Assembly: GCA_027078545.1 (NCBI GenBank)
Contig: JALWXN010000004.1
Location: forward strand, 454,737 to 518,736
DNA: 64,000 bases
Reading direction: 5' to 3'
Origin: Nitrososphaeria archaeon
GTDB lineage: Archaea; Thermoproteota; Nitrososphaeria; Geothermarchaeales; JDFR-13
The notes under the pieces are model-generated. The model did not search any database, was not told the origin of the DNA, and saw only the letters and a list, made by a program, of their open reading frames with translations. Every line of letters starts with the position of its first letter. The stretch's first letter is position 1. Made by a program: the position numbers and the translations under genes. This document shows positions 1-64,000 of this stretch, piece by piece.

Positions 1-194
1 TATTTAGCTAGTATCTCTGCGGTCTCCCTCGCCCTGGTCTTCCCACTATGGAGTATCTTCCCCGGCTTGGCTCCTATGGAGTAGAGGTATCTAGCGATCC
101 TCTCTGTCTCCATCCTCCCCCTGTCGGTGAGCCTCCTCTCCGGGTCTAGGTCCTCTGGGTATGCCTCTCCATGCTGGACTAGGTATAGCTCCAT
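1..194 (-). CDS. SixA-like histidine phosphatase (partial, N-terminal part)
   Basis: The reverse strand opens with ATG at 194 and reads MELYLVQHGEAYPEDLDPE, then RRLTDRG and HSGKTRARETAEILAK, and runs off the window edge. The QHGE start motif and the S-x-K-x-R-A-x-x-T-A-E block are the histidine-phosphatase signature; the short N-terminus and the DPERRLTDRGR spacing match SixA-type phosphohistidine phosphatases. Its ATG overlaps the TGA of the upstream HAD phosphatase by one base (TGATG), so it is the last visible gene of a minus-strand operon that begins with an ABC exporter. The substrate is unknown; the family assignment is firm and the SixA role is inference. Confidence 0.75.
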   Translation of the reverse strand, partial: MELYLVQHGEAYPEDLDPERRLTDRGRMETERIARYLYSIGAKPGKILHSGKTRARETAEILAK

Positions 195-697
195 CACTCC
201 TCACCCAGTATATTACTGATCTTCTCCACGGCCTCTTCAAAGTTTCTGATGTCTCTCCCATACATTAGGAAGTTTACCTCGCCAATCCTCCTCCTGATCT
301 CCTCTATGTGGATATCCCTATCGTCTATGTATATGATCCTCTCTGGGGTTATCTCTACGCCCTGTCTCCCGAGGGTTTGGAGTAGCTTCTCGAGCATCAG
401 GTCTTTACGCGGGGTGTCCTCGGCGGTTATGTAGTGGAATAGCCTGTCTATCCCGAAGGCTCTTAGAACCTCTACTGCCCTCTCTAGCCTGTTCCAGGAT
501 AGTGTGCTTGTGATGGCGCCTCTCCCTAGGGCCCACTCGACTAGGCGTACCATGTCCTGGTTAAGCCTTATCTCGACGCCATCTGCATCGACCACTATGC
601 CTGGGCCTGTCCTCCTGAAGGGTGGTCTCAGGCTTGATATGTCGTGGTGGTCCCACATAGTCCTGTCGAGATCCATTAGGAGTAGCCATCTCCTCAT
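194..697 (-). CDS. Magnesium-dependent phosphatase-1-like HAD phosphatase
   Basis: A 167-residue HAD-superfamily protein. Motif I is DLDRT at residues 9-13, followed by MWDHHDIS, which is typical of MDP-1 phosphatases. STLSW near residue 65 fits motif II, and IIYIDDRDIH near residues 117-126 supplies the acidic motif IV. A compact, cap-less HAD of this length is the normal MDP-1 size. Members hydrolyse phosphotyrosine- or sugar-phosphate-type substrates; the true substrate here is not shown. Start and stop overlap both neighbours (ATGA with the permease gene, TGATG with the SixA-like gene), so it is co-transcribed with an ABC exporter. Confidence 0.75.
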   Translation of the reverse strand: MRRWLLLMDLDRTMWDHHDISSLRPPFRRTGPGIVVDADGVEIRLNQDMVRLVEWALGRGAITSTLSWNRLERAVEVLRAFGIDRLFHYITAEDTPRKDLMLEKLLQTLGRQGVEITPERIIYIDDRDIHIEEIRRRIGEVNFLMYGRDIRNFEEAVEKISNILGEE

Positions 698-1437
698 TCC
701 CTTATCCTCCTATAGTAGAGTATGCTGCTTACTAGTAGGAATACTGTGGAGAATATGGTTAGGCTCACTATCTTCATGGGGTCTAGTACGCCCTGCTGGA
801 GCACCTCCCTCATGAGGTCTGCACCGTGGCTGACGGGGTTGTAGAGGGCTAGTAGGTATATGGGTGTAGGGAGGTTTTTCAGGACGTCTATGGGGTAGAA
901 GACGGTGCTGCTGAACATTAGTACGAAGTACATCAGCCCCCTTATCGATATATATGCGTCGAAGTTCCTCACAACTGTTGCTAGGAATATTGCCAGTGCG
1001 CTTATCCCCATCCCGAGCATGAATAGGACTGGTGGTATGTAGATGAGGAGCTCCGGCCTGGGCGTCGGGCTAAGGGCTATGGCTAGGCCTAGCATGGGGG
1101 CTGCGTAGATGAGGCCTCTTATCCCCCCAGCCAGGGGCCTCCCAATTATGATCTCCCACTCCTTGACTGGTAGGCTTAGTAGGTAGTGGTGGAGCATTCT
1201 CCTGATCTCCGCGGAGACCTCCCTGCCTATGGTGAATGCTGAGGCGAATAGGGCTAGTATGGCTATCCCTGGTAGGACGAACTTGAAGTACTCGAGCCTC
1301 GTGACCATCCGGGAGAATACTATTGCGAGTATGAATAGGTCGGCTAGGTTCATGCTTATGAGGCCGGCCATCCACCAGCGGTACTTGAAGAAGTTCCTCA
1401 CGTCCCTCTCGACTATTAGGTGGAGCTTCGTGTTCAT
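694..1437 (-). CDS. ABC-2 type transporter permease
   Basis: A 247-residue integral membrane protein with about six hydrophobic segments in the ABC-2 order. The N-terminus MNTKLHLIVERDVRNFFKYR resembles that of the next permease, so the two are paralogous halves of one exporter. I chose the ATG at 1437 because it overlaps the previous stop as ATGA; a longer open frame reaching 1569 would read through the coding sequence of the neighbour. PVSHGADLMRE near residue 200 corresponds to PLTHASEVFRW in the partner. The cargo is unknown. Confidence 0.8.
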   Translation of the reverse strand: MNTKLHLIVERDVRNFFKYRWWMAGLISMNLADLFILAIVFSRMVTRLEYFKFVLPGIAILALFASAFTIGREVSAEIRRMLHHYLLSLPVKEWEIIIGRPLAGGIRGLIYAAPMLGLAIALSPTPRPELLIYIPPVLFMLGMGISALAIFLATVVRNFDAYISIRGLMYFVLMFSSTVFYPIDVLKNLPTPIYLLALYNPVSHGADLMREVLQQGVLDPMKIVSLTIFSTVFLLVSSILYYRRIRE

Positions 1438-2192
1438 GATGTCCAGCCCCCACCCTCCATCCTCTTCTCGTAGAGGTATATCCCTATGCTGGTCATGGAG
1501 ACCATGAAGGCTAGGAGCATGACCATGGAGAAGGTTGGGTCTCCCTCGTATGGTAGGCCGAGTGCCCATCTAAACACTTCTGATGCGTGGGTCAACGGGT
1601 TTACCGCGGCTGCTGCTGAGTAGGCCTCGGGCATGAATTCGCGGGGGTAGAACACTGTGCTGAGCCGTATGACGAAGGCGTCTAGCGCTCCTAGGAGTAT
1701 GTCTGTCTTCGCCCCGCTCTTCAGTAGGCTGACTATGGTTATGGCTAGGCCTGCCACTCCGAAGGATAGTAGTGCCAATCCTGCTACTGCGCTTATCAAT
1801 GTATAGGGGTTCCTCACCCCTACGTAGAGGAGGGTTATGACTAGTGGGGGTGCAGTTGCTGCTAGGCTCCTCAGCCCCCCTCCTATAGCTCTCCCGATTA
1901 TCAGTATGTTCCTATTTATGGGGAGGCTTAGTAGGTAGTCCACCACGCCGTGCTCGGCCTCCTCTGATATGTCTACCGCCACGAACATCGCTGCTGAGTA
2001 TAGTGTCGCCACGTATATCCCGGCTGCGTAGTAGTTTATATAGCCCTCGAGGACGACTAGCTGGGAGATCGCTAGGCCGAATATCGCTATCTGTATCCCG
2101 AACCATAGCCAGCGTATGATGAGGAATAGTCTATACTCTATCAGGAGGCGGAAGTCCCTCTCCACAACTAGGAGTAGGTGGCGCAGGATCAC
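1434..2192 (-). CDS. ABC-2 type transporter permease
   Basis: A 252-residue membrane protein with about six transmembrane segments and an ABC-2 permease layout. It starts MILRHLLLVVERDFRLLIEYR and carries VVDYLLSLPINR, a cytoplasmic coupling segment also seen in the downstream partner as HHYLLSLPVKE. Its ATG overlaps the stop of the ATPase gene (2189) by four bases. With the ATPase and the second permease it should form a heteromeric exporter in the cytoplasmic membrane. The substrate cannot be told from sequence. Confidence 0.8.
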   Translation of the reverse strand: MILRHLLLVVERDFRLLIEYRLFLIIRWLWFGIQIAIFGLAISQLVVLEGYINYYAAGIYVATLYSAAMFVAVDISEEAEHGVVDYLLSLPINRNILIIGRAIGGGLRSLAATAPPLVITLLYVGVRNPYTLISAVAGLALLSFGVAGLAITIVSLLKSGAKTDILLGALDAFVIRLSTVFYPREFMPEAYSAAAAVNPLTHASEVFRWALGLPYEGDPTFSMVMLLAFMVSMTSIGIYLYEKRMEGGGWTS

Positions 2193-3148
2193 TCCTCCTT
2201 CACCAGCTTCACGCCCGTATAGTGTAGGAAGACGTCGTCTAGGGTCGGCTCCCTCATATCGACCCTCTTGACCCTGTATCCGCTCTCCATGAGCATTGCC
2301 AGTATACGTGGCAGGACCTCCTCCACCCTGTTTAGATACATCCTTATCCTCTGGTTCATACGTCTAACCTCGACTATCTCCGGCTCCGCCTCTATCCTCC
2401 TGATTATCTCGTTGCTGGGGGGCCTGTCGAGATCTATCTCTAGGACGTCTCCACCGGGTATCGTGTCCTTGAGCTCCTGTGGCGTCCCGAGGGCGGCTAT
2501 CCTCCCCCTATATATGATTCCAACCCTGTCTGAGAGGACGTCCGCCTCGTATAGCTCGTTCGTCGCCAGGATTATGGTTGATCCCTCGTCCCTCAGCTCC
2601 TTTATCATCTCCCATATCATGTGCTTGCCAGAGACGTCTATCTGGGCGGTGGGCTCGTCGAAGATCGCTAGTCTGGGCCTCTGGATGAAGACCTTGGCTA
2701 TCTCAACTCTCTTCCTCATCCCCCCGCTTAGCTCGAAGGCCCTCTTCCTCCTGGCCTCCCACATGTCGAACCTGGTGAGGACCTCCTTCACAACGTTCCT
2801 AGCCTCGCTGCTTGAGTATCCACATACCCTTGCGTGCCAGTATAGGATCTCGTAGGGTGTGTGTACCCAGTAGAGCTTTGGGTCTTGGAAGGCTATCCCG
2901 ACCATCTGCCTTACACGGTCGGGATCCTTTCTTATATCGACTCCATATACATAGGCTGTGCCCTCGCTCGGCCTTAGGACGGTGGTTATCATGAGGAGTG
3001 TCGTCGACTTCCCAGCCCCGTTGGGGCCTAGGAAGCCGAATATCTCCCTATCATATATCTCTAGGTTTAGATGATCCACAGCTAGGAACTTACCATAATA
3101 CTTTGTCAGGTTGACCAGTTTTACGGCTACACCCCCATTTATGCTCAT
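2189..3148 (-). CDS. ABC transporter ATP-binding protein (exporter, DrrA/NatA-like)
   Basis: A 319-residue ATPase. Walker A is GPNGAGKST near residues 41-49, the Q-loop is FQDPKL, the signature is LSGGMRKRVE and Walker B is LAIFDEPT, followed by an H-loop region in which LATNELYEAD replaces the usual TTH. The extra C-terminal 90 residues (EIDLDR... to REPTLDDVFLHYTG) form the accessory domain found in DrrA/CcmA-type exporter ATPases. It heads the operon, with both permeases directly downstream. The missing H-loop histidine (Asn in its place) is noteworthy and could lower ATPase activity. Confidence 0.85.
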   Translation of the reverse strand: MSINGGVAVKLVNLTKYYGKFLAVDHLNLEIYDREIFGFLGPNGAGKSTTLLMITTVLRPSEGTAYVYGVDIRKDPDRVRQMVGIAFQDPKLYWVHTPYEILYWHARVCGYSSSEARNVVKEVLTRFDMWEARRKRAFELSGGMRKRVEIAKVFIQRPRLAIFDEPTAQIDVSGKHMIWEMIKELRDEGSTIILATNELYEADVLSDRVGIIYRGRIAALGTPQELKDTIPGGDVLEIDLDRPPSNEIIRRIEAEPEIVEVRRMNQRIRMYLNRVEEVLPRILAMLMESGYRVKRVDMREPTLDDVFLHYTGVKLVKEE

Positions 3149-3208
3149 CCCTACCCGCCAAAGAAAATTGATGGGGGGTGGTGTAACTATATATAGTTCT
3201 CCCCATCA

Positions 3209-3724
3209 CTAGGTCAGCTCCCCCTTCACTGGGACGGGGTTGGATACGCAGTATACTCCGGGGCATCTATACATGGCCTCGTCCAGTATCTCCTGGAGGA
3301 CCTCCCTGGGGGCGCCCTCCGCCTCAACCTTGATCGTCACGCCTTCCGAGATCGGGTCGTCACCTAGGCCTAGTGGCCTACGCAGGTTTATCCTCGACTC
3401 GGCCCTTATCCGTAGCTTGGTCAGCCTGACACCCTTCTCCACGGCTATGCCTACATAGGTCTGGGCGAAGCATGCTATTAGGCCTGATAGGCAGTACTGT
3501 ACCGGGTCTGGAGCGAGGCCTGACCCACCCATCTTTGTTGGGCTGTCCGCTATGAGTGTGGTCTCCCCCTTCTCATACTTGGCGTAGATCCTGAACTGTG
3601 GCTCGCCATCCCTGAATATCCACTCACCCTCCACCGCCTTGGTAACCCTCGGGTCGGCGGCGCCGCTCCCTATCTCCTCCACCAGCTTCTTGACGGCCTC
3701 TACATCCACGTTGTTGAGCCTCAT
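3209..3724 (-). CDS. OsmC family protein
   Basis: A 171-residue OsmC/Ohr-family protein. The two redox cysteines of the family fit: one in the helical segment QYCLSGLIACFAQTY and one in the C-terminal MYRCPGVYC, which has two cysteines. DSPTKMGGSGLAPDPV matches the family's conserved 'P..GG..gg..P.e.l' stretch. Such proteins reduce organic hydroperoxides through thiols or act in sulfur handling; the crenarchaeal member could do either. It is divergent from the UbiA gene and appears to share one TATA element with it (3759-3772). Confidence 0.8.
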   Translation of the reverse strand: MRLNNVDVEAVKKLVEEIGSGAADPRVTKAVEGEWIFRDGEPQFRIYAKYEKGETTLIADSPTKMGGSGLAPDPVQYCLSGLIACFAQTYVGIAVEKGVRLTKLRIRAESRINLRRPLGLGDDPISEGVTIKVEAEGAPREVLQEILDEAMYRCPGVYCVSNPVPVKGELT

Positions 3725-3758
3725 GTTCTGATAAGGGATGCATGTAGATTCTAAACTA

Positions 3759-3772
3759 GGTATATATCTACC
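3759..3772. promoter_or_regulatory. Shared divergent TATA element
   Basis: The sequence GGTATATATCTACC is nearly symmetric. It lies about 35 bases upstream of the OsmC ATG on the minus strand and about 65 upstream of the UbiA ATG on the plus strand. One archaeal TATA box could serve both directions. This is inferred from spacing only. Confidence 0.45.
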
Positions 3773-3833
3773 CCCCGAGCTATAGGGCTATGGATAGGTG
3801 GGTAGTCTGTATAGTCCCGGGTGATCGATAGTT

Positions 3834-4931
3834 ATGTCGAGTCTAAAGGCTCTAGGTGAGGCCCTGAAGTTCTGCAATACATCTGTGGATCTGGGTAGGG
3901 TTAATCCTGTGGTTCGCTTCCTGGTATCGGCCAGGATATGTGTGGTCTTCATGACGATATATGCGGTCTCTATAGGTGGTCTCCTAGCGTATCTAGCTGG
4001 TTCCTTCGACCCACTCCTGTTTACGGTGATACTTATCCTATTCGTCCTCCTACACCTCGCGGATAACCTCCTCAACGACCTGAGCGACTATGGCAAGGGT
4101 ATTGATACCGCTGGATATGTAAGGGTCTCCTATGCTCCCCACCCCGTTATGCAGGGCCTCCTCTCGACGGGGGTGATCAAGGGCTATGTTGCGGCCTCAC
4201 TCCTGGCATCTGCCCTACTAGCTCTCTACCTAGGTCTTACGAGGTCTCCACTCGTCCCAATATTGGCTGGGATAGGCGGCTTCATAATGCTTGGGTATAG
4301 CGGTATACCAATCGACCTTAAGAGGCTGGGCCTGGGTGAGGTCGGGGTATTCATAGTATGGGGCGTGGTGATGGCTGGAGGTACGTATACGGCTCTGACT
4401 GGTATGCCCCCAATCATCGAGGCGCTTGTATACACCCCCTATGGTATTGTGGTCTCCCTTGTCCTGATAGGTAAGCATCTCGATAAGTATGAGATGGATC
4501 GTGAGAAGGGTGTTAAGACCCTACCGGTCAGGCTGGGTATGGATAGGACACTCTTCATGGCTAGGGTGATGAGTATTTCCGCACCCCTCCTAGCCGCGGC
4601 CGGGATCTACCTATACACTGGTAATCCCCTGGCACTGCTGAGCCTACTTGCATACCCAGCCTCCTATACTGCGTATAGGGCCTTCACCCTGGGTAGGCCG
4701 AGGGAGAGGCTGGCTGAGTGGAGGATATGGCCCCTCTGGTTCGCGGCCTGGAGCTATCTCGCCCTCGACGCACTGGGGAGGTATATAGTGGCGAGCCTAT
4801 TATCGATAGCCCTATACCTCTCAATGGGTGCACTGGCATCTGGCATATTGGCGGGGCTCACAGTCCTGATGGGGTATAAGGATCTTAAGGCGTCTAGGTG
4901 GTATATCGAGAGGTTCCTAAGTGGCTGGTGA
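3834..4931 (+). CDS. UbiA-family prenyltransferase (MenA-like)
   Basis: A 365-residue polytopic enzyme with about nine transmembrane helices. It shows both Mg-pyrophosphate aspartate motifs: NDLSDYGKGID (D82, D85, D91) and DKYEMD (D217, D222). This pattern belongs to UbiA prenyltransferases. The NxxxNDxxD form and the KHLDKYEMDREKGVKTLPVRLG block look closest to 1,4-dihydroxy-2-naphthoate or related quinone prenyltransferases rather than geranylgeranylglyceryl-phosphate synthases. A role in making a membrane quinone or other prenyl lipid is inference. It is directly followed, with a one-base TGATG overlap, by a small membrane protein. Confidence 0.8.
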   Translation: MSSLKALGEALKFCNTSVDLGRVNPVVRFLVSARICVVFMTIYAVSIGGLLAYLAGSFDPLLFTVILILFVLLHLADNLLNDLSDYGKGIDTAGYVRVSYAPHPVMQGLLSTGVIKGYVAASLLASALLALYLGLTRSPLVPILAGIGGFIMLGYSGIPIDLKRLGLGEVGVFIVWGVVMAGGTYTALTGMPPIIEALVYTPYGIVVSLVLIGKHLDKYEMDREKGVKTLPVRLGMDRTLFMARVMSISAPLLAAAGIYLYTGNPLALLSLLAYPASYTAYRAFTLGRPRERLAEWRIWPLWFAAWSYLALDALGRYIVASLLSIALYLSMGALASGILAGLTVLMGYKDLKASRWYIERFLSGW

Positions 4932-5557
4932 TGGGCTTCACAACCTATCTCCGCCAGAACCTGGGGGGCATCCTTCTATACATCTCCCTAGCTATACTCA
5001 CGTGGAGGATACATGACTATCTACACCTCCTCCTGGGTATGGAGGTCGTGGGCTTCGAGTCGTATATAGGGGCTGGGGATCCGATCCCATCTATACTCCC
5101 TTTGGTCTTCACAGCCATGGTGGCACTTGTGGGCGCCGTCCTGGTGGCTAGGGCGTCGGGTCTCCTAATGGTTGCGGGGTACTACCTCATACTCTTCAAC
5201 TCAACGGTTAACCTACTAGTCCTGCCACGGTATCTAGTCCCCCTCGGTGGGCCCTATGGATTGGAGGCTCTGGCTAGGCTGGGCGTCTCACTCCCCCTTA
5301 TCCCCCTATTGATCCTTGTCTCTAGGATGCCTAGGCTCGGCCTCAAGCCTAGCTGTGCATTCTGGCTCTCCGTATTGACCCTGGCTACGGTGGCTGGTGG
5401 CGTCTTCCTGGGCATCGCTACGTGGATCCTCTATGAGACGGGTTTCTGCGAACCGTTGGCAGGGATGCTTAGCTGTGGCGTCGCCTTCGACATTGGGGCA
5501 TTGTTGATACTCCCGCCAGCCACTCGGTGGGCCCTGGCCAGGTGGCTATCGGACTAG
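4931..5557 (+). CDS. Polytopic membrane protein of unknown function
   Basis: A 208-residue hydrophobic protein with six or seven predicted membrane helices. The start ATG at 4931 overlaps the UbiA stop (TGATG), which is why I prefer it to the in-frame start at 4898 that lies inside the UbiA gene. I recognise no family motif. Co-transcription with the UbiA prenyltransferase suggests a job in the same lipid or quinone step or in its membrane complex. Its 3' end overlaps the convergent crotonase gene by four bases. Confidence 0.6.
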   Translation: MGFTTYLRQNLGGILLYISLAILTWRIHDYLHLLLGMEVVGFESYIGAGDPIPSILPLVFTAMVALVGAVLVARASGLLMVAGYYLILFNSTVNLLVLPRYLVPLGGPYGLEALARLGVSLPLIPLLILVSRMPRLGLKPSCAFWLSVLTLATVAGGVFLGIATWILYETGFCEPLAGMLSCGVAFDIGALLILPPATRWALARWLSD

Positions 5558-6297
5558 CGCCTCTTCTCTATAAACCGCTTCATAAGTTCCTGGGCCTCAC
5601 TGGTGGCCATTAGCCTGGCCAGCTCCTCCTCTGCCTCGGGGTCTATCAACATGGCCTTATACCTATTGACTATCCTCTTTATACTCCTAAGGGTCTCCAG
5701 GGGTATCCCCAGCGTCTCCCTAGCAATCTCCACCGCCCTGGCCACTGGGTCCTCGCTTATCTCGTCGATCAGCCCTATGGATAGTGCCTCCTCGCTCGTG
5801 AGCCTCCTACCGGTCAGGCTGAGGTAGATGCTCCTCCTAAGCCCTATGACGGATGGCCCGGCCGATAGCATCAAGGGTGGTGAGAGGCCTATATATGCCT
5901 CTGGCACGGAGAATGTTGATCTCGGTGAGGCTACCACGCCGTCCATCAGGAGGAGTATCTCACATCCAGCCCCGAATGCATAGCCGTCAACGGCTGCGAA
6001 TATCGGTGTCTCGTAGCTGGCCACCGCCTCCAGTAGGGGCTTTATCAGGCCCATGACGATGTATCGGGTGTCCCTGATGTCTCTGGCCTCGGCCATCATG
6101 TAGATATCGTCTCCAGCCGAGAATGCCCTCCCGCTCCCCGTCACGACTGCTGGGTACTTCCCACTATACCTCCTAAGTATCCTTGTAAGCTCTATCCACA
6201 TCTCCTCGTCCAATGCGTTGAGCTTCTCCGGCCTGTTGAGGGTTATCCTGAGCACCCCATCCTCGACACTGTGTAGGACCTTCCCGGTCATACACAT
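5554..6297 (-). CDS. Enoyl-CoA hydratase/isomerase (crotonase) family protein
   Basis: A 247-residue crotonase-fold enzyme. The oxyanion-hole segments are SAGDDIYMM near residue 60 and AVDGYAFGAGCEI near residue 105. The two glutamates used by hydratases are present: one in GAGCEI and one in VPEAYIGLSPP. The usual family length is about 250-260. It could hydrate crotonyl- or other enoyl-CoA in fatty-acid or CO2-fixation pathways; the substrate is not determined by sequence. A second ATG two codons in (6291) is an equally possible start. Confidence 0.85.
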   Translation of the reverse strand: MCMTGKVLHSVEDGVLRITLNRPEKLNALDEEMWIELTRILRRYSGKYPAVVTGSGRAFSAGDDIYMMAEARDIRDTRYIVMGLIKPLLEAVASYETPIFAAVDGYAFGAGCEILLLMDGVVASPRSTFSVPEAYIGLSPPLMLSAGPSVIGLRRSIYLSLTGRRLTSEEALSIGLIDEISEDPVARAVEIARETLGIPLETLRSIKRIVNRYKAMLIDPEAEEELARLMATSEAQELMKRFIEKRR

Positions 6298-6378
6298 ATA
6301 TTCAGGAGCCAGCTGGGATAAGCTCTAGCCCCAGCGTTATAGCTACGGGGCCATATTATGGTGTAGGGGGTGTAGAGG

Positions 6379-6795
6379 GTGGCCAGGTTCCCCTCGATGG
6401 AGTGGGCCGAGGAGTTCTGCCGCGAGGTCAACGGATCGGAGGAGTATCGGCGGGCTGCGAAGGGATGGGTATGGCCGATACTATTCATAGTCGAGGATAT
6501 CCCCGAGGACGTCCTCCCTGAGGGGCCTAGGAGGCTAGGCCTATACGTGGATCTTGAGGATGGGGCCTGTAAAGGTGTCTCGCTGGTGGAGGATCCTGAC
6601 TCTGTGGATGCTCCCTTCGTGATAGCGGCTCCGTATAGGGAGTGGGTAGAGCTTATCAGGGGTGGCCTAGACCCTATCAAGGCCCTAGTCACTAGGAGGC
6701 TCCGCCTCGTCAAGGGGAGCTTCTCCACCGTTCTTAGATATCCCAAGGCAGCTATCGAGCTTGTACGCCTTGCCCAGGAGGTGGGTCTGGAGTGA
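6379..6795 (+). CDS. SCP2 sterol-carrier-domain protein
   Basis: A 138-residue small soluble protein resembling archaeal SCP2-like proteins: FPSMEWAEEFCREVN at the start, EEYRRAAKGWVW, a central GLYVDLEDG and a late GDPIKALVTRRLRLVKGS-type segment (here GLDPIKALVTRRLRLVKG). The domain binds acyl-CoA or lipids in a hydrophobic tunnel. The start at 6379 is GTG and keeps the FPSMEW segment; an ATG at residue 7 is an alternative. Its stop overlaps the next gene's GTG by four bases (GTGA), so it is co-translated with an alcohol dehydrogenase. Confidence 0.65.
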   Translation: MARFPSMEWAEEFCREVNGSEEYRRAAKGWVWPILFIVEDIPEDVLPEGPRRLGLYVDLEDGACKGVSLVEDPDSVDAPFVIAAPYREWVELIRGGLDPIKALVTRRLRLVKGSFSTVLRYPKAAIELVRLAQEVGLE

Positions 6796-7853
6796 AGGCA
6801 GCAGTCCTCCATGGATATGGGGAGGAGCTAGTAATTGAGGAGGTAGATGTCCCTAGGCCCCGTGGGGAGGAGGTCTTGATAAGGGTTAGGGGTGCAGGGG
6901 TATGCCACAGCGACCTACACCTGATGGATGGGGAGTTTGGGGATGAGCTCCCAGCGACCTTTCCACTTGTCCTTGGCCATGAGGTCTCAGGCGTTGTCGA
7001 GGAGGCTGGTGAGGCGGCCTCTCTCCAGGTGTCGCCGGGTGACGAGGTCCTTGTATACAGCTTCTACTGTATGGGTGAGGATAGATACTCGGTGAAGGGG
7101 CTGCACCAGATCTGTGGCCTTAGGACGCCGGCAGGGGTTGTAATGTTCAATGGGGGCTTCGCCGAGTATATGCTGGTCCCCAGCTATAGATATCTCGTCC
7201 GTGTCAACGGCATCAAGGATTTGGAGTCCGCGGCTATACTTGCTGATGCTGGGCTGACCGCCTATAGGGCTGTTAAGAAGGCGGCTAGGTATCTCGACCC
7301 AGACGAGCCGATACTGATAGTCGGTCTTGGAGGGACCGGCCTATTTGGACTAGCAGTAGCTAGGCTCCTCCTCCCGAACCCCGTAGTGGCTGTGGATATT
7401 AATCCGAGGAAGGTTGAGCAGGCCGCCGAGATAGTTGGGCTTAGGGAGGGGATCGACCACCTTATAGACGGGTCCAGCACCGATCCTAGGAGGGAGGTTC
7501 TGACCCTGCTAGACGGCTCGTCTCCCAAGGCTGTTATAGACTTCGTGGGGCTGGAGAAGACTATTGAGGACTATCTACCCCTAGTGGCTCCTGAGGGGGT
7601 CTATGTACTGGTGGGCCTTGGGAGTAGGTATGGACCCCGGATACCTAGCCACCACATGATTATTAACGAGGTGACCCTCACGACGGTGCTCTACGGGAGC
7701 CTCCCCGACCTACATGAGCTTGCCTCCCTGGGCCTGAAGGGATTGATACCCTATTGGAGGATGACTGAGAAGGTTGGGTTAGACGAGATTAACGAGGCCT
7801 TCAGAAGGCTTAGGGAGGGGAGGGCGATGAAGAGGCAGATAGTCGTCCCCTAG
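6792..7853 (+). CDS. Zinc-dependent medium-chain alcohol dehydrogenase
   Basis: A 353-residue MDR dehydrogenase. Catalytic zinc ligands can be read as C38 (GVCHSD), H63 with E64 (LGHE) and D152 (LADAGLTAYRA). The Rossmann motif is GLGGTGLFGLAVAR, and the acid VAVDINPRK at the end of the second strand suggests NAD rather than NADP. The structural-zinc lobe is reduced: only C93 and C108 remain where four cysteines are usual, so that zinc may be missing or bound differently. It starts with GTG overlapping the SCP2-like gene. Confidence 0.85.
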   Translation: MKAAVLHGYGEELVIEEVDVPRPRGEEVLIRVRGAGVCHSDLHLMDGEFGDELPATFPLVLGHEVSGVVEEAGEAASLQVSPGDEVLVYSFYCMGEDRYSVKGLHQICGLRTPAGVVMFNGGFAEYMLVPSYRYLVRVNGIKDLESAAILADAGLTAYRAVKKAARYLDPDEPILIVGLGGTGLFGLAVARLLLPNPVVAVDINPRKVEQAAEIVGLREGIDHLIDGSSTDPRREVLTLLDGSSPKAVIDFVGLEKTIEDYLPLVAPEGVYVLVGLGSRYGPRIPSHHMIINEVTLTTVLYGSLPDLHELASLGLKGLIPYWRMTEKVGLDEINEAFRRLREGRAMKRQIVVP

Positions 7854-7859
7854 CCCCTC

Positions 7860-8414
7860 CTACTCCTTCTCCGCCTCCCTATGTAGCTCGCCCAGTAGCT
7901 TGGAGACCTCCTCCATCTTGAGGGCCTTGCCCACAGCACCCTTGAACGTCTCGAGTATGACGTGCTCGATGAAGTGCTGGGTGTAGCAGTAGGGACATGG
8001 CTTTAGGCTCTTAGCAACGCTTATAAGCTCGTCCCTCCTCCTATCCACAAGCTTCTTAATAGCCTTGACGACCTCTGGGGACACCTCATCTATCAGGGGC
8101 TGGATAAGCTCAGATATGTCCTCTGGCTCCTCATATAGATAGACGTTCTTGGAAGGCGCGTAGTACTTCAGTACGCCTCCCCTAACCTCCTCCACCTTGA
8201 CCAGCCTGATCAGCCCACTATCCCTGAGGACCTTCAGGTGATACCTGATCGCGTTTATACTCTTGTTGATCCCCCTCCTCCTCAGCTCCTCCTGGATGTC
8301 CTGTACACTCATGGGTCTCTCGCTGAGCATGTCGAGGATAGCGACCCTCACGTGGTCTGAGAGGGCCTTCACCTCGTCCAGCCTGAATACGTGGGGTATA
8401 CTCATCCTATGCAC
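7860..8414 (-). CDS. ArsR-type winged-helix regulator of the copper ATPase
   Basis: A 184-residue protein with an N-terminal winged helix (about residues 8-85: EVKALSDHVRVAILDMLSE, then INAIRYHLKVLRDSGLI, then a KYYAPS wing) and a C-terminal helical region carrying the possible metal site KPCPYCYTQHFIEH (two cysteines, two histidines). It is divergent from the P-type ATPase gene, and a perfect 26-bp palindrome lies between them. The likely role is a metal-responsive repressor of copA and of itself; the metal and sign of regulation are inference. An ATG at 8405 (residue 4) is a second possible start. Confidence 0.8.
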   Translation of the reverse strand: MHRMSIPHVFRLDEVKALSDHVRVAILDMLSERPMSVQDIQEELRRRGINKSINAIRYHLKVLRDSGLIRLVKVEEVRGGVLKYYAPSKNVYLYEEPEDISELIQPLIDEVSPEVVKAIKKLVDRRRDELISVAKSLKPCPYCYTQHFIEHVILETFKGAVGKALKMEEVSKLLGELHREAEKE

Positions 8415-8444
8415 CTCGCCACTAAATCTGTGTCCCGTGAAAAA

Positions 8445-8478
8445 ATTTATATACCACTACAAACCTATTTGTAGTGGT
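8445..8478. promoter_or_regulatory. Divergent promoter with perfect palindromic operator
   Basis: A TATA element (TTTATATA, about 8445-8452) is followed by ACCACTACAAA-CCTA-TTTGTAGTGGT (8453-8478). The arms are 11 bp and perfectly complementary, with a four-base gap. The palindrome covers the stretch between TATA box and expected start site of the P-type ATPase gene (ATG 8488), and the same TATA read backwards is correctly placed for the regulator gene. Binding would block both promoters. Confidence 0.8.
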
Positions 8479-8487
8479 TGTCCAGAG

Positions 8488-10923
8488 ATGACGGAGAACC
8501 AGGAGCAGAGGACCAAGGTCCGTGAGAGGATCAAGATCATAGGTATGCACTGCGCAACCTGTGCAGTAACTATTGAGAAGACATCTAAGCAGCTCCCAGG
8601 GGTTGAGAATGTAAGTGTGAGCCTGGCCCAGGAGGAGGCCGTGGTTGAGTATGACCCCTATAGCGTCTCCCTGAAGGACTTGGTGAAGGCCGTCAGGAAG
8701 GTTGGCTACGACGTATATAAGGAGGAGGCTAGGCTGATAGTTGAGAACCTCTCCTCCCCGGACGACGAGTCCCTGATCGAGAGTACACTATCTAGGATGC
8801 CCGGGGTGATAGACGTCAAGTCTTCCCACATATCCAAGGTTGTCTATGTAACGATAAACCCCTTCACCACGAGCTTCGAGGATGTTAAGGCGAAGCTGGA
8901 GGAGCTGGGCTATAGGGTGAAGGAGGTCGATACAAAGGCGGATGTGGAGGATATTGAGCGTAAGATTATTGAGGAGGAGCTCAGGACCCTCAAGAGGCAT
9001 GTCATCCTGAGCCTAGGCCTAGGCATCCCCCTAATGATCTACGTATTACTACCCGTCTTCGGGATAGAGCAGCCGCTGAAGGAGTTCAGCGGTTGGATAG
9101 GCTTCCTGCTCAGTACACCTGTGGTCTTCATAGCTGGTAGGCGGTTCTATCTCGGGGCATATAGGGCACTTAGGAATGGCGTTGCGAATATGGATACCCT
9201 TGTAGCCCTTGGCACGGGGGCTGCATACGTCTTCAGCACAGCGGCCCTACTAGGCCTCGTCGAGGCTGAGGAGGTCTTCTTCGAGGCCGCAGCTGTGGTG
9301 ATAGGCTTCATACTCCTTGGCAGATACCTAGAGGTCAAGATGAAGCTGAGGACTGGCGAGGCTGTCAGGAAGCTTATGGAGCTGCAGGCTGGTAAGGCCA
9401 GGGTTATCAGGGATGGGGAGGAGGTGGAGCTCCCCATTGATGAGGTGAGGGTTAAGGACGTAGTCGTTGTCAGGCCTGGGGAGAAGATCCCTGTAGATGG
9501 TATCATTGTGGAGGGCTCCGGATACGTGAATGAGTCCATGCTTACTGGGGAGAGTATACCCGTCTATAAGAAGGAGAGGGACCCCGTCTACGCGGGGACG
9601 ATCCTGGAGAACGGCTATATAAAAGTTATAGCAACCCGGGTAGGTAGGGAGACCGTCCTATCCCAGATAATTAAGCTGGTTAGGTATGCTCAGTCGGCGA
9701 AGCCACCTATACAGAAGACGGTGGATAGGATATCAGGGATATTCACCTGGCTCGTGATCGGGATAGCTATAACGACGTTCTCCATATGGTACTTCTACCT
9801 TGGCGTGGGACTCAGCAAGGCACTCCTATTCACGGCATCTGTACTACTCATCTCATGCCCATGTGCCCTCGGCCTCGCTGCCCCGACAGCAATCATAGTA
9901 GGTGTGGGAAAGGCCGCTGAGAAGGGTATCATCATAAGAAACATAGATGTCCTGGAGAAGGTGGATGAGCTGACTGTCTTCGTATTCGACAAGACAGGTA
10001 CCCTAACCATAGGTAAGCCCCAGGTGACGAGTATAAGGGCCTATAACGGATTCGAGGAGGAGTCTGTACTTAGGCTCGCAGCTATAGCAGAGAAGGGGAG
10101 TGAACATCCGATTGGAAAAGCCATTATAGAGGCCGCTGAGAAGCGTGGCCTCGAGCTGGGTGAGCCCGAGTCCTTCGACTACATCCCTGGACAGGGGATC
10201 TACGCTGTGATCGATGGCAAGACGGTGGTGGTTGGTAACGAGAAGCTGATGAAGGGATTCGAGATCGATGTAGAGGCGTCTCAGGAGGACGTCTCGAGGC
10301 TTAGGGACGAGGGGATGACCGTTGTATATGTAGCCGTCGACGGCGTCCTAGCGGGAATCGTGGCGGTGGCTGATGTCTTGAAGGATGATAGTGTAGAGAC
10401 TATTAACAGGCTTAGGGAGATGGGATACAGGATAGTCATGCTAACTGGTGACCATAGGAGGACGGCTGAAGCAATAGCCAGGAAGCTGGGTATAGACGAG
10501 GTCTACGCAGAGGTGAGCCCCGAGGATAAGGCGGATAAGGTAAGGGAACTTCAGAGGCGTGGTGAAAAGGTGGCCATGGTTGGTGATGGCGTAAATGATG
10601 CCCCCAGCCTTACACAGGCGGATGTAGGCTTCGCCATGGGTAGTGGGAGCGACATAGCTAAGGAGGCTGGAGACGTCATCATAGTGGGCAGCCGTATAAT
10701 GGCTGTTGTACAGTCGATAAGGATAAGCAGGATGATCAAGAGGAAGATAAAGTTCAACCTCTTCTGGGCATTCATATACAACACGCTCTTGATACCAGTG
10801 GCCGCTGGAATACTATATCCACTAGGGATCATACTGCGCCCCGAGCACGCGGGCTTCGCCATGGCTATGAGCTCGATATCAGTGACTAGCAACAGCCTAA
10901 GGATGAATATTCCCGAGGAGTAG
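8488..10923 (+). CDS. copA: Copper-type P1B ATPase
   Basis: An 811-residue heavy-metal P-type ATPase. HMA domain 1 has GMHCATC (C22, C25). A second HMA-like domain (about 75-150) has lost its CxxC. The membrane metal site is SCPCALG (C457, C459), the phosphorylated aspartate is D501 in DKTGTLT, the HP motif is SEHPIG (H540) and the hinge is GDGVNDAP (699-706). The CPC motif marks Cu(I)/Ag(I) exporters. I chose ATG 8488 rather than upstream in-frame starts because those lie in the regulator gene and before the promoter. It pumps monovalent copper out of the cytoplasm. Confidence 0.92.
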   Translation: MTENQEQRTKVRERIKIIGMHCATCAVTIEKTSKQLPGVENVSVSLAQEEAVVEYDPYSVSLKDLVKAVRKVGYDVYKEEARLIVENLSSPDDESLIESTLSRMPGVIDVKSSHISKVVYVTINPFTTSFEDVKAKLEELGYRVKEVDTKADVEDIERKIIEEELRTLKRHVILSLGLGIPLMIYVLLPVFGIEQPLKEFSGWIGFLLSTPVVFIAGRRFYLGAYRALRNGVANMDTLVALGTGAAYVFSTAALLGLVEAEEVFFEAAAVVIGFILLGRYLEVKMKLRTGEAVRKLMELQAGKARVIRDGEEVELPIDEVRVKDVVVVRPGEKIPVDGIIVEGSGYVNESMLTGESIPVYKKERDPVYAGTILENGYIKVIATRVGRETVLSQIIKLVRYAQSAKPPIQKTVDRISGIFTWLVIGIAITTFSIWYFYLGVGLSKALLFTASVLLISCPCALGLAAPTAIIVGVGKAAEKGIIIRNIDVLEKVDELTVFVFDKTGTLTIGKPQVTSIRAYNGFEEESVLRLAAIAEKGSEHPIGKAIIEAAEKRGLELGEPESFDYIPGQGIYAVIDGKTVVVGNEKLMKGFEIDVEASQEDVSRLRDEGMTVVYVAVDGVLAGIVAVADVLKDDSVETINRLREMGYRIVMLTGDHRRTAEAIARKLGIDEVYAEVSPEDKADKVRELQRRGEKVAMVGDGVNDAPSLTQADVGFAMGSGSDIAKEAGDVIIVGSRIMAVVQSIRISRMIKRKIKFNLFWAFIYNTLLIPVAAGILYPLGIILRPEHAGFAMAMSSISVTSNSLRMNIPEE

Positions 10924-10941
10924 GGCTAAGCACGACAAAAA

Positions 10942-10970
10942 CATTTTTATCGGTTTAAATCTTTTTGTAG
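10942..10970 (+). promoter_or_regulatory. Promoter of the YHS/His-rich gene with an operator half-site
   Basis: CATTTTTATC at 10942-10951 fits an archaeal TATA box about 46 bases before the ATG at 10997. TTTGTAG at 10964-10970 equals the right-hand half of the copA palindrome (TTTGTAGTGGT), but the left half is not recognisable. It may be a weak site of the same regulator. Confidence 0.35.
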
Positions 10971-10996
10971 CCAGTTGAATATGTGAGGTGTTCAAT

Positions 10997-11278
10997 ATGC
11001 CTATCGACCCTGTCTGTGGGATGGAGGTAGAGCCTTCTACAGCAGCTGCGAAGACTGTCTACAAGGGTACGATCTACTACTTCTGTAGCCCAATGTGTAA
11101 GAAGGCCTTCGAGGAGAGGCCTGACTACTACCTTGAGCATGGTCCCCAGGGTATGCCAGGTATGGAGGGTCATGGTGGGCATGGCCATCATGGACAGCAT
11201 GGCCATCATCATGGGCATCATGGGCATCACCATGAGGAGGAGCATAAGGGCGGCGGTGGCTGTGGCTGCTGCTCCTAG
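10997..11278 (+). CDS. YHS-domain protein with His-rich tail (metal binding)
   Basis: A 93-residue protein. Residues 1-45 form a YHS/TRASH-like metal domain: DPVCGMEV, then YYFCSPMCKKAFEERPDYYL. After it comes a tail of repeated HGG, HHG, HHH units and a final GCGCCS. The ATG at 10997 is preceded by GAGGTG, a good ribosome site; an in-frame GTG three codons upstream is less likely. Lying directly downstream of copA, it is likely a cytoplasmic copper (or other soft metal) buffer or chaperone that hands ions to the pump. The metal is inference. Confidence 0.8.
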   Translation: MPIDPVCGMEVEPSTAAAKTVYKGTIYYFCSPMCKKAFEERPDYYLEHGPQGMPGMEGHGGHGHHGQHGHHHGHHGHHHEEEHKGGGGCGCCS

Positions 11279-11283
11279 GCTGG

Positions 11284-12027
11284 TCAGTAGCTCTCCTCTG
11301 GCCCTGGGTAGCGCCCGGTCAGTATGTCTCTAACCAGGCTCTCCACCCCCTTTCTACCAATCTCTATAAGGTCTACATACCTCTTCACAAACTTGGGTGT
11401 GAATCCTGGGTAGAGGCCTAGGAAGTCGTAGATTACTAGTATATGGCCGTCTACATTTGGGCCGGCGCCCACCCCGATGACTGGTATCTCGAGCTCCTCA
11501 GCTATCCTCCCAGCTATACCTGTCTCGACGAGCTCCAGCTTAACCATCTCAGCCCCTCTATACTCGGCCTCCCTAGCCATCTCCAGGAGCTTCGCACCCT
11601 CGTCGCCCCTCACGACTCTGGGTCTATCCATGTATTTCGGTGTGTAGCCTAGGTGTACTATGTAGGGTATCCCGGCCCTGGCAAGAGCATCCCAGGTTCT
11701 GGGCCAGTAACCCTCCACGACTACTCCGTAGCCCCCTTCCTCGACGACTCTTCTACTGTTCTCGACGGCCCTCCCGGGCTCCTCATATGTCCCTATTGGT
11801 AGGTCGACGTATATGGGCTTATCCCTTATTACGCTCAGCACTGCCCTGAGGTGGTATAGAGAGTCCCCGAGCCTAGTGTCCCTAACACTTCCACGTTTAA
11901 ACACCATCCCTAGGCTGTCGCCTATGACTATGAAGTCCACCTCATCGATATCCCTGACCATCTCCGCCGTGAAGGGGTCGTATAGGGAGAACCCTATCAA
12001 TGGCCTCTTACCACTGGCTATAGGCAT
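11284..12027 (-). CDS. panB: 3-methyl-2-oxobutanoate hydroxymethyltransferase
   Basis: A 247-residue TIM-barrel enzyme that would add a hydroxymethyl group from methylene-tetrahydropterin to 2-oxoisovalerate, the first committed step to pantoate and coenzyme A. Family motifs seen: FIVIGDSLGMV (Mg site), VDLPIGTYE, VHLGYTPKY and the C-terminal IPVIGVGAGPNVDGHILVI followed by YDFLGL. The length is close to the family norm of about 260. It is convergent with the YHS gene, six bases apart. Confidence 0.9.
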   Translation of the reverse strand: MPIASGKRPLIGFSLYDPFTAEMVRDIDEVDFIVIGDSLGMVFKRGSVRDTRLGDSLYHLRAVLSVIRDKPIYVDLPIGTYEEPGRAVENSRRVVEEGGYGVVVEGYWPRTWDALARAGIPYIVHLGYTPKYMDRPRVVRGDEGAKLLEMAREAEYRGAEMVKLELVETGIAGRIAEELEIPVIGVGAGPNVDGHILVIYDFLGLYPGFTPKFVKRYVDLIEIGRKGVESLVRDILTGRYPGPEESY

Positions 12028-12079
12028 CTCTATACACCGCCTATCCGGATTAAAATTGCATTAGGGGGATTATTTCCCT

Positions 12080-13174
12080 ATGCAGGATCTCTTGAGGTGG
12101 GACATCGCCTCGGGCATACTCACTCTCGCTGGTGTGTTGACGCTGATAAATGTTCCCAACCCCTTCGTCGGGTATGGCCTGATCATCCCCGCCATGATAA
12201 TCTCCTCGCTACACCCAGTGAGGGGGAGGGGTGGCCTGATCTTCGCTGCTGTCCACCTCCTCGGGGCGGCTATACTTATCTATACGGCCTCGATGTTCGC
12301 GCTGGTCGTGGTTCTAAGCCTCGTATTCAGGTCTGCCACAGTCTTCCTCGTGAATAGGTATGGCGGCCTAGGCTTCCTGACAACCTCTCTACTGATAGTC
12401 CTTCTCGATACGCTCATCGCGCTCTCACTAGGCCTCGCCTATTTTGGTAGGGACGCTATAGACGTTGGACTGGATATCCATAGCGCCTTCCTCATACCCT
12501 TCACACACCTCATCTATAAGGGGCTTAGGGATGGGAAGAACAGCCTTGTATATATAGGCTCCATATCCATGGCTGGCTACTTCCTCGGGATCTCTTATTT
12601 CCCAGCCCTCCTACTTGTTGCGGCTTCACTAGTCGGCCTGGGGATCGGCTACTTCTCACAGATGGATAGGGCCTCCACAGTCCTGGCAACACTCCTAGTC
12701 ATTGGGGGAGCCCTAGCCTCTACCCCTACGCTACTATATACTCTCCAGGTGGTGGCCTACCCCTTGCAGCCAGCCTCATGGACTGGTGAGCAGTGGATGA
12801 ACCCCGGTGCGGAGGAGCCTTGTAAGGAGTTTGTTATGGATGGTGTCTGGGGCCCTGAGAGGCTACGGATAGTAGATGGCTGCGTAACTGTCGAGGGTGT
12901 AGTGGTTAGCCATCCCAACACGGTGGAGGATGGGGATATAGTCTTCGATATAGAGCTTGACCCTGAGTATAGATACATGCTTAGCACCGGGTCATACGTA
13001 TTGAGGAAGGGGTATATCCATGTAGAGATAGTCCCTCTGGATAGGGATGAGGTCTACGTCCCTAAGAAGGGTGAACGGGTAAGGATAACCGGTGCATGGG
13101 TAGTGGACACTGATCATGGGTCCTGGGCGGAGATACACCCTGCATGGAGGATAGAGGTCATCGAGGAGGCCTAG
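12080..13174 (+). CDS. Membrane protein with C-terminal OB-like domain
   Basis: A 364-residue two-part protein. Residues 1-235 are strongly hydrophobic with about eight membrane helices. Residues 245-364 are soluble and end in GERVRITGAWVVDTDHGSWAEIHPAWRIE, a stretch like that of small OB-like domains found after secreted or membrane parts in other prokaryotes. The soluble part has two cysteines (EEPCKEF and VDGCVTV) that could form a disulfide outside the cell. I know no function. It sits between panB and the Met-rich pair, without overlap. Confidence 0.55.
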   Translation: MQDLLRWDIASGILTLAGVLTLINVPNPFVGYGLIIPAMIISSLHPVRGRGGLIFAAVHLLGAAILIYTASMFALVVVLSLVFRSATVFLVNRYGGLGFLTTSLLIVLLDTLIALSLGLAYFGRDAIDVGLDIHSAFLIPFTHLIYKGLRDGKNSLVYIGSISMAGYFLGISYFPALLLVAASLVGLGIGYFSQMDRASTVLATLLVIGGALASTPTLLYTLQVVAYPLQPASWTGEQWMNPGAEEPCKEFVMDGVWGPERLRIVDGCVTVEGVVVSHPNTVEDGDIVFDIELDPEYRYMLSTGSYVLRKGYIHVEIVPLDRDEVYVPKKGERVRITGAWVVDTDHGSWAEIHPAWRIEVIEEA

Positions 13175-13219
13175 CCTTATTTCCACCTACACAAAATATC
13201 TTTATCTGGTTGTCGGGAG

Positions 13220-13792
13220 ATGACTGACGACGCCGTGAGGCTTGTATTGGCAATCGTGTTGATCCTACTCATAGGCATATTCCTCATACCACTTTTGATG
13301 ATGCTCTTCATGGGCTTCCAGTTCTCCATGCCCATGATGCAGGGCATGATGGGGGACGGTGCACATATGTTCGGGATGTTCATACCCTTCTGGTCCGTCT
13401 TCCTGATCCTATTGGTCCTCCTGGCCGGGGTGATATACCTCCTCTCGACGGATAGGGGGAGGGGCCTATATACTCGTGAGGGTGGAAGGGTGGTTGTAGA
13501 GCCCGTGGCTAGGGAGGAGGCTAGGGATGATGCTGTGGAGCGGGGTGATGAGGAGCCTGAGATAATGAGGGTCTTGAAGCCTGATGAGCGCCGTGTAGTT
13601 GAGCTCCTGATCGAGAATGGGGGTGTGATGCTCCAGAAGGATCTCAGGTGGGAGCTGGGCATGAATAGGGTGCAGATACATAGGATCCTTGAGAGGCTGG
13701 AGGAGCGTAACATCATTGTCAGACGGTCTGTAGGGAATACTAATGAGGTTCGCCTGGCGGACTGGTTGATGAAGCGTTACAAACGGGAGTAG
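13220..13792 (+). CDS. Membrane-anchored winged-helix regulator with Met-rich outer loop
   Basis: A 190-residue protein in four parts: helix 1 (about 7-31), a short Met-rich loop FSMPMMQGMMGDGAHMFGM (35-53), helix 2 (about 55-76) and, after a charged linker, a winged-helix domain (about 118-186: LKPDERRVVELLIENGG, RWELGMNRVQIHRILERLEERNIIVRR). With the DNA-binding domain inside, the Met-rich loop faces outwards, as expected for a sensor of Cu(I)/Ag(I). The next gene encodes a secreted Met-rich protein behind a GTTAC-repeat promoter. One-component transmembrane regulation of that gene is my inference; no close relative is known to me by function. Confidence 0.7.
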   Translation: MTDDAVRLVLAIVLILLIGIFLIPLLMMLFMGFQFSMPMMQGMMGDGAHMFGMFIPFWSVFLILLVLLAGVIYLLSTDRGRGLYTREGGRVVVEPVAREEARDDAVERGDEEPEIMRVLKPDERRVVELLIENGGVMLQKDLRWELGMNRVQIHRILERLEERNIIVRRSVGNTNEVRLADWLMKRYKRE

Positions 13793-13797
13793 GGGGT

Positions 13798-13829
13798 CGT
13801 TACAGGCGTTACACGTAACTACTATATAA
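13798..13829 (+). promoter_or_regulatory. GTTAC-repeat operator and TATA box of the Met-rich gene
   Basis: CGTTAC occurs at 13798-13803 and 13807-13812. The second copy is half of GTTACACGTAAC (13808-13819), a palindrome with five-base arms. A third CGTTAC is at 13775-13780, inside the end of the preceding gene. TATATAA follows at 13823-13829, and the next ATG-like start is at 13864. Sites just upstream of the TATA box in archaea usually recruit factors or compete with TFB, so the membrane winged-helix protein is a natural candidate ligand. Confidence 0.6.
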
Positions 13830-13863
13830 CGTTTCAGCAGATGGACTACCCGGTGAAAGCGGT

Positions 13864-14292
13864 ATGAGGACTGGATACCTCGTGTTGATACTGGCTGGAC
13901 TACTCGGACTGGGGATAGCGGCTGCCTACACTACGCAGCAGGTCTGGATGTGGTGGCCGATGCCTATGCAGATGGGCGTGCCTATGCAGGGCATGGGCGG
14001 TATGCCCGGTGGTATGCAGGGTGGCATGATGAACGGTATGCAGGGCGGTATGATGAATGGTATGCCTGGAGGGATGATGGGCGGCATGGGCCAGCCCATG
14101 GCTGGGGATCACGGTGGTATGATGGGTGGCATGAACGGCATGGGTGGAATGGGTGGTATGGGCCAGATGGATTGTGAGTCGATGATGGCTCAGCACCAGG
14201 CCATGATGGAGTCGATGATGGCTAATATGGAGCAGTGCATGTCGATGATGGAGAGCCACATGGCTGGCCATGGAGAGGGCGGGTCCCACTAG
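13864..14292 (+). CDS. Secreted Met-rich protein, probable extracytoplasmic copper binder
   Basis: A 142-residue protein with a signal peptide or membrane anchor (MRTGYLVLILAGLLGLGIAA) followed by W/M-rich WMWWPMPMQM and then repeated GGM, GGMM and NGM units, with two cysteines (MDCESMM, MEQCMSMM) and a final HMAGHGEGGSH. Methionine-dense, Gly-rich segments of this kind bind Cu(I) in known copper proteins (PcoE, CopC-type Met motifs), so metal sequestration outside the membrane is likely. No defined fold is visible. It begins 71 bases after the membrane winged-helix gene behind its own promoter. Confidence 0.75.
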   Translation: MRTGYLVLILAGLLGLGIAAAYTTQQVWMWWPMPMQMGVPMQGMGGMPGGMQGGMMNGMQGGMMNGMPGGMMGGMGQPMAGDHGGMMGGMNGMGGMGGMGQMDCESMMAQHQAMMESMMANMEQCMSMMESHMAGHGEGGSH

Positions 14293-14320
14293 GGATACAT
14301 CCCCTGACTCCTAGCCTCAA

Positions 14321-14331
14321 TTTTTTATTTA
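14321..14331 (+). terminator. T-run terminator after the Met-rich gene
   Basis: A run TTTTTTATTTA lies 29 bases after the stop codon, typical of archaeal T-rich termination. It also falls just before the convergent DUF998 gene end. Confidence 0.5.
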
Positions 14332-14339
14332 TATCGTCC

Positions 14340-14879
14340 TTATCTAGCTAGTCTGGCCCCGAATCCTATGAGCCATACTAATACTGGGTAGACTATCATC
14401 CTCTCCATCCCGCCTCTGCCTAGGCCTAGATATGTGTCTGTGGCGAAGAGTATCAGGGCTATTAGGGATATTATCCCCATTACTCCCCATAGGATGGATA
14501 TCGGCTTCTCGTCGAGCCTATAGCTGTAGAGAGCCGCCAGGCCTGAGAATAGGAAGGCTGTGAAGGCCGAGACGGCGTGTGGGAGGGGGTTGTCCATGGG
14601 GAATAGTCCGACCCCTACAGCCCCGGCACTGGATAGTCCTAGGAGTATGCTGAATAGCCTCCACTCCTTGCTGAGTAGGTATGATGCCCATAGCCCAAGT
14701 AGGCCTAGGATTATCACTCCGATGTTGAATATCCACGCATTCTCTCCCACGCCCAGTGCGCTGATCACGTCTTGTGAGACGCTGTAGCCAGGCCTGAGGA
14801 ACTCCGCGGTCTTCCAGGTTAGGAGGAAGAGTGTAGAGCCTATTACCATGAGTATTCCAGCTCTTGATCTCTCATCCAT
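14340..14879 (-). CDS. DUF998-family membrane protein
   Basis: A 179-residue protein with six membrane helices. Features of the DUF998 family are an early TEFLRPGYSVSQDVISALG-like segment (here AEFLRPGYSVSQDVISALG), a central GLFPMDNPLPHAVSAF and a late helix pair. No biochemical function is established for the family. It is convergent with the Met-rich gene and has no operon partner. Confidence 0.7.
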   Translation of the reverse strand: MDERSRAGILMVIGSTLFLLTWKTAEFLRPGYSVSQDVISALGVGENAWIFNIGVIILGLLGLWASYLLSKEWRLFSILLGLSSAGAVGVGLFPMDNPLPHAVSAFTAFLFSGLAALYSYRLDEKPISILWGVMGIISLIALILFATDTYLGLGRGGMERMIVYPVLVWLIGFGARLAR

Positions 14880-15044
14880 GTCAGGCCATATACCACTTAA
14901 ACCATTATTAAAGAAGATCTTTGGCTTACCCCCTCATCAGGTGTCGGCCGTCTATAATCCTCTGTTGGGTAAGGAATCCTACCAGTTAGGTAACTCTTAA
15001 ATCTGACCCCGACAATTTTTTTGGTATATTACAGGGGTGTCTCT

Positions 15045-16394
15045 TTGAGCGGTGGTGGGGATTCTAGGAGGGAGTTTGTGAAGATTGCTGGTGCTGGTGT
15101 GGCTGGCCTGGCTGTGGGCTATGGTCTAGGCATGTTCTCCGCGCCCGGTCCTGCCGAGGAGCCTGTGGAGGAGCCTGTTGAGAAGCCGGTGGAGGGTCTT
15201 CCAGGGATTCCGGACGAGCCTCTCAAGATAGGGTATATCTACTTCATGACTGGTGCCCTGGGTACTTATGGCACTAATGCGGCTGCTGCTATCGAGCTGG
15301 CTGTCGAGGAGATTAATGAGATGGGTGGGATACTGGGTAGGAGGATCGAGCTTACAAACGCTGATGAGGCGGATAGGGAGCGTGTCCTAGACAATATTGC
15401 GAGGATGGTTCAGGACGAGGGTGCGGAGATAATTATTGGGCTGGATAGTAGTGGGGATGCGCTCAAGGCTATACCGCTGATCGAGGAGGAGCTCCAGGTC
15501 CCCCTGATAGTCACCCATGCGGCTACCCCGAAGCTCACGGAGTGTGGGAGGAGGAAGTATATCTTCAGGGTCAGTATGTATGAGGAGCCTATAGACATCC
15601 TGGGGGCTGAGATAGTTAAGCAGCTCTATGAGGGAGAGGTGACTAGGGTAGCCAATATAGGGCCTGACTATGCATATGGATACGACTCATGGACGATATT
15701 CTCTGGTAAGCTCCAGGAGCTCATGCCTGACCTAGAGTTCCTAGACCCTATCTATACACCGCTCTTCACAACAGACTTCGGCACGTATATCGACCAGATA
15801 AAGAATAGTGGGGCCGACCTACTCTTCTCCAGCCTATGGGGAGGTGACGCCGCCACCTTCTTCAAACAGGCTGTCGCGAAGGGGCTCTTCGACAGTGTGA
15901 AGGTCTATATGAATGCGATGCTGGGTGCTACGGATACCCTCGAGGCTATAGGCGATGAGAATGTCCCTGACGGTGTCGATGTATGGGGTAGTGGGCGTTA
16001 CTGGTTCCTCTACCCGCCACACGACGTATATCCATTGAACAAGGAGTTTGTGGAGAAGTTCCTCGACAAGACTGGTAACTATCCACCGTACGTGGCGGCA
16101 ACTAGCTATGTTGCTGTCTACGCCGTGAAGGCGGCTATAGAGAGGGCATACCTATCCCTAGAGAAGTGGCCAGAGGTCGATGACTTTGTGGAGGCTCTCG
16201 AGGGCTTAACCGTCCCTGGACCGATGGGGCCTGTATACATAAGGCCTGAGGATCACCAGGGGCTCTACGACGTGTATTGGGGCCGTCTCCGCAGGGGTGG
16301 GCCTGAATACCCGATACCTATACTGGACGACCTCGTGGTGGTCCCACCCGCCAAGGTGGTTCCGAAGCCCTTCGAGACTATGGTGAGCTGTTGA
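15045..16394 (+). CDS. livK: ABC transporter substrate-binding protein, branched-chain amino acid type (Tat signal)
   Basis: About 449 residues. The N-terminus carries a twin-arginine signal (SRREFVKIAGAGVAGLAVG), a Pro/Glu-rich linker and then a type I periplasmic-binding fold: LKIGYIYFMTGALGTYG, AIELAVEEINEMGGILGRRIEL. The start is uncertain: TTG at 15045 follows GGGGTG at a good distance, while TTG at 15021 lies within the likely promoter. It delivers substrate to the four transport genes downstream. Family members bind branched-chain amino acids, other amino acids, amides or urea, so the ligand is open. A Tat rather than Sec signal suggests folding before export. Confidence 0.82.
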   Translation: MSGGGDSRREFVKIAGAGVAGLAVGYGLGMFSAPGPAEEPVEEPVEKPVEGLPGIPDEPLKIGYIYFMTGALGTYGTNAAAAIELAVEEINEMGGILGRRIELTNADEADRERVLDNIARMVQDEGAEIIIGLDSSGDALKAIPLIEEELQVPLIVTHAATPKLTECGRRKYIFRVSMYEEPIDILGAEIVKQLYEGEVTRVANIGPDYAYGYDSWTIFSGKLQELMPDLEFLDPIYTPLFTTDFGTYIDQIKNSGADLLFSSLWGGDAATFFKQAVAKGLFDSVKVYMNAMLGATDTLEAIGDENVPDGVDVWGSGRYWFLYPPHDVYPLNKEFVEKFLDKTGNYPPYVAATSYVAVYAVKAAIERAYLSLEKWPEVDDFVEALEGLTVPGPMGPVYIRPEDHQGLYDVYWGRLRRGGPEYPIPILDDLVVVPPAKVVPKPFETMVSC

Positions 16395-16412
16395 TCACCC
16401 ATAACCCCACAA

Positions 16413-16422
16413 CTTTTTATAA
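16413..16422 (+). promoter_or_regulatory. Promoter of the livHMGF genes
   Basis: CTTTTTATAA ends 27 bases before the ATG at 16450, which predicts a very short leader. It shows that permease and ATPase genes can be transcribed apart from the binding protein gene. Confidence 0.5.
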
Positions 16423-16449
16423 TGTGCTCTATGTAGATGGGGTGGGTAG

Positions 16450-17337
16450 ATGGATATAAGCCTTATAGTGGTGCAGGCCTTCAACGCATTGTTCTATGCC
16501 TCCATCCTATTCCTAATATCCTCTGGGCTAAGCCTGATCTATGGGATTATGAGGATCCTGAACCTTAGCCATGGAGCCCTATACATGGTGGGTGCATATG
16601 TAACCTATACAGTCGTCATACTCTGGCTTGGTCTAGACTGGTTCTCAATGATCCTGGGATACCTAGCCTCTATACTGGTCGTCGGCGGCCTGGGAATCTT
16701 GGTCGAGAGGATCCTCCTCAAGCCACTCTATGGGAAGAGTCATGACCTCCAGCTCCTACTGACCTTCGCCCTGATCCTAATACTTGATGACGTGGTTAAG
16801 ATGATATGGGGGCCTGAGTATAGGGCCTTCCCAAAGCTCCCCGGATTCTCTATTCCTGTGGGCGACTTCCAGGTCCCGATATACTTCATATTCACAGTAC
16901 TACTAGGCTTCTCTGTGGCTATAGTTCTACACCTATTCTTCACACGTACCACGGTGGGTAAGATGATCCGGGCGATGACCTATAGCCCGGAGGTAGCCTC
17001 GGCCCTAGGGATAAATACCGATAGGCTCTTCGCCCTTTCATTCGGCTTGGGAGCGGCGTTGGCCGGCTTGGCTGGGGGTGTAGCCGTCCCCCTCTATACA
17101 GCGTCTCCAGGCATGGGTACGGAGGTAATCGTCCTGAGCTTCGCGGTCATAGTCATCGGGGGTATGGGTAGTATCAAGGGTGCCCTCCTAGGCTCATTGA
17201 TAGTTGGCTTCAGCAGGGTCTTCATGGTCATGCTGTTCCCGGTCATGGAGATCGCCCTCATCTACATCATAATGGCGCTAATCCTCCTCGTCAAGCCTAC
17301 TGGACTATTCGGGATGGAGATGAGGGAGAGGAGATGA
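16450..17337 (+). CDS. livH: Branched-chain-type ABC transporter permease
   Basis: A 295-residue permease with about eight helices. LivH landmarks are SSGLSLIYGIMRILNLSHGA near residue 25-44 and a late VIVIGGMGSIKGALLGSLIVG. The EAA-like coupling loop includes AMTYSPEVASALGIN. It forms the membrane channel with LivM and overlaps livM by four bases (ATGA). Its start is close to a TATA box and therefore nearly leaderless. Confidence 0.88.
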   Translation: MDISLIVVQAFNALFYASILFLISSGLSLIYGIMRILNLSHGALYMVGAYVTYTVVILWLGLDWFSMILGYLASILVVGGLGILVERILLKPLYGKSHDLQLLLTFALILILDDVVKMIWGPEYRAFPKLPGFSIPVGDFQVPIYFIFTVLLGFSVAIVLHLFFTRTTVGKMIRAMTYSPEVASALGINTDRLFALSFGLGAALAGLAGGVAVPLYTASPGMGTEVIVLSFAVIVIGGMGSIKGALLGSLIVGFSRVFMVMLFPVMEIALIYIIMALILLVKPTGLFGMEMRERR

Positions 17338-18251
17338 GGAGGGATGCGGAGCTATACTCGTTGATACTCCTCCTAGGTGTACTGGCTGTCGCACCACTCT
17401 TCTCCACCCAGTATACTGTGAGGCTTCTAACCGTCGGCCTCCTATATGGACTCGCCGCGGTTGGGTTCAACCTCCTATATGGCTACACAGGGCTCCTCAG
17501 CTTTGGCCACGCGATGTTCTGGAGCGCGGGTGCCTATGGACTATCAATCGGTCTTGTCAGGCTAGGCCTCGACCCTCTCCAGAGTATAGGCCTTGCCTTC
17601 CTACTAACCCTCGTAGTGGCTCTGGCCACGGGATATCTGAGCCTGAGGCATACCGAGATATACTTCGCGATGCTCACCCTAGCCTTCGCCCAGCTCATCT
17701 ACGCCTTAATAATAAAGCTGAGGGACGTTACAGGTGGGGATGAGGGTATCTATGGTATACCCCGCCCCATGGGGCTGGGCGAGTATTACTACCTAGTCCT
17801 GGCCATAGTCGCCTCCCTAGTCCTACTCGCCTGGTGGATAGTCAGGACGCCCCTGGGCCTCGGGTTCCAGGCGGTGCGGGACAACTCGTCCAGGGCTGCG
17901 TCTGTGGGCCTAGACGTCTCGAGGGTTAGGCTGGTGAGCTATGTGATTAGTGCCCTATACCTATCCGTGGCCGGGATGCTATATGCACCTCTGAATAGGG
18001 CGATCACACCTGATATCGCCTTCTGGACCTTCAGCGCCATTATAGTGATTATGACGATCATAGGTGGTGTGAGGAGGGTTGCAGGGGCCTTCATAGGCGG
18101 CCTGATATTCATATTCATCAATATCAATGCTATGAGGTTTACCGAGTTCTGGCAGCTCATCCTTGGACTTATACTCGCGATACTCGTCTACCTAGCCCCT
18201 GAGGGGGTCTCGGGTATCGTCGAGAAGGTGGTGAGACGTGTCAGGGGCTGA
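17334..18251 (+). CDS. livM: Branched-chain-type ABC transporter permease
   Basis: A 305-residue permease of the LivM type: AAVGFNLLYGYTGLLSFGHAMFW near the start, the coupling loop FQAVRDNSSRAASVGLDVSR in the middle and TIIGGVRRVAGAFIGG near the end. It has about nine helices. It is co-translated with livH and overlaps livG by 14 bases. Confidence 0.88.
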   Translation: MRRDAELYSLILLLGVLAVAPLFSTQYTVRLLTVGLLYGLAAVGFNLLYGYTGLLSFGHAMFWSAGAYGLSIGLVRLGLDPLQSIGLAFLLTLVVALATGYLSLRHTEIYFAMLTLAFAQLIYALIIKLRDVTGGDEGIYGIPRPMGLGEYYYLVLAIVASLVLLAWWIVRTPLGLGFQAVRDNSSRAASVGLDVSRVRLVSYVISALYLSVAGMLYAPLNRAITPDIAFWTFSAIIVIMTIIGGVRRVAGAFIGGLIFIFININAMRFTEFWQLILGLILAILVYLAPEGVSGIVEKVVRRVRG

Positions 18252-19020
18252 AGAGGTATTGGTTGCTGAGGATCTCCATAAATGGTTCGGTAAGCTCCAC
18301 GCCGTTGATGGGGTTTCCTTCAGGCTTAGGAGGGGTGAGGTCCTATCCATCGTGGGTCCCAACGGCGCGGGTAAGACGACTCTTCTCAACCTGATAAGCG
18401 GGGTTGTGAAGCCCGATGCTGGTAGGGTCTTCCTTAGGAGGAGTGGTGAGCTGGTCGATATCACTGGGAGGCCTCCCCATGAGGTGACTAGGCTTGGCCT
18501 CGGGAGATCATTTCAAATACCAAACATATTTGATGGGCTGACGGTGGAGGAGAATATATTAATATCCCTCCTCACAAGGACGGGTAGGACAGGGGTCGTG
18601 AGGAGGGGCTATAGGGACTTCCCAGAGCTTGAGGAGGAGCTTAGCGAGATTATAGAGACCTTCGGCCTGGGGGAGGTTCGTGGGAGGCTCGGCTCCGAGC
18701 TCAGCCATGGGATGAGGAAGAAGCTGGATATAGCCGTATCCTTCGCGTTGAGGCCGATGGTCCTCCTCCTTGATGAGCCTACCTCCGGCCTGACACAGGG
18801 GGAGAAGAGGGATATGGTTGGCCTCATAAAGGGGCTTAGGGGTGGGGAGTACTCATTCATCATAGTTGAGCATGACCTGGATGTTGTGAGGGAGGTCTCG
18901 GACAGCCTAATAGTGATGCATGAGGGCCGTGTACTGGCTCATGACGAGCCGGAGAAGGTTCTACAGATGTCCGAGGTCATATCCGCATATCTAGGGGGTT
19001 ATCATGAGGCTATACGCTAG
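18238..19020 (+). CDS. livG: Branched-chain-type ABC transporter ATPase
   Basis: A 260-residue ATPase with Walker A GPNGAGKTT, a FQIPNIFDGLTVEENI Q-loop stretch typical of LivG, signature SHGMRKKLD (the LSGGQ is degenerate as LSHGM), Walker B VLLLDEPTSGL and H-loop IVEHDLDVV. It starts with GTG inside the end of livM. It energises uptake together with LivF. Confidence 0.88.
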   Translation: MSGAEEVLVAEDLHKWFGKLHAVDGVSFRLRRGEVLSIVGPNGAGKTTLLNLISGVVKPDAGRVFLRRSGELVDITGRPPHEVTRLGLGRSFQIPNIFDGLTVEENILISLLTRTGRTGVVRRGYRDFPELEEELSEIIETFGLGEVRGRLGSELSHGMRKKLDIAVSFALRPMVLLLDEPTSGLTQGEKRDMVGLIKGLRGGEYSFIIVEHDLDVVREVSDSLIVMHEGRVLAHDEPEKVLQMSEVISAYLGGYHEAIR

Positions 19021-19714
19021 GGATCTAGAGGTATGGATAGGTGGGGTAAAGGTATTGTCAGGGGTCTCCCTAGACGTCTCCGAGGGTGAGGTCGTGGGCC
19101 TAATAGGTAGGAACGGGGCGGGCAAGACGACGACCCTACATACATTGATGGGGCTGGTCAGGCCCAGGTCGGGCAAGGTATACCTGGAGAGGGACGGTGT
19201 AGAGCTTGAGGTGACTGGTAGTAAGCCGTATAGGATAGCAGGGATGGGTGTCTCCCTAGTCCCACAGGGTAGGTACATCTTCCCAGACCTCACCGTGATG
19301 GAGAATCTAGAGGTTGCCTATGGAGGTAGGGTCCCAGAAGGCCTCCTCAATGAGGTGTTCCAATACTTCCCGGAGCTTGGACGTATACGGGATCGTCTGG
19401 GTATACACCTGAGCGGTGGGGAGCAGCAGATGCTCGCTATAGCCAGGGCCCTTGTGAGGAGGCCCAGGATAATATTGATGGATGAGCCGCTGGAGGGCCT
19501 CGCACCTAAGATAGTGGCCAGCCTCAGGGAGGTCATCAAGAGGCTGAGGGGTGAGGGGATAGGCATCCTCATGACTGAGGCTGGGAACATCAAGCGTGTA
19601 AGGGATCTCGTGGATAGGGTATATGGTATCGACAGGGGTGAGATAGTATTCTCAGGCGGGATAGAGGATATGCTTAGGGACGAGGCTGTACGTAGACGTA
19701 TATGGGGGGTATAA
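19004..19714 (+). CDS. livF: Branched-chain-type ABC transporter ATPase
   Basis: A 236-residue ATPase with Walker A GRNGAGKTT, the LivF stretch VPQGRYIFPDLTVMENLEVA, signature LSGGEQQMLAIARAL and Walker B ILMDEPLEGLAP. The H-loop histidine is replaced: the segment reads GILMTEAGNIKRV where LivF usually has VEQN, so a non-His switch is present as in many LivF. It overlaps livG by 17 bases and ends the operon. Confidence 0.88.
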   Translation: MRLYARDLEVWIGGVKVLSGVSLDVSEGEVVGLIGRNGAGKTTTLHTLMGLVRPRSGKVYLERDGVELEVTGSKPYRIAGMGVSLVPQGRYIFPDLTVMENLEVAYGGRVPEGLLNEVFQYFPELGRIRDRLGIHLSGGEQQMLAIARALVRRPRIILMDEPLEGLAPKIVASLREVIKRLRGEGIGILMTEAGNIKRVRDLVDRVYGIDRGEIVFSGGIEDMLRDEAVRRRIWGV

Positions 19715-19740
19715 AAAAGAGGGGTGGGGGTGCCTACCAA

Positions 19741-19911
19741 CTAGTCCTTGATAGCCTTCTTAACCTGCTCTACAAGCTCCGGCGGGATCTCCTCCATCCC
19801 ATGGTCATGCTTGGCATGCTCAGCTATCTTCTCCATCAGCTCCTCGACGGTTGGTGCTTCGGCCTCCCAGCCACAATCCATGCCTAGGTCTCTACAGGCG
19901 AACTTGGGCAT
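19741..19911 (-). CDS. DUF1059-like small protein
   Basis: A 56-residue open frame on the minus strand: MPKFACRDLGMDCGWEAEAP, then TVEELMEKIAEHAKHDHGME and a tail EEIPPELVEQVKKAIKD-like. It matches the small DUF1059 family: CRDLGMDC near the start, a helix ending in AEHAKxxHG and a C-terminal PELxxxVKxAI. The two cysteines and clustered histidines could bind metal, but the function is unknown. AATTTATTA about 40 bases upstream can act as TATA box. It is convergent with livF and stands alone. Confidence 0.85.
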   Translation of the reverse strand: MPKFACRDLGMDCGWEAEAPTVEELMEKIAEHAKHDHGMEEIPPELVEQVKKAIKD

Positions 19912-19986
19912 AGTACATCGACAATTGATTTCTAACCGGTACTAATAAATTTGTATCGATATAGCCCAGCACTCATAGGTGATGAC

Positions 19987-21012
19987 CTATCCACTATACA
20001 TCTTCTCGAGTAGTTCTATCCCCCTCTCTATGCTGGTGTCTCTGCTGATGACTATGCTTATCAGCCTCGCTATTGCAGGGGCTGCAGTCAGGCCTGGGCT
20101 GTCTATACCGTATAGGATTATATCCCTCCCTACTCTCCGTATTACGTAGTCATCCCTCGGCATGTTTATCGGTCTCACCCCCTTGTCTATAGATATTGGC
20201 TCTGGCCTCTCCCGTAGGAGGGGTTGGAACCTATGGTATATCCTCCTGGCCTCCGTCTCTGGGTCTGGATCTTCGTCGAGCCATGCGAAGCCTGGGCCCA
20301 TTATGCTGTAGCCCCTATGGGGGATTATGGCGCCCCCCTTGGTATACTTCTTTCCCAGGCTCGGGAGTGGGGCTATAATGTTCTCGGTCTCGAGGTCTAT
20401 CCTGAGCATGACCCCTAGGCTCAGCCTATGCCTAGGTGGGTCGTCCCCTATCATCCTCCCTATCCTGTAGCTCTCCGGCCCGGCGGCGTAGATATGTATG
20501 GCTTCTCCACATCCCAGGTGCTCCTCCCCCATCCTTATCTGGGCCCCACTCTCCCTCGCCTCCCTAGCCAGCTGGCCAAGTAGTTCCCTGGGCTCGACTA
20601 CTCCGTAGCCCTCCACGACTATCGCCTTCTCAAAGATCGGGTTTAGGGACGGCTCGATCCTATGGGGCTGCCTAATTATCTCCGCATCGATACTATTCCT
20701 CCTCAGTATCCAGGCTATCGCCCTGGCCTCCGCCCCGCCTATCAATCCCCTATAGGGGATGAGTAGTCTTGTCCACCTGGGCTCTACCCAGTCTATCTCC
20801 TCTCTATAGATGTGGTGTCCTATCCTCATCAGCCTGGTCTTTAGGCTGTTGAAGGGTGTCTGTATCCTGTGTAGGACCCCCGCGTTGTGGCCTGATGCCC
20901 CGCATCCCAGCTCCCTACACTTCTCATAGAGTGTCACTCCGTATCCCATTCCCGCCATTGTATAGGCTGTGAATAGCCCTACCACTCCCCCGCCGACTAC
21001 ATGTATCTCCAA
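19987..21012 (-). CDS. DAO-family FAD-dependent oxidoreductase (glycerol-3-phosphate dehydrogenase-like)
   Basis: A 341-residue flavoprotein. The N-terminal dinucleotide motif is VVGGGVVGLFTAYTMAGMGYG with an acidic end (LYEKCREL), followed by GCGASGHNAGVLH, the DAO-family FAD contact. The C-terminal part contains GVRPINMPRDDYVIRR, like the FAD isoalloxazine-binding segment of the family. A group of four genes around it (FGGY kinase, FAD oxidase, Fe-S protein) suggests oxidation of glycerol-3-phosphate or a related polyol phosphate, but L-2-hydroxyacid or amine oxidation is possible. It is divergent from the kinase gene. Confidence 0.7.
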   Translation of the reverse strand: MEIHVVGGGVVGLFTAYTMAGMGYGVTLYEKCRELGCGASGHNAGVLHRIQTPFNSLKTRLMRIGHHIYREEIDWVEPRWTRLLIPYRGLIGGAEARAIAWILRRNSIDAEIIRQPHRIEPSLNPIFEKAIVVEGYGVVEPRELLGQLAREARESGAQIRMGEEHLGCGEAIHIYAAGPESYRIGRMIGDDPPRHRLSLGVMLRIDLETENIIAPLPSLGKKYTKGGAIIPHRGYSIMGPGFAWLDEDPDPETEARRIYHRFQPLLRERPEPISIDKGVRPINMPRDDYVIRRVGRDIILYGIDSPGLTAAPAIARLISIVISRDTSIERGIELLEKMYSG

Positions 21013-21052
21013 CTCCCCGGCACCCTAGGGGTAAATATTGTCTAGCCGTGAT

Positions 21053-22303
21053 ATGATATGTGTGGAGCCGGGCCTATGTATTCTGGACATAGGTACATCC
21101 TCGGTGAAGGCGTGGATCGATGGCGAGGTCAGGATAGTTAGGCTTGTGCAGCTGGATAGTGGTGTCCTCGACCCAGGGCCTATAGACTCCTTGATAGACC
21201 TGATCGATAGGCGTGGATACAGGGTTGTGGTGACCGGGCAGAGGGCGTCGGCCATGGGCTGGGGTGATGAGGGGCGTAGCCCCATCTATACCTGGAGATC
21301 AGGCCTTGGTAGGGAGGTGCTTAGGGAGGTATATGCAACGGGTGATCCGCTGGCCAGCCTATTCCTCAGACCCGCGTCGTCAGGGCCTAGGCTCAAGCTC
21401 CTCCTAGACATGGGGTATAGGTACGTCGGTGGTGTGGAGACCTATATCTCATGGAGGCTCGACGGGAGATACGTGGTGGACTATGCCTATGCCCATACCT
21501 ATGGCTTGTTAGACCCATTCTCAAGGACCTATGTGGAGCATCTCCTCAACACCCTAGGTATAGATGGTGATAGGCTGCCCCAGCCAGTGGATAGCTACGA
21601 GGAGGGTGGTAGGCTCGTCCTACAGATACCTGATCAGTCGGCGGCCTACTATGGGGAGGATCCCACACTATCCTCTGCCAAGCTGACCCTGGGTACAGGG
21701 TGCTTCGCCGGGATATATACTGGTGACTCCCCCCTGGGCGATCTTGAGAAGGGGATTGTGCCGATGATGCTGGATGGACTCGGTGGCTTCATGGCCGAGG
21801 CCTATCTATCCAGCTGGGGCGACCTCCTCGACGAGTACCTGGCTAGGAAGGGACTTGGATATGATTATCTAGAGGATTTGGATCTCGGGAGGCGTGTATT
21901 CAGGGTGCCTAGCAAGATATTGTCTGGGAGCATGCCATCAGGGGGAGCTGGTGATGATGACCCCGATATAGTTGATCTGGTCCACGCCTTGGTGGCGGGG
22001 GCGGGCTATGTCGCCCGGCTCATCCATGGTGTGAAGAGTTTCGAACGGATATACCTGGGTGGTGGAGGGGCGTTGTCAAGGGTTGTTAGGCAGGGACTGG
22101 CCGATATACTTGGGCTGGAGGTGGTTGTTAGGGGTAGTCCGAGGCTATCAACGATCCATGGAGCCTATGCATATCTACTCAAGAGGCGTGGCGATGACCC
22201 TGTCGGGTATATAGAGGGGGCTAGGCCTGTCGAGGAGGTCTTGACCCCTAAGAGAGACCTCTCATGGATGGTCGACGCCTTCGGTGGGAGGCTAGGGTCT
22301 TAG
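21053..22303 (+). CDS. FGGY-family carbohydrate kinase (glycerol kinase-like)
   Basis: About 416 residues of ASKHA fold. The phosphate-1 loop is LDIGTSSVKAW, the substrate-proximal part VVVTGQRASAMGW resembles glycerol kinase, and KLTLGTGCFAGIYTG resembles its 'GTGCF' phosphate-2 segment; the adenosine part is YLGGGGALSRVVRQGLADIL. It is shorter than bacterial GlpK (about 500), with a compact lid. Glycerol to glycerol-3-phosphate is a fair inference. ATG 21053 is used, but GTAAATATT at 21031 predicts transcription starting close to the in-frame GTG at 21062. Confidence 0.75.
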   Translation: MICVEPGLCILDIGTSSVKAWIDGEVRIVRLVQLDSGVLDPGPIDSLIDLIDRRGYRVVVTGQRASAMGWGDEGRSPIYTWRSGLGREVLREVYATGDPLASLFLRPASSGPRLKLLLDMGYRYVGGVETYISWRLDGRYVVDYAYAHTYGLLDPFSRTYVEHLLNTLGIDGDRLPQPVDSYEEGGRLVLQIPDQSAAYYGEDPTLSSAKLTLGTGCFAGIYTGDSPLGDLEKGIVPMMLDGLGGFMAEAYLSSWGDLLDEYLARKGLGYDYLEDLDLGRRVFRVPSKILSGSMPSGGAGDDDPDIVDLVHALVAGAGYVARLIHGVKSFERIYLGGGGALSRVVRQGLADILGLEVVVRGSPRLSTIHGAYAYLLKRRGDDPVGYIEGARPVEEVLTPKRDLSWMVDAFGGRLGS

Positions 22304-23638
22304 TAGGCCGTCAGGATCCAGTGCTGTGGCTACCCTCTCTACTGCCTCTACCCAGCCGTCATACTCCAACTCGAGATATGGCTTCCTAACCATGCCCACT
22401 CCGTGGTGGTGGGATATCCCTCCATATCTTGCTGCCAGTGTTACCGCTCTCCTCCACATGTGGTGGTAGATATCTCCCAGCCTATCCCTCTCGATCAGGA
22501 CTGTGAAGTATATTCCACAGCCCGCCGGGTGTATATGCCCGATATGTGCGGATACCCCAATCACACCATCCATTTCTAGGAGCGCCTCCCTCATCCCCCT
22601 GTAGAGCTTTGTGGCTCCGCTCCATAGTGGGGAGAACTCCATAGTCTCCACGGCTATCCCGGCTCTGTATAGCCTCTTGAGGTGGGCCATATATCTATAC
22701 CTCTCCTCGAACCATCTCTCTACACCCTCTATCTCACTGGCCCTGCCGACTAGCCTCTCCAGTGCCTCGGCCCTAGCCTCTACATAATCCTCCATCTCTG
22801 CTGGGCCGTGGATCTCGTAGATTAGGGCGGCCCCATCCACGCCAAAGGTTACCTGTGTCTCCACCTCGTCCAGAAGGCGTATCATGTCTGGCCTAGCCCT
22901 GTAGTGGGCTATCCTCCTAAGCCTCTCCACACCCTCCTCGAAGCTCTGTAGGAGTAGTCCTCTCCGGATACGTGTCTCGGGTGCTGGATAGGCCTGGAGA
23001 TATGCCTTTGTGACTATGCCTATCAAGCCCTCCGATGATGTGAAGAGCCTCTCGGGGGGTAGGGGGAGGTTCCTCCTAGGGCTGGGCCCTATCCTTACAT
23101 GGCCTACGGCGGGGATTACGGCCTCTAGACCAAGTAGGATGTCCTCGACTCCTCCATAGCCGGAGGAGTACATCCCGATGCCGCCCATTGCTATCAGGCC
23201 TCCCACCGTGGCAACTGATATTGACTGGGGTATCAAACCTGTTGTCCATCCCCTCCTGTTTAGCCAGTCCTCCAGCTCCCCAATTATGGCTCCAGCACCT
23301 ACAGCGACTATCCCGCTCTCCTCGTCGTGCCACTCTATGCTGCATAGTCTCGAGAGGTCTATAACAATCCTCTTTCTAGGCATGTATCTACCGACCACGT
23401 TTGAGCCTCCCGCATATATCGCTACGCCGAGCCCCTCCTCCCTGGCTATCCTGAGTATCCCCATTATCTCCTCCTCGTCACCCGGTATGGCCACGATGAA
23501 TCCGTCGTCCACCTCCTCATCCAGCTCGCTATGGATCCGGGTGACTATATAGTCCCTGGTGTAGGGTAGGATGTCTGGCCACCCGGTTATGACGTAGTCG
23601 TCGCCTAGGAGCTTCCTAAGCTTATCAGCGGGTCTCAC
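22292..23638 (-). CDS. FAD-linked oxidase, alkyl-DHAP-synthase/GlcD-like
   Basis: A 448-residue VAO/PCMH flavoprotein. The FAD-binding part shows VAIYAGGSNVVG, IDLSRLCSIEWHDEESGIVAVGAGA and SVATVGGLIAMGGIGMYSSGYGGVEDILLGLEAV. The C-terminal part has IGHIHPAGCGIYFT and RYGGISHHHGVGMVRK; the SHHHGVG block is a hallmark of alkyl-dihydroxyacetonephosphate synthases and close archaeal oxidases. It overlaps the Fe-S protein gene by 14 bases, so it is likely a membrane-linked dehydrogenase feeding electrons to Fe-S clusters. A glycerol-phosphate substrate is inference from neighbours. Confidence 0.78.
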   Translation of the reverse strand: MRPADKLRKLLGDDYVITGWPDILPYTRDYIVTRIHSELDEEVDDGFIVAIPGDEEEIMGILRIAREEGLGVAIYAGGSNVVGRYMPRKRIVIDLSRLCSIEWHDEESGIVAVGAGAIIGELEDWLNRRGWTTGLIPQSISVATVGGLIAMGGIGMYSSGYGGVEDILLGLEAVIPAVGHVRIGPSPRRNLPLPPERLFTSSEGLIGIVTKAYLQAYPAPETRIRRGLLLQSFEEGVERLRRIAHYRARPDMIRLLDEVETQVTFGVDGAALIYEIHGPAEMEDYVEARAEALERLVGRASEIEGVERWFEERYRYMAHLKRLYRAGIAVETMEFSPLWSGATKLYRGMREALLEMDGVIGVSAHIGHIHPAGCGIYFTVLIERDRLGDIYHHMWRRAVTLAARYGGISHHHGVGMVRKPYLELEYDGWVEAVERVATALDPDGLLRP

Positions 23639-24395
23639 CGAGATACACCTCCAGCGGGGTGTATGCCTCTAGCCCCATACTCCTCATCCTTATGGCGGCT
23701 CTCCCACACTGTGTCAATATTGGTATATCTGTACCGGGCCTAGGGATCATTCTAAGTAGCTTCGGGGCTATGAGGTCTAGCCCACCGCTCCCCATGCACC
23801 TCTCCAGTATCCCCTTCTCCCGTCCGAAGACCCTTCTAAACCTCTCGATATACCCCCTATCCAATTTGCAGGGTAGGTGTAGAATGTATCTCCCTATAGG
23901 GATCTTGATGTCGAGCTTCTCGAGGAGCTCTATGGTGTATGGCCCGGTATGGACGTCTATATCCTCGCTGTAGCCAGCTGGGAGTCTATACCTCTCCATC
24001 CAGCCATAGGAGACCGCCCTATACATGCTCCACGTATCTATTATCTCCAGCCTCATACCGGGTAGGACGGCCTCCCCAGCCTCGGGGCTAGGCATGTATA
24101 TGGCCTCTTTCTCCATCCTCCTGGTTCTCGCGTCTCCCAGCCTACGCCTAGCGATCCTTATTATGCTTGGGAGGTCGTTCTTCACTGGGCATGCCTCTCT
24201 ACACCTATCGCATAGGCTGCAGTATCCACTGGCTAGGAGGAACTCCTCCCCACCCTTCACGAGCCCCCTGTATAGTGCCCTTGCTATATTCACTGGCCTG
24301 CTGGGTGTATACCTCGTGCCTAGGTAGACTGGGCAGCTGGGTGTACATGCCCCGGGGCAGAGGAGGCACTGTAGGAGTATCTCCTCGATATCCAT
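23625..24395 (-). CDS. 4Fe-4S protein (GlpC/LutA-like)
   Basis: A 256-residue protein. Two 4Fe-4S motifs lie in the first 75 residues: CLLCPGACTPSCP and CSLCDRCREACP. A later part has single cysteines in LHLPCKLDRG, ERCMGSGGLD and LTQCGRAA, as in the CCG-type domains of GlpC and HdrB. It would pass electrons from the FAD oxidase to the quinone pool. It is the first gene of the minus-strand pair, in divergent orientation to guaA. Confidence 0.8.
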   Translation of the reverse strand: MDIEEILLQCLLCPGACTPSCPVYLGTRYTPSRPVNIARALYRGLVKGGEEFLLASGYCSLCDRCREACPVKNDLPSIIRIARRRLGDARTRRMEKEAIYMPSPEAGEAVLPGMRLEIIDTWSMYRAVSYGWMERYRLPAGYSEDIDVHTGPYTIELLEKLDIKIPIGRYILHLPCKLDRGYIERFRRVFGREKGILERCMGSGGLDLIAPKLLRMIPRPGTDIPILTQCGRAAIRMRSMGLEAYTPLEVYLGETR

Positions 24396-24426
24396 GGGAA
24401 GTATATCACGTCTACCTGGATATATC

Positions 24427-24441
24427 GGGTAAATATTTAGG
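24427..24441 (+). promoter_or_regulatory. guaA promoter
   Basis: GGGTAAATATTTAGG is centred about 28 bases before the ATG of guaA at 24463. Given usual archaeal spacing the transcript would start at or next to the ATG, that is, leaderless. Confidence 0.5.
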
Positions 24442-24462
24442 GCCTCCCGGAATACTGGTTAC

Positions 24463-26010
24463 ATGGAGGCTCCTGAGAAGATACTTGTGGTGGAGTTTGG
24501 TAGCCAGTATAGCCACCTCATCGTGAAGCGTATCAGGCAGATGGGTGTCTATGCTGAGCTGATATATCCTGAGGAGATTGGGGAGCGGCTGGGGCCAGAG
24601 GTGAGGGGTGTAGTCTTATCAGGGGGCCCCATGAGTGTATACGACCCCGGTAGCCCTAGGATTAGTAGGGATGACCTACTTAGTCTTGGCGTCCCAGTCC
24701 TCGGTATATGCTATGGACATCAGCTGGTAGCCCACCTGATGGGCGGGACGGTGGAGAGGAGTGATGCTGGTGAGTATGGTGGTGTAGAGCTCACCTTGGT
24801 GGGTAGGCATAGGCTTGTCGAGGGTGTGCCCGACAAATCCGTTGTCTGGATGAGCCATAGGGATGTGGTGGTCGAGCCGCCCCCAGGCTTCAGGAACCTA
24901 GGCTCTACTAGGTATGACAAGTACTCTATACTCGTCTCGGATGAGTATAGGATCTATACGACACAGTTCCACCCGGAGGTGGTTCATACCGAGTATGGCG
25001 AGAGGATACTGAGGAACTTTGTATATGGGATCTGTGGCTGCAGGGGTGGCTACGACCCCTTCGACATTGTGACCAAGTATATAGAGGAGAATAGGTGGCG
25101 TAGCGGGGAGAAAACTCTGGTGGCTGTGAGTGGGGGTGTCGACTCCACCGTCACTGCCTTTATCCTGAGGGAGATATTCGGGGATAACCTCCACCTAGTC
25201 TTCCTAGAGACGGGGTTCAACAGGGTTGGGGAGTCAGAGTTCGTCTCCCGGTTCTTCCCTGAGAGGGGGTTTAGATACGTCCATATAGTCGATGTTAGGC
25301 GGCGCTTCCTAGATGCGTTGAGGGGTGTGGCTGATCCGAGGGAGAAGAGGAGCGTCTTCAGTAGGCTTTACTTCGAGGTCTTGAATGAGGTTGTCTCTAG
25401 GCTTGAGGATAGGTATGGCTCCTTCCGATATCTTGGCCAGGGGACTCTATACCCGGATGTAGTCGAGACTGGGAGGACGAGTAGATACACAGATATGATT
25501 AAGGGGCATCACAACGTTCTGCACAGCGAGCTCTCCAGGCTTGAGCCCCTCGAGCCCCTTAGATATCTCTATAAGGATGAGGTTAGGGCCGTGGCTAGGA
25601 GGCTGGGTATTCCTAGGGAGGTCTATATGAAGCACCCCTTCCCGGGGCCCGGCTACCTGGTTAGGATCATCGGGCCGGTTGATGAGGAGAGGCTTGAGAT
25701 TGTTAAGAAGGCCGACGCGATAGTTGTGGAGGAGCTCCGGAGATCTGGGCTCTACGAGGAGGTTTGGCAGGGCTTCGCCGCCCTCCTAGGGGTTAAGACC
25801 GTGGGTGTGAAGGGGGATACACGTAGCTATGAATATGCAGTGGCGATAAGGATCGTCCAGAGTGAGGATGGGATGACCGCGAGGCATTATGAGGCTCCGC
25901 ATAGCCTCTTGGACAGGATTGCCCGGAGGATCCTTGACGAGGTGGATGGTGTGAATAGGGTCTTCTACGACCTCAGCGATAAGCCGCCAGCCACTATCGA
26001 GTATGAATAG
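24463..26010 (+). CDS. guaA: GMP synthase (glutamine-hydrolysing)
   Basis: A 515-residue fused enzyme converting XMP to GMP. The class I amidotransferase domain (1-190) has C83 in GICYGHQL, H170 and E172 in FHPEVVHTE. The ATP-pyrophosphatase domain has SGGVDS at 223-228. The dimerisation domain ends in KPPATIEYE, the standard C-terminus of GuaA. Many archaea split these domains into two genes, so a single polypeptide is noteworthy but not rare. Its 3' end overlaps the convergent ThiF-like gene by 17 bases. Confidence 0.95.
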   Translation: MEAPEKILVVEFGSQYSHLIVKRIRQMGVYAELIYPEEIGERLGPEVRGVVLSGGPMSVYDPGSPRISRDDLLSLGVPVLGICYGHQLVAHLMGGTVERSDAGEYGGVELTLVGRHRLVEGVPDKSVVWMSHRDVVVEPPPGFRNLGSTRYDKYSILVSDEYRIYTTQFHPEVVHTEYGERILRNFVYGICGCRGGYDPFDIVTKYIEENRWRSGEKTLVAVSGGVDSTVTAFILREIFGDNLHLVFLETGFNRVGESEFVSRFFPERGFRYVHIVDVRRRFLDALRGVADPREKRSVFSRLYFEVLNEVVSRLEDRYGSFRYLGQGTLYPDVVETGRTSRYTDMIKGHHNVLHSELSRLEPLEPLRYLYKDEVRAVARRLGIPREVYMKHPFPGPGYLVRIIGPVDEERLEIVKKADAIVVEELRRSGLYEEVWQGFAALLGVKTVGVKGDTRSYEYAVAIRIVQSEDGMTARHYEAPHSLLDRIARRILDEVDGVNRVFYDLSDKPPATIEYE

Positions 26011-27061
26011 CGGTCTCCACGATCCTATCCCTGAGGCCTAGGAAGAGGTCTAGGTTCTCATCCCTATGTATCCTCGCCTTCCCAATCAAGACGCCGCTCA
26101 CAAGTATAATAGCCTCCATACCCTCCCCCACAGATATCTTTAGGCTATACCTAGTCCTACCAAGTACTCTGTAACCCAGGTTCTCAGCCGTCTCGCTAAG
26201 CCTGTCTAGGCTCAGCCCAGCCACCACCTTGTTCACTATGTATATGGCCGAGCCGTCCCTTGAGCAGCTCATCTCTGCCTCGGGTATGGATACCTCTACT
26301 GGCTCTCCCCTAGGCCTATCCCCACATACTGGGCATGTCTCCACCCTCTCTATATCGATCTTCTCGAAGCTCATCTGCCTCAGGTCTATGTATAGGAGCT
26401 TCCCCGCTAGGCTGGGCCTCTTCCCGGTTATTATTTCAACCGCCTGCTCCACCTCGAGGGCAGCCACCAACGTGGTTATGCTTGGATGTACACCTACGGT
26501 GGCGCATCTAGGTGCATCCTCATCACTGTATACTGGGTAGAAGCATTCGAGGCAGGGTGTCTCCCTGGGTATGATAGTGGTGATGTTACCGTACATCTCA
26601 ATCCCCCCGGCGAAGACGTAGGGCTTCCCGAGCTTGACGGCGGCCCTATTGACTATATGCCTAGCCGCCATGCTGTCGAGGCCGTCAACCACTACATCTG
26701 CCTGCCCAACAATCTCCTCAGCATTACCTTGGTGTATAGGCTCGGGGTAGCTAACGGTCTCTAGCCAGGGGTTGAGCTCCCTAAGCCTCTCCTCAGCCGC
26801 CTCCACCTTCGGCACATCGACGTCTGACAACCTATACAGAGGCTCCCTATGGAGATCGGTGGCGGACACGACATCCCTATCCACTAGGACGAGTCTACCA
26901 ACACCCATAGAGGCGAGAAGCATAGCCGCGGGGCTACCCAGACCACCAAGACCAATAACCGCCACCGTCGATCGGGACAGCCTCTCCTGGCCCTCAAGCC
27001 CAATATCCTCAAGAACTATCTGACGGGAATACCTCTCAAGCCAGCCAACATCCATTACCAC
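25994..27061 (-). CDS. E1-like adenylyltransferase (ThiF/MoeB/HesA family)
   Basis: A 355-residue protein. Residues 1-250 are an E1-like domain: YSRQIVLEDIGLEGQERL, VIGLGGLGSPAAMLLASMGVG (ATP loop), LVDRDVVSATDLHRE and a zinc site made of CLEC and CPVC. The catalytic-loop region reads DEDAPRCATVGV. The last 90 residues are an unusual extension (VNKVVAGLSLDRLSE... to ETAIHTR) resembling a small alpha/beta domain. It would adenylate the C-terminus of a ubiquitin-like sulfur carrier (SAMP/ThiS/MoaD), needed for thiamine, molybdopterin or tRNA thiolation. The first codon is GTG 27061 or ATG 27055. Confidence 0.85.
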   Translation of the reverse strand: MVMDVGWLERYSRQIVLEDIGLEGQERLSRSTVAVIGLGGLGSPAAMLLASMGVGRLVLVDRDVVSATDLHREPLYRLSDVDVPKVEAAEERLRELNPWLETVSYPEPIHQGNAEEIVGQADVVVDGLDSMAARHIVNRAAVKLGKPYVFAGGIEMYGNITTIIPRETPCLECFYPVYSDEDAPRCATVGVHPSITTLVAALEVEQAVEIITGKRPSLAGKLLYIDLRQMSFEKIDIERVETCPVCGDRPRGEPVEVSIPEAEMSCSRDGSAIYIVNKVVAGLSLDRLSETAENLGYRVLGRTRYSLKISVGEGMEAIILVSGVLIGKARIHRDENLDLFLGLRDRIVETAIHTR

Positions 27062-27119
27062 ATAACCATATCAACAGCCAGAGTCATTAAAGCAATACAC
27101 CACCCAAGTACTCCGACAC

Positions 27120-29026
27120 CAACAAACCCTTCCTAGTCTGGTTCTAACGGGACCCGGAGTTCCAAGAGCTGATACGAGACAAGATAGTTCTTTCAACCCT
27201 TCCTAGTCTGGTTCTAACCTAAGCGCTACATATGGCTAGACTACGACACCAAGAGCGAAGCTTTCAACCCTTCCTAGTCTGGTTCTAACTCAAAATCCTT
27301 ATGCAATACCCAGTCTCTATACCGCCAACTGCTTTCAACCCTTCCTAGTCTGGTTCTAACTATATGGCTAGGCGTGATCCTCATACTCGTATACATACTT
27401 TCAACCCTTCCTAGTCTGGTTCTAACACTGCTTCTCGGCAGCCTAGGGAGGTTGATGATGCTGTTGCTTTCAACCCTTCCTAGTCTGGTTCTAACCTTTT
27501 CACTCGTGAATGATGTGATCAGGAAGGAACTGACTTTCAACCCTTCCTAGTCTGGTTCTAACGACTATGAGGTATTACTAGGACTCTACGTGGGCAACGA
27601 GTTCCTTTCAACCCTTCCTAGTCTGGTTCTAACGTTTCAGGCTCTGCGAAGTCGATCATGGTGAATGCGGTCTGCTTTCAACCCTTCCTAGTCTGGTTCT
27701 AACTTAACTATGTCGGGATTCCTGACATAGCGTGAAGACTGAATCTTTCAACCCTTCCTAGTCTGGTTCTAACAATCGAGTGGAATCTCAAATGTCGATG
27801 TGAGATTCGTCCTTTCAACCCTTCCTAGTCTGGTTCTAACCAGTTTCGACGACTCCCGCCCAGCTGGGTGCAGATACATATGTACTTTCAACCCTTCCTA
27901 GTCTGGTTCTAACCTGAGGGCGGACTTGTCTAGGGGGAATTGGGCTGGATATCTTCTTTCAACCCTTCCTAGTCTGGTTCTAACACCTCTGGGGCGAGAA
28001 CCGGGACTATAGACACTACCCCCCTTTCAACCCTTCCTAGTCTGGTTCTAACATTAAACCGCCGTAAAAGTGATAATGCAATGGGAATAGCCTCCTTTCA
28101 ACCCTTCCTAGTCTGGTTCTAACGAGATAGAGATTACAGCGAGGCATATAGAGTATATTCTGCACCTTTCAACCCTTCCTAGTCTGGTTCTAACAAATGT
28201 AAGGACAGTGGGCACTACTATCTTTACTTCGATAACTTTCAACCCTTCCTAGTCTGGTTCTAACTATACTGATGTGAACTATCATAGACAGTACGGTAGC
28301 TTCCTTTCAACCCTTCCTAGTCTGGTTCTAACACAGACACATAGACAGTACAGGCGTGATTACTCTTGTCGTTCTTTCAACCCTTCCTAGTCTGGTTCTA
28401 ACCCTTGGATCACTACTTCGGTAAGTGTCAATGCATCTTGGGCTTTCAACCCTTCCTAGTCTGGTTCTAACTATTCCAAGAGTCTAACATCATGATATAT
28501 GTTTTCGATCTTTCAACCCTTCCTAGTCTGGTTCTAACACGCTTGAGGATTTCTTCGAGCTTTATTTCAAGCACGAGATCTTTCAACCCTTCCTAGTCTG
28601 GTTCTAACATTATGAGAAGTTCATGTCGCAACTGAGGAAGTTATACGATCTTTCAACCCTTCCTAGTCTGGTTCTAACCTATGTTCATCTTCGTATCGCT
28701 CACCATTGCTATCCTAATTCTTTCAACCCTTCCTAGTCTGGTTCTAACTACGGGGTGAATGTGGAGGCCGCCATGAAGGAGTTTCTCTCTTTCAACCCTT
28801 CCTAGTCTGGTTCTAACCCCCCAAGGCGTCAATAGCGCTCCCGCCACACCCAAGACTTTCAACCCTTCCTAGTCTGGTTCTAACTGTATAGTCACGATTC
28901 GTGTTGATGATGAGACGCTTAGGATTATGACTTTCAACCCTTCCTAGTCTGGTTCTAACACCCTCATTGAGATTGTAGCACTCCTATCAGGGATCGACTT
29001 TCAACCCTTCCTAGTCTGGTTCTAAC
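27120..29026 (-). CRISPR. CRISPR array 1 (28 repeats, 27 spacers)
   Basis: Twenty-seven identical 29-base repeats from 27190 on plus a degenerate terminal copy at 27120-27148 whose outer bases 2-5 differ. In the transcribed (minus) sense the repeat starts GTTAGAACCAGACTAGG and ends GGGTTGAAAG, giving the usual 8-base handle GTTGAAAG. Spacers are 37-46 bases. The degenerate copy marks the leader-distal end; the leader is at 29027 onwards. No cas genes adjoin it. The first three genes beyond the leader encode a tungstate transporter. Confidence 0.97.
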
Positions 29027-29166
29027 CCGTGGGTTTTCTTCTGTTTCTATATAGGTATTTCTTGTGTTTCTCTTATTTAAGTTTTATGTGTGTCAAACCT
29101 CTGATCCTGCAGGGGGTTTATAAAGATGTGACGCAAAAAAGTATATAAACCCTTATAAAGGGGGTT
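29027..29166 (-). promoter_or_regulatory. Leader of CRISPR array 1
   Basis: This AT-rich leader is almost the same as that of array 2 (43199-43336). Shared blocks include GTTTCTATATAG, TTCTCTTATTTAAGTTTT, TTTATAAAGATGTGACGCA and AAGTATATAAACC. On the minus strand TTTATATAC (29142-29150) is the probable TATA box. GGGTTTATA (29114) and TATAAACCC (29144) form a 9-base inverted repeat around it, a possible binding site for a leader factor. Confidence 0.85.
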
Positions 29167-29184
29167 AGGTGGGGAATCAGTTTG

Positions 29185-29796
29185 CTACTTTATTTTTCCG
29201 TCTATTATCTCTAGGGTTGTGTCTGCTATTCTGCGTATCTCTTCTCTGTGGCTTGCTATGATTAGTGTCTTCTCCCTATAGTTTTCCCTTAGGTGGTTTA
29301 GGAGTTTCTCCCTGTATCTCCTGTCTAGGTGGTTTAGGGGCTCGTCGAGGACTAGTATCTCCGGCTCTACTGCTAGGCCTCTCAGGATCGATACTAGTTT
29401 CTGGTATCCTGCCGAGAGGTTCTCGGCTGGTTCTTCTAGGATGTCTTCCAGCCCGAATATCCTGGCTATCTCAACTGCTCTTTCGAGGCTCTCCCCCCTT
29501 ATCCTTAGTCCGTAGGCTATGTTCTCATATACACTCCTCCTGAGGATTACTGGCTTGTCATGGATGTATACCGGCTTCTCCACATCTTCACGGTAGATGT
29601 CCCTGCCTCTGACTAGTATCCTACCGCTGAGAGGTGGTAATAGTCCTGATAACGCCTTGCATAGCGTGGTCTTCCCACTCCCGTTCTCACCCATCACAAG
29701 GGTTATCCCCCTCCCTATCTCCAGGTCTATCTCCCTTAGTATGGGTCTCCCGTTGTAGCCCAGCGATACCCTCACGAGCCGGATCATCTCCTCCAC
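29185..29796 (-). CDS. tupC: Tungstate ABC transporter ATPase
   Basis: A short 203-residue ATPase: Walker A GENGSGKTT, signature LSAGYQKLVSILRGL (an unusual LSAGY), Walker B ILVLDEPLNHLD and H-loop IIASHREEI. It is the third gene of a minus-strand operon with a tungstate-type binding protein and a permease, and overlaps the permease by 13 bases. Tungsten uptake supports tungsten-pterin enzymes such as aldehyde:ferredoxin oxidoreductases common in hyperthermophiles. Confidence 0.82.
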   Translation of the reverse strand: MEEMIRLVRVSLGYNGRPILREIDLEIGRGITLVMGENGSGKTTLCKALSGLLPPLSGRILVRGRDIYREDVEKPVYIHDKPVILRRSVYENIAYGLRIRGESLERAVEIARIFGLEDILEEPAENLSAGYQKLVSILRGLAVEPEILVLDEPLNHLDRRYREKLLNHLRENYREKTLIIASHREEIRRIADTTLEIIDGKIK

Positions 29797-30428
29797 CCCA
29801 GTAGCCTGATGATCGCTACGAGGACGAGGTCTATGAGGAGTAGGATGAGGCCTAGGCTTATCGCTAGGTCGAAGCGGCCCCTATGTATCTCCAGTGCAAT
29901 CGCTGTTGTGAAGACCCTTGTGTATCCAGCTATGTTCCCCCCGAGCATGAGGGCTATACCCAGCTCACCCACTGCCCGCTGGAAGCCTATGACTATGGAG
30001 CCTATTATCCCCTCCCTATTCTCCTCCACTAGGAGCTCCACCACCTCCCTACCCCCCGCCCCAAAGGTCTTAGCCATCTCTATTAGCTCGCCCCGCTCCT
30101 TTGAGACCACCTCATATATCATGGAGGATATTAGGGGTGTGACTAGGACCGCCTGCCCAATTATCATCGCCTCGGGGGTGTAGAGTAGGCGTAGTATGCC
30201 TAGTGGGCCTGACCTTGAGAGGAGTAGGTAGAGGAGTAGGCCTATAAGGACTGTTGGGAACCCCATCAGGGTGTTCATGATTGATATGTATCCCCTTGAG
30301 AGCCTCCCACCCCTGTATACGGCGTAGATCGTGGCTGGTATGGACCATGTAGATGCCAGTAGGGCTGCGGATAGTGAGACGTATAGGCTCCTAAATGTTA
30401 TCTCGACTATCTCTCCCGGTAGGCTCAA
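29784..30428 (-). CDS. tupB: Tungstate ABC transporter permease
   Basis: A 214-residue permease with about five helices. The BPD-transporter EAA loop reads EMAKTFGAGGREVVELLVEE, and LMGFPTVLIGLLLYLLLSRSGPLG matches the TupB N-terminal part. It overlaps the binding-protein gene by four bases (ATGA). Confidence 0.85.
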   Translation of the reverse strand: MSLPGEIVEITFRSLYVSLSAALLASTWSIPATIYAVYRGGRLSRGYISIMNTLMGFPTVLIGLLLYLLLSRSGPLGILRLLYTPEAMIIGQAVLVTPLISSMIYEVVSKERGELIEMAKTFGAGGREVVELLVEENREGIIGSIVIGFQRAVGELGIALMLGGNIAGYTRVFTTAIALEIHRGRFDLAISLGLILLLIDLVLVAIIRLLGWRR

Positions 30429-31297
30429 CCCCGATCGCCCGCCAGCTCCTCCCAGGTATCTCTGAGGCTACCCGTGTATTCAGAGGTCTTATAGAAGATC
30501 TTCGACCCAGCCTCTGAGTTGAAGGTCTCTATAAGTATGTCTATATTCTCGACTATGTAGTTGTAGAACCTCCTGGCCTCGTCGCCAGCCCCCTCCACCA
30601 GGTATATGCTGTAGATGTTTATCAGCTCCGTGCCACCCTCATATAGCTTCTCCAGTGCTATCCTCCCCTCCTTCCTATATATGACGTAGGTTCCTATGTC
30701 GCTCAGGGTGTATCCGCCCATCTCGTCCGTGATTAGGAGGGTCTGCCCCATGCCTGAGCCGCTCTCGATGTACCAGTCGCCACTGGGCTCTATCCCTGCC
30801 AGCCTCCATAGCTCAAGCTCCTTCACATGTGTCCCGCTATTGTCCCCCCTGCTTATGAATATGGCTCTGCCCTCCAGCCCGGCTTGGTAGATCCTCCTGA
30901 ACGCCTCTATAGGCGTCTCCGCACTGGATATGTTTGCAGGGTCGTCTGGGGGGCCCACTATCACGAAGTAGTTGTACATGATTATCCTACCCTCCCTCAG
31001 GACGCCCTTCTCGATATACTCCTTCTCCAGGCTGGGGGCGTGGGCGAAGACCACCTCTCCATCGCCCCGTGCAGCGGCCTCCAGGGCTGCACCGCTCCCT
31101 AGGGAGACGATCTTGACTATGCTGCCTGGGTATAGGGATTCGTATCCCTCCCGGGCCATGTCTAGGAAGCCTGTGGCATAGAGGGATGTGGTGGTTACTA
31201 CCACGACCTCTGACCCGGGCCTGTATATCCATGTGTAGATGGATGCCACGAGTAGGAGGGCAGCAGCTATGACTAGTATCCATCTATATAGTGGCAT
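30425..31297 (-). CDS. tupA: Tungstate-binding protein, membrane-anchored
   Basis: A 290-residue protein with an N-terminal helix acting as anchor (LVIAAALLLVASIYTWIY). Its oxyanion-binding loops are diagnostic of TupA: VVVTTTSLYATGFLD, then ISRGDNSGTHVKELELW, then SGSGMGQTLLITDEMGGYTL. TTTS and the SRGDxSGTH loop separate it from molybdate-type ModA. It has no lipobox, so the N-terminal helix probably stays as anchor. Confidence 0.88.
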   Translation of the reverse strand: MPLYRWILVIAAALLLVASIYTWIYRPGSEVVVVTTTSLYATGFLDMAREGYESLYPGSIVKIVSLGSGAALEAAARGDGEVVFAHAPSLEKEYIEKGVLREGRIIMYNYFVIVGPPDDPANISSAETPIEAFRRIYQAGLEGRAIFISRGDNSGTHVKELELWRLAGIEPSGDWYIESGSGMGQTLLITDEMGGYTLSDIGTYVIYRKEGRIALEKLYEGGTELINIYSIYLVEGAGDEARRFYNYIVENIDILIETFNSEAGSKIFYKTSEYTGSLRDTWEELAGDRG

Positions 31298-31383
31298 CCC
31301 GGACCACTACTAGAGATATTCCCTGCCCGGCGTAATATCACCTGTTTATAGATGGAGTGGGAGACACACTTATATGGTCATAG

Positions 31384-32718
31384 ATGCTGAGGGCTAGGAT
31401 AGATGGGGCTGGGTATAGGGATAGGCCAGTGCTTAGGGATCTCGAGCTAGATGTTGATGGGGAGAGGGTATTGATAGCTGGTGCCTCGGGCTCCGGTAAG
31501 ACCACCCTCTTCCTAGCCGTGACGGGTGTCCTAAGCCATCTCCTAGACGGCTATGTGGATGGGGAGGTGGATATCTCCGGCTACGACCCACTGGAGCATG
31601 GCTTGGAGGGGGTGGCTGAGAGGATAGGCATCGTACTCCAGGACCCTGAGAGGCAGCTCGCCATGCCAGTGGTTAGGGATGAGGTTCTCTTCACCCTGGA
31701 GAACCTTGGCTTAGAGCCTGATGAGGAGTATGTCGAGGATCTCCTGGCCCGCTTCGGACTAGCCGCGTTGGGGGATAGGCATGTGGAGGAGCTCTCGGGG
31801 GGTGAGAAGAGGAGGCTCACTATGCTTACCGCGGTCGCCCATAGCCCCGACACCATCCTGCTCGACGAGCCCACAGCCTCGCTCGACCCCTGGGGTATTA
31901 GGGATGTCCGTAGATTTGTTGAGGGGCTGGATGAGGCGGTTATTATTGAGCATAAGGCCGGCTACTTCACCGACCTGGTGGATCGGATATATGTGCTGCG
32001 GGGTGGGAGGCTTGTCGAGGCCCATCCGGAGGAGCTTGAGGGGATGGGTGTCGATACGGCTCCCCGTAGGAGGCTCCCACCTATAGAGCCTGTTAGGCGT
32101 GGCCCGGCGTTGGAGGCGAGGGATCTAGTTGTTGGGTATGACGAGCCTGTGCTGGAGGGTTTAGACCTAGTGGTGGAGCGTGGGGAGGCGGTCGCCATAG
32201 TCGGGCCTAACGGGTCTGGGAAGTCCACCCTCCTCAAGACGATAGCCGGTTTCATCGAGCCGCTGGATGGGCGGATTAGGCTATATACAGAGCCGCTCTA
32301 CCTCCCCCAGGAGCCCGACATATTCTTCCTCCACCCCACTGTTAGGGACGAGATCCTGAGCGTCTCTGGTGAGGAGGCCCTCAGCCTCTTCCCTAGGGAG
32401 CTACACCCGATGCCTCCATACCTCCTGAGCCATGGGGAGAGGAGGCGTCTCCTCCACCTATTGGCTAGGCTCTATGGGCATGGCCTCCTACTACTGGACG
32501 AGCCCACTACTGGCCTGGACCTGGAGAACTATCTATCCATAGCGACGGATCTAGTTGGGATGAAGCGGGGTGGTAGGGCATTATTGATAGCTACCCATGA
32601 CCCGAGGCTTGTGCTTGACGTCTGTGACAGGGCATACATCATCGGTGATGGGCTTAGAGAGGTTGGTAGCGAGGAGGCTGCTGAGTATCTCCTCGAGCCG
32701 GTGATGGGTATTGCATAG
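31384..32718 (+). CDS. ECF transporter ATPase, two ATPase domains fused
   Basis: A 444-residue tandem ATPase. Domain 1: Walker A GASGSGKTT, LQDPERQLAM (ECF-type Q-loop), signature LSGGEKRRL, Walker B ILLDEPTASLDP. Domain 2 from about residue 235: GPNGSGKST, LPQEPDIFFLHPTV, signature LLSHGERRRL, LLLDEPTTGLD, H-loop ATHDPR. It replaces separate EcfA1 and EcfA2. The second signature reads SHGE rather than SGGE, so the two sites may be unequal. It overlaps the T-component gene by eight bases. Confidence 0.88.
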   Translation: MLRARIDGAGYRDRPVLRDLELDVDGERVLIAGASGSGKTTLFLAVTGVLSHLLDGYVDGEVDISGYDPLEHGLEGVAERIGIVLQDPERQLAMPVVRDEVLFTLENLGLEPDEEYVEDLLARFGLAALGDRHVEELSGGEKRRLTMLTAVAHSPDTILLDEPTASLDPWGIRDVRRFVEGLDEAVIIEHKAGYFTDLVDRIYVLRGGRLVEAHPEELEGMGVDTAPRRRLPPIEPVRRGPALEARDLVVGYDEPVLEGLDLVVERGEAVAIVGPNGSGKSTLLKTIAGFIEPLDGRIRLYTEPLYLPQEPDIFFLHPTVRDEILSVSGEEALSLFPRELHPMPPYLLSHGERRRLLHLLARLYGHGLLLLDEPTTGLDLENYLSIATDLVGMKRGGRALLIATHDPRLVLDVCDRAYIIGDGLREVGSEEAAEYLLEPVMGIA

Positions 32719-33433
32719 GCCTAGGCCCTCAACCCTCTTCATATACGCCTTGGGCATAACCCTCGCGGCCTTCATACTTAGGGATCCCGTCCCCCTAGCC
32801 TTCTTGGCTATTCCCCACTTCATCCTAGGACTCCTCCTTGGCTATAGGAGGTTCAAGATATTAATACTCATCTTCCTCCTCGGGATGACAGGCCTATACC
32901 TCAACGTGGTGGCTGTCCACTCTGGCCCAAGCCTAGAGAGGTTCCTAGCCAGCCTATTTAGCCCCGAGGTCATAATCGGCTTCCTATCAATAGCCTTTAG
33001 GCTTATGGCAATCACGGGGGCAACAATGATATTCCTATCCCTTGTGGAGCCCTACCCAGCTGTGAAGTCGCTGGAGGAGGATCTCTACCTGCCCAAGGGC
33101 GTTGCCTTCTCGATATACTATGCCCTACGCCTCCTACCACTTATCCAGCGGCTCGCCAGGGATATATCCAACGTGAGGCGGATGAGGGGGGCCAGGCCAT
33201 ATATAGCCACGCCCGGTGACTTCATAGGCTTCCTCAGGCCACTCCTATCAATACTTGTTGAGCGGGCCCTATGGACGGGTATAGCGGCTGAGCTCCGGGG
33301 CTTCGCCCGGCGTAGGCCTAGGAGGCGTGGCTATAGGCCGGGCCCAATGGATATCCTGGTACTCACACTACTGGTTGTAGAGGTCTTGATAGCCCTCCAG
33401 CTGCCCCCGGATCTCACCCTCCAGCCCTTATAA
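32711..33433 (+). CDS. ECF transporter transmembrane component (EcfT)
   Basis: A 240-residue membrane protein with five or six helices and both EcfT coupling motifs: NVRRMRGARPY and AELRGFARR, each with the Ala/Gly-Arg core that docks on the ATPases. The start is TTG at 32711 inside the end of the ATPase gene; there is no better start upstream. It forms the energising module with the fused ATPase and a substrate subunit encoded next. Confidence 0.85.
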   Translation: MHRPRPSTLFIYALGITLAAFILRDPVPLAFLAIPHFILGLLLGYRRFKILILIFLLGMTGLYLNVVAVHSGPSLERFLASLFSPEVIIGFLSIAFRLMAITGATMIFLSLVEPYPAVKSLEEDLYLPKGVAFSIYYALRLLPLIQRLARDISNVRRMRGARPYIATPGDFIGFLRPLLSILVERALWTGIAAELRGFARRRPRRRGYRPGPMDILVLTLLVVEVLIALQLPPDLTLQPL

Positions 33434-33522
33434 CCCTTGAGGTATAGCTTGAAAAGATTCTCGGGCCTTGGCTACATAAAATATTAATAAAGGGTTATAG
33501 CGTGGACAGGGGATATACAGGA

Positions 33523-34062
33523 ATGGCCATGAATAGGGGTGGCTCCTGGAGATATACGGCTGTAGACTTCGCACTCCTCGGCGTGGTCGCCGTAATAATG
33601 GGGATCATATTCACATTCGCATGGTCTGTCTACGAGGCGGTGAAGACGATCGGGGGTCCCATAGCGGCTAGGCTATTCACCTATGGACTATGGTTCATCG
33701 GCGCACCATTGGCAGCCACGCTTATCAGGAAGCCACTAGCCGCATTCCTCGGAGAGACGCTGGGAGCCCTCCTTGAGGCACTACTCCCAACCCCGGGTGC
33801 CTTCACAAACCTCATCTATGGTGCTGTCCAGGGAGCCCTGAGTGAGCTGGCCTACCTATTGACTGGCTATAGGAGGTTCGACCCCTTGATAGGGGCTGTG
33901 GCAGGAGCCCTAGCCGGGCCGGGAGCAATAGTGCTCGACGCCATCCTATTCGAGTCGATAGCTACTCCCGAGGTCATGACACTCTGGTTTATAGCCGCCA
34001 CTCTGAGCGGTGCTATCTACGGCTTCCTCGCCTCCTCAGCCGCCAGCATATTCAAGAGATAG
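33523..34062 (+). CDS. ECF substrate-binding component, YkoE-like (thiamine/HMP)
   Basis: About 179 residues with five or six helices. The segment PLAAFLGETLGALLEALL, followed by LIYGAVQGALSELAYLLTGYRRFD, matches the YkoE-type S components that take up thiamine or its hydroxymethylpyrimidine moiety. AAAATATTAATAA at 33477-33489 predicts a transcript start near 33505-33509, which excludes the in-frame GTG at 33502, so ATG 33523 (or 33529) is the likely start. Its own promoter after the A-T genes suggests separate control, perhaps by thiamine state. The vitamin is inference. Confidence 0.72.
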   Translation: MAMNRGGSWRYTAVDFALLGVVAVIMGIIFTFAWSVYEAVKTIGGPIAARLFTYGLWFIGAPLAATLIRKPLAAFLGETLGALLEALLPTPGAFTNLIYGAVQGALSELAYLLTGYRRFDPLIGAVAGALAGPGAIVLDAILFESIATPEVMTLWFIAATLSGAIYGFLASSAASIFKR

Positions 34063-34081
34063 GGGGATAGTTTCTATATTG

Positions 34082-35176
34082 ATGCTGGATAGGAGGCGCT
34101 TCCTGAAGCTGGTTGGGGCCGGGGCCATACTGGCTGGCTTGGGCTACGTAGCCCTTAGGATGGCTACGAGGCCTGAGTACGGCGAGGTCGAGGCAGAGTA
34201 TGAGCTTGTTGACCTGGCCACCGACCTGACTATACCCTGGGCAGTTAGGATGGTGGGGGAGGGACTACTCGTCACCGAGAGGCCTGGTAGGCTGGTCTAT
34301 ATCGAGGATGGGTCTCCCAGGCTTATCCATAGCTTCGACGTAGCAGCTGTAGGGGAGGCTGGCCTACTGGGGCTGGAGCTAGACCCCGACTTCGAGGCAA
34401 ATAGAAGGATCTATCTATACATGAGTGTGTATAGGGATGGGGAGATAGTGAACCGTGTGGTTAGGGCCAGGATTGACCCTGACTTTAGGGGCCTCTCAAG
34501 TATCGAGACGATCCTCGACGGTATACCAGGCGCGAATATCCATGACGGGGGGAGGATCAGGCTGGGGCCAGACGGCTATCTATATGTAACCACTGGTGAC
34601 GCCAACATACCGAGCCTGGCGCAGGATCCGGAGAGCCTTGCAGGTAAGATACTCCGGATAGGGCTTGACGGGGAGCCGCATCCCGACAACCCCTTTGGTA
34701 ACGAGGTATATAGCTTGGGGCATAGGAATCCACAGGGCCTCGACTGGCACCCAGTTACTGGGGAGCTGTACAGCAGTGAGCACGGCCCAATAGGGCATGA
34801 CGAGATAAATAGAATAGTTCCCGGTGGAAACTATGGCTGGCCGATATACGCTGGCTACAGCAGGGACGAGAGATACATATCACCAGTATTCGAGACCGGG
34901 GACAAGACGATAGCGCCTAGCGGAGCGTCATTCATAGATGGCCGCATACTAGGCCTCGACGGCTACGTCTTCGGAGTGGCATGTCTAAGGGGTTCACAGG
35001 TATTCATCTATGATCTAGACAATGGCGCAACATATAGTATCCTCTCAGGAACATTGGGGAGGCTGAGGGAGCTGATACCCCACGAAGATGGATTCATCGT
35101 AGCCACAAGCAATAGGGATGGGAGGGGATCTCCTAGGGAGGGGGACGACAGGATTGTCCTGGTTAAGATGGGTTAG
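34082..35176 (+). CDS. PQQ-dependent aldose sugar dehydrogenase-like protein (Tat signal)
   Basis: A 364-residue protein. The N-terminus MLDRRRFLKLVGAGAILAGLGYVAL is a Tat signal. Then comes a six-bladed propeller of the soluble glucose-dehydrogenase type: LTIPWAVRMVGEGLLVTERPG-like first blade, GEAGLLGLELDPDF, IHDGGRIRLGPDGYLYVTTGD, SLGHRNPQGLDWHP (catalytic His region), SEHGPIGHDEIN and GGNYGWP. It oxidises sugars outside the cell using PQQ, as in the homologue of Pyrobaculum. It lies 19 bases after the ECF S-component gene. I use ATG 34082 because upstream frames lie in that gene. Confidence 0.85.
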   Translation: MLDRRRFLKLVGAGAILAGLGYVALRMATRPEYGEVEAEYELVDLATDLTIPWAVRMVGEGLLVTERPGRLVYIEDGSPRLIHSFDVAAVGEAGLLGLELDPDFEANRRIYLYMSVYRDGEIVNRVVRARIDPDFRGLSSIETILDGIPGANIHDGGRIRLGPDGYLYVTTGDANIPSLAQDPESLAGKILRIGLDGEPHPDNPFGNEVYSLGHRNPQGLDWHPVTGELYSSEHGPIGHDEINRIVPGGNYGWPIYAGYSRDERYISPVFETGDKTIAPSGASFIDGRILGLDGYVFGVACLRGSQVFIYDLDNGATYSILSGTLGRLRELIPHEDGFIVATSNRDGRGSPREGDDRIVLVKMG

Positions 35177-35307
35177 CATTCTCTAAAACAAGGTGTATCA
35201 ATAAAAATAAGACCTGTGACACACTTAATTTATAAACTATATGTTCGGATTAGCGTAGCCCCAATATATACTATACACTAATCATTGTACGATGTAGGAT
35301 TTTAGGT

Positions 35308-37737
35308 GTGAAGCGGGTAATAATTCTCCCGGTGTTTATTATAATCGTACTTCTCGGACTTGGCCCAGTGCAGGGTGCCAGTACCTACCAGGTACCCACC
35401 GATTTTCCTGACATATATACAGCGATCAATAGTGTTCCACCAGGCTCTGTGATCGAGGTTAGTGGTGTCCAGCTGATAACTATGCCTGTAGTGGTCTTCA
35501 AGGATCTGAAGATCGTAGGCGGTGTCTATATACCCATCGATGGTTATGAGGTGTTCTACGACCCTATCTTTGTCGTCTCTGGGGCAAATCTCACCATGGT
35601 TGGGGTGCGGATCATCGATGACGATGTTGTTGATCCGTATAAACTGGTGGGTATCCATGTGATGAGTGGAAGGCTGGAGCTGATACAGTCGAACATAACG
35701 TTGCCGATTACAGATATCCTCTTCCCGGGTGGTGGCCGGGGTTCCTCTATCTTTGCCAACACGGGTATATTCGCCACGGGAGGGACAACCAATGTGTACT
35801 CTTCATTTATCAAGGCCGAGATTGCCGTTATGATAGGTTCTACACCGAGCCCGCCCAGCGATCCTATCAAAGTATTCCCCATAGGGGAGGAGAGAGTGGA
35901 GCCTGGTAAGGGGAAGCAGTATACTGAGATAATCATATCTCCGACCAGGGAGATATCTATTCCGGGAGAGGCTAGAAAGGAGGAGGTGGTTAGGACTGCT
36001 GTAGCTTGGCTCGAGTCTAGTCGAGTGGCTGCTCAGCCAATGCCACAATTCCCGACCCCCTCACAAGTCTCACTTAATAACCCGATACATGTCAATGTAT
36101 ACGGCAGTCTATTCGTGGCAGACGTAGGTTACTACATCTCCTCTACCCTAGAGTCCCCAGTGTTGAAGTCCCAATCCAATCTAATGTTGGCCGAGATGGG
36201 TGTCTATGCAGCCTTCTCACCCTTTGCTCCATATGACATACCGATTACTTCTCTGTTAATCGAGGTGATTAGGGACAGGATATACTCGTGGAGTGGCGGC
36301 GGGGGGATAGCGTTCACATATCCAGGTATCTCCTCGGTTGTTGCTGGTGCGAATATGTATGTGAGGTTCGCTGGTGTGGAGGCCTCTGGACAGGGCTTCG
36401 GACATCTAATGGTTGTCGGTATAAGGCTGGGTAGAATCGGTGGAGCGACCAACTTCTACTACTATATTGACGGAGGGAACTATCAGCTGAGCAACTCTCC
36501 ATTCTTCTTGGGAGCCCAGACCAGATACACATTGTCACCACTATACATCGTCCTGAATAACCTGGACGTGGTTAACGAGGGTGATACAGAGTGGTCAAAC
36601 AAGTTTGCATGGATCATTACAGATCGCTCATCGTTGGGTCTCGATATGTATGTAAGGAACGTGGTCGAGGAGGGATATATAGAGGGGATACGTCTCGACA
36701 CAAGGGACTACATCAAATATCTCAGGGTATTTGGGCTTGGCTATTTCCACTGGGAGCGGAGTGGACCGGGGCTTGTGATGAATGTTCTTCTCGGCTGGGC
36801 CAATAATCCGTTGGGCTCGGATCCGAAGAGTTTTCTAGAGATGATTTCTGAACCTGTCGAGGGCGAGGGTTTGAATGAGTTGATATCTTATTTGGCTGAG
36901 CGTGACGACGTAGTCTTCCTCTACAGTATCCTATGGTCTATATGGCTAAACTCGTTTGATGAGAGGAATGGCCTCGGTGTATCGCTTATAGAGACAGTGT
37001 ATGTACAGAGTACGGAGTCTATACTCAGGAATGCATGGATAAATAGTATATGGACGCTGGAGACACTAGTCCTTAGCCAGTACACGGATACACCTATCCA
37101 GGGTGCATCTGTGTTATATACACATGCAGGGATGTTAAAGTCCTCAGGCGTTACTGGTCCTGCCGGAAGCTATACCTCCACATTTATACACCGGGTAGAC
37201 AGGTCGTCATACATACCTCTCAACATCTTCAGCATCCAGAGCAGCTTCATCTCACCATTAAGGGTTGATGCCAAGTTCCAGGGAGCCTCGGCCGGGACAT
37301 GGTACATACCCTATGTTGGAGACGATATAACACTGCCAAACTGGTTCGGCAGGATAGTTCTCCGCCTACCGGTACTGGCTGTAAGGGTACTGGGCTTCAG
37401 CCACGACATGGGCACCACATACCTGGAGATCCTTGGATATAAGGGTGGATTCGCAGGTTTCTACAGCTATACACCTGATGAACTCGGGGATATAAGGGGG
37501 GAGGAGCCACAGCAGCAGGGCCAGGTAAGCCCTGCATCCGGTTTTTGGAACCAGACTAGAACTGGCTACCGCTACTATGACCTGAGGATAATCAAGGTGG
37601 CCTATTCACCTTCATATATTAGGATCGATGCCATGATACTTTACGAGGGCTTTTGGCAACCCACGGTGATATATATCAACACTATTGAGAGACTTGTCTG
37701 GAGCCCAGGACCAGTAGACTTCAGAGGATGGTACTAA
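35308..37737 (+). CDS. Large secreted protein with N-terminal beta-helix-like region
   Basis: An 809-residue protein with a signal peptide (VIILPVFIIIVLLGLGPVQGAS), then a pectin-lyase-like start: VPTDFPDIYTAINSVPPGSVIEV, DLKIVGGVYIP, ANLTMVGVRI. The middle and end are aromatic- and Tyr-rich beta-structures without a motif I know. It has no C-terminal membrane helix. The start is GTG 35308; a TATA-like ATATATACT is at 35264-35272. It is likely a surface or adhesion protein. Its codons and base composition (more A+T, fewer AGG) differ from the adjacent transporter genes, hinting at transfer. Confidence 0.6.
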   Translation: MKRVIILPVFIIIVLLGLGPVQGASTYQVPTDFPDIYTAINSVPPGSVIEVSGVQLITMPVVVFKDLKIVGGVYIPIDGYEVFYDPIFVVSGANLTMVGVRIIDDDVVDPYKLVGIHVMSGRLELIQSNITLPITDILFPGGGRGSSIFANTGIFATGGTTNVYSSFIKAEIAVMIGSTPSPPSDPIKVFPIGEERVEPGKGKQYTEIIISPTREISIPGEARKEEVVRTAVAWLESSRVAAQPMPQFPTPSQVSLNNPIHVNVYGSLFVADVGYYISSTLESPVLKSQSNLMLAEMGVYAAFSPFAPYDIPITSLLIEVIRDRIYSWSGGGGIAFTYPGISSVVAGANMYVRFAGVEASGQGFGHLMVVGIRLGRIGGATNFYYYIDGGNYQLSNSPFFLGAQTRYTLSPLYIVLNNLDVVNEGDTEWSNKFAWIITDRSSLGLDMYVRNVVEEGYIEGIRLDTRDYIKYLRVFGLGYFHWERSGPGLVMNVLLGWANNPLGSDPKSFLEMISEPVEGEGLNELISYLAERDDVVFLYSILWSIWLNSFDERNGLGVSLIETVYVQSTESILRNAWINSIWTLETLVLSQYTDTPIQGASVLYTHAGMLKSSGVTGPAGSYTSTFIHRVDRSSYIPLNIFSIQSSFISPLRVDAKFQGASAGTWYIPYVGDDITLPNWFGRIVLRLPVLAVRVLGFSHDMGTTYLEILGYKGGFAGFYSYTPDELGDIRGEEPQQQGQVSPASGFWNQTRTGYRYYDLRIIKVAYSPSYIRIDAMILYEGFWQPTVIYINTIERLVWSPGPVDFRGWY

Positions 37738-37981
37738 CCCCTGTTTCACCTCTTTTTATTATCTTTTCAGATCATCGGGTTTGAATCCATTATGCGTGTC
37801 TACGTCACTAGATAACAACAACTTTGTTCAAATTAGAAGGTAACGATCTAGGTGTGGGACGTCTCACAAGTAAGTGTTTCTATTAATTCTACGGCCAAGC
37901 CTTAGATTACCATAATTCGATGTTAATCATGCCTCTTTAGACTCTGATTGAGATTGTGGATCAAGGTGCGCTACGTTATGG
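37738..37981. other. Intergenic stretch with a T-rich terminator
   Basis: After the large secreted-protein gene TCTTTTTATTATCTTTTC (about 37751-37768) is a plausible T-rich terminator. I see no gene or clear promoter in the remaining bases up to the tRNA. Confidence 0.4.
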
Positions 37982-38087
37982 AGCCGGGGCCGGGATTTGA
38001 ACCCGGGTGGAGCAGGTGTCCGCCGGTCATCCCTGGCTTGGTCTCTACACCTGCAGCCTGCCGCCTAGACCACTCGGCCACCCCGGC
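37982..38087 (-). tRNA. tRNA-Cys (GCA) with a 33-base intron
   Basis: The minus strand folds as GCCGGGG acceptor, GCC/GGC D stem, GCAGG/CCTGC anticodon stem, CCGGG/CCCGG T stem with TTCAAAT loop, and U73, the cysteine identity base. The anticodon is GCA. Thirty-three bases (38018-38050) interrupt the loop between positions 37 and 38, the canonical archaeal site; GCAGGTGT and ACACCTGC across the junction can form the bulge-helix-bulge. The mature tRNA is 73 bases without encoded CCA. CTTAAAAG upstream (about 38123-38132) can serve as promoter. Confidence 0.9.
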
Positions 38088-38206
38088 CCCAGTATATGAT
38101 TATTCTTTCTCGCCCTCCTTTTAAGCTGGTCTAGACGGTTCTTGGATTGGGTATTTATATTGTATCAGGTCTCCAACCAAGTTGTGTCGGGCGTGGGTGT
38201 ATAGCT

Positions 38207-38980
38207 GTGGAGCTAGTGACGATGATCCTCCTGGGCCTCTTCGGCCTGGGGGTCTCGATACTCTCGGCTGTGACTGGTATCGGTGGCGGGGGGTTCTACA
38301 CTCCGGTGCTACACTTCGTCCTCGGGCTTGAGATTAGGAATGCCCTGGCCGTCTCCAGTGCGGGTATACTGGTTGGGAGTGGCCTCGCCTCGATAGTCTA
38401 TCTCAGGAGGGGAGTAGCTAGACTGGGCATAGCCCTACCGATACTCGCCGGCCAGCTAATCACCTCAGCCATAAGTACTTATCTCACGGTCATTGTACCC
38501 AAGACCGTGATATACATCGTCCTGGCCAGCGTACTCCTCTACAACGCCCACCGGATACTGGGTGATAGGAAGGTGGGGCGCGGAGGATCCAGGGAGCCAT
38601 CCATCGCCGAGCTGATCCTTATCGGGCTTGTCACCGGCCTGATAGCGCCTTTGGCCGGTATAGGGGGAGGGATAATCATCGTTCCTAGCCTAGTAGCGCT
38701 ATACGGTGTCGATAGCAAGGTGGCCACGGCCTCCTCACTCCTCGTCATAGCCCCATCATACATCCTCGTAACCTCGATGCACATATGGCTGGGCAACATG
38801 CTCCCAGAATACGCAGCACCACTCGTCGCAGGGATCCTGATAGGAAGCCTGATAGGCACAATGGTACACAAGAGAAGCGGGAGCAGGGAGATAAGGCTGC
38901 TAGTCGGACTAATAGCACTAGCCTTCGGAATATACACGTTATACAAGCTAGGTGAGCTGTTAATCTTGCTCAACACATAG
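38207..38980 (+). CDS. TSUP-family permease (TauE/SafE-like)
   Basis: About 257 residues with seven to eight helices and the duplicated TSUP signature: VTGIGGGGFYTPVLHFVLG in the first half and LAGIGGGIIIVPSLVALYG in the second. The family exports sulfite, sulfoacetate or takes up small sulfur or organic anions. TATTTATAT near 38150 predicts transcription from about 38180, which excludes the longer frame from 38147; GTG 38207 or ATG 38222 are likely starts. It is followed by an ArsR-type regulator gene with its own promoter. Confidence 0.8.
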   Translation: MELVTMILLGLFGLGVSILSAVTGIGGGGFYTPVLHFVLGLEIRNALAVSSAGILVGSGLASIVYLRRGVARLGIALPILAGQLITSAISTYLTVIVPKTVIYIVLASVLLYNAHRILGDRKVGRGGSREPSIAELILIGLVTGLIAPLAGIGGGIIIVPSLVALYGVDSKVATASSLLVIAPSYILVTSMHIWLGNMLPEYAAPLVAGILIGSLIGTMVHKRSGSREIRLLVGLIALAFGIYTLYKLGELLILLNT

Positions 38981-39002
38981 ACGTGGGGGATATGTGAAAG
39001 TA

Positions 39003-39035
39003 AGTTTAATTATTTCCTTGTCAAAATAGTTTGAC
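39003..39035 (+). promoter_or_regulatory. Promoter and palindromic operator of the ArsR-like gene
   Basis: AGTTTAATTA (39003-39012) is a TATA-like element. GTCAAA-ATAG-TTTGAC at 39020-39035 is a perfect 6-base-arm inverted repeat lying between it and the ATG at 39055. This is where an autorepressor would bind. Confidence 0.6.
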
Positions 39036-39054
39036 TGGTGAGTAACTGGTGGGG

Positions 39055-39465
39055 ATGGATAGGATCCAGAGATATGCAGATGAATGGCTTCCGGAGGAGA
39101 TTCGGGTCATACTGAAGGCGCTGGGTAACGAGACTAGAATGGCTATAATAAGTTTCCTCTATGAGGAGGAGCCAACCACGTTTGTTGAGATTGTGAAGGG
39201 GTTGGGTCTGAAGAGTAACAAGCTCTCCTACCACCTTAGGATTCTTAGTCAGGCCGGCCTAATAGACAGGTACTATACTAGGGAGGGTGGCAGGGAAAGG
39301 ATAACATATACATTGTCAGACCTGGGTAGGCATGTATATGAGTCGGCTCCAGTCATATTCATCCCCCGTGAAGCACTTGTTCGGGAAGTAATAGACCGGA
39401 AAGCTAAGGACATGATCAACATGTCTATGACGACTATGCAGATAATGGACAAGTTGCCACGGTGA
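39055..39465 (+). CDS. ArsR-family winged-helix regulator
   Basis: A 136-residue winged-helix protein: VILKALGNETRMAIISFLYEE, EIVKGLGLKSNKLSYHLRILSQAGLIDRYYTREGGRERITYTLSDLG. There are no cysteines, so it is not a thiol metal sensor. GGTGGGG just before ATG 39055 acts as ribosome site. It is the first gene of a probable three-gene unit (39055-40470) and sits downstream of a palindrome that it may bind. Confidence 0.8.
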   Translation: MDRIQRYADEWLPEEIRVILKALGNETRMAIISFLYEEEPTTFVEIVKGLGLKSNKLSYHLRILSQAGLIDRYYTREGGRERITYTLSDLGRHVYESAPVIFIPREALVREVIDRKAKDMINMSMTTMQIMDKLPR

Positions 39466-39475
39466 GACTCTAGCA

Positions 39476-39841
39476 ATGACGGATGAGTATCACGTGTTCC
39501 TAGAAAGGCTTATTCAGCATCTCAGGACGCTAAGGACCAGGGATGACATAGAACTAGACGATGTTCTCAGGCTTTCGGAGATTGATAAAGAGGCTGTAAG
39601 ATGGTCAAAGGAGAGAAGGATCCTTAACCTATATATTTTCGCCAGAATATCGTTGTCTACCCGGTTGGTACCATATCTTATCTTTAATACAGACCCGCCC
39701 AAGGACCTTATCAGAGAGATACTTGGTAGTCTGGAGAAACTGGTAGAAGCCATTAGAGACGAGGATATGGATTTAGTAGTGGAGGCTCTACTCGATTTTA
39801 TCACGATAGTGCCGTTCAAACTGGAGGGGTCAGAGACATAG
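39476..39841 (+). CDS. Small helical protein of unknown function
   Basis: A 121-residue, mainly alpha-helical, charged protein (RDDIELDDVLRLSEIDKEAVRWSKERR; PPKDLIREILGSLEKLVEAIRDEDMDLVVEALLDF). No family recognised. It starts ten bases after the regulator's stop, so it is probably co-transcribed with it and may partner the next protein. Codon use is less biased to AGG than in core genes, as in other accessory genes of this stretch. Confidence 0.55.
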   Translation: MTDEYHVFLERLIQHLRTLRTRDDIELDDVLRLSEIDKEAVRWSKERRILNLYIFARISLSTRLVPYLIFNTDPPKDLIREILGSLEKLVEAIRDEDMDLVVEALLDFITIVPFKLEGSET

Positions 39842-39906
39842 TGCGCTCCCCCGGCTCAGAACCCAAAATATAACAAGATATGCACACAATCTAAGATTAT
39901 CGGGAC

Positions 39907-40470
39907 ATGTCCTCAAAACCTAAGAGGAAGAAGCCGTATAAAGCATTGATAGATAGGTATAAGAGGTCTATAGAAGTTGTTATCCTCGGTCCTTATAGAA
40001 GAATAGATTTATTGGAGGCCCTAAGGGACACGCTGATTGAGAGGGGATTTAAAAAGGTTTTTCTAGCTAAGGATCTTGATCCAAGAGAGGTCATAGGCGA
40101 AGATATAGATGCTCTGAGCGAGGACGAAATAAACAGGATGATGAGTGAATACGTCCTTAAAAATAGTGACTTTAGGGTCTTTGTCATCGCCTCACCGCCT
40201 GAGATAAACATAGGTGTCTATAGCGAGCTTGAGATCTATGTGAATAGTAGATACTTCGACCGTCACGCATGTATAGTCCTAATTGAGAGCTCCCTATATG
40301 ATGAGAGGAGACAGACACTCAGACTAGGGTCCTCACTCCCAGCTGGGTTGCTTAAGATACGGGATCTCCCTATTGAACCATATAAGGATGAGGGTGAATT
40401 CGAGAAGGCTGTGATGGGCAGGCTAATAAAATTTATCCATGCAAAGCTTTCGTCACAAGAGGAAGATTAG
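39907..40470 (+). CDS. TIR/nucleoside-deoxyribosyltransferase-like Rossmann protein
   Basis: A 187-residue protein with alternating strands and helices: SIEVVILGPYRRIDLLEALRDTL, GFKKVFLAKD, DFRVFVIASPPEINIGVYSELEIY, ACIVLIESSLYD, IRDLPIEPY. The order and an acidic YSELEIY helix start after the third strand resemble TIR and nucleoside 2-deoxyribosyltransferase folds, whose glutamate cleaves N-glycosidic bonds. If true it could be an NAD- or nucleotide-hydrolysing effector. This is a fold-level guess; no catalytic test is possible here. A basic N-terminus (SSKPKRKKPYK) precedes the domain. Confidence 0.45.
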   Translation: MSSKPKRKKPYKALIDRYKRSIEVVILGPYRRIDLLEALRDTLIERGFKKVFLAKDLDPREVIGEDIDALSEDEINRMMSEYVLKNSDFRVFVIASPPEINIGVYSELEIYVNSRYFDRHACIVLIESSLYDERRQTLRLGSSLPAGLLKIRDLPIEPYKDEGEFEKAVMGRLIKFIHAKLSSQEED

Positions 40471-40697
40471 TGCTTCGGATACATAACATGGCCTTAAGGA
40501 TATGGATAAAATGGAATTGTTACGTTGGTTACTGGGTTTAGAGGCTAGCCAACCATGAGGAACTACACCATCGAGTGTGATAGAGGTCCCACCCACATTA
40601 TATAATTCTTCTTGCAGATCGATTTGTGATTAAAAAATAAATACACTAGCTACGCCAATTACTCCCTATAGATGGGTTTAACAAACTATATGGTGTA
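40471..40697. other. Intergenic stretch before the toxin-antitoxin pair
   Basis: AT-rich; TAAAAAATAAATA near 40631 and AAACTATATGG near 40682 are possible promoters of vapB. No gene seen. Confidence 0.35.
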
Positions 40698-40949
40698 TTG
40701 GATTTGAGTGAAAAACGTGCCGTGATGCTTAGCAAGGAAACTCTGGAGGCCCTCGGGAGGATCAAGATGGAGAGGGGGTTCGCCAGCCTTGATGAGGTGG
40801 TGAGGTGGCTCATCGCTAGGGAGAGGAGGCTTAGACTGCTGGAGGTCTTGGAGGAGGCCTGGAATGAGAAGCCCTCAGAGGATGAGTTGGAGAGGCTGGT
40901 CGAGACCGTTGGGATGCTAAGGAGGAGTGGAAAGTGGTTGACAAGGTAG
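40698..40949 (+). CDS. vapB: VapB-type antitoxin
   Basis: An 83-residue protein with an N-terminal ribbon-helix-helix-like stretch (RAVMLSKETLEALGRIKMERGFASLDEVVRWLIARERR) and an acidic C-terminal tail (NEKPSEDELERLVETVG) that would wrap the toxin. It overlaps the vapC start by 16 bases, the usual arrangement. Starts TTG 40698, TTG 40704 or ATG 40725 are all possible. It should neutralise the toxin and repress the operon. Confidence 0.75.
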   Translation: MDLSEKRAVMLSKETLEALGRIKMERGFASLDEVVRWLIARERRLRLLEVLEEAWNEKPSEDELERLVETVGMLRRSGKWLTR

Positions 40950-41349
40950 TGGTGGATACCTCCTTCCTAATAGAGCTCCTAGACAGGGGTAGGAGGGAGC
41001 TGGTTGAATATATCGTTGATAAGGAGGTTCTGATACCCTTAGTCGTACTCTACGAATATCTCTATGGATATAGGTCATTGGTAGGGATGTGTCGAGGAGG
41101 GAGAGGATATTGGAAGGTCTGGGAACCATAGTATGGATGGATCAGAACATACTACTGAAGCTGATAGATGTGAGGTATAGAGCTGAGAAGGAGGGCCAAA
41201 AGATCCCGAAGGCAGACCTGGTAATAATTGCTACTGCATCGACACACCAGGCACCGATACTCACGCTTGACAAGGCACACTTCACCAGACACAGTATTGC
41301 AGATGTACAGGTAATCATCCCTGATCAAAACCAAAGATTTATGCGCTAG
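40934..41349 (+). pseudogene. vapC: VapC-type PIN toxin interrupted by a frameshift
   Basis: Two frames together give a full PIN domain. Frame A (40934-41131) holds VVDTSFLIELLD (first acid) and VLYEYLYGYRSLVG (second acid). Frame B (from about 41089 to 41349) holds SRRERILEGLGTIVW, KADLVIIATAS (third acid) and ILTLDKAHF. The join is near 41080-41090 and is repaired by one added base. All catalytic acids survive, so the break is recent, an error in the assembly, or a programmed shift. As read, the toxin is truncated after the second acid. Confidence 0.8.
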
Positions 41350-41498
41350 GCGATTATGCGGTAATACCGGGGCTAAAATTCCTACTTATGGGTGGCCTAA
41401 GGAGATGCTGTGTGTGAGGGTTGCCCGAAGAAGTGGGGATAGCCTCATACTAGCCCATTCCAAATTTTTGTGGCGGTAGCTCCTCTTGGGCAGGGCTG

Positions 41499-42040
41499 CA
41501 TATGTAGGGGTTGGATGCAATACATATGCATTAGCCCCCCAAGATTCAAGCCATACATATTCAATTATCCCCCCATATCCGCCTGTCCAATGTCTACATA
41601 TGACCATATCCCCCTCCAAGACATATTCTACCGCCCCCTCCCATAACTCTCACATATTACTCTATCCCCTCTTCCCAGGCTAGTGTTGATAGAAGCGTCA
41701 TGGAGGAGGGTTAAGGAGGGGTCTCTATATATTTGTGGGATAGAAGAGCCCCCTTATCCCTCTCGGGGAGGTATAGGAATATGTAGTCCCGCCATAGGGA
41801 CATATTCTCATGGCCCCTCGGAGCTCTGGACATGGTGGAGACATTTAGAAGGTCCTGAATATTTATCCCTTTTAAGGATCGGTTCTCCAAGCCGTTACAG
41901 TTATTGATAGATGGTTTATAACAGTTCCCTAGAGGGAGGGGTAAGCTATTATACGGGCTATGGCTCGTTTAGGGCTGACAATGGATAGATGAATACGTGG
42001 TGTACAGCCGAACATATATTTTTACATCCCCCTCCAAGAC
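41499..42040 (+). repeat. Iteron-like direct repeats, ACATAT plus C-tract
   Basis: A unit of ACATAT, six to nine bases, then A/T-CCCCC(TCC) recurs at about 41522, 41555, 41596, 41621 and 41652, spaced 25-41 bases, and again at 41809 and 42011. Inverted copies are seen near 41499 and 41778. ATCCCCCTCCAAGAC is repeated exactly at about 41608 and 42027. Confidence 0.6.
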
Positions 42041-42056
42041 CCAGATCCTCAGCAAG

Positions 42057-42249
42057 CTCCACAAACCTGCATGTGGGATCTGTGGAGATGAATGTGTAGG
42101 GCTGGGCAGGGGCTGTCTGGGACGCTTCACAACCCCCACGAACCATCATCGACAACCCAGCCCAGACGTGTGGAGGGGGGAGGGGGTGGAGATGAGGAGG
42201 TGTCGGGAACGCTAAACTCTCCACAAAGCCATGTTGAGTATTTGTGGAG
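42057..42249. repeat. Two CTCCACA/TGTGGAG inverted repeats
   Basis: CTCCACA (42057) with TGTGGAG (42081), and CTCCACAAA (42219) with TTTGTGGAG (42241). The second pair has nine perfect bases and a 13-base loop. They could be hairpins in RNA or paired protein sites in DNA. Confidence 0.55.
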
Positions 42250-42619
42250 CGGGTTCGGAAATGTGGGGGATAATGTCATATGTATATCGCTCCATAGACT
42301 AGGGCTAGATAGAGTGATAGAGTATAGCTAGGCAGAGTCATAGGACACAGGTAGATAGAGCCATAGGGACAACCCAGCAACCACACCATAATATGTGTTG
42401 TCCTGTGTTGTTGTATTTGTTTGTGTGTTTGTGTGTTGTGTTTTTGTTCTGGCTTATATGGTTTTGATGTGTGTATGTGTGGTTTGTGTTGTTGTTTGGC
42501 GTCGCTATCTATAGCTGATCAACGGGGCTTGTAGGCTATGCTGATCTCATCTCCTCCCATGCATCATAGCCATGTATCCTCATGACTAGGCCAATGTCTC
42601 GTCAATAGACACTTCATAA

Positions 42620-42889
42620 GGGATCGGCTATAGCTGGACCGGCGATACTCCACTCTTCCCACCTGTTCCTGGGCTTGGTTATGACCCGTTCCACGAGTTG
42701 GAGACGGTGTTCCACAGTGTTGCTCCATATGTCAGGTATGTGTATGGGGAGGTGTATCACCTGAGGGGGCTGAACAGGAGGTATGTCGAGACTGCTCTAG
42801 GCGTCCCTGTTGGCTACGACCCAGCCCTCGACACGGCTCTGGGGAGGAGGTTTGAGCGTCTCATGAGGCTATACGGCTTGGATGGTGGA
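42620..42889 (+). pseudogene. Coding fragment ending at CRISPR array 2
   Basis: An open frame with coding character (GYDPFHELETVFHSVAPYVR, NRRYVETALGVPVGYDP, RRFERLMRLYGLDGG) starts after a stop at 42617 without a clear start codon and runs straight into the first repeat at 42890. Two VP-GYDP motifs repeat within it. I do not recognise the family. It looks like a gene remnant cut by the array or by the event that placed the array here. Confidence 0.45.
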
Positions 42890-43198
42890 CTTTCAACCCT
42901 TCCTAGTCTGGTTCTAACCAGAGCCGTATATTGAAGACGAGCTCCGTAATCTTTGACTAGACTTTCAACCCTTCCTAGTCTGGTTTTAACTCTACCTCAC
43001 TGAGCTCCACCGTGTCACCGACTGACAGGTCTTTCAACCCTTCCTAGTCTGGTTTTAACCAGGGAGGTGGTGGAGTAGTGGCGATTGAGGATCTTGTTAG
43101 CTTTCAACCCTTCCTAGTCTGGTTTTAACGGGCTCTATATCTGGACTTCTCATCGATGGATGTTGCGTTCTTTCAACCCTTCCTAGTCTGGTTTTAAC
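42890..43198 (-). CRISPR. CRISPR array 2 (5 repeats, 4 spacers)
   Basis: Repeats at 42890, 42962, 43031, 43101 and 43170, each 29 bases, with spacers of 40-43. The leader-distal repeat equals that of array 1 (sense start GTTAGAACC); the four others start GTTAAAACC, a single-base change. Its leader lies at 43199 onwards. The leader-distal repeat is not degenerate, unlike array 1. Confidence 0.96.
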
Positions 43199-43336
43199 AC
43201 AGGATTTTCATTTGTTTCTATATAGATGTTTTTAGTGTTTCTCTTATTTAAGTTTTGTGTGTGTCATATCGCTGAAGTTGAGGGGGGTTTATAAAGATGT
43301 GACGCAGAAAAGTATATAAACCTTTATAAAGGGGGT
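43199..43336 (-). promoter_or_regulatory. Leader of CRISPR array 2
   Basis: It matches the array 1 leader over its length, including TTTATAAAGATGTGACGCA and AGTATATAAACC, with a few substitutions nearest the array. The minus-strand TATA is at about 43311-43320. It is followed by csa3, 42 bases further, also on the minus strand. Confidence 0.85.
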
Positions 43337-43378
43337 CTTGCTTCTTGGTGATCTTCCCTTCTTTTGCTATTCTTTGTC

Positions 43379-44032
43379 TCAGGATTTGTTGATGATTTCT
43401 AGTGCGATTTGATATATTTCTAGGTATACTTCTCCTAGGTTGGTAAGTCGGTATCCTCCTCCTCTTCCGGGTAGTTTTATGACTAGTCCTTGATCCTTGA
43501 GCTTCTTAGCGGTTGATCTGTTTTTGCTAGTTCCCTTTTTCTTTATGTTGTCTAGCTCGTCTCGGTATTTGACTATCCAGGTTGGGGACATGTTTTTTAT
43601 GGGGTTGAAGATAGGTACTTCGACGTGTCTCGACACGTTCTCGCTATATACAAATATTTTGGCGACTCTGGGATCCATCTGTCCGTATAGGGTGAGTATG
43701 GATACTTGGCTCCTAGTCCCTCCGGAGAGTAGGAGGACTATGGGGCCTTTATACTTATCATCGTTGTTCCAGGTTGCCTCTATCAGTTTCTTTATGGATG
43801 GGTATACGTCGGCGTCGTCGATATCGACTATTTTATACCTATATTGGTTAAAGGCCTGTTCTATAGCGTCCTCCGTCTCCCTAACCTTTTGTAGCAGCCC
43901 CTCGTCCCTATCCTCACCTGTCTCTGGGCGTACAAATATTATCCTGTCTTCCTCTGTAAGGCTTATTTCCTTGAACTTTGCAAGGACATTTGTAATGTTG
44001 AACCCGATGCTCACGATGTATATCGTCATCAA
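43379..44032 (-). CDS. csa3: Csa3-like CARF/winged-helix CRISPR regulator
   Basis: A 217-residue protein. The N-terminal CARF domain starts TIYIVSIGFNITNVLAKF and has the ligand loop VLLLSGGTRSQVSIL (101-107 LSGGTR core). The C-terminal winged helix (about 150-215) reads SKNRSTAKKLKDQGLVIKLPGRGGGYRLTNLGEVYL. Csa3 proteins bind CRISPR leaders or adaptation promoters and are tuned by cyclic oligoadenylate. It lies directly beyond the leader of array 2, a likely target. TTATAAGC at about 44055-44062 gives a nearly leaderless transcript. Confidence 0.85.
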   Translation of the reverse strand: MMTIYIVSIGFNITNVLAKFKEISLTEEDRIIFVRPETGEDRDEGLLQKVRETEDAIEQAFNQYRYKIVDIDDADVYPSIKKLIEATWNNDDKYKGPIVLLLSGGTRSQVSILTLYGQMDPRVAKIFVYSENVSRHVEVPIFNPIKNMSPTWIVKYRDELDNIKKKGTSKNRSTAKKLKDQGLVIKLPGRGGGYRLTNLGEVYLEIYQIALEIINKS

Positions 44033-44074
44033 TCAGATGTCTTGTGTGGTGATGCTTATAACTTTGTTGTTCCT

Positions 44075-44092
44075 TGTCGAGCCTTCTCGACA
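44075..44092. promoter_or_regulatory. Palindrome upstream of csa3
   Basis: TGTCGAG-CCTT-CTCGACA is a perfect 7-base-arm inverted repeat, about 12 bases upstream of the csa3 TATA box. TGTCGAGCCT recurs at about 44151-44160, near the start of the divergent ABC ATPase gene. Autoregulation by Csa3 or control by another factor is possible. Confidence 0.55.
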
Positions 44093-44177
44093 TGGATTTC
44101 CCCATGTTTTCGTGTGTGGTGTCTAGGCTGGTTGACAGAATCTATATATGTGTCGAGCCTCTCCCTGCTTCCCTGGG

Positions 44178-45056
44178 ATGATCCGGACGTATGGGCTTGG
44201 TAAGAGGTTTGATGGTGTCTGGGGTGTCCGTGGACTGAGCATAACGGTTGAGCCCGGCTCGGTCACGATGCTCCTAGGCCCCAACGGTAGTGGTAAGACT
44301 ACTACTGTCCGCCTCCTCGCCACGGTCTATAGGCCTAGTGAGGGTGACGCCGAGGTCATGGGTCTACGCCTTACGAGGGACTACCGGAGGATCCGTAGAT
44401 TAGTGTCCTATCTCCCACAGGAGGTGAGCCTATACAACATGTGGACCCCGATGGACGCGGTAAAGTGGGTCCTGGTGGCGAGGGGCTACTCCAGGGGCGT
44501 GGCGTCATCCATAGCTAGGGATTGGATGGAGAGGCTTGGCATCTGGGAATATAGGGATAGGAAGGGATGGGCATTGAGCGGTGGGATGAAGAGGCGTGTC
44601 CTCCTAGCGATGGCCCTGGCTCCGGAGTCTGAGGTGGTCTTCCTCGACGAGCCGACCACGGGTATAGACCTCTCGGCGAGGGTCGATATATGGAGGGTTA
44701 TCAGGGAGGAGGCACGTGGTGGGAGGACGATCCTACTCACTACCCATGACATGATGGAGGGTGAGGCATTGGCTGATAAGGTTGTACTCCTCCATAGGGG
44801 CCGTGTCCTTGTGGAGGCTCCTCTCAAGACACTTCTAGACGAGTTCCCCTACAGGTATAAGGTGATCCTCCATAGCATGCCCAACGGTGTAGATGCACCG
44901 GTAATACCGGTGGGGGATAGGTACATGCTCCTCGTGAGGAGTAGGGAGGAGGCATTGGAGATCCTTTCCCAAGCAGGTGGTGTGGGCGAGGTGTCTAAAA
45001 CAGGTCTGGCCGAGTACTACCTCTACCTCTCGGGTGGTAGTGATGGGGAGGCTTAA
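44178..45056 (+). CDS. ABC transporter ATP-binding protein (ABC-2 exporter type)
   Basis: A 292-residue ATPase: Walker A GPNGSGKTTT, signature LSGGMKRRVLLAMAL, Walker B VVFLDEPTTGID, H-loop TTHDMMEGE, and a C-terminal accessory domain. I use ATG 44178: TATATATG near 44132 puts transcription start around 44160, so the open frame from 44148 is too long. It pairs with the permease gene that overlaps its end. Substrate unknown. Confidence 0.85.
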   Translation: MIRTYGLGKRFDGVWGVRGLSITVEPGSVTMLLGPNGSGKTTTVRLLATVYRPSEGDAEVMGLRLTRDYRRIRRLVSYLPQEVSLYNMWTPMDAVKWVLVARGYSRGVASSIARDWMERLGIWEYRDRKGWALSGGMKRRVLLAMALAPESEVVFLDEPTTGIDLSARVDIWRVIREEARGGRTILLTTHDMMEGEALADKVVLLHRGRVLVEAPLKTLLDEFPYRYKVILHSMPNGVDAPVIPVGDRYMLLVRSREEALEILSQAGGVGEVSKTGLAEYYLYLSGGSDGEA

Positions 45057-45765
45057 CAGTGTCCTGGGCTACGCCTATCTCTCGATGCTATGGATCATCA
45101 GGGAGCCTATATGGCTCCTCAACGGCTTCGTATGGATCGTCGGCTTCTTCATGATCTTCCACTTCTGGGGCGGCTCCGAGGCGCTCATCAACTATACAGT
45201 GGTCATCATAACGGCTGGATACTGGAGCATGGGGCTTAACGTAGGTGGCCAGGAGTATGGCTGGAACAAGATAACGAGGCTGGAGGAGTACTACATAGCG
45301 AGCCCCGTATCCTTCGGCGACTACTTCATTGGGATCACGATGGGTATGACCGCCACCTCACTAATATACTCCCTCCCAGTCTTCCTCATAGCCCATCAGC
45401 TAGGGGTGCTACACCTGATGCCCCTCGTAATCCTCCTAGGTGCCTACCTAGTATTTGTCGGGACAGCCACCTCGGTAGTGATCATCTCCAGGGTTAAGAA
45501 CCCGATGAACATCTCCGCCTTGACCAACACTGTAAGCACGGTCCTCTCACTGGTCCCGCCTCTATACTACCCAGCAACAGCCCTTCCCAAGCCCCTAGAC
45601 GCATTGTCGTCGCTCCTCCCACATGTAGCCGCCACTGAGTATGTGAGGAGTATCGTGGGTATAGGCTCTGCACTACCACCGCTCCACAACCTCTTGATAA
45701 TGGCTGGCTGGGGATTGGGGCTACTCATCCTTATCCATCGATATGTTACCTGGGGCTGGGAGTAG
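45043..45765 (+). CDS. ABC-2 type permease
   Basis: A 240-residue permease with six helices. ATG 45043 overlaps the ATPase stop by 14 bases and gives a normal N-terminus (MGRLNSVLGYAYLSMLWIIRE). YYIASPVSFGDYFIG is the ABC-2 coupling region. A single permease implies a homodimer. The 160 bases after it up to 45926 show no gene. Confidence 0.82.
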   Translation: MGRLNSVLGYAYLSMLWIIREPIWLLNGFVWIVGFFMIFHFWGGSEALINYTVVIITAGYWSMGLNVGGQEYGWNKITRLEEYYIASPVSFGDYFIGITMGMTATSLIYSLPVFLIAHQLGVLHLMPLVILLGAYLVFVGTATSVVIISRVKNPMNISALTNTVSTVLSLVPPLYYPATALPKPLDALSSLLPHVAATEYVRSIVGIGSALPPLHNLLIMAGWGLGLLILIHRYVTWGWE

Positions 45766-45925
45766 ATATCCGGTAAACCATTGTTTACCCATTGTTTACA
45801 GGGCTGTGTGGCTTGAACGGGATATAACTGCGTAGCGGATAAATGTTACGAGGGGGATGATGAGAGAGGCCCTCAGGGACTCCTGATGACCGGATCCCAC
45901 GGGGGCTCGTCAGACCCTCCACAGG

Positions 45926-47014
45926 CTATAGAAGCTCCAGGAGCTCCCTACCCTTATCAGAAATTATCCTGAGGGGTATCCATGAGATCCCCGTCCCCAA
46001 CAGCTCCTCATAGAGCGCCTCATAGGCAGCCCTCTCAACCCTCCAGAATAGGAGGCTGGCCATGTAGAGACTCTTATCAATATCTCTGTATAGCTGGGCA
46101 TATACGGATTCCACTAGTCTATCCATGATCTCGTAGGCGTTGCCCATACGTCTAGGCCTATGCCTCCTTAATATGTACTCGAAGCTGTTGAGTAGTGACG
46201 CGACATCCCTAAGTATCTCCTCCACATCCCTCCTAGGTATCGGCTCTCTATAGGGCTCCCCCATATAATCGGTTAGGAAGAGCTGTTTACCCATGCGTAT
46301 GTACTGGCCCAGATGTATATCTCCATGTAGAAACCCGTAGTGCTTCATCGCTGTTGGTAGCCTCTTCCTCCTGAGGGCATCATGTAGATCCCTAAGGAGC
46401 TGTGGGGCCCCCCTTATACCTAGCCCCTCAAGCTGGTAGGCCCTCACTAACAACCTGTTACGCCAATCATCAACCAGGTATTCGGGATCAGATATTGCTA
46501 TTCGGCGCATCTCCATCAGTATCGAGTCGGCCTCCATAAGGGTGTCTAATGCACTGTTCAGTAGCATCGAAACCTTCCCCCACTCCTCGGATGAAACTAG
46601 CCCGTCTATAACCGTGTCCAGCCTCTCACCAGGTAGATACTCAGTCAAGACCGCTACCTCGAAGTTCCCGTAGTTACCACTCTCCACCAAGTACCTCCCC
46701 AATGGCTTGGGTGAGATGCCAATCCTCCCCAATATTCTGAGTAGGGGCTCTTCATAGACTCCTTTGGGGACGAGTCTCCTAATAGTCAGTAGCTTATCAC
46801 CCAGCCTGTAATGTACTGATTCGCAGCCTCTACCCATAGGCTTGGCCCCGGGTAGGAACCTATCTACAATGGCCTTTATAGCGTCTTCCCCAGGGACTAG
46901 ATATTCCGTCTCGTGGATCCTTATCACCCTGTGGCTAAACCCTATTCCACTTATTTCCCCCAGCTCCGCTACGTCATAGATCTCTGGTGAATAGTCTATG
47001 AATGGACACCTCAT
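45926..47014 (-). CDS. Maltokinase-like/APH-fold kinase
   Basis: A 362-residue kinase. The catalytic loop is FLHGDIHLGQYIR and the Mg loop LFLTDYMGEPYREPIPRRDVEE, followed by ILRDVASLLNSFEYIL. The HGD-HLGQ and D-x-x-GEP-x-R-P-x-x-x-R-R pattern belongs to maltokinases of the trehalose/glycogen GlgE route. The N-terminal 150 residues are shorter than in bacterial Mak, so the lobe differs. A maltose or trehalose-type sugar substrate is inference; an aminoglycoside target is unlikely in this organism. No partner gene is adjacent. Confidence 0.7.
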   Translation of the reverse strand: MRCPFIDYSPEIYDVAELGEISGIGFSHRVIRIHETEYLVPGEDAIKAIVDRFLPGAKPMGRGCESVHYRLGDKLLTIRRLVPKGVYEEPLLRILGRIGISPKPLGRYLVESGNYGNFEVAVLTEYLPGERLDTVIDGLVSSEEWGKVSMLLNSALDTLMEADSILMEMRRIAISDPEYLVDDWRNRLLVRAYQLEGLGIRGAPQLLRDLHDALRRKRLPTAMKHYGFLHGDIHLGQYIRMGKQLFLTDYMGEPYREPIPRRDVEEILRDVASLLNSFEYILRRHRPRRMGNAYEIMDRLVESVYAQLYRDIDKSLYMASLLFWRVERAAYEALYEELLGTGISWIPLRIISDKGRELLELL

Positions 47015-47103
47015 CCCCAGACATTTTTAATGAGGAGGGATATGCTAAATCACGTTTTCCGTAAATATCGGGTTCAAATATTCTGCGAAACATATTTTTA
47101 CAT

Positions 47104-48570
47104 ATGTTTAGGAGGCTTGTGGCCCTCCCCCTAGTCCTCCTGCTCCTCCTATCGCCGGTGGCCGCCTTCTTCATAAACGTTCCTCCCGACCAGGAGACCA
47201 TTGGCCTAAACTTCGACGACGCTGGGAATGACCTCGAGTTCTTCGGAGCCAATGACGCGGTAACAGTTGTTGGCTATGCCATGCTTAACGGTACGTATAG
47301 GGTCGGCTATGTAGGCCTCTTCAACAACGGTGTAGCCAAGTTCCACAGGTATTTCGAGGTGCCTGGCCAGCTCACCAGCGGCTTCTACGACGTCGAGGTC
47401 TATAACTTCAACGTTACGATGCCGGCTATAGGGGCTGCCGTGGGATGGGTAGAGTTCAACGTGAATGATACCAGGCCGATCTTCATCTCGTATGACGATA
47501 GTGGGACACTTCTCTGTAGCATAGTGATGAGGTTCTCGGTAGGTGGTCAGAACCAGTCATGGTTCGAGGGACTCGCCCTGGTGAATAGCTCAGGAATATA
47601 CACGGCCTATGCAGTTGGGACGGTGGATGGAAAGGGCCTGATAGCGGCGATTACCCAGACCACCCTGCTTAGCTGTAGGGTTGAGTGGGTACGTGTGATC
47701 CTCCCGCCGACCGGCTATAACTCCATGACCCTGGTGGATATAGAGGAGATAAATGGCTCCGGCTCGTTCCTGGCCTTAGCCGAGCTTAGGTCTGGACAGT
47801 CAGTAGACATGGGTATTGTTAGGATATCGTCCTCCGGCCTGCCAACAGACATAACGATCCTCAACAGCGCCACGGATATCGAGCCTGGCGACATGTATGT
47901 CAATTCCACTAGGCATGTGATAATAGTTGGGTCGCAGCAGAACGTGGCGGATCCAAACATGGTGCTCGTCGTGCTAGACCCGACACTGTCCCCGGCCTGC
48001 TCCCTAGAGGTTGATATAGATATCTTTGACAGGGCTACCGGGGTAGAGCAGGATGGATATGGAAATATACATGTCTCGGGCTACTATGAGGGGCCAGGAA
48101 ATCTAGGGGTCGCCTATAGGGGGGTCTTCTTCCCCGACTGTAGGCCTATCCAGTTCAATGGATATCTCACGACTACGTCACGCTTCATGGATGTGGAGCC
48201 ATATGTAAACAAGACTGGGACGCCCCACTACGGCTCGGTGGTGTACTTCACTGGCTGGGTTAGCAGCGGCTTCCCCAACGACTTTCCACAGATAAACTAT
48301 GACTATCGCCCGATGAACATCTCAGTCTCGACCTATAGTCTGACTAGATATGGTGTCCCAACTGACTATTCACGGGGAGTACTCAACCCGTTGAACCCTG
48401 CTATCAATACACCGGTGAACCAGGATATACTCTTGATGCGTGTATCGAGTAGCCTACCCATCATTCCCGAGGCCCCGACCCCAATACTGTTCCTGGCTGT
48501 GGCTGCCGCGGCTGTAATCCTGTTTAGGAGGGCTAGGTGGGCGGCGTCTCGAGGCTCACGGGTCCCGTAG
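47104..48570 (+). CDS. Secreted propeller-like surface protein with C-terminal anchor
   Basis: A 488-residue protein: signal peptide (LVALPLVLLLLLSPVAA), a beta-rich body with repeated short segments of the form VVGYAML...YRVGYVGLFNN, TDIEPGDMYVNSTRHVIIVGSQQ and VEQDGYGNIHVSGYYEG, and a C-terminal tail IPEAPTPILFLAVAAAAVILF followed by RRAR. The body probably folds as a propeller. The tail resembles that of the protein at 52004. It is likely anchored to the outer face of the membrane. Its end overlaps the convergent acyl-CoA dehydrogenase by 38 bases. Confidence 0.65.
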   Translation: MFRRLVALPLVLLLLLSPVAAFFINVPPDQETIGLNFDDAGNDLEFFGANDAVTVVGYAMLNGTYRVGYVGLFNNGVAKFHRYFEVPGQLTSGFYDVEVYNFNVTMPAIGAAVGWVEFNVNDTRPIFISYDDSGTLLCSIVMRFSVGGQNQSWFEGLALVNSSGIYTAYAVGTVDGKGLIAAITQTTLLSCRVEWVRVILPPTGYNSMTLVDIEEINGSGSFLALAELRSGQSVDMGIVRISSSGLPTDITILNSATDIEPGDMYVNSTRHVIIVGSQQNVADPNMVLVVLDPTLSPACSLEVDIDIFDRATGVEQDGYGNIHVSGYYEGPGNLGVAYRGVFFPDCRPIQFNGYLTTTSRFMDVEPYVNKTGTPHYGSVVYFTGWVSSGFPNDFPQINYDYRPMNISVSTYSLTRYGVPTDYSRGVLNPLNPAINTPVNQDILLMRVSSSLPIIPEAPTPILFLAVAAAAVILFRRARWAASRGSRVP

Positions 48571-50149
48571 CTGACATGTCTCCCCCGAGGGCTGCGGAGA
48601 TGTTCCTAAGCATCTCCGGGCCCCACTCCTTTTTCTCAGCCGCTTCGTAGGCCTCCTTCACCCCGAGTATCCTAGCCGTCGAGAAGAATAGCTTCTTGGC
48701 CCTCAGTAGGAGCTCCTCACCCTCCATCGGCCTAGCCAGCTGGATAAGGGTCTCCTTGGCCTCCTCGGCAAGCCTCTTATCAACCAGCCTGACTATGCCC
48801 ACCGCCTCCTCCAGCTCGGGTAGGAGCCTCTCTATCCCCCTCTTCCTATATAGGGCCTCCAGCCAGTCGAGGATATGTATATTCGTGGATCCCTCCCATA
48901 TCGTGGTGACCAGAGCCTCCCGGTGGAGACGCTCCACTATATGCTCCCTCAGGAAGCCCCGGCCCCCTAGGAGCTCCATAGCCTCCCCAGTGATCTCGAC
49001 GGCCTCCCTGGCTACGTAGCCCTTTGCGAGGTGGTTATAGACCCTGGCATGGATATACTCCGGGCTGTATGGAGGCTTCTCATTGGCTACCCGTCTCCAC
49101 AGCTCCACAGCCCTGTGGGTAAGGGCTAGTGCTATGAAGCTCCTGGCGTCCAGCCTACCCAGGTCGGACCTGTAGATAGGCTGTTCGATCAATAGCCTGC
49201 CGAAGACCCTCCTCCGGCTGGCGAAGGCCAACGCCTCTAGGAGGCTCCTCCTAGCCAGGCCCACAGCACCAGCCGAGTTTGCTAGCCTAGAGATCATCAG
49301 GTTCTCCAGGGCGTAGTATATTCCTAGATCCTCCCTACCGACAGGCTCGGCATAGCTATCCTCCAGCATCACCTCCCCGGTAGGCACGACCAGGGTGCCG
49401 AGCTTCTCCTTAAGCCTTACGACGCGGTAGTTTGGCTCGCCATCATGTGTACGGGGGAGGTAGTAGAGGCCCAGGCCACGGACACCCTCCTCACCACCCT
49501 CCCTCCTAGCCAGGACCAGGGCATGGTCAGCCAGCCCCACGTTACTCGTGAAGAACTTGTAGCCGGTTATCCTCACACCATTACCTGCTCTACGGGCTAG
49601 GCTCTCTATCCTGGCCAGGTCGCTACCGGCCTCCACCTCGGTGAACCATGTCCCGCCATACTCAACCCCCTCTAGCCCCGCTAAGGCCCTATACTCCCTC
49701 GTCATGCCGGGCATATACTTCTTCAGGGCGAACGCCGTCTGGGCAGTGACGGTCAATATACACTCGTAGCCGGCGTCGCCTATCAGGTATAGCTGTGCCA
49801 TATGCCCATGCCAGTCACCATCCTCAGTAGCTCTTGAGATACATCTAAACCTCTTAACCGTCTCCTCAAGTGTTTGGAGAAGCTCATCGGGAAGGTAGAC
49901 CCTCCACTGGGGCCTACCCATCACATCCCAGTGGACGAGGCGAGGACCACCCATAGCCTCCACAGTCCTCACAGCGTCGAGAATACCCGTGTTGCAATAC
50001 CCTGAAAACCTGCTAAGCCCCTCCCTAGGGACGCCCCACCTACTGAGCACTGCGTCCAGCCCAGGGTCAAGCCCAAAAGTCTCGAGGCCCTCCAGGAGAC
50101 TATACCAACCCCCCAAGACAGACCCCAAGACAAGGAATAGCAGATACAC
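48533..50149 (-). CDS. AidB-like acyl-CoA dehydrogenase
   Basis: A 538-residue flavoenzyme. FAD contacts are in GTWFTEVEAGSDLARIES and YKFFTSNVGLADHALVLARR. The catalytic base region is TTIWEGSTNIHILDWLEAL, with Glu as in AidB-type enzymes, and ELLGGRGFLREH precedes it. Length matches AidB (about 540), longer than ordinary acyl-CoA dehydrogenases (380). In bacteria AidB binds DNA and flavin; whether this one handles fatty acyl-CoA or DNA damage is open. The start is uncertain: GTG 50149 or TTG 50128/50116. Confidence 0.82.
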   Translation of the reverse strand: MYLLFLVLGSVLGGWYSLLEGLETFGLDPGLDAVLSRWGVPREGLSRFSGYCNTGILDAVRTVEAMGGPRLVHWDVMGRPQWRVYLPDELLQTLEETVKRFRCISRATEDGDWHGHMAQLYLIGDAGYECILTVTAQTAFALKKYMPGMTREYRALAGLEGVEYGGTWFTEVEAGSDLARIESLARRAGNGVRITGYKFFTSNVGLADHALVLARREGGEEGVRGLGLYYLPRTHDGEPNYRVVRLKEKLGTLVVPTGEVMLEDSYAEPVGREDLGIYYALENLMISRLANSAGAVGLARRSLLEALAFASRRRVFGRLLIEQPIYRSDLGRLDARSFIALALTHRAVELWRRVANEKPPYSPEYIHARVYNHLAKGYVAREAVEITGEAMELLGGRGFLREHIVERLHREALVTTIWEGSTNIHILDWLEALYRKRGIERLLPELEEAVGIVRLVDKRLAEEAKETLIQLARPMEGEELLLRAKKLFFSTARILGVKEAYEAAEKKEWGPEMLRNISAALGGDMSATGPVSLETPPT

Positions 50150-50165
50150 ACACTTAACTGGGGAG

Positions 50166-50181
50166 AGGCTGTGGACAGCCT
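50166..50181. promoter_or_regulatory. Palindrome between aidB-like gene and csx1
   Basis: AGGCTGT-GG-ACAGCCT has perfect 7-base arms and is joined to CTATATCG, a TATA-like element correctly placed for csx1 (ATG 50215). It lies in the only 65 bases between two divergent genes. Confidence 0.45.
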
Positions 50182-50214
50182 ATATCGTCGGTAAGCAGGA
50201 ATAGTTTCTATGGA

Positions 50215-51885
50215 ATGGGGGATGGACACGTCAGGAAGGTCTACATAGCCACATGGGGAGACTTCCACAGGTGGGATAAGGTAATCTACGAGTACAATAA
50301 TAGGAAGAAGGAGGCTAAAGACTCACTCGCCATAGTCGCAGAGGTTGAAAAAGCCGGGAAAGGAAAGAATATCAATGATAATAAGTTTAGTATTCTCATA
50401 TTTCTGCCCGAGAGCCTCGTAGCAACTATTCGTAAGCCTCCCAGAGAGCCGGAAGACGTGTCCTATGCGATAGAGAGTCTAAAATCCGAGTGTAGATACT
50501 TCATATACCACGAACTAGGAGTTACGAGTGATGATGATCTGGCTATAAGGGTCATACCTAGTAAAGGGCTCTTCATAGCTAATAGCTCGCCATGCTCCTC
50601 AAAAATTTGGTTTGATACGCACATGGCTGACGCCAAACACATTATGTATAAGCACCTCATGGACCATATTATCCGGGAGATTAGGCTCCTCAGGGAAGAA
50701 GCTGATAATGGTGGCAAGAGGGGAGGTTCAAAGCCTAGGCTCGAAGTCATCCTAGACCTGACACACTCTATTAATTACTTCTCGGCCTTGGCTCATGAGA
50801 ATGTGATGAAGCTGATGGGGCTCCTTGAGATAGTGAAGAATCTCCTAGGCATAGATACTGTTCTCAAGGTAATAAACGCCGACCCCTATATTCCCGGGAT
50901 GAAGAAGCAGAACCTCACTGTAAACCCCCTCTACACTGTCGATAAGGCAGGAGGGGGTAGGAAGTCCTACATCATAAATCCCTACCTACCCTTCATACAT
51001 TCCACGAAAGGTGATAGGCTCAACGATAAGAGGCCATACTCATTCAAAGGGGGTAGTGACCTGGCTCGGAAGCTCAGCCCCTATTTGAAGAAATATGTCG
51101 AGGAACGCGTAGAGTATGTCGAGTTCCTGTCTAAGGCCTACTACTTGAACGCCCCCTTGGCATTGATGGCTACACCTCTAGACATCATGGAGCGTGGGAT
51201 AGGAGAGATTATAGACATAGTGTTGGATACATACTACAACAAGGCAACAGAGGCATGTAAGGGCGGTGACACAGAGGATGACCGAGAGGGGCGACGATGC
51301 AAGGAACGCGCACCAGAGGCATATAGGGACGGTGACATCCTCGTGATTAAGCGGCACTTGATCCTGACCGACTCATTCCACGACATAGTCTCCATCTATG
51401 GATTCGCCAGACTACTGAACATGAGTGGAAGAGTCAACAAGTGTAGGCCTACTATGAGTGAGTTAGCCAACTTCTCCAATGCACTCTATCATAACAATGT
51501 CCAGAGTAGGATGATCGTGGATAATGAGATAGGATCCATAGCCAACAACATATGTAGATACGTTATTCGTAGGGTTAAGTCGGGGGAGGGGCCTAGACGT
51601 ATAAAGAAGGGGCTGGTGGACGTATTCGGGGAGACGATGGGCATACAGTATGCCATGAGCGATAAGAAGAAAAGTACAAGGAACTTCGTGGCTCATGCTG
51701 GGTTGGCCAAGGAGGTTGTATGTATAGATTTGGAGGTTGGTAATCGGCTAGTCTCGATGATTAATAAGAATCTTGAGGATGGGAGTGAAGAGTGTAGGGG
51801 GATACAAGAGATAATTGGTAGGACAAGGCTATGGTATAACAAGGATTGGAGGTCTCTACTGAGGAGCCATATGGCTGTTGTGTAG
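50215..51885 (+). CDS. csx1: Csx1-family CARF-HEPN ribonuclease
   Basis: A 556-residue protein. The N-terminal half is a CARF domain: VRKVYIATWGDFHRWDKVIY at the start and ILDLTHSINYFSALAHENV (DLTHSIN at 181-187), the loop that binds cyclic tetra-adenylate. The C-terminal half is HEPN, with RNFVAHAGL (R489, H494; the R-x4-H RNase motif). Csx1 enzymes are switched on by type III effector signalling and cut RNA non-specifically. No cas10 or other type III gene is in the window, so it stands as an orphan or acts with a distant locus. TATA element just upstream. Confidence 0.88.
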   Translation: MGDGHVRKVYIATWGDFHRWDKVIYEYNNRKKEAKDSLAIVAEVEKAGKGKNINDNKFSILIFLPESLVATIRKPPREPEDVSYAIESLKSECRYFIYHELGVTSDDDLAIRVIPSKGLFIANSSPCSSKIWFDTHMADAKHIMYKHLMDHIIREIRLLREEADNGGKRGGSKPRLEVILDLTHSINYFSALAHENVMKLMGLLEIVKNLLGIDTVLKVINADPYIPGMKKQNLTVNPLYTVDKAGGGRKSYIINPYLPFIHSTKGDRLNDKRPYSFKGGSDLARKLSPYLKKYVEERVEYVEFLSKAYYLNAPLALMATPLDIMERGIGEIIDIVLDTYYNKATEACKGGDTEDDREGRRCKERAPEAYRDGDILVIKRHLILTDSFHDIVSIYGFARLLNMSGRVNKCRPTMSELANFSNALYHNNVQSRMIVDNEIGSIANNICRYVIRRVKSGEGPRRIKKGLVDVFGETMGIQYAMSDKKKSTRNFVAHAGLAKEVVCIDLEVGNRLVSMINKNLEDGSEECRGIQEIIGRTRLWYNKDWRSLLRSHMAVV

Positions 51886-51936
51886 TGGCGTAACACCTCC
51901 GTTTCCCAGAAGTATATATCACGATTTTTAGAAAAG

Positions 51937-51976
51937 TTGGAAATCCAAAAATCGGATTTTCCAATAGATTTATATA
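51937..51976 (+). promoter_or_regulatory. Promoter with an imperfect inverted repeat
   Basis: TTGGAAATCC (51937) and GGATTTTCCAA (51954) pair over ten bases with one bulged A. AGATTTATATAGC follows (51966) as TATA box, giving a transcript start near 51998 and so an almost leaderless surface-protein mRNA starting at GTG 52004 or 52007. Confidence 0.45.
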
Positions 51977-52003
51977 GCATCCGCCTGATGTTGATTAGCA
52001 AGG

Positions 52004-53419
52004 GTGGTGTCTAGGCTGAGTAGGATATTCTTTCTCCCACTGCTCCTGGTCTTGCTCTTGCCTCTCGTCGGTGGTCTCCCCCAGTATCACTGGGCTAGTG
52101 TTACTGAGATTGGTGGTGTGGATATCCTTTGGAGGGATGCAGCGGTATGGGGTGACGCGGCTGCCCTTGGTGGGAGCTTTGCCGAGTATCCCCTCGTAGG
52201 CTTCATGAACATGACGAATTCTGGTTTCTGGTTATCCAGGATAGATACTGAGGGTGTCGCCTCGGCTGTGGAGCTCGTAGCTATAGCTGGTGACCTATAT
52301 ATAGCGGTGGGTGGCTGGGTCTTCGACCAGACAGGCTTGAAGAGGCCCTACGTAGCATTGATGAACATGTCCGGGGAGCTGGTCGACTCAGAGGCCCCGC
52401 TCAACATTACTTTTGAGGATGGTGGGGTGACGGATCTCCTCCTGGGTCTGGATGGGAACCTCTATGTCTTGGGCTATGCATTCGTTCCAGGCTCTGGCTA
52501 TACACCCTTCTACTCGAGGTATAACCTAACCAGCCTCTCGATCGACTTCACCATGACCTACCCGGGTATGGGTAGGAGTACGAGGATGGCCTGGACAGAT
52601 GCCTCGGCACTACTGGTCTCGAATAGGGATGGGGACATATTCCTCCTCGAGGTCGGGATCATCGATGGGGTGCCGATCCAGTTTACACGGCTCTCTGGCG
52701 ATGCCTTCGGACCAGAGATCTATGGCTACGACATCGCCTATGAGAACTGGACTATACTCCTGGCCGGTAGGACATCTGGGGGCTCAATGATGCTGGTCAT
52801 GGAGTATCCGGGCTACAACCCCCTATGGCTAGGTAGCCAGACACTGGTCAACATGACTGGCGCCGAGTTCGACGGGCTTGGATACATGTATTTCATAGGT
52901 AGTGGTAGGGCCTTGATGGGTCAGAACACTAGTGGAGCCATTATATACCGCTTCAACCAGACCCCCACAGGTGGAGTGTTGCTAGACTACTGGCTGGTGG
53001 ACAGCCCAGCTGAGGACGTGGTGACCGGCTCGGATATTGATGACCAGATCGTGGTGGCGGGCTATGGGGACAGCTTCAGCCAGCCTGGTAAGGACGGATT
53101 ATCCTTCCTCTATACCCACCAGCTAATGGACATCACCTTCCCAGCATGTCAAAACATTGGCACGATAGATGTGGAGAGATATGCGAGGAGCCTCAACAGC
53201 TTCGCCGAGGAGCTCGAGGTTATACGTGAGGGTCCTGGGAGCAGCCCGGGTAGGCCGGAGCCACTGGCCCTCACGGCATCAATGTTCGAGGAGAGCTTCA
53301 CATGCATCGGCTATGACCCCAACAACCCGCCGATCATACCGGAGTATACACCCCTCCTCCTAGTAGCCGCCGCGGCTGGTGGGATAATCCTATACAGGGT
53401 GCTGAGGAGATACGCCTGA
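52004..53419 (+). CDS. Secreted propeller-like surface protein with PEY-type C-terminal anchor
   Basis: A 471-residue protein: signal peptide (IFFLPLLLVLLLPLVGG), beta-rich body (WASVTEIGGVDILWRDAAVWG; DLLLGLDGNLYVLGYAFVPG; EFDGLGYMYFIGSGRALMG) and C-terminal IPEYTPLLLVAAAAGGIIL followed by YRVLRRYA. The tail has the same layout as that of the 47104 protein: I-P-E, a TP pair, one membrane helix, then arginines. N-glycosylation sequons (NMTNS, NITF, NLTS) are plentiful. Function unknown; it looks like a surface-exposed partner or paralogue. Confidence 0.65.
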   Translation: MVSRLSRIFFLPLLLVLLLPLVGGLPQYHWASVTEIGGVDILWRDAAVWGDAAALGGSFAEYPLVGFMNMTNSGFWLSRIDTEGVASAVELVAIAGDLYIAVGGWVFDQTGLKRPYVALMNMSGELVDSEAPLNITFEDGGVTDLLLGLDGNLYVLGYAFVPGSGYTPFYSRYNLTSLSIDFTMTYPGMGRSTRMAWTDASALLVSNRDGDIFLLEVGIIDGVPIQFTRLSGDAFGPEIYGYDIAYENWTILLAGRTSGGSMMLVMEYPGYNPLWLGSQTLVNMTGAEFDGLGYMYFIGSGRALMGQNTSGAIIYRFNQTPTGGVLLDYWLVDSPAEDVVTGSDIDDQIVVAGYGDSFSQPGKDGLSFLYTHQLMDITFPACQNIGTIDVERYARSLNSFAEELEVIREGPGSSPGRPEPLALTASMFEESFTCIGYDPNNPPIIPEYTPLLLVAAAAGGIILYRVLRRYA

Positions 53420-53479
53420 CCACCGATCCCTGGGACGGTAGGAGTAAAATCTGGGTGGATACTATACTAGGATATTGAT

Positions 53480-54328
53480 ATGGACCGCGGCCTCGATAAG
53501 ATCTATAGGCTTCTATGGCCGATGAGGCCTGGGGACAGTGGTGCCATTGAACGGTTCCACCGCCTAACCATGGAGTTCACTAGGCTGATAAGTAGCTGTG
53601 AACCGCTGAAGAGGCTGGGGGAGAGGGGTGTAGTCAGGATCCTCGAGCTGGGTAGTGGTACGGGGATAGCGGGTGTAGCCCTCTCCAAGGCGCTTCACGG
53701 CATGGGTATAGGTGTAGATATAGACTTCACAGATATCAGGGAGGGGGATCTCGATGCTGTTGAGGAGTGGCTCGAGACAGTGGGGCTCAGAGGGATAAGG
53801 CATAGGAGATACGTCCTAGACTCACGCAGCATACCTAAGAAGCTAGGCGGGGAGGAGTATGACCTAGTCCTATTCTTCGGCTCCCCACTACCCCATCTAG
53901 ACGTGTTCGAGTATATCCTCACCGTCGCCGGGATTAGCCAGGTACTCAGGAGAGACGGGGTGTACATGGTGGAGCAGTACAACCTGGGCTGGGAACTGCT
54001 GAGGAGGCGTGGGTTCCAGGAGATACTCCTGGAGAATAGGCTCGGCGAGGGGGAGGCGCTGATCTCTATCTACACAGGCTACGACGAGTATAGGGGTGTC
54101 CAGGAGAGGAGCTACTACAGGATACCAGGTATGGAGTATATAGGCAGGATGAGGTCTAGGCTATGGGACATAGCCTCGATAATAGGTATCAACTGGATAT
54201 TCTTCAGGAACGTGGAGATCAGGAGCTTCAGGGACATCCGGGAGGCCAGGGCGATAATCTCATGGGATACTAGGAAGGAGAAGCCAGGCTGGGAAGAACT
54301 ATACAACACCCTCCCCAGCCAGGAATAG
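53480..54328 (+). CDS. Class I SAM-dependent methyltransferase
   Basis: A 282-residue protein. The SAM motif is VRILELGSGTGIAGVALSKAL (about 52-72), motif II FTDIREGDLDAVEEWLE and motif III/IV YDLVLFFGSPLPHLD. The C-terminal 100 residues (ISIYTGYDEYRGVQERSYYRIP...) form an extension that may hold the substrate. Target unknown. It stands alone between a surface-protein gene and the initiator tRNA. Confidence 0.75.
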   Translation: MDRGLDKIYRLLWPMRPGDSGAIERFHRLTMEFTRLISSCEPLKRLGERGVVRILELGSGTGIAGVALSKALHGMGIGVDIDFTDIREGDLDAVEEWLETVGLRGIRHRRYVLDSRSIPKKLGGEEYDLVLFFGSPLPHLDVFEYILTVAGISQVLRRDGVYMVEQYNLGWELLRRRGFQEILLENRLGEGEALISIYTGYDEYRGVQERSYYRIPGMEYIGRMRSRLWDIASIIGINWIFFRNVEIRSFRDIREARAIISWDTRKEKPGWEELYNTLPSQE

Positions 54329-54442
54329 CCAGGCAACGAACCAACGGAGACATATACACCCCCAACCAACAGGCACCAGCCATAGACCCAGTAAAAAACT
54401 TAAAGCCTTAAATAGGGAATATAGTATCAACAGGTATGGAGT

Positions 54443-54535
54443 AGCCGGGTGGCGCAGCCAGGCAGCGCGCCGGGCTCATATCAAGCTCCGGGGGATACCC
54501 GGAGGTCGGTGGTTCAAATCCACCCCCGGCTACCA
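54443..54535 (+). tRNA. Initiator tRNA-Met (CAU) with a 16-base intron
   Basis: Acceptor AGCCGGG/CCCGGCT gives the A1-U72 pair, and the anticodon stem CCGGG/CCCGG has three G-C pairs next to the loop; both are marks of archaeal initiator tRNA. The loop is CTCATA-A with anticodon CAT. The intron at 54481-54496 lies between positions 37 and 38. D stem GCGC/GCGC, T arm GGTGG-TTCAAAT-CCACC, discriminator A and an encoded CCA end the gene. Confidence 0.92.
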
Positions 54536-54736
54536 TTTCTCCTCCTGGGTTTTGACGTGTCTATTAACAATGTGGATAGGCTCCTCTACTAAGGGAAAAT
54601 TGTTAAAAATAGAGGTTCTAGAAAGCGTAGATTTAACAATAATCTGGCTAGGCAGGGGGTCTAGATAAGCCTAGGGGGATGGAGCATTGCCACTCCACAT
54701 GGGGTTGACCGCAAACATGTCTATACTCAGCAGTCC

Positions 54737-55405
54737 TCAGGATCCGTTGAGCTTATCTAGTTCAAGGGTTTTCCAGAGTATCCTATCCACCTCCTCCACA
54801 TCCACCCAGCTAAGATTGGTGAACCTAGCCACTATCAAGTACATGAAGGAGAAGATGGCGTGGCGCCCCGCATCTATGACGACCTCCTCAGAGCTTGACA
54901 CCTCCCTAAGCCTCTCCAGGAGAGCCTCCCTCTTCTCCTCCACCTCCCTATCAACGGCCTCCATATCCTTGGGGTATAGGGCGAATATCACTTCCACTTG
55001 GTTCCAACCCTTCTCCTCCCTGTAGAGGACCAGCCTAGACACTCCCTTCTTCGGGGGTAGCTCTAGTAAGAGCTCAAGACTATATCTTAGGGGGTCAACA
55101 GATATGCTAAGCAGCCTTGGGATCCTATCTTCAAAGCCGAGGTCTCTAAATATATTTTTAGCCCATCTCTCATACATCTCCTCGGCCAGGACAAACATCG
55201 CACCGAACGACTCAGCCCTACCAGACCTAAGTATCCTAGCCACCAACCCCTCTCTATCCCCAATATCATGGACATAGCCCTGCATCGCCCTAATCACATT
55301 AACAGCAAGCCTCAAAACCTGCTCCATACTAATATCCATATCATTGCTGAGCCTCAGCAACTCTCTCCAAACATCCATAGGAATCTGGTTCAGCCTACGC
55401 TCCAC
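54737..55405 (-). CDS. Protein of unknown function next to CRISPR array 3
   Basis: About 222 residues, mainly helical, acidic and basic by turns. The N-terminus VERRLNQIPMDVWRELLRLS, then MDISMEQVLRLAVNVIRAM, could be a ribbon-helix-helix-like DNA-binding element; the rest (FVLAEEMYERWAKNIFRDLG, EVIFALYPKDMEAVDREVEEKREALLERL) is unfamiliar. I start at GTG 55405 because longer frames enter array 3. The promoter-like GTTTATGTATTT is about 50 bases upstream. It is convergent with nothing; between it and the tRNA are 200 bases without a gene. Confidence 0.5.
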   Translation of the reverse strand: MERRLNQIPMDVWRELLRLSNDMDISMEQVLRLAVNVIRAMQGYVHDIGDREGLVARILRSGRAESFGAMFVLAEEMYERWAKNIFRDLGFEDRIPRLLSISVDPLRYSLELLLELPPKKGVSRLVLYREEKGWNQVEVIFALYPKDMEAVDREVEEKREALLERLREVSSSEEVVIDAGRHAIFSFMYLIVARFTNLSWVDVEEVDRILWKTLELDKLNGS

Positions 55406-55508
55406 CACAGAAACCCAGGGAAAAACAGACAGCCAGAAATACATAAACAAAAACTTACCACATCTAAAACCCCTCTGGATACAAACATACCACCAATAAA
55501 CACCCACC

Positions 55509-56786
55509 AAAACAAACCCTCATAGGTATGCTGGAACTCCTTCATCACTAGGCTTGCTAGATACTCTGCCACTGTGTTTCAAACCCTCGTAGGTATGCTG
55601 GAACCAGTGCATTCCTGATGAGGTCGAGGAATGTCCTAGAGTTTCAAACCCTCGTAGGTATGCTGGAACGAGACCGACGAAGCCGTGTAGCGGGTGGAGA
55701 CCCGCGTTTCAAACCCTCGTAGGTATGCTGGAACCCTGTCCAGAGTTCCCAGTATACGTTACTATCCACTAGTTTCAAACCCTCGTAGGTATGCTGGAAC
55801 TAAGGGTTAAGAAGATGCCAGTGGAGGAGGGCGGTCGTTTCAAACCCTCGTAGGTATGCTGGAACCCACACCGCCACCACCACCGCCACCCAAGACGGGC
55901 TGTTTCAAACCCTCGTAGGTATGCTGGAACTGTCCTTGTCCTCTTGGGGGTGGTTGAAGTGACGACTTGTTTCAAACCCTCGTAGGTATGCTGGAACACT
56001 CATTCCTGTCTCCCTCCAGGATTTCGACCGGTGGTTTCAAACCCTCGTAGGTATGCTGGAACGTCCTTGTTTTTGTCCTTGGGGGTGGTTGAAGTGTCGT
56101 GTTTCAAACCCTCGTAGGTATGCTGGAACCTAGAGCCGACCAGAACCTACAGAAAATCAGAGCCGCGTTTCAAACCCTCGTAGGTATGCTGGAACACTCA
56201 TTCCTGTCTCCCTCCAGGATTTCGACCGGTGGTTTCAAACCCTCGTAGGTATGCTGGAACCCGAAGTAACCATCCCCTAGCCACCACAGATAGCTGAAGT
56301 TTCAAACCCTCGTAGGTATGCTGGAACTTTTTCAGACAAAATGGTGTTTTTGTCGGGTTTTTAGTTTCAAACCCTCGTAGGTATGCTGGAACGTGATAGC
56401 CATGACCAACGCCGACGTATTCGACGTCTCGTTTCAAACCCTCGTAGGTATGCTGGAACACGCACTGTTAAGATTATATGTACGCAGTGCATTCTGTTTC
56501 AAACCCTCGTAGGTATGCTGGAACGTGATTCCATGGTGAAGCCTATTCACGACGACATAGTTTCAAACCCTCGTAGGTATGCTGGAACTCCGTGGGCCCG
56601 CCACCCTCCCTGGGCGGGCGGCTTGTTTCAAACCCTCGTAGGTATGCTGGAACGCGTCGTTCACGCTGAACCTGGTGGACTGAGGTGAGAAGTTTCAAAC
56701 CCTCGTAGGTATGCTGGAACCCTTGTTGATGATTTCCAGTCTTCTCAGTATGGAGTCGTTTCAAACCCTCGTAGGTATGCTGGAAC
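55509..56786 (-). CRISPR. CRISPR array 3 (20 repeats, 19 spacers)
   Basis: Nineteen identical 29-base repeats from 55576 and a degenerate terminal copy at 55509-55537. In the minus sense the repeat starts GTTCCAGCATACC and ends GAGGGTTTGAAAC. Spacers are 35-38 bases, shorter and more even than in arrays 1 and 2. Spacers at 55998-56033 and 56196-56231 are identical; those at 55931-55968 and 56063-56100 share an 18-base core. The leader side faces the type I-B cas operon. Confidence 0.97.
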
Positions 56787-56900
56787 CCGTGGTTTGTATA
56801 ATATTTATTTGGTTTTCTTAGTTTTTAAGTTGTTTTTTAAGGATTGGGTGGCGACCACTAAGCTCAGCAGGAGGAGTATATAAAGCCGGTCACTAGGAGG
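56787..56900 (-). promoter_or_regulatory. Leader of CRISPR array 3
   Basis: AT-rich stretch after the newest repeat. On the minus strand GGCTTTATATACTCC (TATA at about 56877-56885) is a strong archaeal promoter, so transcription begins roughly 60 bases before the array. Apart from the AGTATATAAA core it differs from the leaders of arrays 1 and 2. The remaining bases to 57055 hold the cas promoter; GGATATACTG at about 57011 is a candidate. Confidence 0.75.
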
Positions 56901-57054
56901 GTTATGGATATCATTTACCTCATATGAGTATAGGATAATATTGTTTCTTTCTTTGTTTTCCATTTATTATTTCTCCTCTATCATTGTTATGTTTGCCTAT
57001 GAATGAACGTGGATATACTGTAAGTAGTCCCTATCGTTATGGGGTGGTTAAGCT

Positions 57055-59103
57055 GTGATCGAGTCTCTAAGGATGATTGGTCTCTGGAACTTCTCCCGTT
57101 CTGGATATAAGACCCCTAGAGAACTAGTTATCAAAGGGAGAATCGAAGACCTAGACAAATTTATAACCAGTAGGGTCCAGGGGGTGAAGAATAGGCAGAT
57201 TATAGTCCTCATACTTGACCCGGCCAACCAGACGTTAAGAGTCGTTCCACGAGAGGTATCTAGGGAGGAGCTTATCAGACTCTCATTTATAGGTCATAGG
57301 AAGGCGAATATCCCTCAGGATGTCCTCACGGTCTTATCAATTAGCTACTTGACTGGCAAGGTAGATATAAGGAACGGGAAAGTGAAGGAGAAGAGTCCAT
57401 CCATACTCACGCTTATTCGTAATCTCAGGGATAGGCTTCAGAGGATTGATGAGGAGGTTTTTAAAGCCATATGGGAGGACGAGGCCATAAATGGAGTCAA
57501 GTTTGGGGAGATAATTGAGATGCTCGGTAAAGCGTTTGAAGATAAGCGGTTTAGGGACTGGCTTAGGAGAGAGGTCTCCACCAATGAGACAGTAACCGGG
57601 TGTAAGAAGAACTGTGTATACACATTAGCGATTAAGCTAGAGAGTGGGGAGGTAGTGGAACTGGCCACAACTAGGCCCTATAAAAGATATCTGCTGGCTA
57701 CAGAGATCTATCCAATAATCTCACCTAGAATCAACATTGTGAATGGCTACTGCTATGTATGCAACGAGAGGCGTATGGTGTTGACAGAGCCGATATTCCC
57801 ACAGGCCTCACTACTAAAGATCTACACACTTGACAAGATCAGCTTTGTACAGGGGTTAGCGAGAGATCCCAAAGGTAAGATGAGAAACTTCTCCATATGT
57901 CCAGAGTGTAACTTCCTAATTGTTGATGGCTTGAGGTATGTTGAGAATGAATATACCGTCAGAAAGGTAGTCGTTGCTAGACACCGGGGTGGAGGCAAAG
58001 AGGGCGATAAACGTGATAATAACCTTTATGTAAATATGTATATAGTTCCAGCCGTTTCAAACAAGAAGGTGGGGGTAGATCTCCTAGGTATTAATGAGGA
58101 GCTTAAAACTCTTTTCACTTGGGAGGATTGGAATTATTTGCAGAAATTCCTGAATAAGGTAAGAGTAAAGCTGTCCCGGATTGCTGGGTCCATGTACTAT
58201 ATACATCTGATATTCGGGGGGACTAAGGCAAACAGTAGTGACTTTACATATGTGGGGTCGGTACAGGATGTACCAGTATTTGACATGATTCGACTTGCTC
58301 AAATAGTTTCTGAGGTTAAACGCGAGAGTGGCTTCAAAGCAACAGATGCCCTTCTAAGGAACTTCCCAGTAGGGACATTGAAAAATATACTAAGAGTAGA
58401 TCCGAAGGAAGAGGAAGTTAGTGTCCGTGATTTCCTATATCTAATGCGGGTACTTATGGTTAGAGAGCCATTTAATGATCATTTTCTATATATTTGGGCA
58501 GGGAAGACTGCTAAAGCATTGAGATTTAGATTGAATTGGTCTAAGACTAAGAATGCCGAAAAAATATTCATTGATACGATACTAAAGTATTTGTTTCTGT
58601 TAAAGATTATTTATAAAATACTTGGAAAGAATAATATGGGTAGCATGTCTTCTAGCAATGCTAGCCAAGCCTCCCCCACTGATCAGGTTCTTGAGGAGAC
58701 GCTGAAGTTACTTGAGGATGGAGAGCTGGCCAAGTTCATAAAATTTCTGGGGCTGGACAGAGCAAAGGCTGCATTATTCCTTCTTGGTGTCCTAGTGGCT
58801 GAGATAGGATGTGAACAGGCTAAGAAGGGAGATAACAGAAAAGCAGTTCTTAACAAACTTAAATACCCTGGCATGGATAGGTATGATGTAGTTGACCTTG
58901 CCAATTACATACCATTCGGTCTAAGGCACTACAGAATCTTTGGAGATTATGAGACTCTGTATTCAGCGGCAAAGAGACTTCTAGATATGGGTATTGAAGA
59001 TCTCGGGACACCGGAAGAGAATCTTTTCTATATACTGAGCGGATATGCATATCAGACGTATCGCCTAAATAGTGGGGGAGGATGTGGTGAGGTGGAAGGT
59101 TAA
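57055..59103 (+). CDS. cas8b: Type I-B Cascade large subunit Cas8b
   Basis: A 682-residue protein of the TM1802/Csh1 kind. A zinc finger is formed by CYVC (C233, C236) and CPEC (C282, C285). The C-terminal helical part, FLLGVLVAEIGCEQAKKGDN, then LKYPGMDRYDVVDLANYIPFGLRHYRIF, is the family's small-subunit-like region. It would read the PAM and hold target DNA in the effector. The start is GTG 57055, after GGGGTGG. The linker with SMSSSNASQAS near residue 530 is low-complexity. It is the first gene of the operon, with cas7 14 bases away. Confidence 0.85.
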   Translation: MIESLRMIGLWNFSRSGYKTPRELVIKGRIEDLDKFITSRVQGVKNRQIIVLILDPANQTLRVVPREVSREELIRLSFIGHRKANIPQDVLTVLSISYLTGKVDIRNGKVKEKSPSILTLIRNLRDRLQRIDEEVFKAIWEDEAINGVKFGEIIEMLGKAFEDKRFRDWLRREVSTNETVTGCKKNCVYTLAIKLESGEVVELATTRPYKRYLLATEIYPIISPRINIVNGYCYVCNERRMVLTEPIFPQASLLKIYTLDKISFVQGLARDPKGKMRNFSICPECNFLIVDGLRYVENEYTVRKVVVARHRGGGKEGDKRDNNLYVNMYIVPAVSNKKVGVDLLGINEELKTLFTWEDWNYLQKFLNKVRVKLSRIAGSMYYIHLIFGGTKANSSDFTYVGSVQDVPVFDMIRLAQIVSEVKRESGFKATDALLRNFPVGTLKNILRVDPKEEEVSVRDFLYLMRVLMVREPFNDHFLYIWAGKTAKALRFRLNWSKTKNAEKIFIDTILKYLFLLKIIYKILGKNNMGSMSSSNASQASPTDQVLEETLKLLEDGELAKFIKFLGLDRAKAALFLLGVLVAEIGCEQAKKGDNRKAVLNKLKYPGMDRYDVVDLANYIPFGLRHYRIFGDYETLYSAAKRLLDMGIEDLGTPEENLFYILSGYAYQTYRLNSGGGCGEVEG

Positions 59104-59117
59104 GGAGGTGGGAGTAG

Positions 59118-60077
59118 ATGGATAGCGATATCCTGTTCATATACCAAGCCAAGATGGCTAACCCGAATGGGGATCCAGACGAGGAGAATAGGCCCAGGAT
59201 GGATAAGTGGACGGGTAGGAACCTAGTCAGCGATGTTCGGCTTAAGAGATATCTAAGGGACTTGATAATAGAGGAGGAAGGTTGGGAGAGAATCTGGGTA
59301 ACAAAAGTCGAGGATAAACATGTAAGGGCTGAAGAAAGGCTCCATAAAATACCTGGTATAACCAACGAAAGTGAACCTGAGGAAATAATAAGTAGAGTTA
59401 CTTCCCAATGCATAGACGCTAGATTATTTGGGGCTACAATACCTATTCAATCAAAGGGTAAGGGTGAGGGAGAGACTCGCGGGAAGGGCCGCTCCATTAG
59501 TATAACAGGCCCTGTACAATTTACTTGGGGGTTTTCACTGCATAAGGTACAGCAGATGGAATGCACTATAACGTCTATGTTTAAAGGTCGTCCGGGAGGT
59601 TCTGATGATGAAGGTGAGGCTGGTACGATGGGAAAGGACTATAGGGTGTACTATTCAATGATCGCTTTCTATGGGAGAGTGAGTAGTCAGAGGGCCAAGT
59701 ATACTGGACTGACCTCTAAGGACTTGGAGAAGTACATCGATGGAAAGCTCTGGGAGGCTCTCAAAAGAATGACTAATACTAGGAGTAAGATAGGCCAGTC
59801 GCCACTACTATACATGAGGATACAGTATGAGGAGCCATTCTCAATCGGTGATCTGAGATCCCTCATCGAGGTGGAGGAGCTAAAGGAGTCGATAAGGGAT
59901 ATGGATGACCTCAAGGTGAGCTTTGATAAGCTTGTGAAGCGATTAGAGGAGGTCAAGGACAAAATTGTGACGGTAGTGTTGAAGGTGAATAAGGACTTCG
60001 AGGAGAGATTCGGTATTGCCAAGATATTGAAGGACAGCGCGGTTGGTGACAAGGTGAAGGCGGAGGACATGGTTTAG
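59118..60077 (+). CDS. cas7: Type I-B Cas7 (Csh2) backbone protein
   Basis: A 319-residue RAMP protein. Csh2/DevR signatures: AKMANPNGDPDEENRPRMD (15-30), LVSDVRLKRYLRDLI (36-50), QCIDARLFGATIPI (97-110) and SISITGPVQFTWGFSLHKV. Six or so copies would coat the crRNA spacer. GGAGGTGGGAGT before ATG 59118 is a strong ribosome site. Confidence 0.9.
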   Translation: MDSDILFIYQAKMANPNGDPDEENRPRMDKWTGRNLVSDVRLKRYLRDLIIEEEGWERIWVTKVEDKHVRAEERLHKIPGITNESEPEEIISRVTSQCIDARLFGATIPIQSKGKGEGETRGKGRSISITGPVQFTWGFSLHKVQQMECTITSMFKGRPGGSDDEGEAGTMGKDYRVYYSMIAFYGRVSSQRAKYTGLTSKDLEKYIDGKLWEALKRMTNTRSKIGQSPLLYMRIQYEEPFSIGDLRSLIEVEELKESIRDMDDLKVSFDKLVKRLEEVKDKIVTVVLKVNKDFEERFGIAKILKDSAVGDKVKAEDMV

Positions 60078-60098
60078 CCCTGCCGGTGCATAGGTAGG

Positions 60099-60902
60099 AT
60101 GAAGGAGCTTGAGCTGACCTGGTTCGACGTTAAGGGCTATATGGCCCACTTCAGAAAATTTTTCTCGACTACCACATCCCTGTCCTATATATTCCCACCG
60201 AGGACAACACTAATGGGCCTTGTAGCTGCAATAATAGGGATGGATAGAGACTCGTACTACGAGCTTTTCTCGCCTAGGAACTTATTCATAAGTGTTAGGA
60301 TACTGTCACCCATACGAGTGGTTTTACAGGCGATTAACCATTTAAAGGTAAAGGAGCAACCAGAGCACAATATCAGAGGCTTGTATAGGGATAAAACTGG
60401 GCGTCTTAGGACATATGAGAGGATACAAGTCACAACAGAGTACGTGATTAATGGTTGGAGTTCTGAGGACTCACTAACCTATAGAGTCTATCTGGCAAGT
60501 TTATCACGTGATACGAGTGATTATGTTGAGACGCTTAAAAACTATCTGTCAAGAAGGATATCAATGTATCCTATATCTTTAGGTCCTGCTTATGCTTTAG
60601 CTTGGATAGACAAGTATGGAACATTGACGGCGGAGGTAAAGACGTCCACAGGTGTTAATCATATAGATCTAGTTTCTCCAGTTCCACTAGATTATGTTCA
60701 GGAAATCGATACTGGTTATGATAATAAATCCATTTATTATGAAGAAAAGGTTCCAAGGGACATGATGAGTGGAAGAATTATTAGATCAACAGCTGATTAT
60801 CTGGTTCCTGTGGGTAAACCGTTGAAGGTGAGGCTCACTGAGGGAGTTAAGTATTATACCTTCCTTGAAGATGGATATATCCTCTCCGTAACAGCTCTAT
60901 GA
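60099..60902 (+). CDS. cas5: Type I-B Cas5
   Basis: A 267-residue RAMP protein with Cas5 N-terminal features: FDVKGYMAHFRKFFSTTTSLSYIFPPRTTLMGLVAAIIG, the 'p..~~~GllaailG' block. It caps the 5' handle of the crRNA. Its TGA overlaps the ATG of cas3 (ATGA). Confidence 0.88.
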   Translation: MKELELTWFDVKGYMAHFRKFFSTTTSLSYIFPPRTTLMGLVAAIIGMDRDSYYELFSPRNLFISVRILSPIRVVLQAINHLKVKEQPEHNIRGLYRDKTGRLRTYERIQVTTEYVINGWSSEDSLTYRVYLASLSRDTSDYVETLKNYLSRRISMYPISLGPAYALAWIDKYGTLTAEVKTSTGVNHIDLVSPVPLDYVQEIDTGYDNKSIYYEEKVPRDMMSGRIIRSTADYLVPVGKPLKVRLTEGVKYYTFLEDGYILSVTAL

Positions 60903-63493
60903 GGAGGGAAAAAGAGATGAATACTCAGTTTATCTCACACAGACCTTCTTACCCCCTAGGGAAACATCTTCTGGAAGTATCGGGGTTGTCTTATAGGTTC
61001 GCCGAAAAGACAGGGGTGGAGGGCAAGATCATTGAGGTTGCTAGATATATAGGGGCCCTGCATGATGTGGGGAAATATACAACATTTTTCCAGAGATATA
61101 TCAGGAGGAAGCGGAGTAGATATCGAGGTAGGCATTCTCTTGTATCAGCCGTGATAGCCTATGAGGCCTCTAAGATATACGGTCCATTGGAAGACATGGG
61201 TATGGCTGAGCGGTTAGCCTACATTTTTGTACCTATTGCTTCTCACCACACTAGCCTTGACAGTCCTCATGTAAACCAATACGTCATCGACAACAATGAG
61301 ACAATGTTATCTGATCAGCTGAACGATCTTTTCTTAAACAAGGAAAAGATATTTGAGGACCTTCGAAATTATGGTCTAGACTGGTTAATCACACCTTTAG
61401 ACAAAACGTTTTCAAGACTAAAAGATCCGAGTACCTATATCGAGGGCCTAAGAGACGAGCTAATCGAAGTAAACCTAGACATCTCAGAAAAAATTGAGCA
61501 TTTGTCCTCGGAGGGTATGGCAGGTACATTGGAGTATTATCTTAAGTCAAAACTATTGTTTTCGATCCTGATAGATGCGGACAAGAGAGCAGCCAGTGGT
61601 CTCATGGAGTCTCACGAGAATACGACCCATCTGATGAGTACTCATATCGAATCCTTCATAACGAGGTTCCCAGTAGAAGGGATTAACTGTGATCGTAGGC
61701 GTCTATTTGAGGTGCTTATGAAAAGGCTCTGTAGACTCTCCCCTCATGAGTATGATGTTTATGTAGTTAATGCGCCTACTGGGGCTGGTAAGACGTTGAT
61801 GGGTATATATACTGCGCTTTGGATTAGGGAGCGTCTCGATGGGGATGGTCTTAGGAGGCCTGTGATCTATGCCCTCCCACTCATAAATATTGTGGAGCAG
61901 ACATACGAGGTAGTTAAGAAGATCTATTCAGAGGTACTTGGGGTTGATCATCCCGAGCCTGGTCAGCTTCTCAAGTATCACCATTTAAGCATGGTTGGGC
62001 ATTTCGAGAGTAGGGATGACGAAAGGCCGGTCGATGAGCTCCTCCTCTCGGTGGACTCGTGGGAATCCGACTTTATAGTCACCACTTTCAACCAGGTCAT
62101 CGAGGCCTTTGTAAAGCCCCAGAATTCGTTGAATAAGAAGCTGCACAACATGGTTCCCTCGATAATTATCATTGATGAGGTCCAGGCCCTGCCCACTGAG
62201 TACTGGCTCCTCCTACGGAGGCTTATCGAGGAGACTACGAGGGTATACGGGATAAAGTATGTCTTGATGAGCGCCACTATACCCCCATGGATAGTTAAGA
62301 GTGGAGACTTCAGATGGGTGGAGCTCCTGACCAACGAAAGAATAATCAATAGGATGGGTTGGGGATATAACAGGTGGCGCCTAGTCGACCAGTCCCAGGC
62401 CGATATGGATACGGATGGCCTCGTGGATATAGCCTGTGAAATGGTTGATAGGTATGGGTCGCTACTCATAGTGGTTAACACCATCCCAAGGTCCAAGGAG
62501 GTCTACCAAAGGCTCCGTAAGAAGCTATGCGCGAAATACAAGGTGGTGAAGTACCACACAGGAAAACAGCTCTGGTGTAGGGATAAGGGGGCCACGATAA
62601 TCCTTAGCTACCTATCCACGAACGTCGTTCCAAAGGAGCGTATAGCTAGGATAGAGCGTCTCAAGCACCTGATCAGCGAGGGCTGGAGAGTAGTCCTAGT
62701 AAGTACGCAGGCCGTGGAGGCGGGTGTGGATATCGACTTCGAGGCGGGTATAAGGGATGTTGCCCCGATAGACTCGATTATACAGGTGGCCGGTAGGTGT
62801 AACAGGAATGCCAGGGGCGATCCTGCTCCGCTCCACCTAGTAAGGCTATGTAGACAAAGCGTTGATGATGCTGAGGAGGGAGGGAGTAGTGAGAAGAGGT
62901 GCGATGCCAGGATTATATATGGCGTGGTGAGTGATGAGATCACGAGGGAGTCGTTGGAGGAGCTTAGGCGTGAGCTAAGGGATGACATTACGGAGAGGGA
63001 TATGCTTCTCCGTATAGGGAGGATATTCGACAAGGTTGTTAGGAACAAGGCTGTGGAGACTAGTGACGCCTCTAAAAACGTCCTGAAGAAGATGGCTATG
63101 ATAAGCCCTAGGGATAATGAGGTCAAGAACTTCAGTCTGCTGGAGGAGGGCTACAAGGCCGTGGATATCTATGTAGAGCTCGATGATGAAGCGGTGAGGC
63201 TGAGGGAGGAGTATAACGACCTGGTAAACCAGTATAGAGATCTCCTCAGGAGGTTCTCAGAGGGTAGGGCCGAGCTTAAGGATGTTATCAACATGAGGAG
63301 GAGGCTTAGGTTGAAGTGGGCAGAGATGAGTAGGTACATAGCCAGCGACATACCCAGCAGAGTTTATATTGGTGATTATGAGGAGTGGGGGGATGCGGGG
63401 CTATATGTTGTGCGTAGCGAGGATGTTGGACACTTCTACGACCTAGTTACTGGGATAGTGCATAGGGATGGGGAGGGCACGGTCATAGACTAG
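60899..63493 (+). CDS. cas3: Cas3 nuclease-helicase (HD plus SF2 helicase)
   Basis: An 864-residue fused protein. HD nuclease: GALHDVGKY (H55, D56), RHS (H79), ASHH (H116, H117) and DADKRA (D226). Helicase: Walker A NAPTGAGKTL (291-300), DEVQ box (426-429), SAT motif (458-460) and motif VI IIQVAGRCNRNARG. In this type Cas3 is recruited by Cascade to cut and degrade DNA. The HD domain is N-terminal, as in most type I systems; Thermoproteota more often have split Cas3' and Cas3'' (type I-A). Confidence 0.92.
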   Translation: MRREKEMNTQFISHRPSYPLGKHLLEVSGLSYRFAEKTGVEGKIIEVARYIGALHDVGKYTTFFQRYIRRKRSRYRGRHSLVSAVIAYEASKIYGPLEDMGMAERLAYIFVPIASHHTSLDSPHVNQYVIDNNETMLSDQLNDLFLNKEKIFEDLRNYGLDWLITPLDKTFSRLKDPSTYIEGLRDELIEVNLDISEKIEHLSSEGMAGTLEYYLKSKLLFSILIDADKRAASGLMESHENTTHLMSTHIESFITRFPVEGINCDRRRLFEVLMKRLCRLSPHEYDVYVVNAPTGAGKTLMGIYTALWIRERLDGDGLRRPVIYALPLINIVEQTYEVVKKIYSEVLGVDHPEPGQLLKYHHLSMVGHFESRDDERPVDELLLSVDSWESDFIVTTFNQVIEAFVKPQNSLNKKLHNMVPSIIIIDEVQALPTEYWLLLRRLIEETTRVYGIKYVLMSATIPPWIVKSGDFRWVELLTNERIINRMGWGYNRWRLVDQSQADMDTDGLVDIACEMVDRYGSLLIVVNTIPRSKEVYQRLRKKLCAKYKVVKYHTGKQLWCRDKGATIILSYLSTNVVPKERIARIERLKHLISEGWRVVLVSTQAVEAGVDIDFEAGIRDVAPIDSIIQVAGRCNRNARGDPAPLHLVRLCRQSVDDAEEGGSSEKRCDARIIYGVVSDEITRESLEELRRELRDDITERDMLLRIGRIFDKVVRNKAVETSDASKNVLKKMAMISPRDNEVKNFSLLEEGYKAVDIYVELDDEAVRLREEYNDLVNQYRDLLRRFSEGRAELKDVINMRRRLRLKWAEMSRYIASDIPSRVYIGDYEEWGDAGLYVVRSEDVGHFYDLVTGIVHRDGEGTVID

Positions 63494-63494
63494 C

Positions 63495-63761
63495 CTATAT
63501 GATGAAGTCTGTGGGCGCCTTCTCCCTACCCAGAACCTCCTTCTTGAGGAACTTCTCGGATGGGAGGCGGTAGATAAGTATTGAGTCCTCATCCTCGTCG
63601 ATGATCTCCCTCAGCATCTCCTTAAGCCTCCTCAGGTTGGCCTCCGTGATCTCACCCTCGAAGACGCTGTTCTGAACCCAGTTGAGATAGACCCTACAGG
63701 TCTTCAACACCTTACCAAGCCTCTCAACGTTGATGTCATAGACCAGGATGACATATACCAT
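63495..63761 (-). CDS. cas2: Cas2 adaptation endonuclease
   Basis: An 88-residue ferredoxin-like protein. VYVILVYDINVERLGKVLKTCR, with D9, and YLNWVQNSVFEGEITEANL are typical of Cas2. It is convergent with cas3, one base apart, and follows cas1 on the minus strand at 13 bases. Confidence 0.92.
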   Translation of the reverse strand: MVYVILVYDINVERLGKVLKTCRVYLNWVQNSVFEGEITEANLRRLKEMLREIIDEDEDSILIYRLPSEKFLKKEVLGREKAPTDFII

Positions 63762-63774
63762 GCCTGGCAGCCCC

Positions 63775-64000
63775 CTATAGCTTCAAGACATATGGCCTAT
63801 ACTCCTCATCCCTCATCAGGTGCCTCTCAATCTTATACAGCTCTATACGTATAAGCCTCTCATACTTCATCCTCCTCTTCCCACTCCGGAATGTCGCCTC
63901 CAGCCTATCGTTAAACTCCTTCACAAACCTCTTCATAGCCTCGCTGGTCATGAAGACCCCCTTCACATCGTTGTGGAAGTCCCTAGGCGTTATCACCCTA
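63775..64000 (-). CDS. cas1: Cas1 integrase (partial, C-terminal part)
   Basis: The visible 74 residues (VITPRDFHNDVKGVFMTSEAMKR; EATFRSGKRRMKYERLIRIELYKIERHL) match the C-terminus of Cas1, with KYERLIRIELYKIERHL as its last helix. The rest lies beyond the window. A GTG at 63996 is not a start; the frame is open to the edge. Confidence 0.88.
   Translation of the reverse strand, partial: RVITPRDFHNDVKGVFMTSEAMKRFVKEFNDRLEATFRSGKRRMKYERLIRIELYKIERHLMRDEEYRPYVLKL

Follow-up and report, generated by a model that had tools for sequence, protein, structure and literature searches.

The window, by which we mean the whole analysed stretch of 64,000 nucleotides, is part of a 1.24-Mb archaeal MAG and encodes a membrane one-component regulator (hereafter the sensor) that is likely to capture a soft metal, with Cu(I) the likeliest, outside the cell in an MxxMM loop and to control an exported Met-rich gene through GTTWCA sites. 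The sensor and the Met-rich gene probably form a real, conserved and copper-responsive membrane one-component system. In the proposed mechanism, the sensor would stay in the membrane, and a three-Met site on one helix face of its outer loop would take up the metal. The two membrane helices would relay the metal-induced change to a winged helix in the cytoplasm, which would act on direct GTTWCA repeats around the BRE and TATA box of the next gene and control that single gene. The exported product would use its Met repeats to bind this metal, serving in the family of the window as a buffer or chaperone, while in sister families the exported partner would be a Met-rich blue-copper protein binding the same metal. 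The sensor gene comprised the following features:

13220..13792, + strand: sensor, a membrane-spanning DUF7343 winged-helix regulator (190 aa)
13292..13387, + strand: codons of the Met-dense loop (residues 25–56, 10 Met in 32 residues)
13337–13339 and 13346–13351, + strand: codons of MxxMM (M40, M43 and M44), invariant in 16 diverse Met-loop homologues
13580..13756, + strand: predicted winged-helix DNA-binding domain, PF24034 (residues 121–179)

Transmembrane segments were located at residues 8–26 and 57–75, and the C-terminus matched PF24034 at 40 bits, against a curated cut-off of 27.6 (E = 3.5e-10), placing the protein in DUF7343. The AlphaFold2 model had helices at residues 3–34 and 43–80 and, starting near residue 120, a winged helix modelled with confidence. 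Together with the composition, these results confirmed the two membrane helices, Met-dense loop and winged helix described in a first-pass annotation of the DNA. Foldseek returned generic MarR/ArsR winged helices as the nearest solved folds, and a sequence search of solved structures gave one weak response-regulator match and nothing else. Pfam matched neither HAMP nor TRASH in the sensor, which has two transmembrane helices instead of a TRASH domain. Topology and signal direction, as given above, are what we infer. The nearest named record came from a Candidatus Geothermarchaeota MAG, with 89% identity over the sensor. A 143-aa protein (G000:C4:706141), considered as a second homologue, was weakly alike over the helices only and was set aside as looking like chance membrane-helix similarity. 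Directly upstream of the sensor, at 12080–13174, the window encodes a multi-helix membrane protein without a Pfam match, a homologue of which stands a few genes off in G001 and G003.

Proteins combining a DNA-binding domain and membrane segments, the TTRs of the CadC/ToxR type, are common and also occur in archaea (PMC10269533). The sensor has this structure and differs in its C-terminal DUF7343 winged helix, two helices and Met loop; copper is not mentioned in the text on TTRs (PMC10269533). The first-pass annotation had named no described archaeal system of this form, but ArnR and ArnR1 of Sulfolobus acidocaldarius are membrane-bound one-component regulators with two membrane helices and a paired-box promoter (PMC6396743), features that the sensor appears to share. 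ArnR, however, has an N-terminal HTH, a HAMP/sensor region and C-terminal helices, the opposite order, which leaves the sensor outside that family, and, unlike what is proposed for the sensor, ArnR and ArnR1 answer to starvation and target the archaellum and pilus. Membrane-bound one-component regulators are thus already known in archaea, whereas the combination of sensor, DNA switch and partner seems undescribed; no paper on this sensor family was found in the open-access literature, and none relevant naming COG2512, DUF7343 or PF24034.

The next gene encodes the partner:

13864..14292, + strand: secreted Met-rich protein, the presumed target gene (142 aa; 37 Met, 26%; 2 Cys; 5 His)

Its single N-terminal hydrophobic segment and composition agreed with the earlier reading of a secreted Met-rich protein, and it was the only called gene of the window with more than 8% Met, an antisense artefact aside. 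The protein had no match in Pfam (E ≤ 1) or NCBIfam (E ≤ 0.01) and, unlike the partners in sister families, carried no C-terminal PF00127 cupredoxin domain. In SilE and PcoE, Met/His clusters with residues spaced i, i+3/4 bind Cu(I)/Ag(I) (PMC5008109). The window partner is like these sponges in being small, exported and of low complexity, but they are bacterial, use His/Met motifs (HxxM, MxxH) and have other regulators; no sequence relationship was found between them and the window partner, with its 37 Met and 5 His.

The end of the sensor gene and the intergenic region contained the following elements:

13776..13781, + strand: GTTACA copy inside the sensor gene end, conserved in G002 only and probably outside the core operator
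13799..13804, + strand: putative operator copy 1, GTTACA, from repeats and conservation
13808..13813, + strand: putative operator copy 2, GTTACA, abutting the BRE on its 5' side
13814..13819, + strand: probable BRE, CGTAAC, identified from position and conservation (semi-conserved as CRAAC in relatives)
13823..13829, + strand: TATA box, TATATAA, from sequence
13831..13836, + strand: putative operator copy 3, GTTTCA, 23 bp from copy 2, between the TATA box and the start codon, conserved

As first annotated, CGTTAC occurs at 13775, 13798 and 13807, GTTACACGTAAC at 13808–13819, and the TATA box follows. The GTTTCA at 13831 had been missed, and the 13775 copy, which lies in the sensor gene, was rejected as part of the operator, having no conserved counterpart in G001 and G003 and being shared only with G002, a near-identical genome. 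A set of three GTTWCR copies on one strand within 45 bp was unique in the window, and the cluster is not due to chance because none of 200 shuffles of the window contained one. The palindrome GTTACACGTAAC, earlier taken for the operator, occurs once in the whole 1.24-Mb genome. It was abandoned since relatives have GTTACACGCAAC, GTTACAGGCAAC, GTTTCAAGTACC and GTTTCACGGAAC; its right half falls at the BRE position. The operator is likely formed by direct GTTWCA repeats around the TATA box and next to the BRE, with GTTACACGTAAC being a half-site beside the BRE, the likely site of TFB. As to the sign of control, which we infer, the position of the sites against the BRE and the weak TATA boxes of many partners tip the balance slightly towards activation; at the window promoter, where a strong TATA box is flanked on both sides and one copy lies downstream of it, repression could fit equally.

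A full-length sensor homologue was present in 10 of the 11 analysed genomes of the GTDB family, and the pair of sensor and Met-rich gene was kept, co-directional, in all four genomes of the window's genus, although in G001 the contig ends within the Met-rich gene. The arrangement is convergent in G006 and G009, where the sensor faces a small secreted gene rich in Met/His/Cys. The promoters have a common order of GTTWCA, BRE-like CRAAC, TATA box and GTTTCR, the last exactly 23 bp past the first copy (GTTACACGTAACTACTATATAACGTTTCA in the window, GTTACAGGCAACATCCATATATCGTTTCA in G001, GTTTCAAGTACCTTCTAAATAATGTTTCA in G003 and GTTTCACGGAACTGTTATATAATGTTTCA in G006), so that the GTTAC repeats to be looked for upstream in relatives were recovered as conserved GTTWC sites. 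GTTWCA-N17-GTTTCR around the TATA box was present in four genera of the family. The exact sequence CGTTWCANNYGTTWCA occurred once per genome in all four genomes of the genus, always at this promoter; the pattern was built from these same sites, and its informative part is the absence elsewhere. Built on promoters of genus g1 and G006, the straddling pattern also turned up in two genera that had played no part in its derivation. It was found with one mismatch in G005, just upstream of a 19%-Met secreted gene at 0.16 Mb, on the same contig as the sensor at 1.65 Mb, and with two mismatches in G004, just upstream of a 20%-Met secreted gene on a different contig from the sensor. Exact GTTTCR-N17-GTTTCR had four matches in the 11 genomes, each at a Met-rich gene, against five for the reversed-pattern control (both strands). 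G007, the sole family genome without a detected sensor, had no detected Met-rich gene either; in G008 and G010 (72–74% complete) the sensor was present and the Met-rich partner was not found.

These conserved operators support the idea that the sensor may control transcription while anchored in the membrane. Low-complexity genes are prone to over-reading, but the reading that a low-complexity Met-rich ORF and fortuitous repeats merely happen to lie next to an ordinary membrane protein is refuted by conservation over genera, families and classes and can be practically dismissed. Another GTTTCA-rich place, G000:C4:151489 (L112, about 5480–5700), is a GTTTCA/TGAAAC cluster with G-runs beside an Orc1/Cdc6-like ATPase gene and is also found in G002; considered as a regulatory target, it was rejected as looking like replication-origin (ORB) boxes.

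Sensor homologues were detected in 56 of 400 genomes of the class and had two loop types. MxxMM occurred in the loop of all 26 Met-loop sensors examined (defined by at least 4 Met in the loop) and in none of 26 others. An alignment of 16 diverse Met-loop sensors had invariant M42, M45 and M46 in the numbering of its first row, equivalent to M40, M43 and M44 in the window protein. The proposed search for the gene pair in other archaeal genomes did find Met-loop homologues near Met-rich genes: a Met-rich single-helix secreted neighbour stood within 2.5 kb of 17 of the 26 Met-loop sensors, in eight GTDB families, and of none of the 26 others, a contrast for which the Fisher test ignores relatedness. 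The tree needs only about three loop-type changes, so independent-pair tests have no power, and the apparent association of loop and partner rests on few independent changes.

Most sensors with a Met-free loop adjoin a 3-helix DUF6114-like membrane protein, a combination that looks like a further branch of this system. GTTTCA was found upstream of the 3-helix partner in 10 of 10 promoters (families f5–f7), as opposed to 11 of 165 control promoters taken from these loci, and together with the overlapping TGTTTC it led the ranking of all hexamers for these promoters. The GTTTCA copies often abut the BRE, e.g., GTTTCAGGCAACATCTATTAA, exactly as in the window. More than one sensor was present in genomes G170, G174 and G348, and in G174 each loop type adjoins its own partner type. 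Met-free DUF7343 sensors beside a 3-helix DUF6114-like protein, often with GTTTCA in the promoter, were seen in L043–L052, L163, L164, L167, L170–L172, L174, L176, L179 and L183.

Loop and partner composition co-vary, Met with Met, Cys-His-Met with Met-rich cupredoxin, and Met-free with 3-helix protein, which would favour a loop that reads the secreted partner rather than a metal. As in feedback by CpxP or ZraP, the partner would hold the regulator until titrated by metal or damage. This is improbable, however, considering that the loop has only about 30 residues, that the invariance of MxxMM looks like a metal site, and that the partners vary too much in sequence to keep up a conserved contact between proteins. 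Direct metal uptake by the loop is kept as the preferred reading.

The pattern GTTTCAN{3,7}GTTTCANCRAAC had eight matches in the 400 class genomes, all eight at a Met-rich partner beside a Met-loop sensor, and was absent from all 344 class genomes without a sensor; it was written after such promoters had been seen, so that what it adds is the absence elsewhere. In an out-of-sample set from the phylum, with nearly all loci from other classes, the adjacent promoter carried at least two sites in 21 of 33 loci, mostly 11 bp apart, and three of the four non-adjacent promoters with at least two sites lay in sensor loci with partner-like genes. The sensor's own promoter had an array of at least two copies in 1 of the 33 loci of this set, and autoregulation by a GTTWCA site was therefore dropped. 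The genome has other winged-helix genes, and binding of the sensor to DNA is a sequence-based prediction, so the repeats might be bound by a different, soluble regulator to which the membrane protein is merely genetically linked. We consider this very unlikely: the same repeats occur at the partner, whatever its type, in sub-lineages of the membrane regulator, and none of the 344 class genomes that lack this regulator has the strict array. The predicted domains, putative operator and gene pairing are shown by genome comparison, and recognition of the GTTWCA operator by the sensor is strongly implied.

Across Thermoproteota, the predicted sensor usually stands beside a small secreted or membrane gene with a GTTWCA array next to the BRE. 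This may well reflect, with somewhat less assurance than for the window pair, a phylum-wide family of membrane one-component metal sensors, each with its own dedicated GTTWCA/BRE operator and one exported metal-handling partner, in which loop chemistry co-varies with the partner (Met-rich, Met-rich cupredoxin, Cys-rich or three-helix membrane protein) and outside copper is read without a kinase. Small exported Cys- and Asn/Gln-rich proteins were seen beside related sensors in L224, L225, L228, L232 and L235–L241, where the partner promoters carry two to four GTTTCA/GTTACA sites, 11–13 or about 22 bp apart; such partners possibly serve a different metal or signal. The partner in L161, L221, L230 and L242 has a PepSY-like region instead of a cupredoxin domain, with PepSY below the Pfam cut-off in L221. 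In f25, f47 and f57, which belong to other classes, the secreted proteins found with similar sensors are Cys/Asn/Gln-rich or PepSY-like, and other classes may therefore use other signals. With such partners, or DUF6114-like ones, copper need not be the signal across the whole sensor family.

For the Met-loop sensors, the earlier link to copper gained support from partners in other families and from genes nearby in two genera. Met-rich partners in class families f11, f14, f16, f18, f19, f21 and f24 have a C-terminal PF00127 domain (plastocyanin/azurin-type) that scored above cut-off, and the partner of f45, from another class, had PF00127 above cut-off and sulfocyanin SoxE. The cupredoxin-bearing partners and the invariant MxxMM favour a signal that is copper or some other soft metal. 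Counting against this, the partner has no cupredoxin domain in the family of the window itself. Genes for copper handling lie 2–5 kb upstream of the sensor in the window:

7860..8414, − strand: ArsR-type winged-helix regulator divergent from copA, a probable separate cytosolic metal sensor (context)
8485..10923, + strand: CopA, a P1B ATPase of the copper type, with HMA domains (context; the listed ORF begins at 8263 but probably starts at 8485)
10988..11278, + strand: YHS-domain His/Cys-rich small protein beside copA (context)

The window and G002 both have CopA and YHS genes close to the sensor. In G005, the sensor adjoins a separate gene of the CopR/CopT kind, which is of Lrp type and has a TRASH-like CDYC at its end, together with genes for an ArsR-type protein, a YHS protein and a CopA-type ATPase. 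Neither strict operator pattern matched the copA promoter, and efflux therefore seems to be under a separate sensor; the region 7860–11278 is probably a separate copper efflux cluster that senses the cytosol. The ArsR-type regulator of the window ends with a C-terminal CPYC.

Met chemistry would also fit a loop that senses oxidants, through Met oxidation, or a soft metal other than copper, for instance Ag or Hg, with the regulator, operator and target unchanged and the Met-rich protein acting as an oxidant or metal sink, and partners elsewhere are Cys-rich rather than Met-rich. Against this stand the copper domains of plastocyanin/sulfocyanin type that the partner carries in eight families and the CopA neighbours in two genera, and we regard it as unlikely. 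Cu(I) remains the preferred ligand, as suggested by the Met sites, the cupredoxin partners and the neighbouring copper genes.

CusS/CusR senses copper beyond the cytoplasmic membrane and regulates genes that handle it there, by means of two proteins and phosphotransfer. The sensor would share the envelope copper sensing, as proposed, but is a single protein with no phosphotransfer pair. Archaeal CopR/CopT are copper-responsive regulators of HTH and TRASH domains encoded near copA (PMC7830388). They sense copper by the TRASH domain, lack membrane helices and control copA, whereas the sensor lacks the HTH plus C-terminal TRASH arrangement. The described archaeal copper regulators are such HTH-TRASH proteins without membrane helices (PMC7830388); if the proposed mechanism is true, one protein that both senses external metal and acts on DNA would give archaea a cell-surface watch without a kinase. 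DUF7343 would gain a predicted binding site and a likely function. An explicit operator, GTTWCA next to the BRE, and a blue-copper partner in many lineages, perhaps cultivable, make the idea testable. Family f45 has single-contig genomes and sulfocyanin-like partners. In this family (L244, L245, L246, L250 and L251), the loop is Cys/His/Met-rich, with YYHCMGMMCGMM in several members, the partner is a sulfocyanin-like cupredoxin, and L244 and L245 carry GGTTACAC repeats 12 bp apart.
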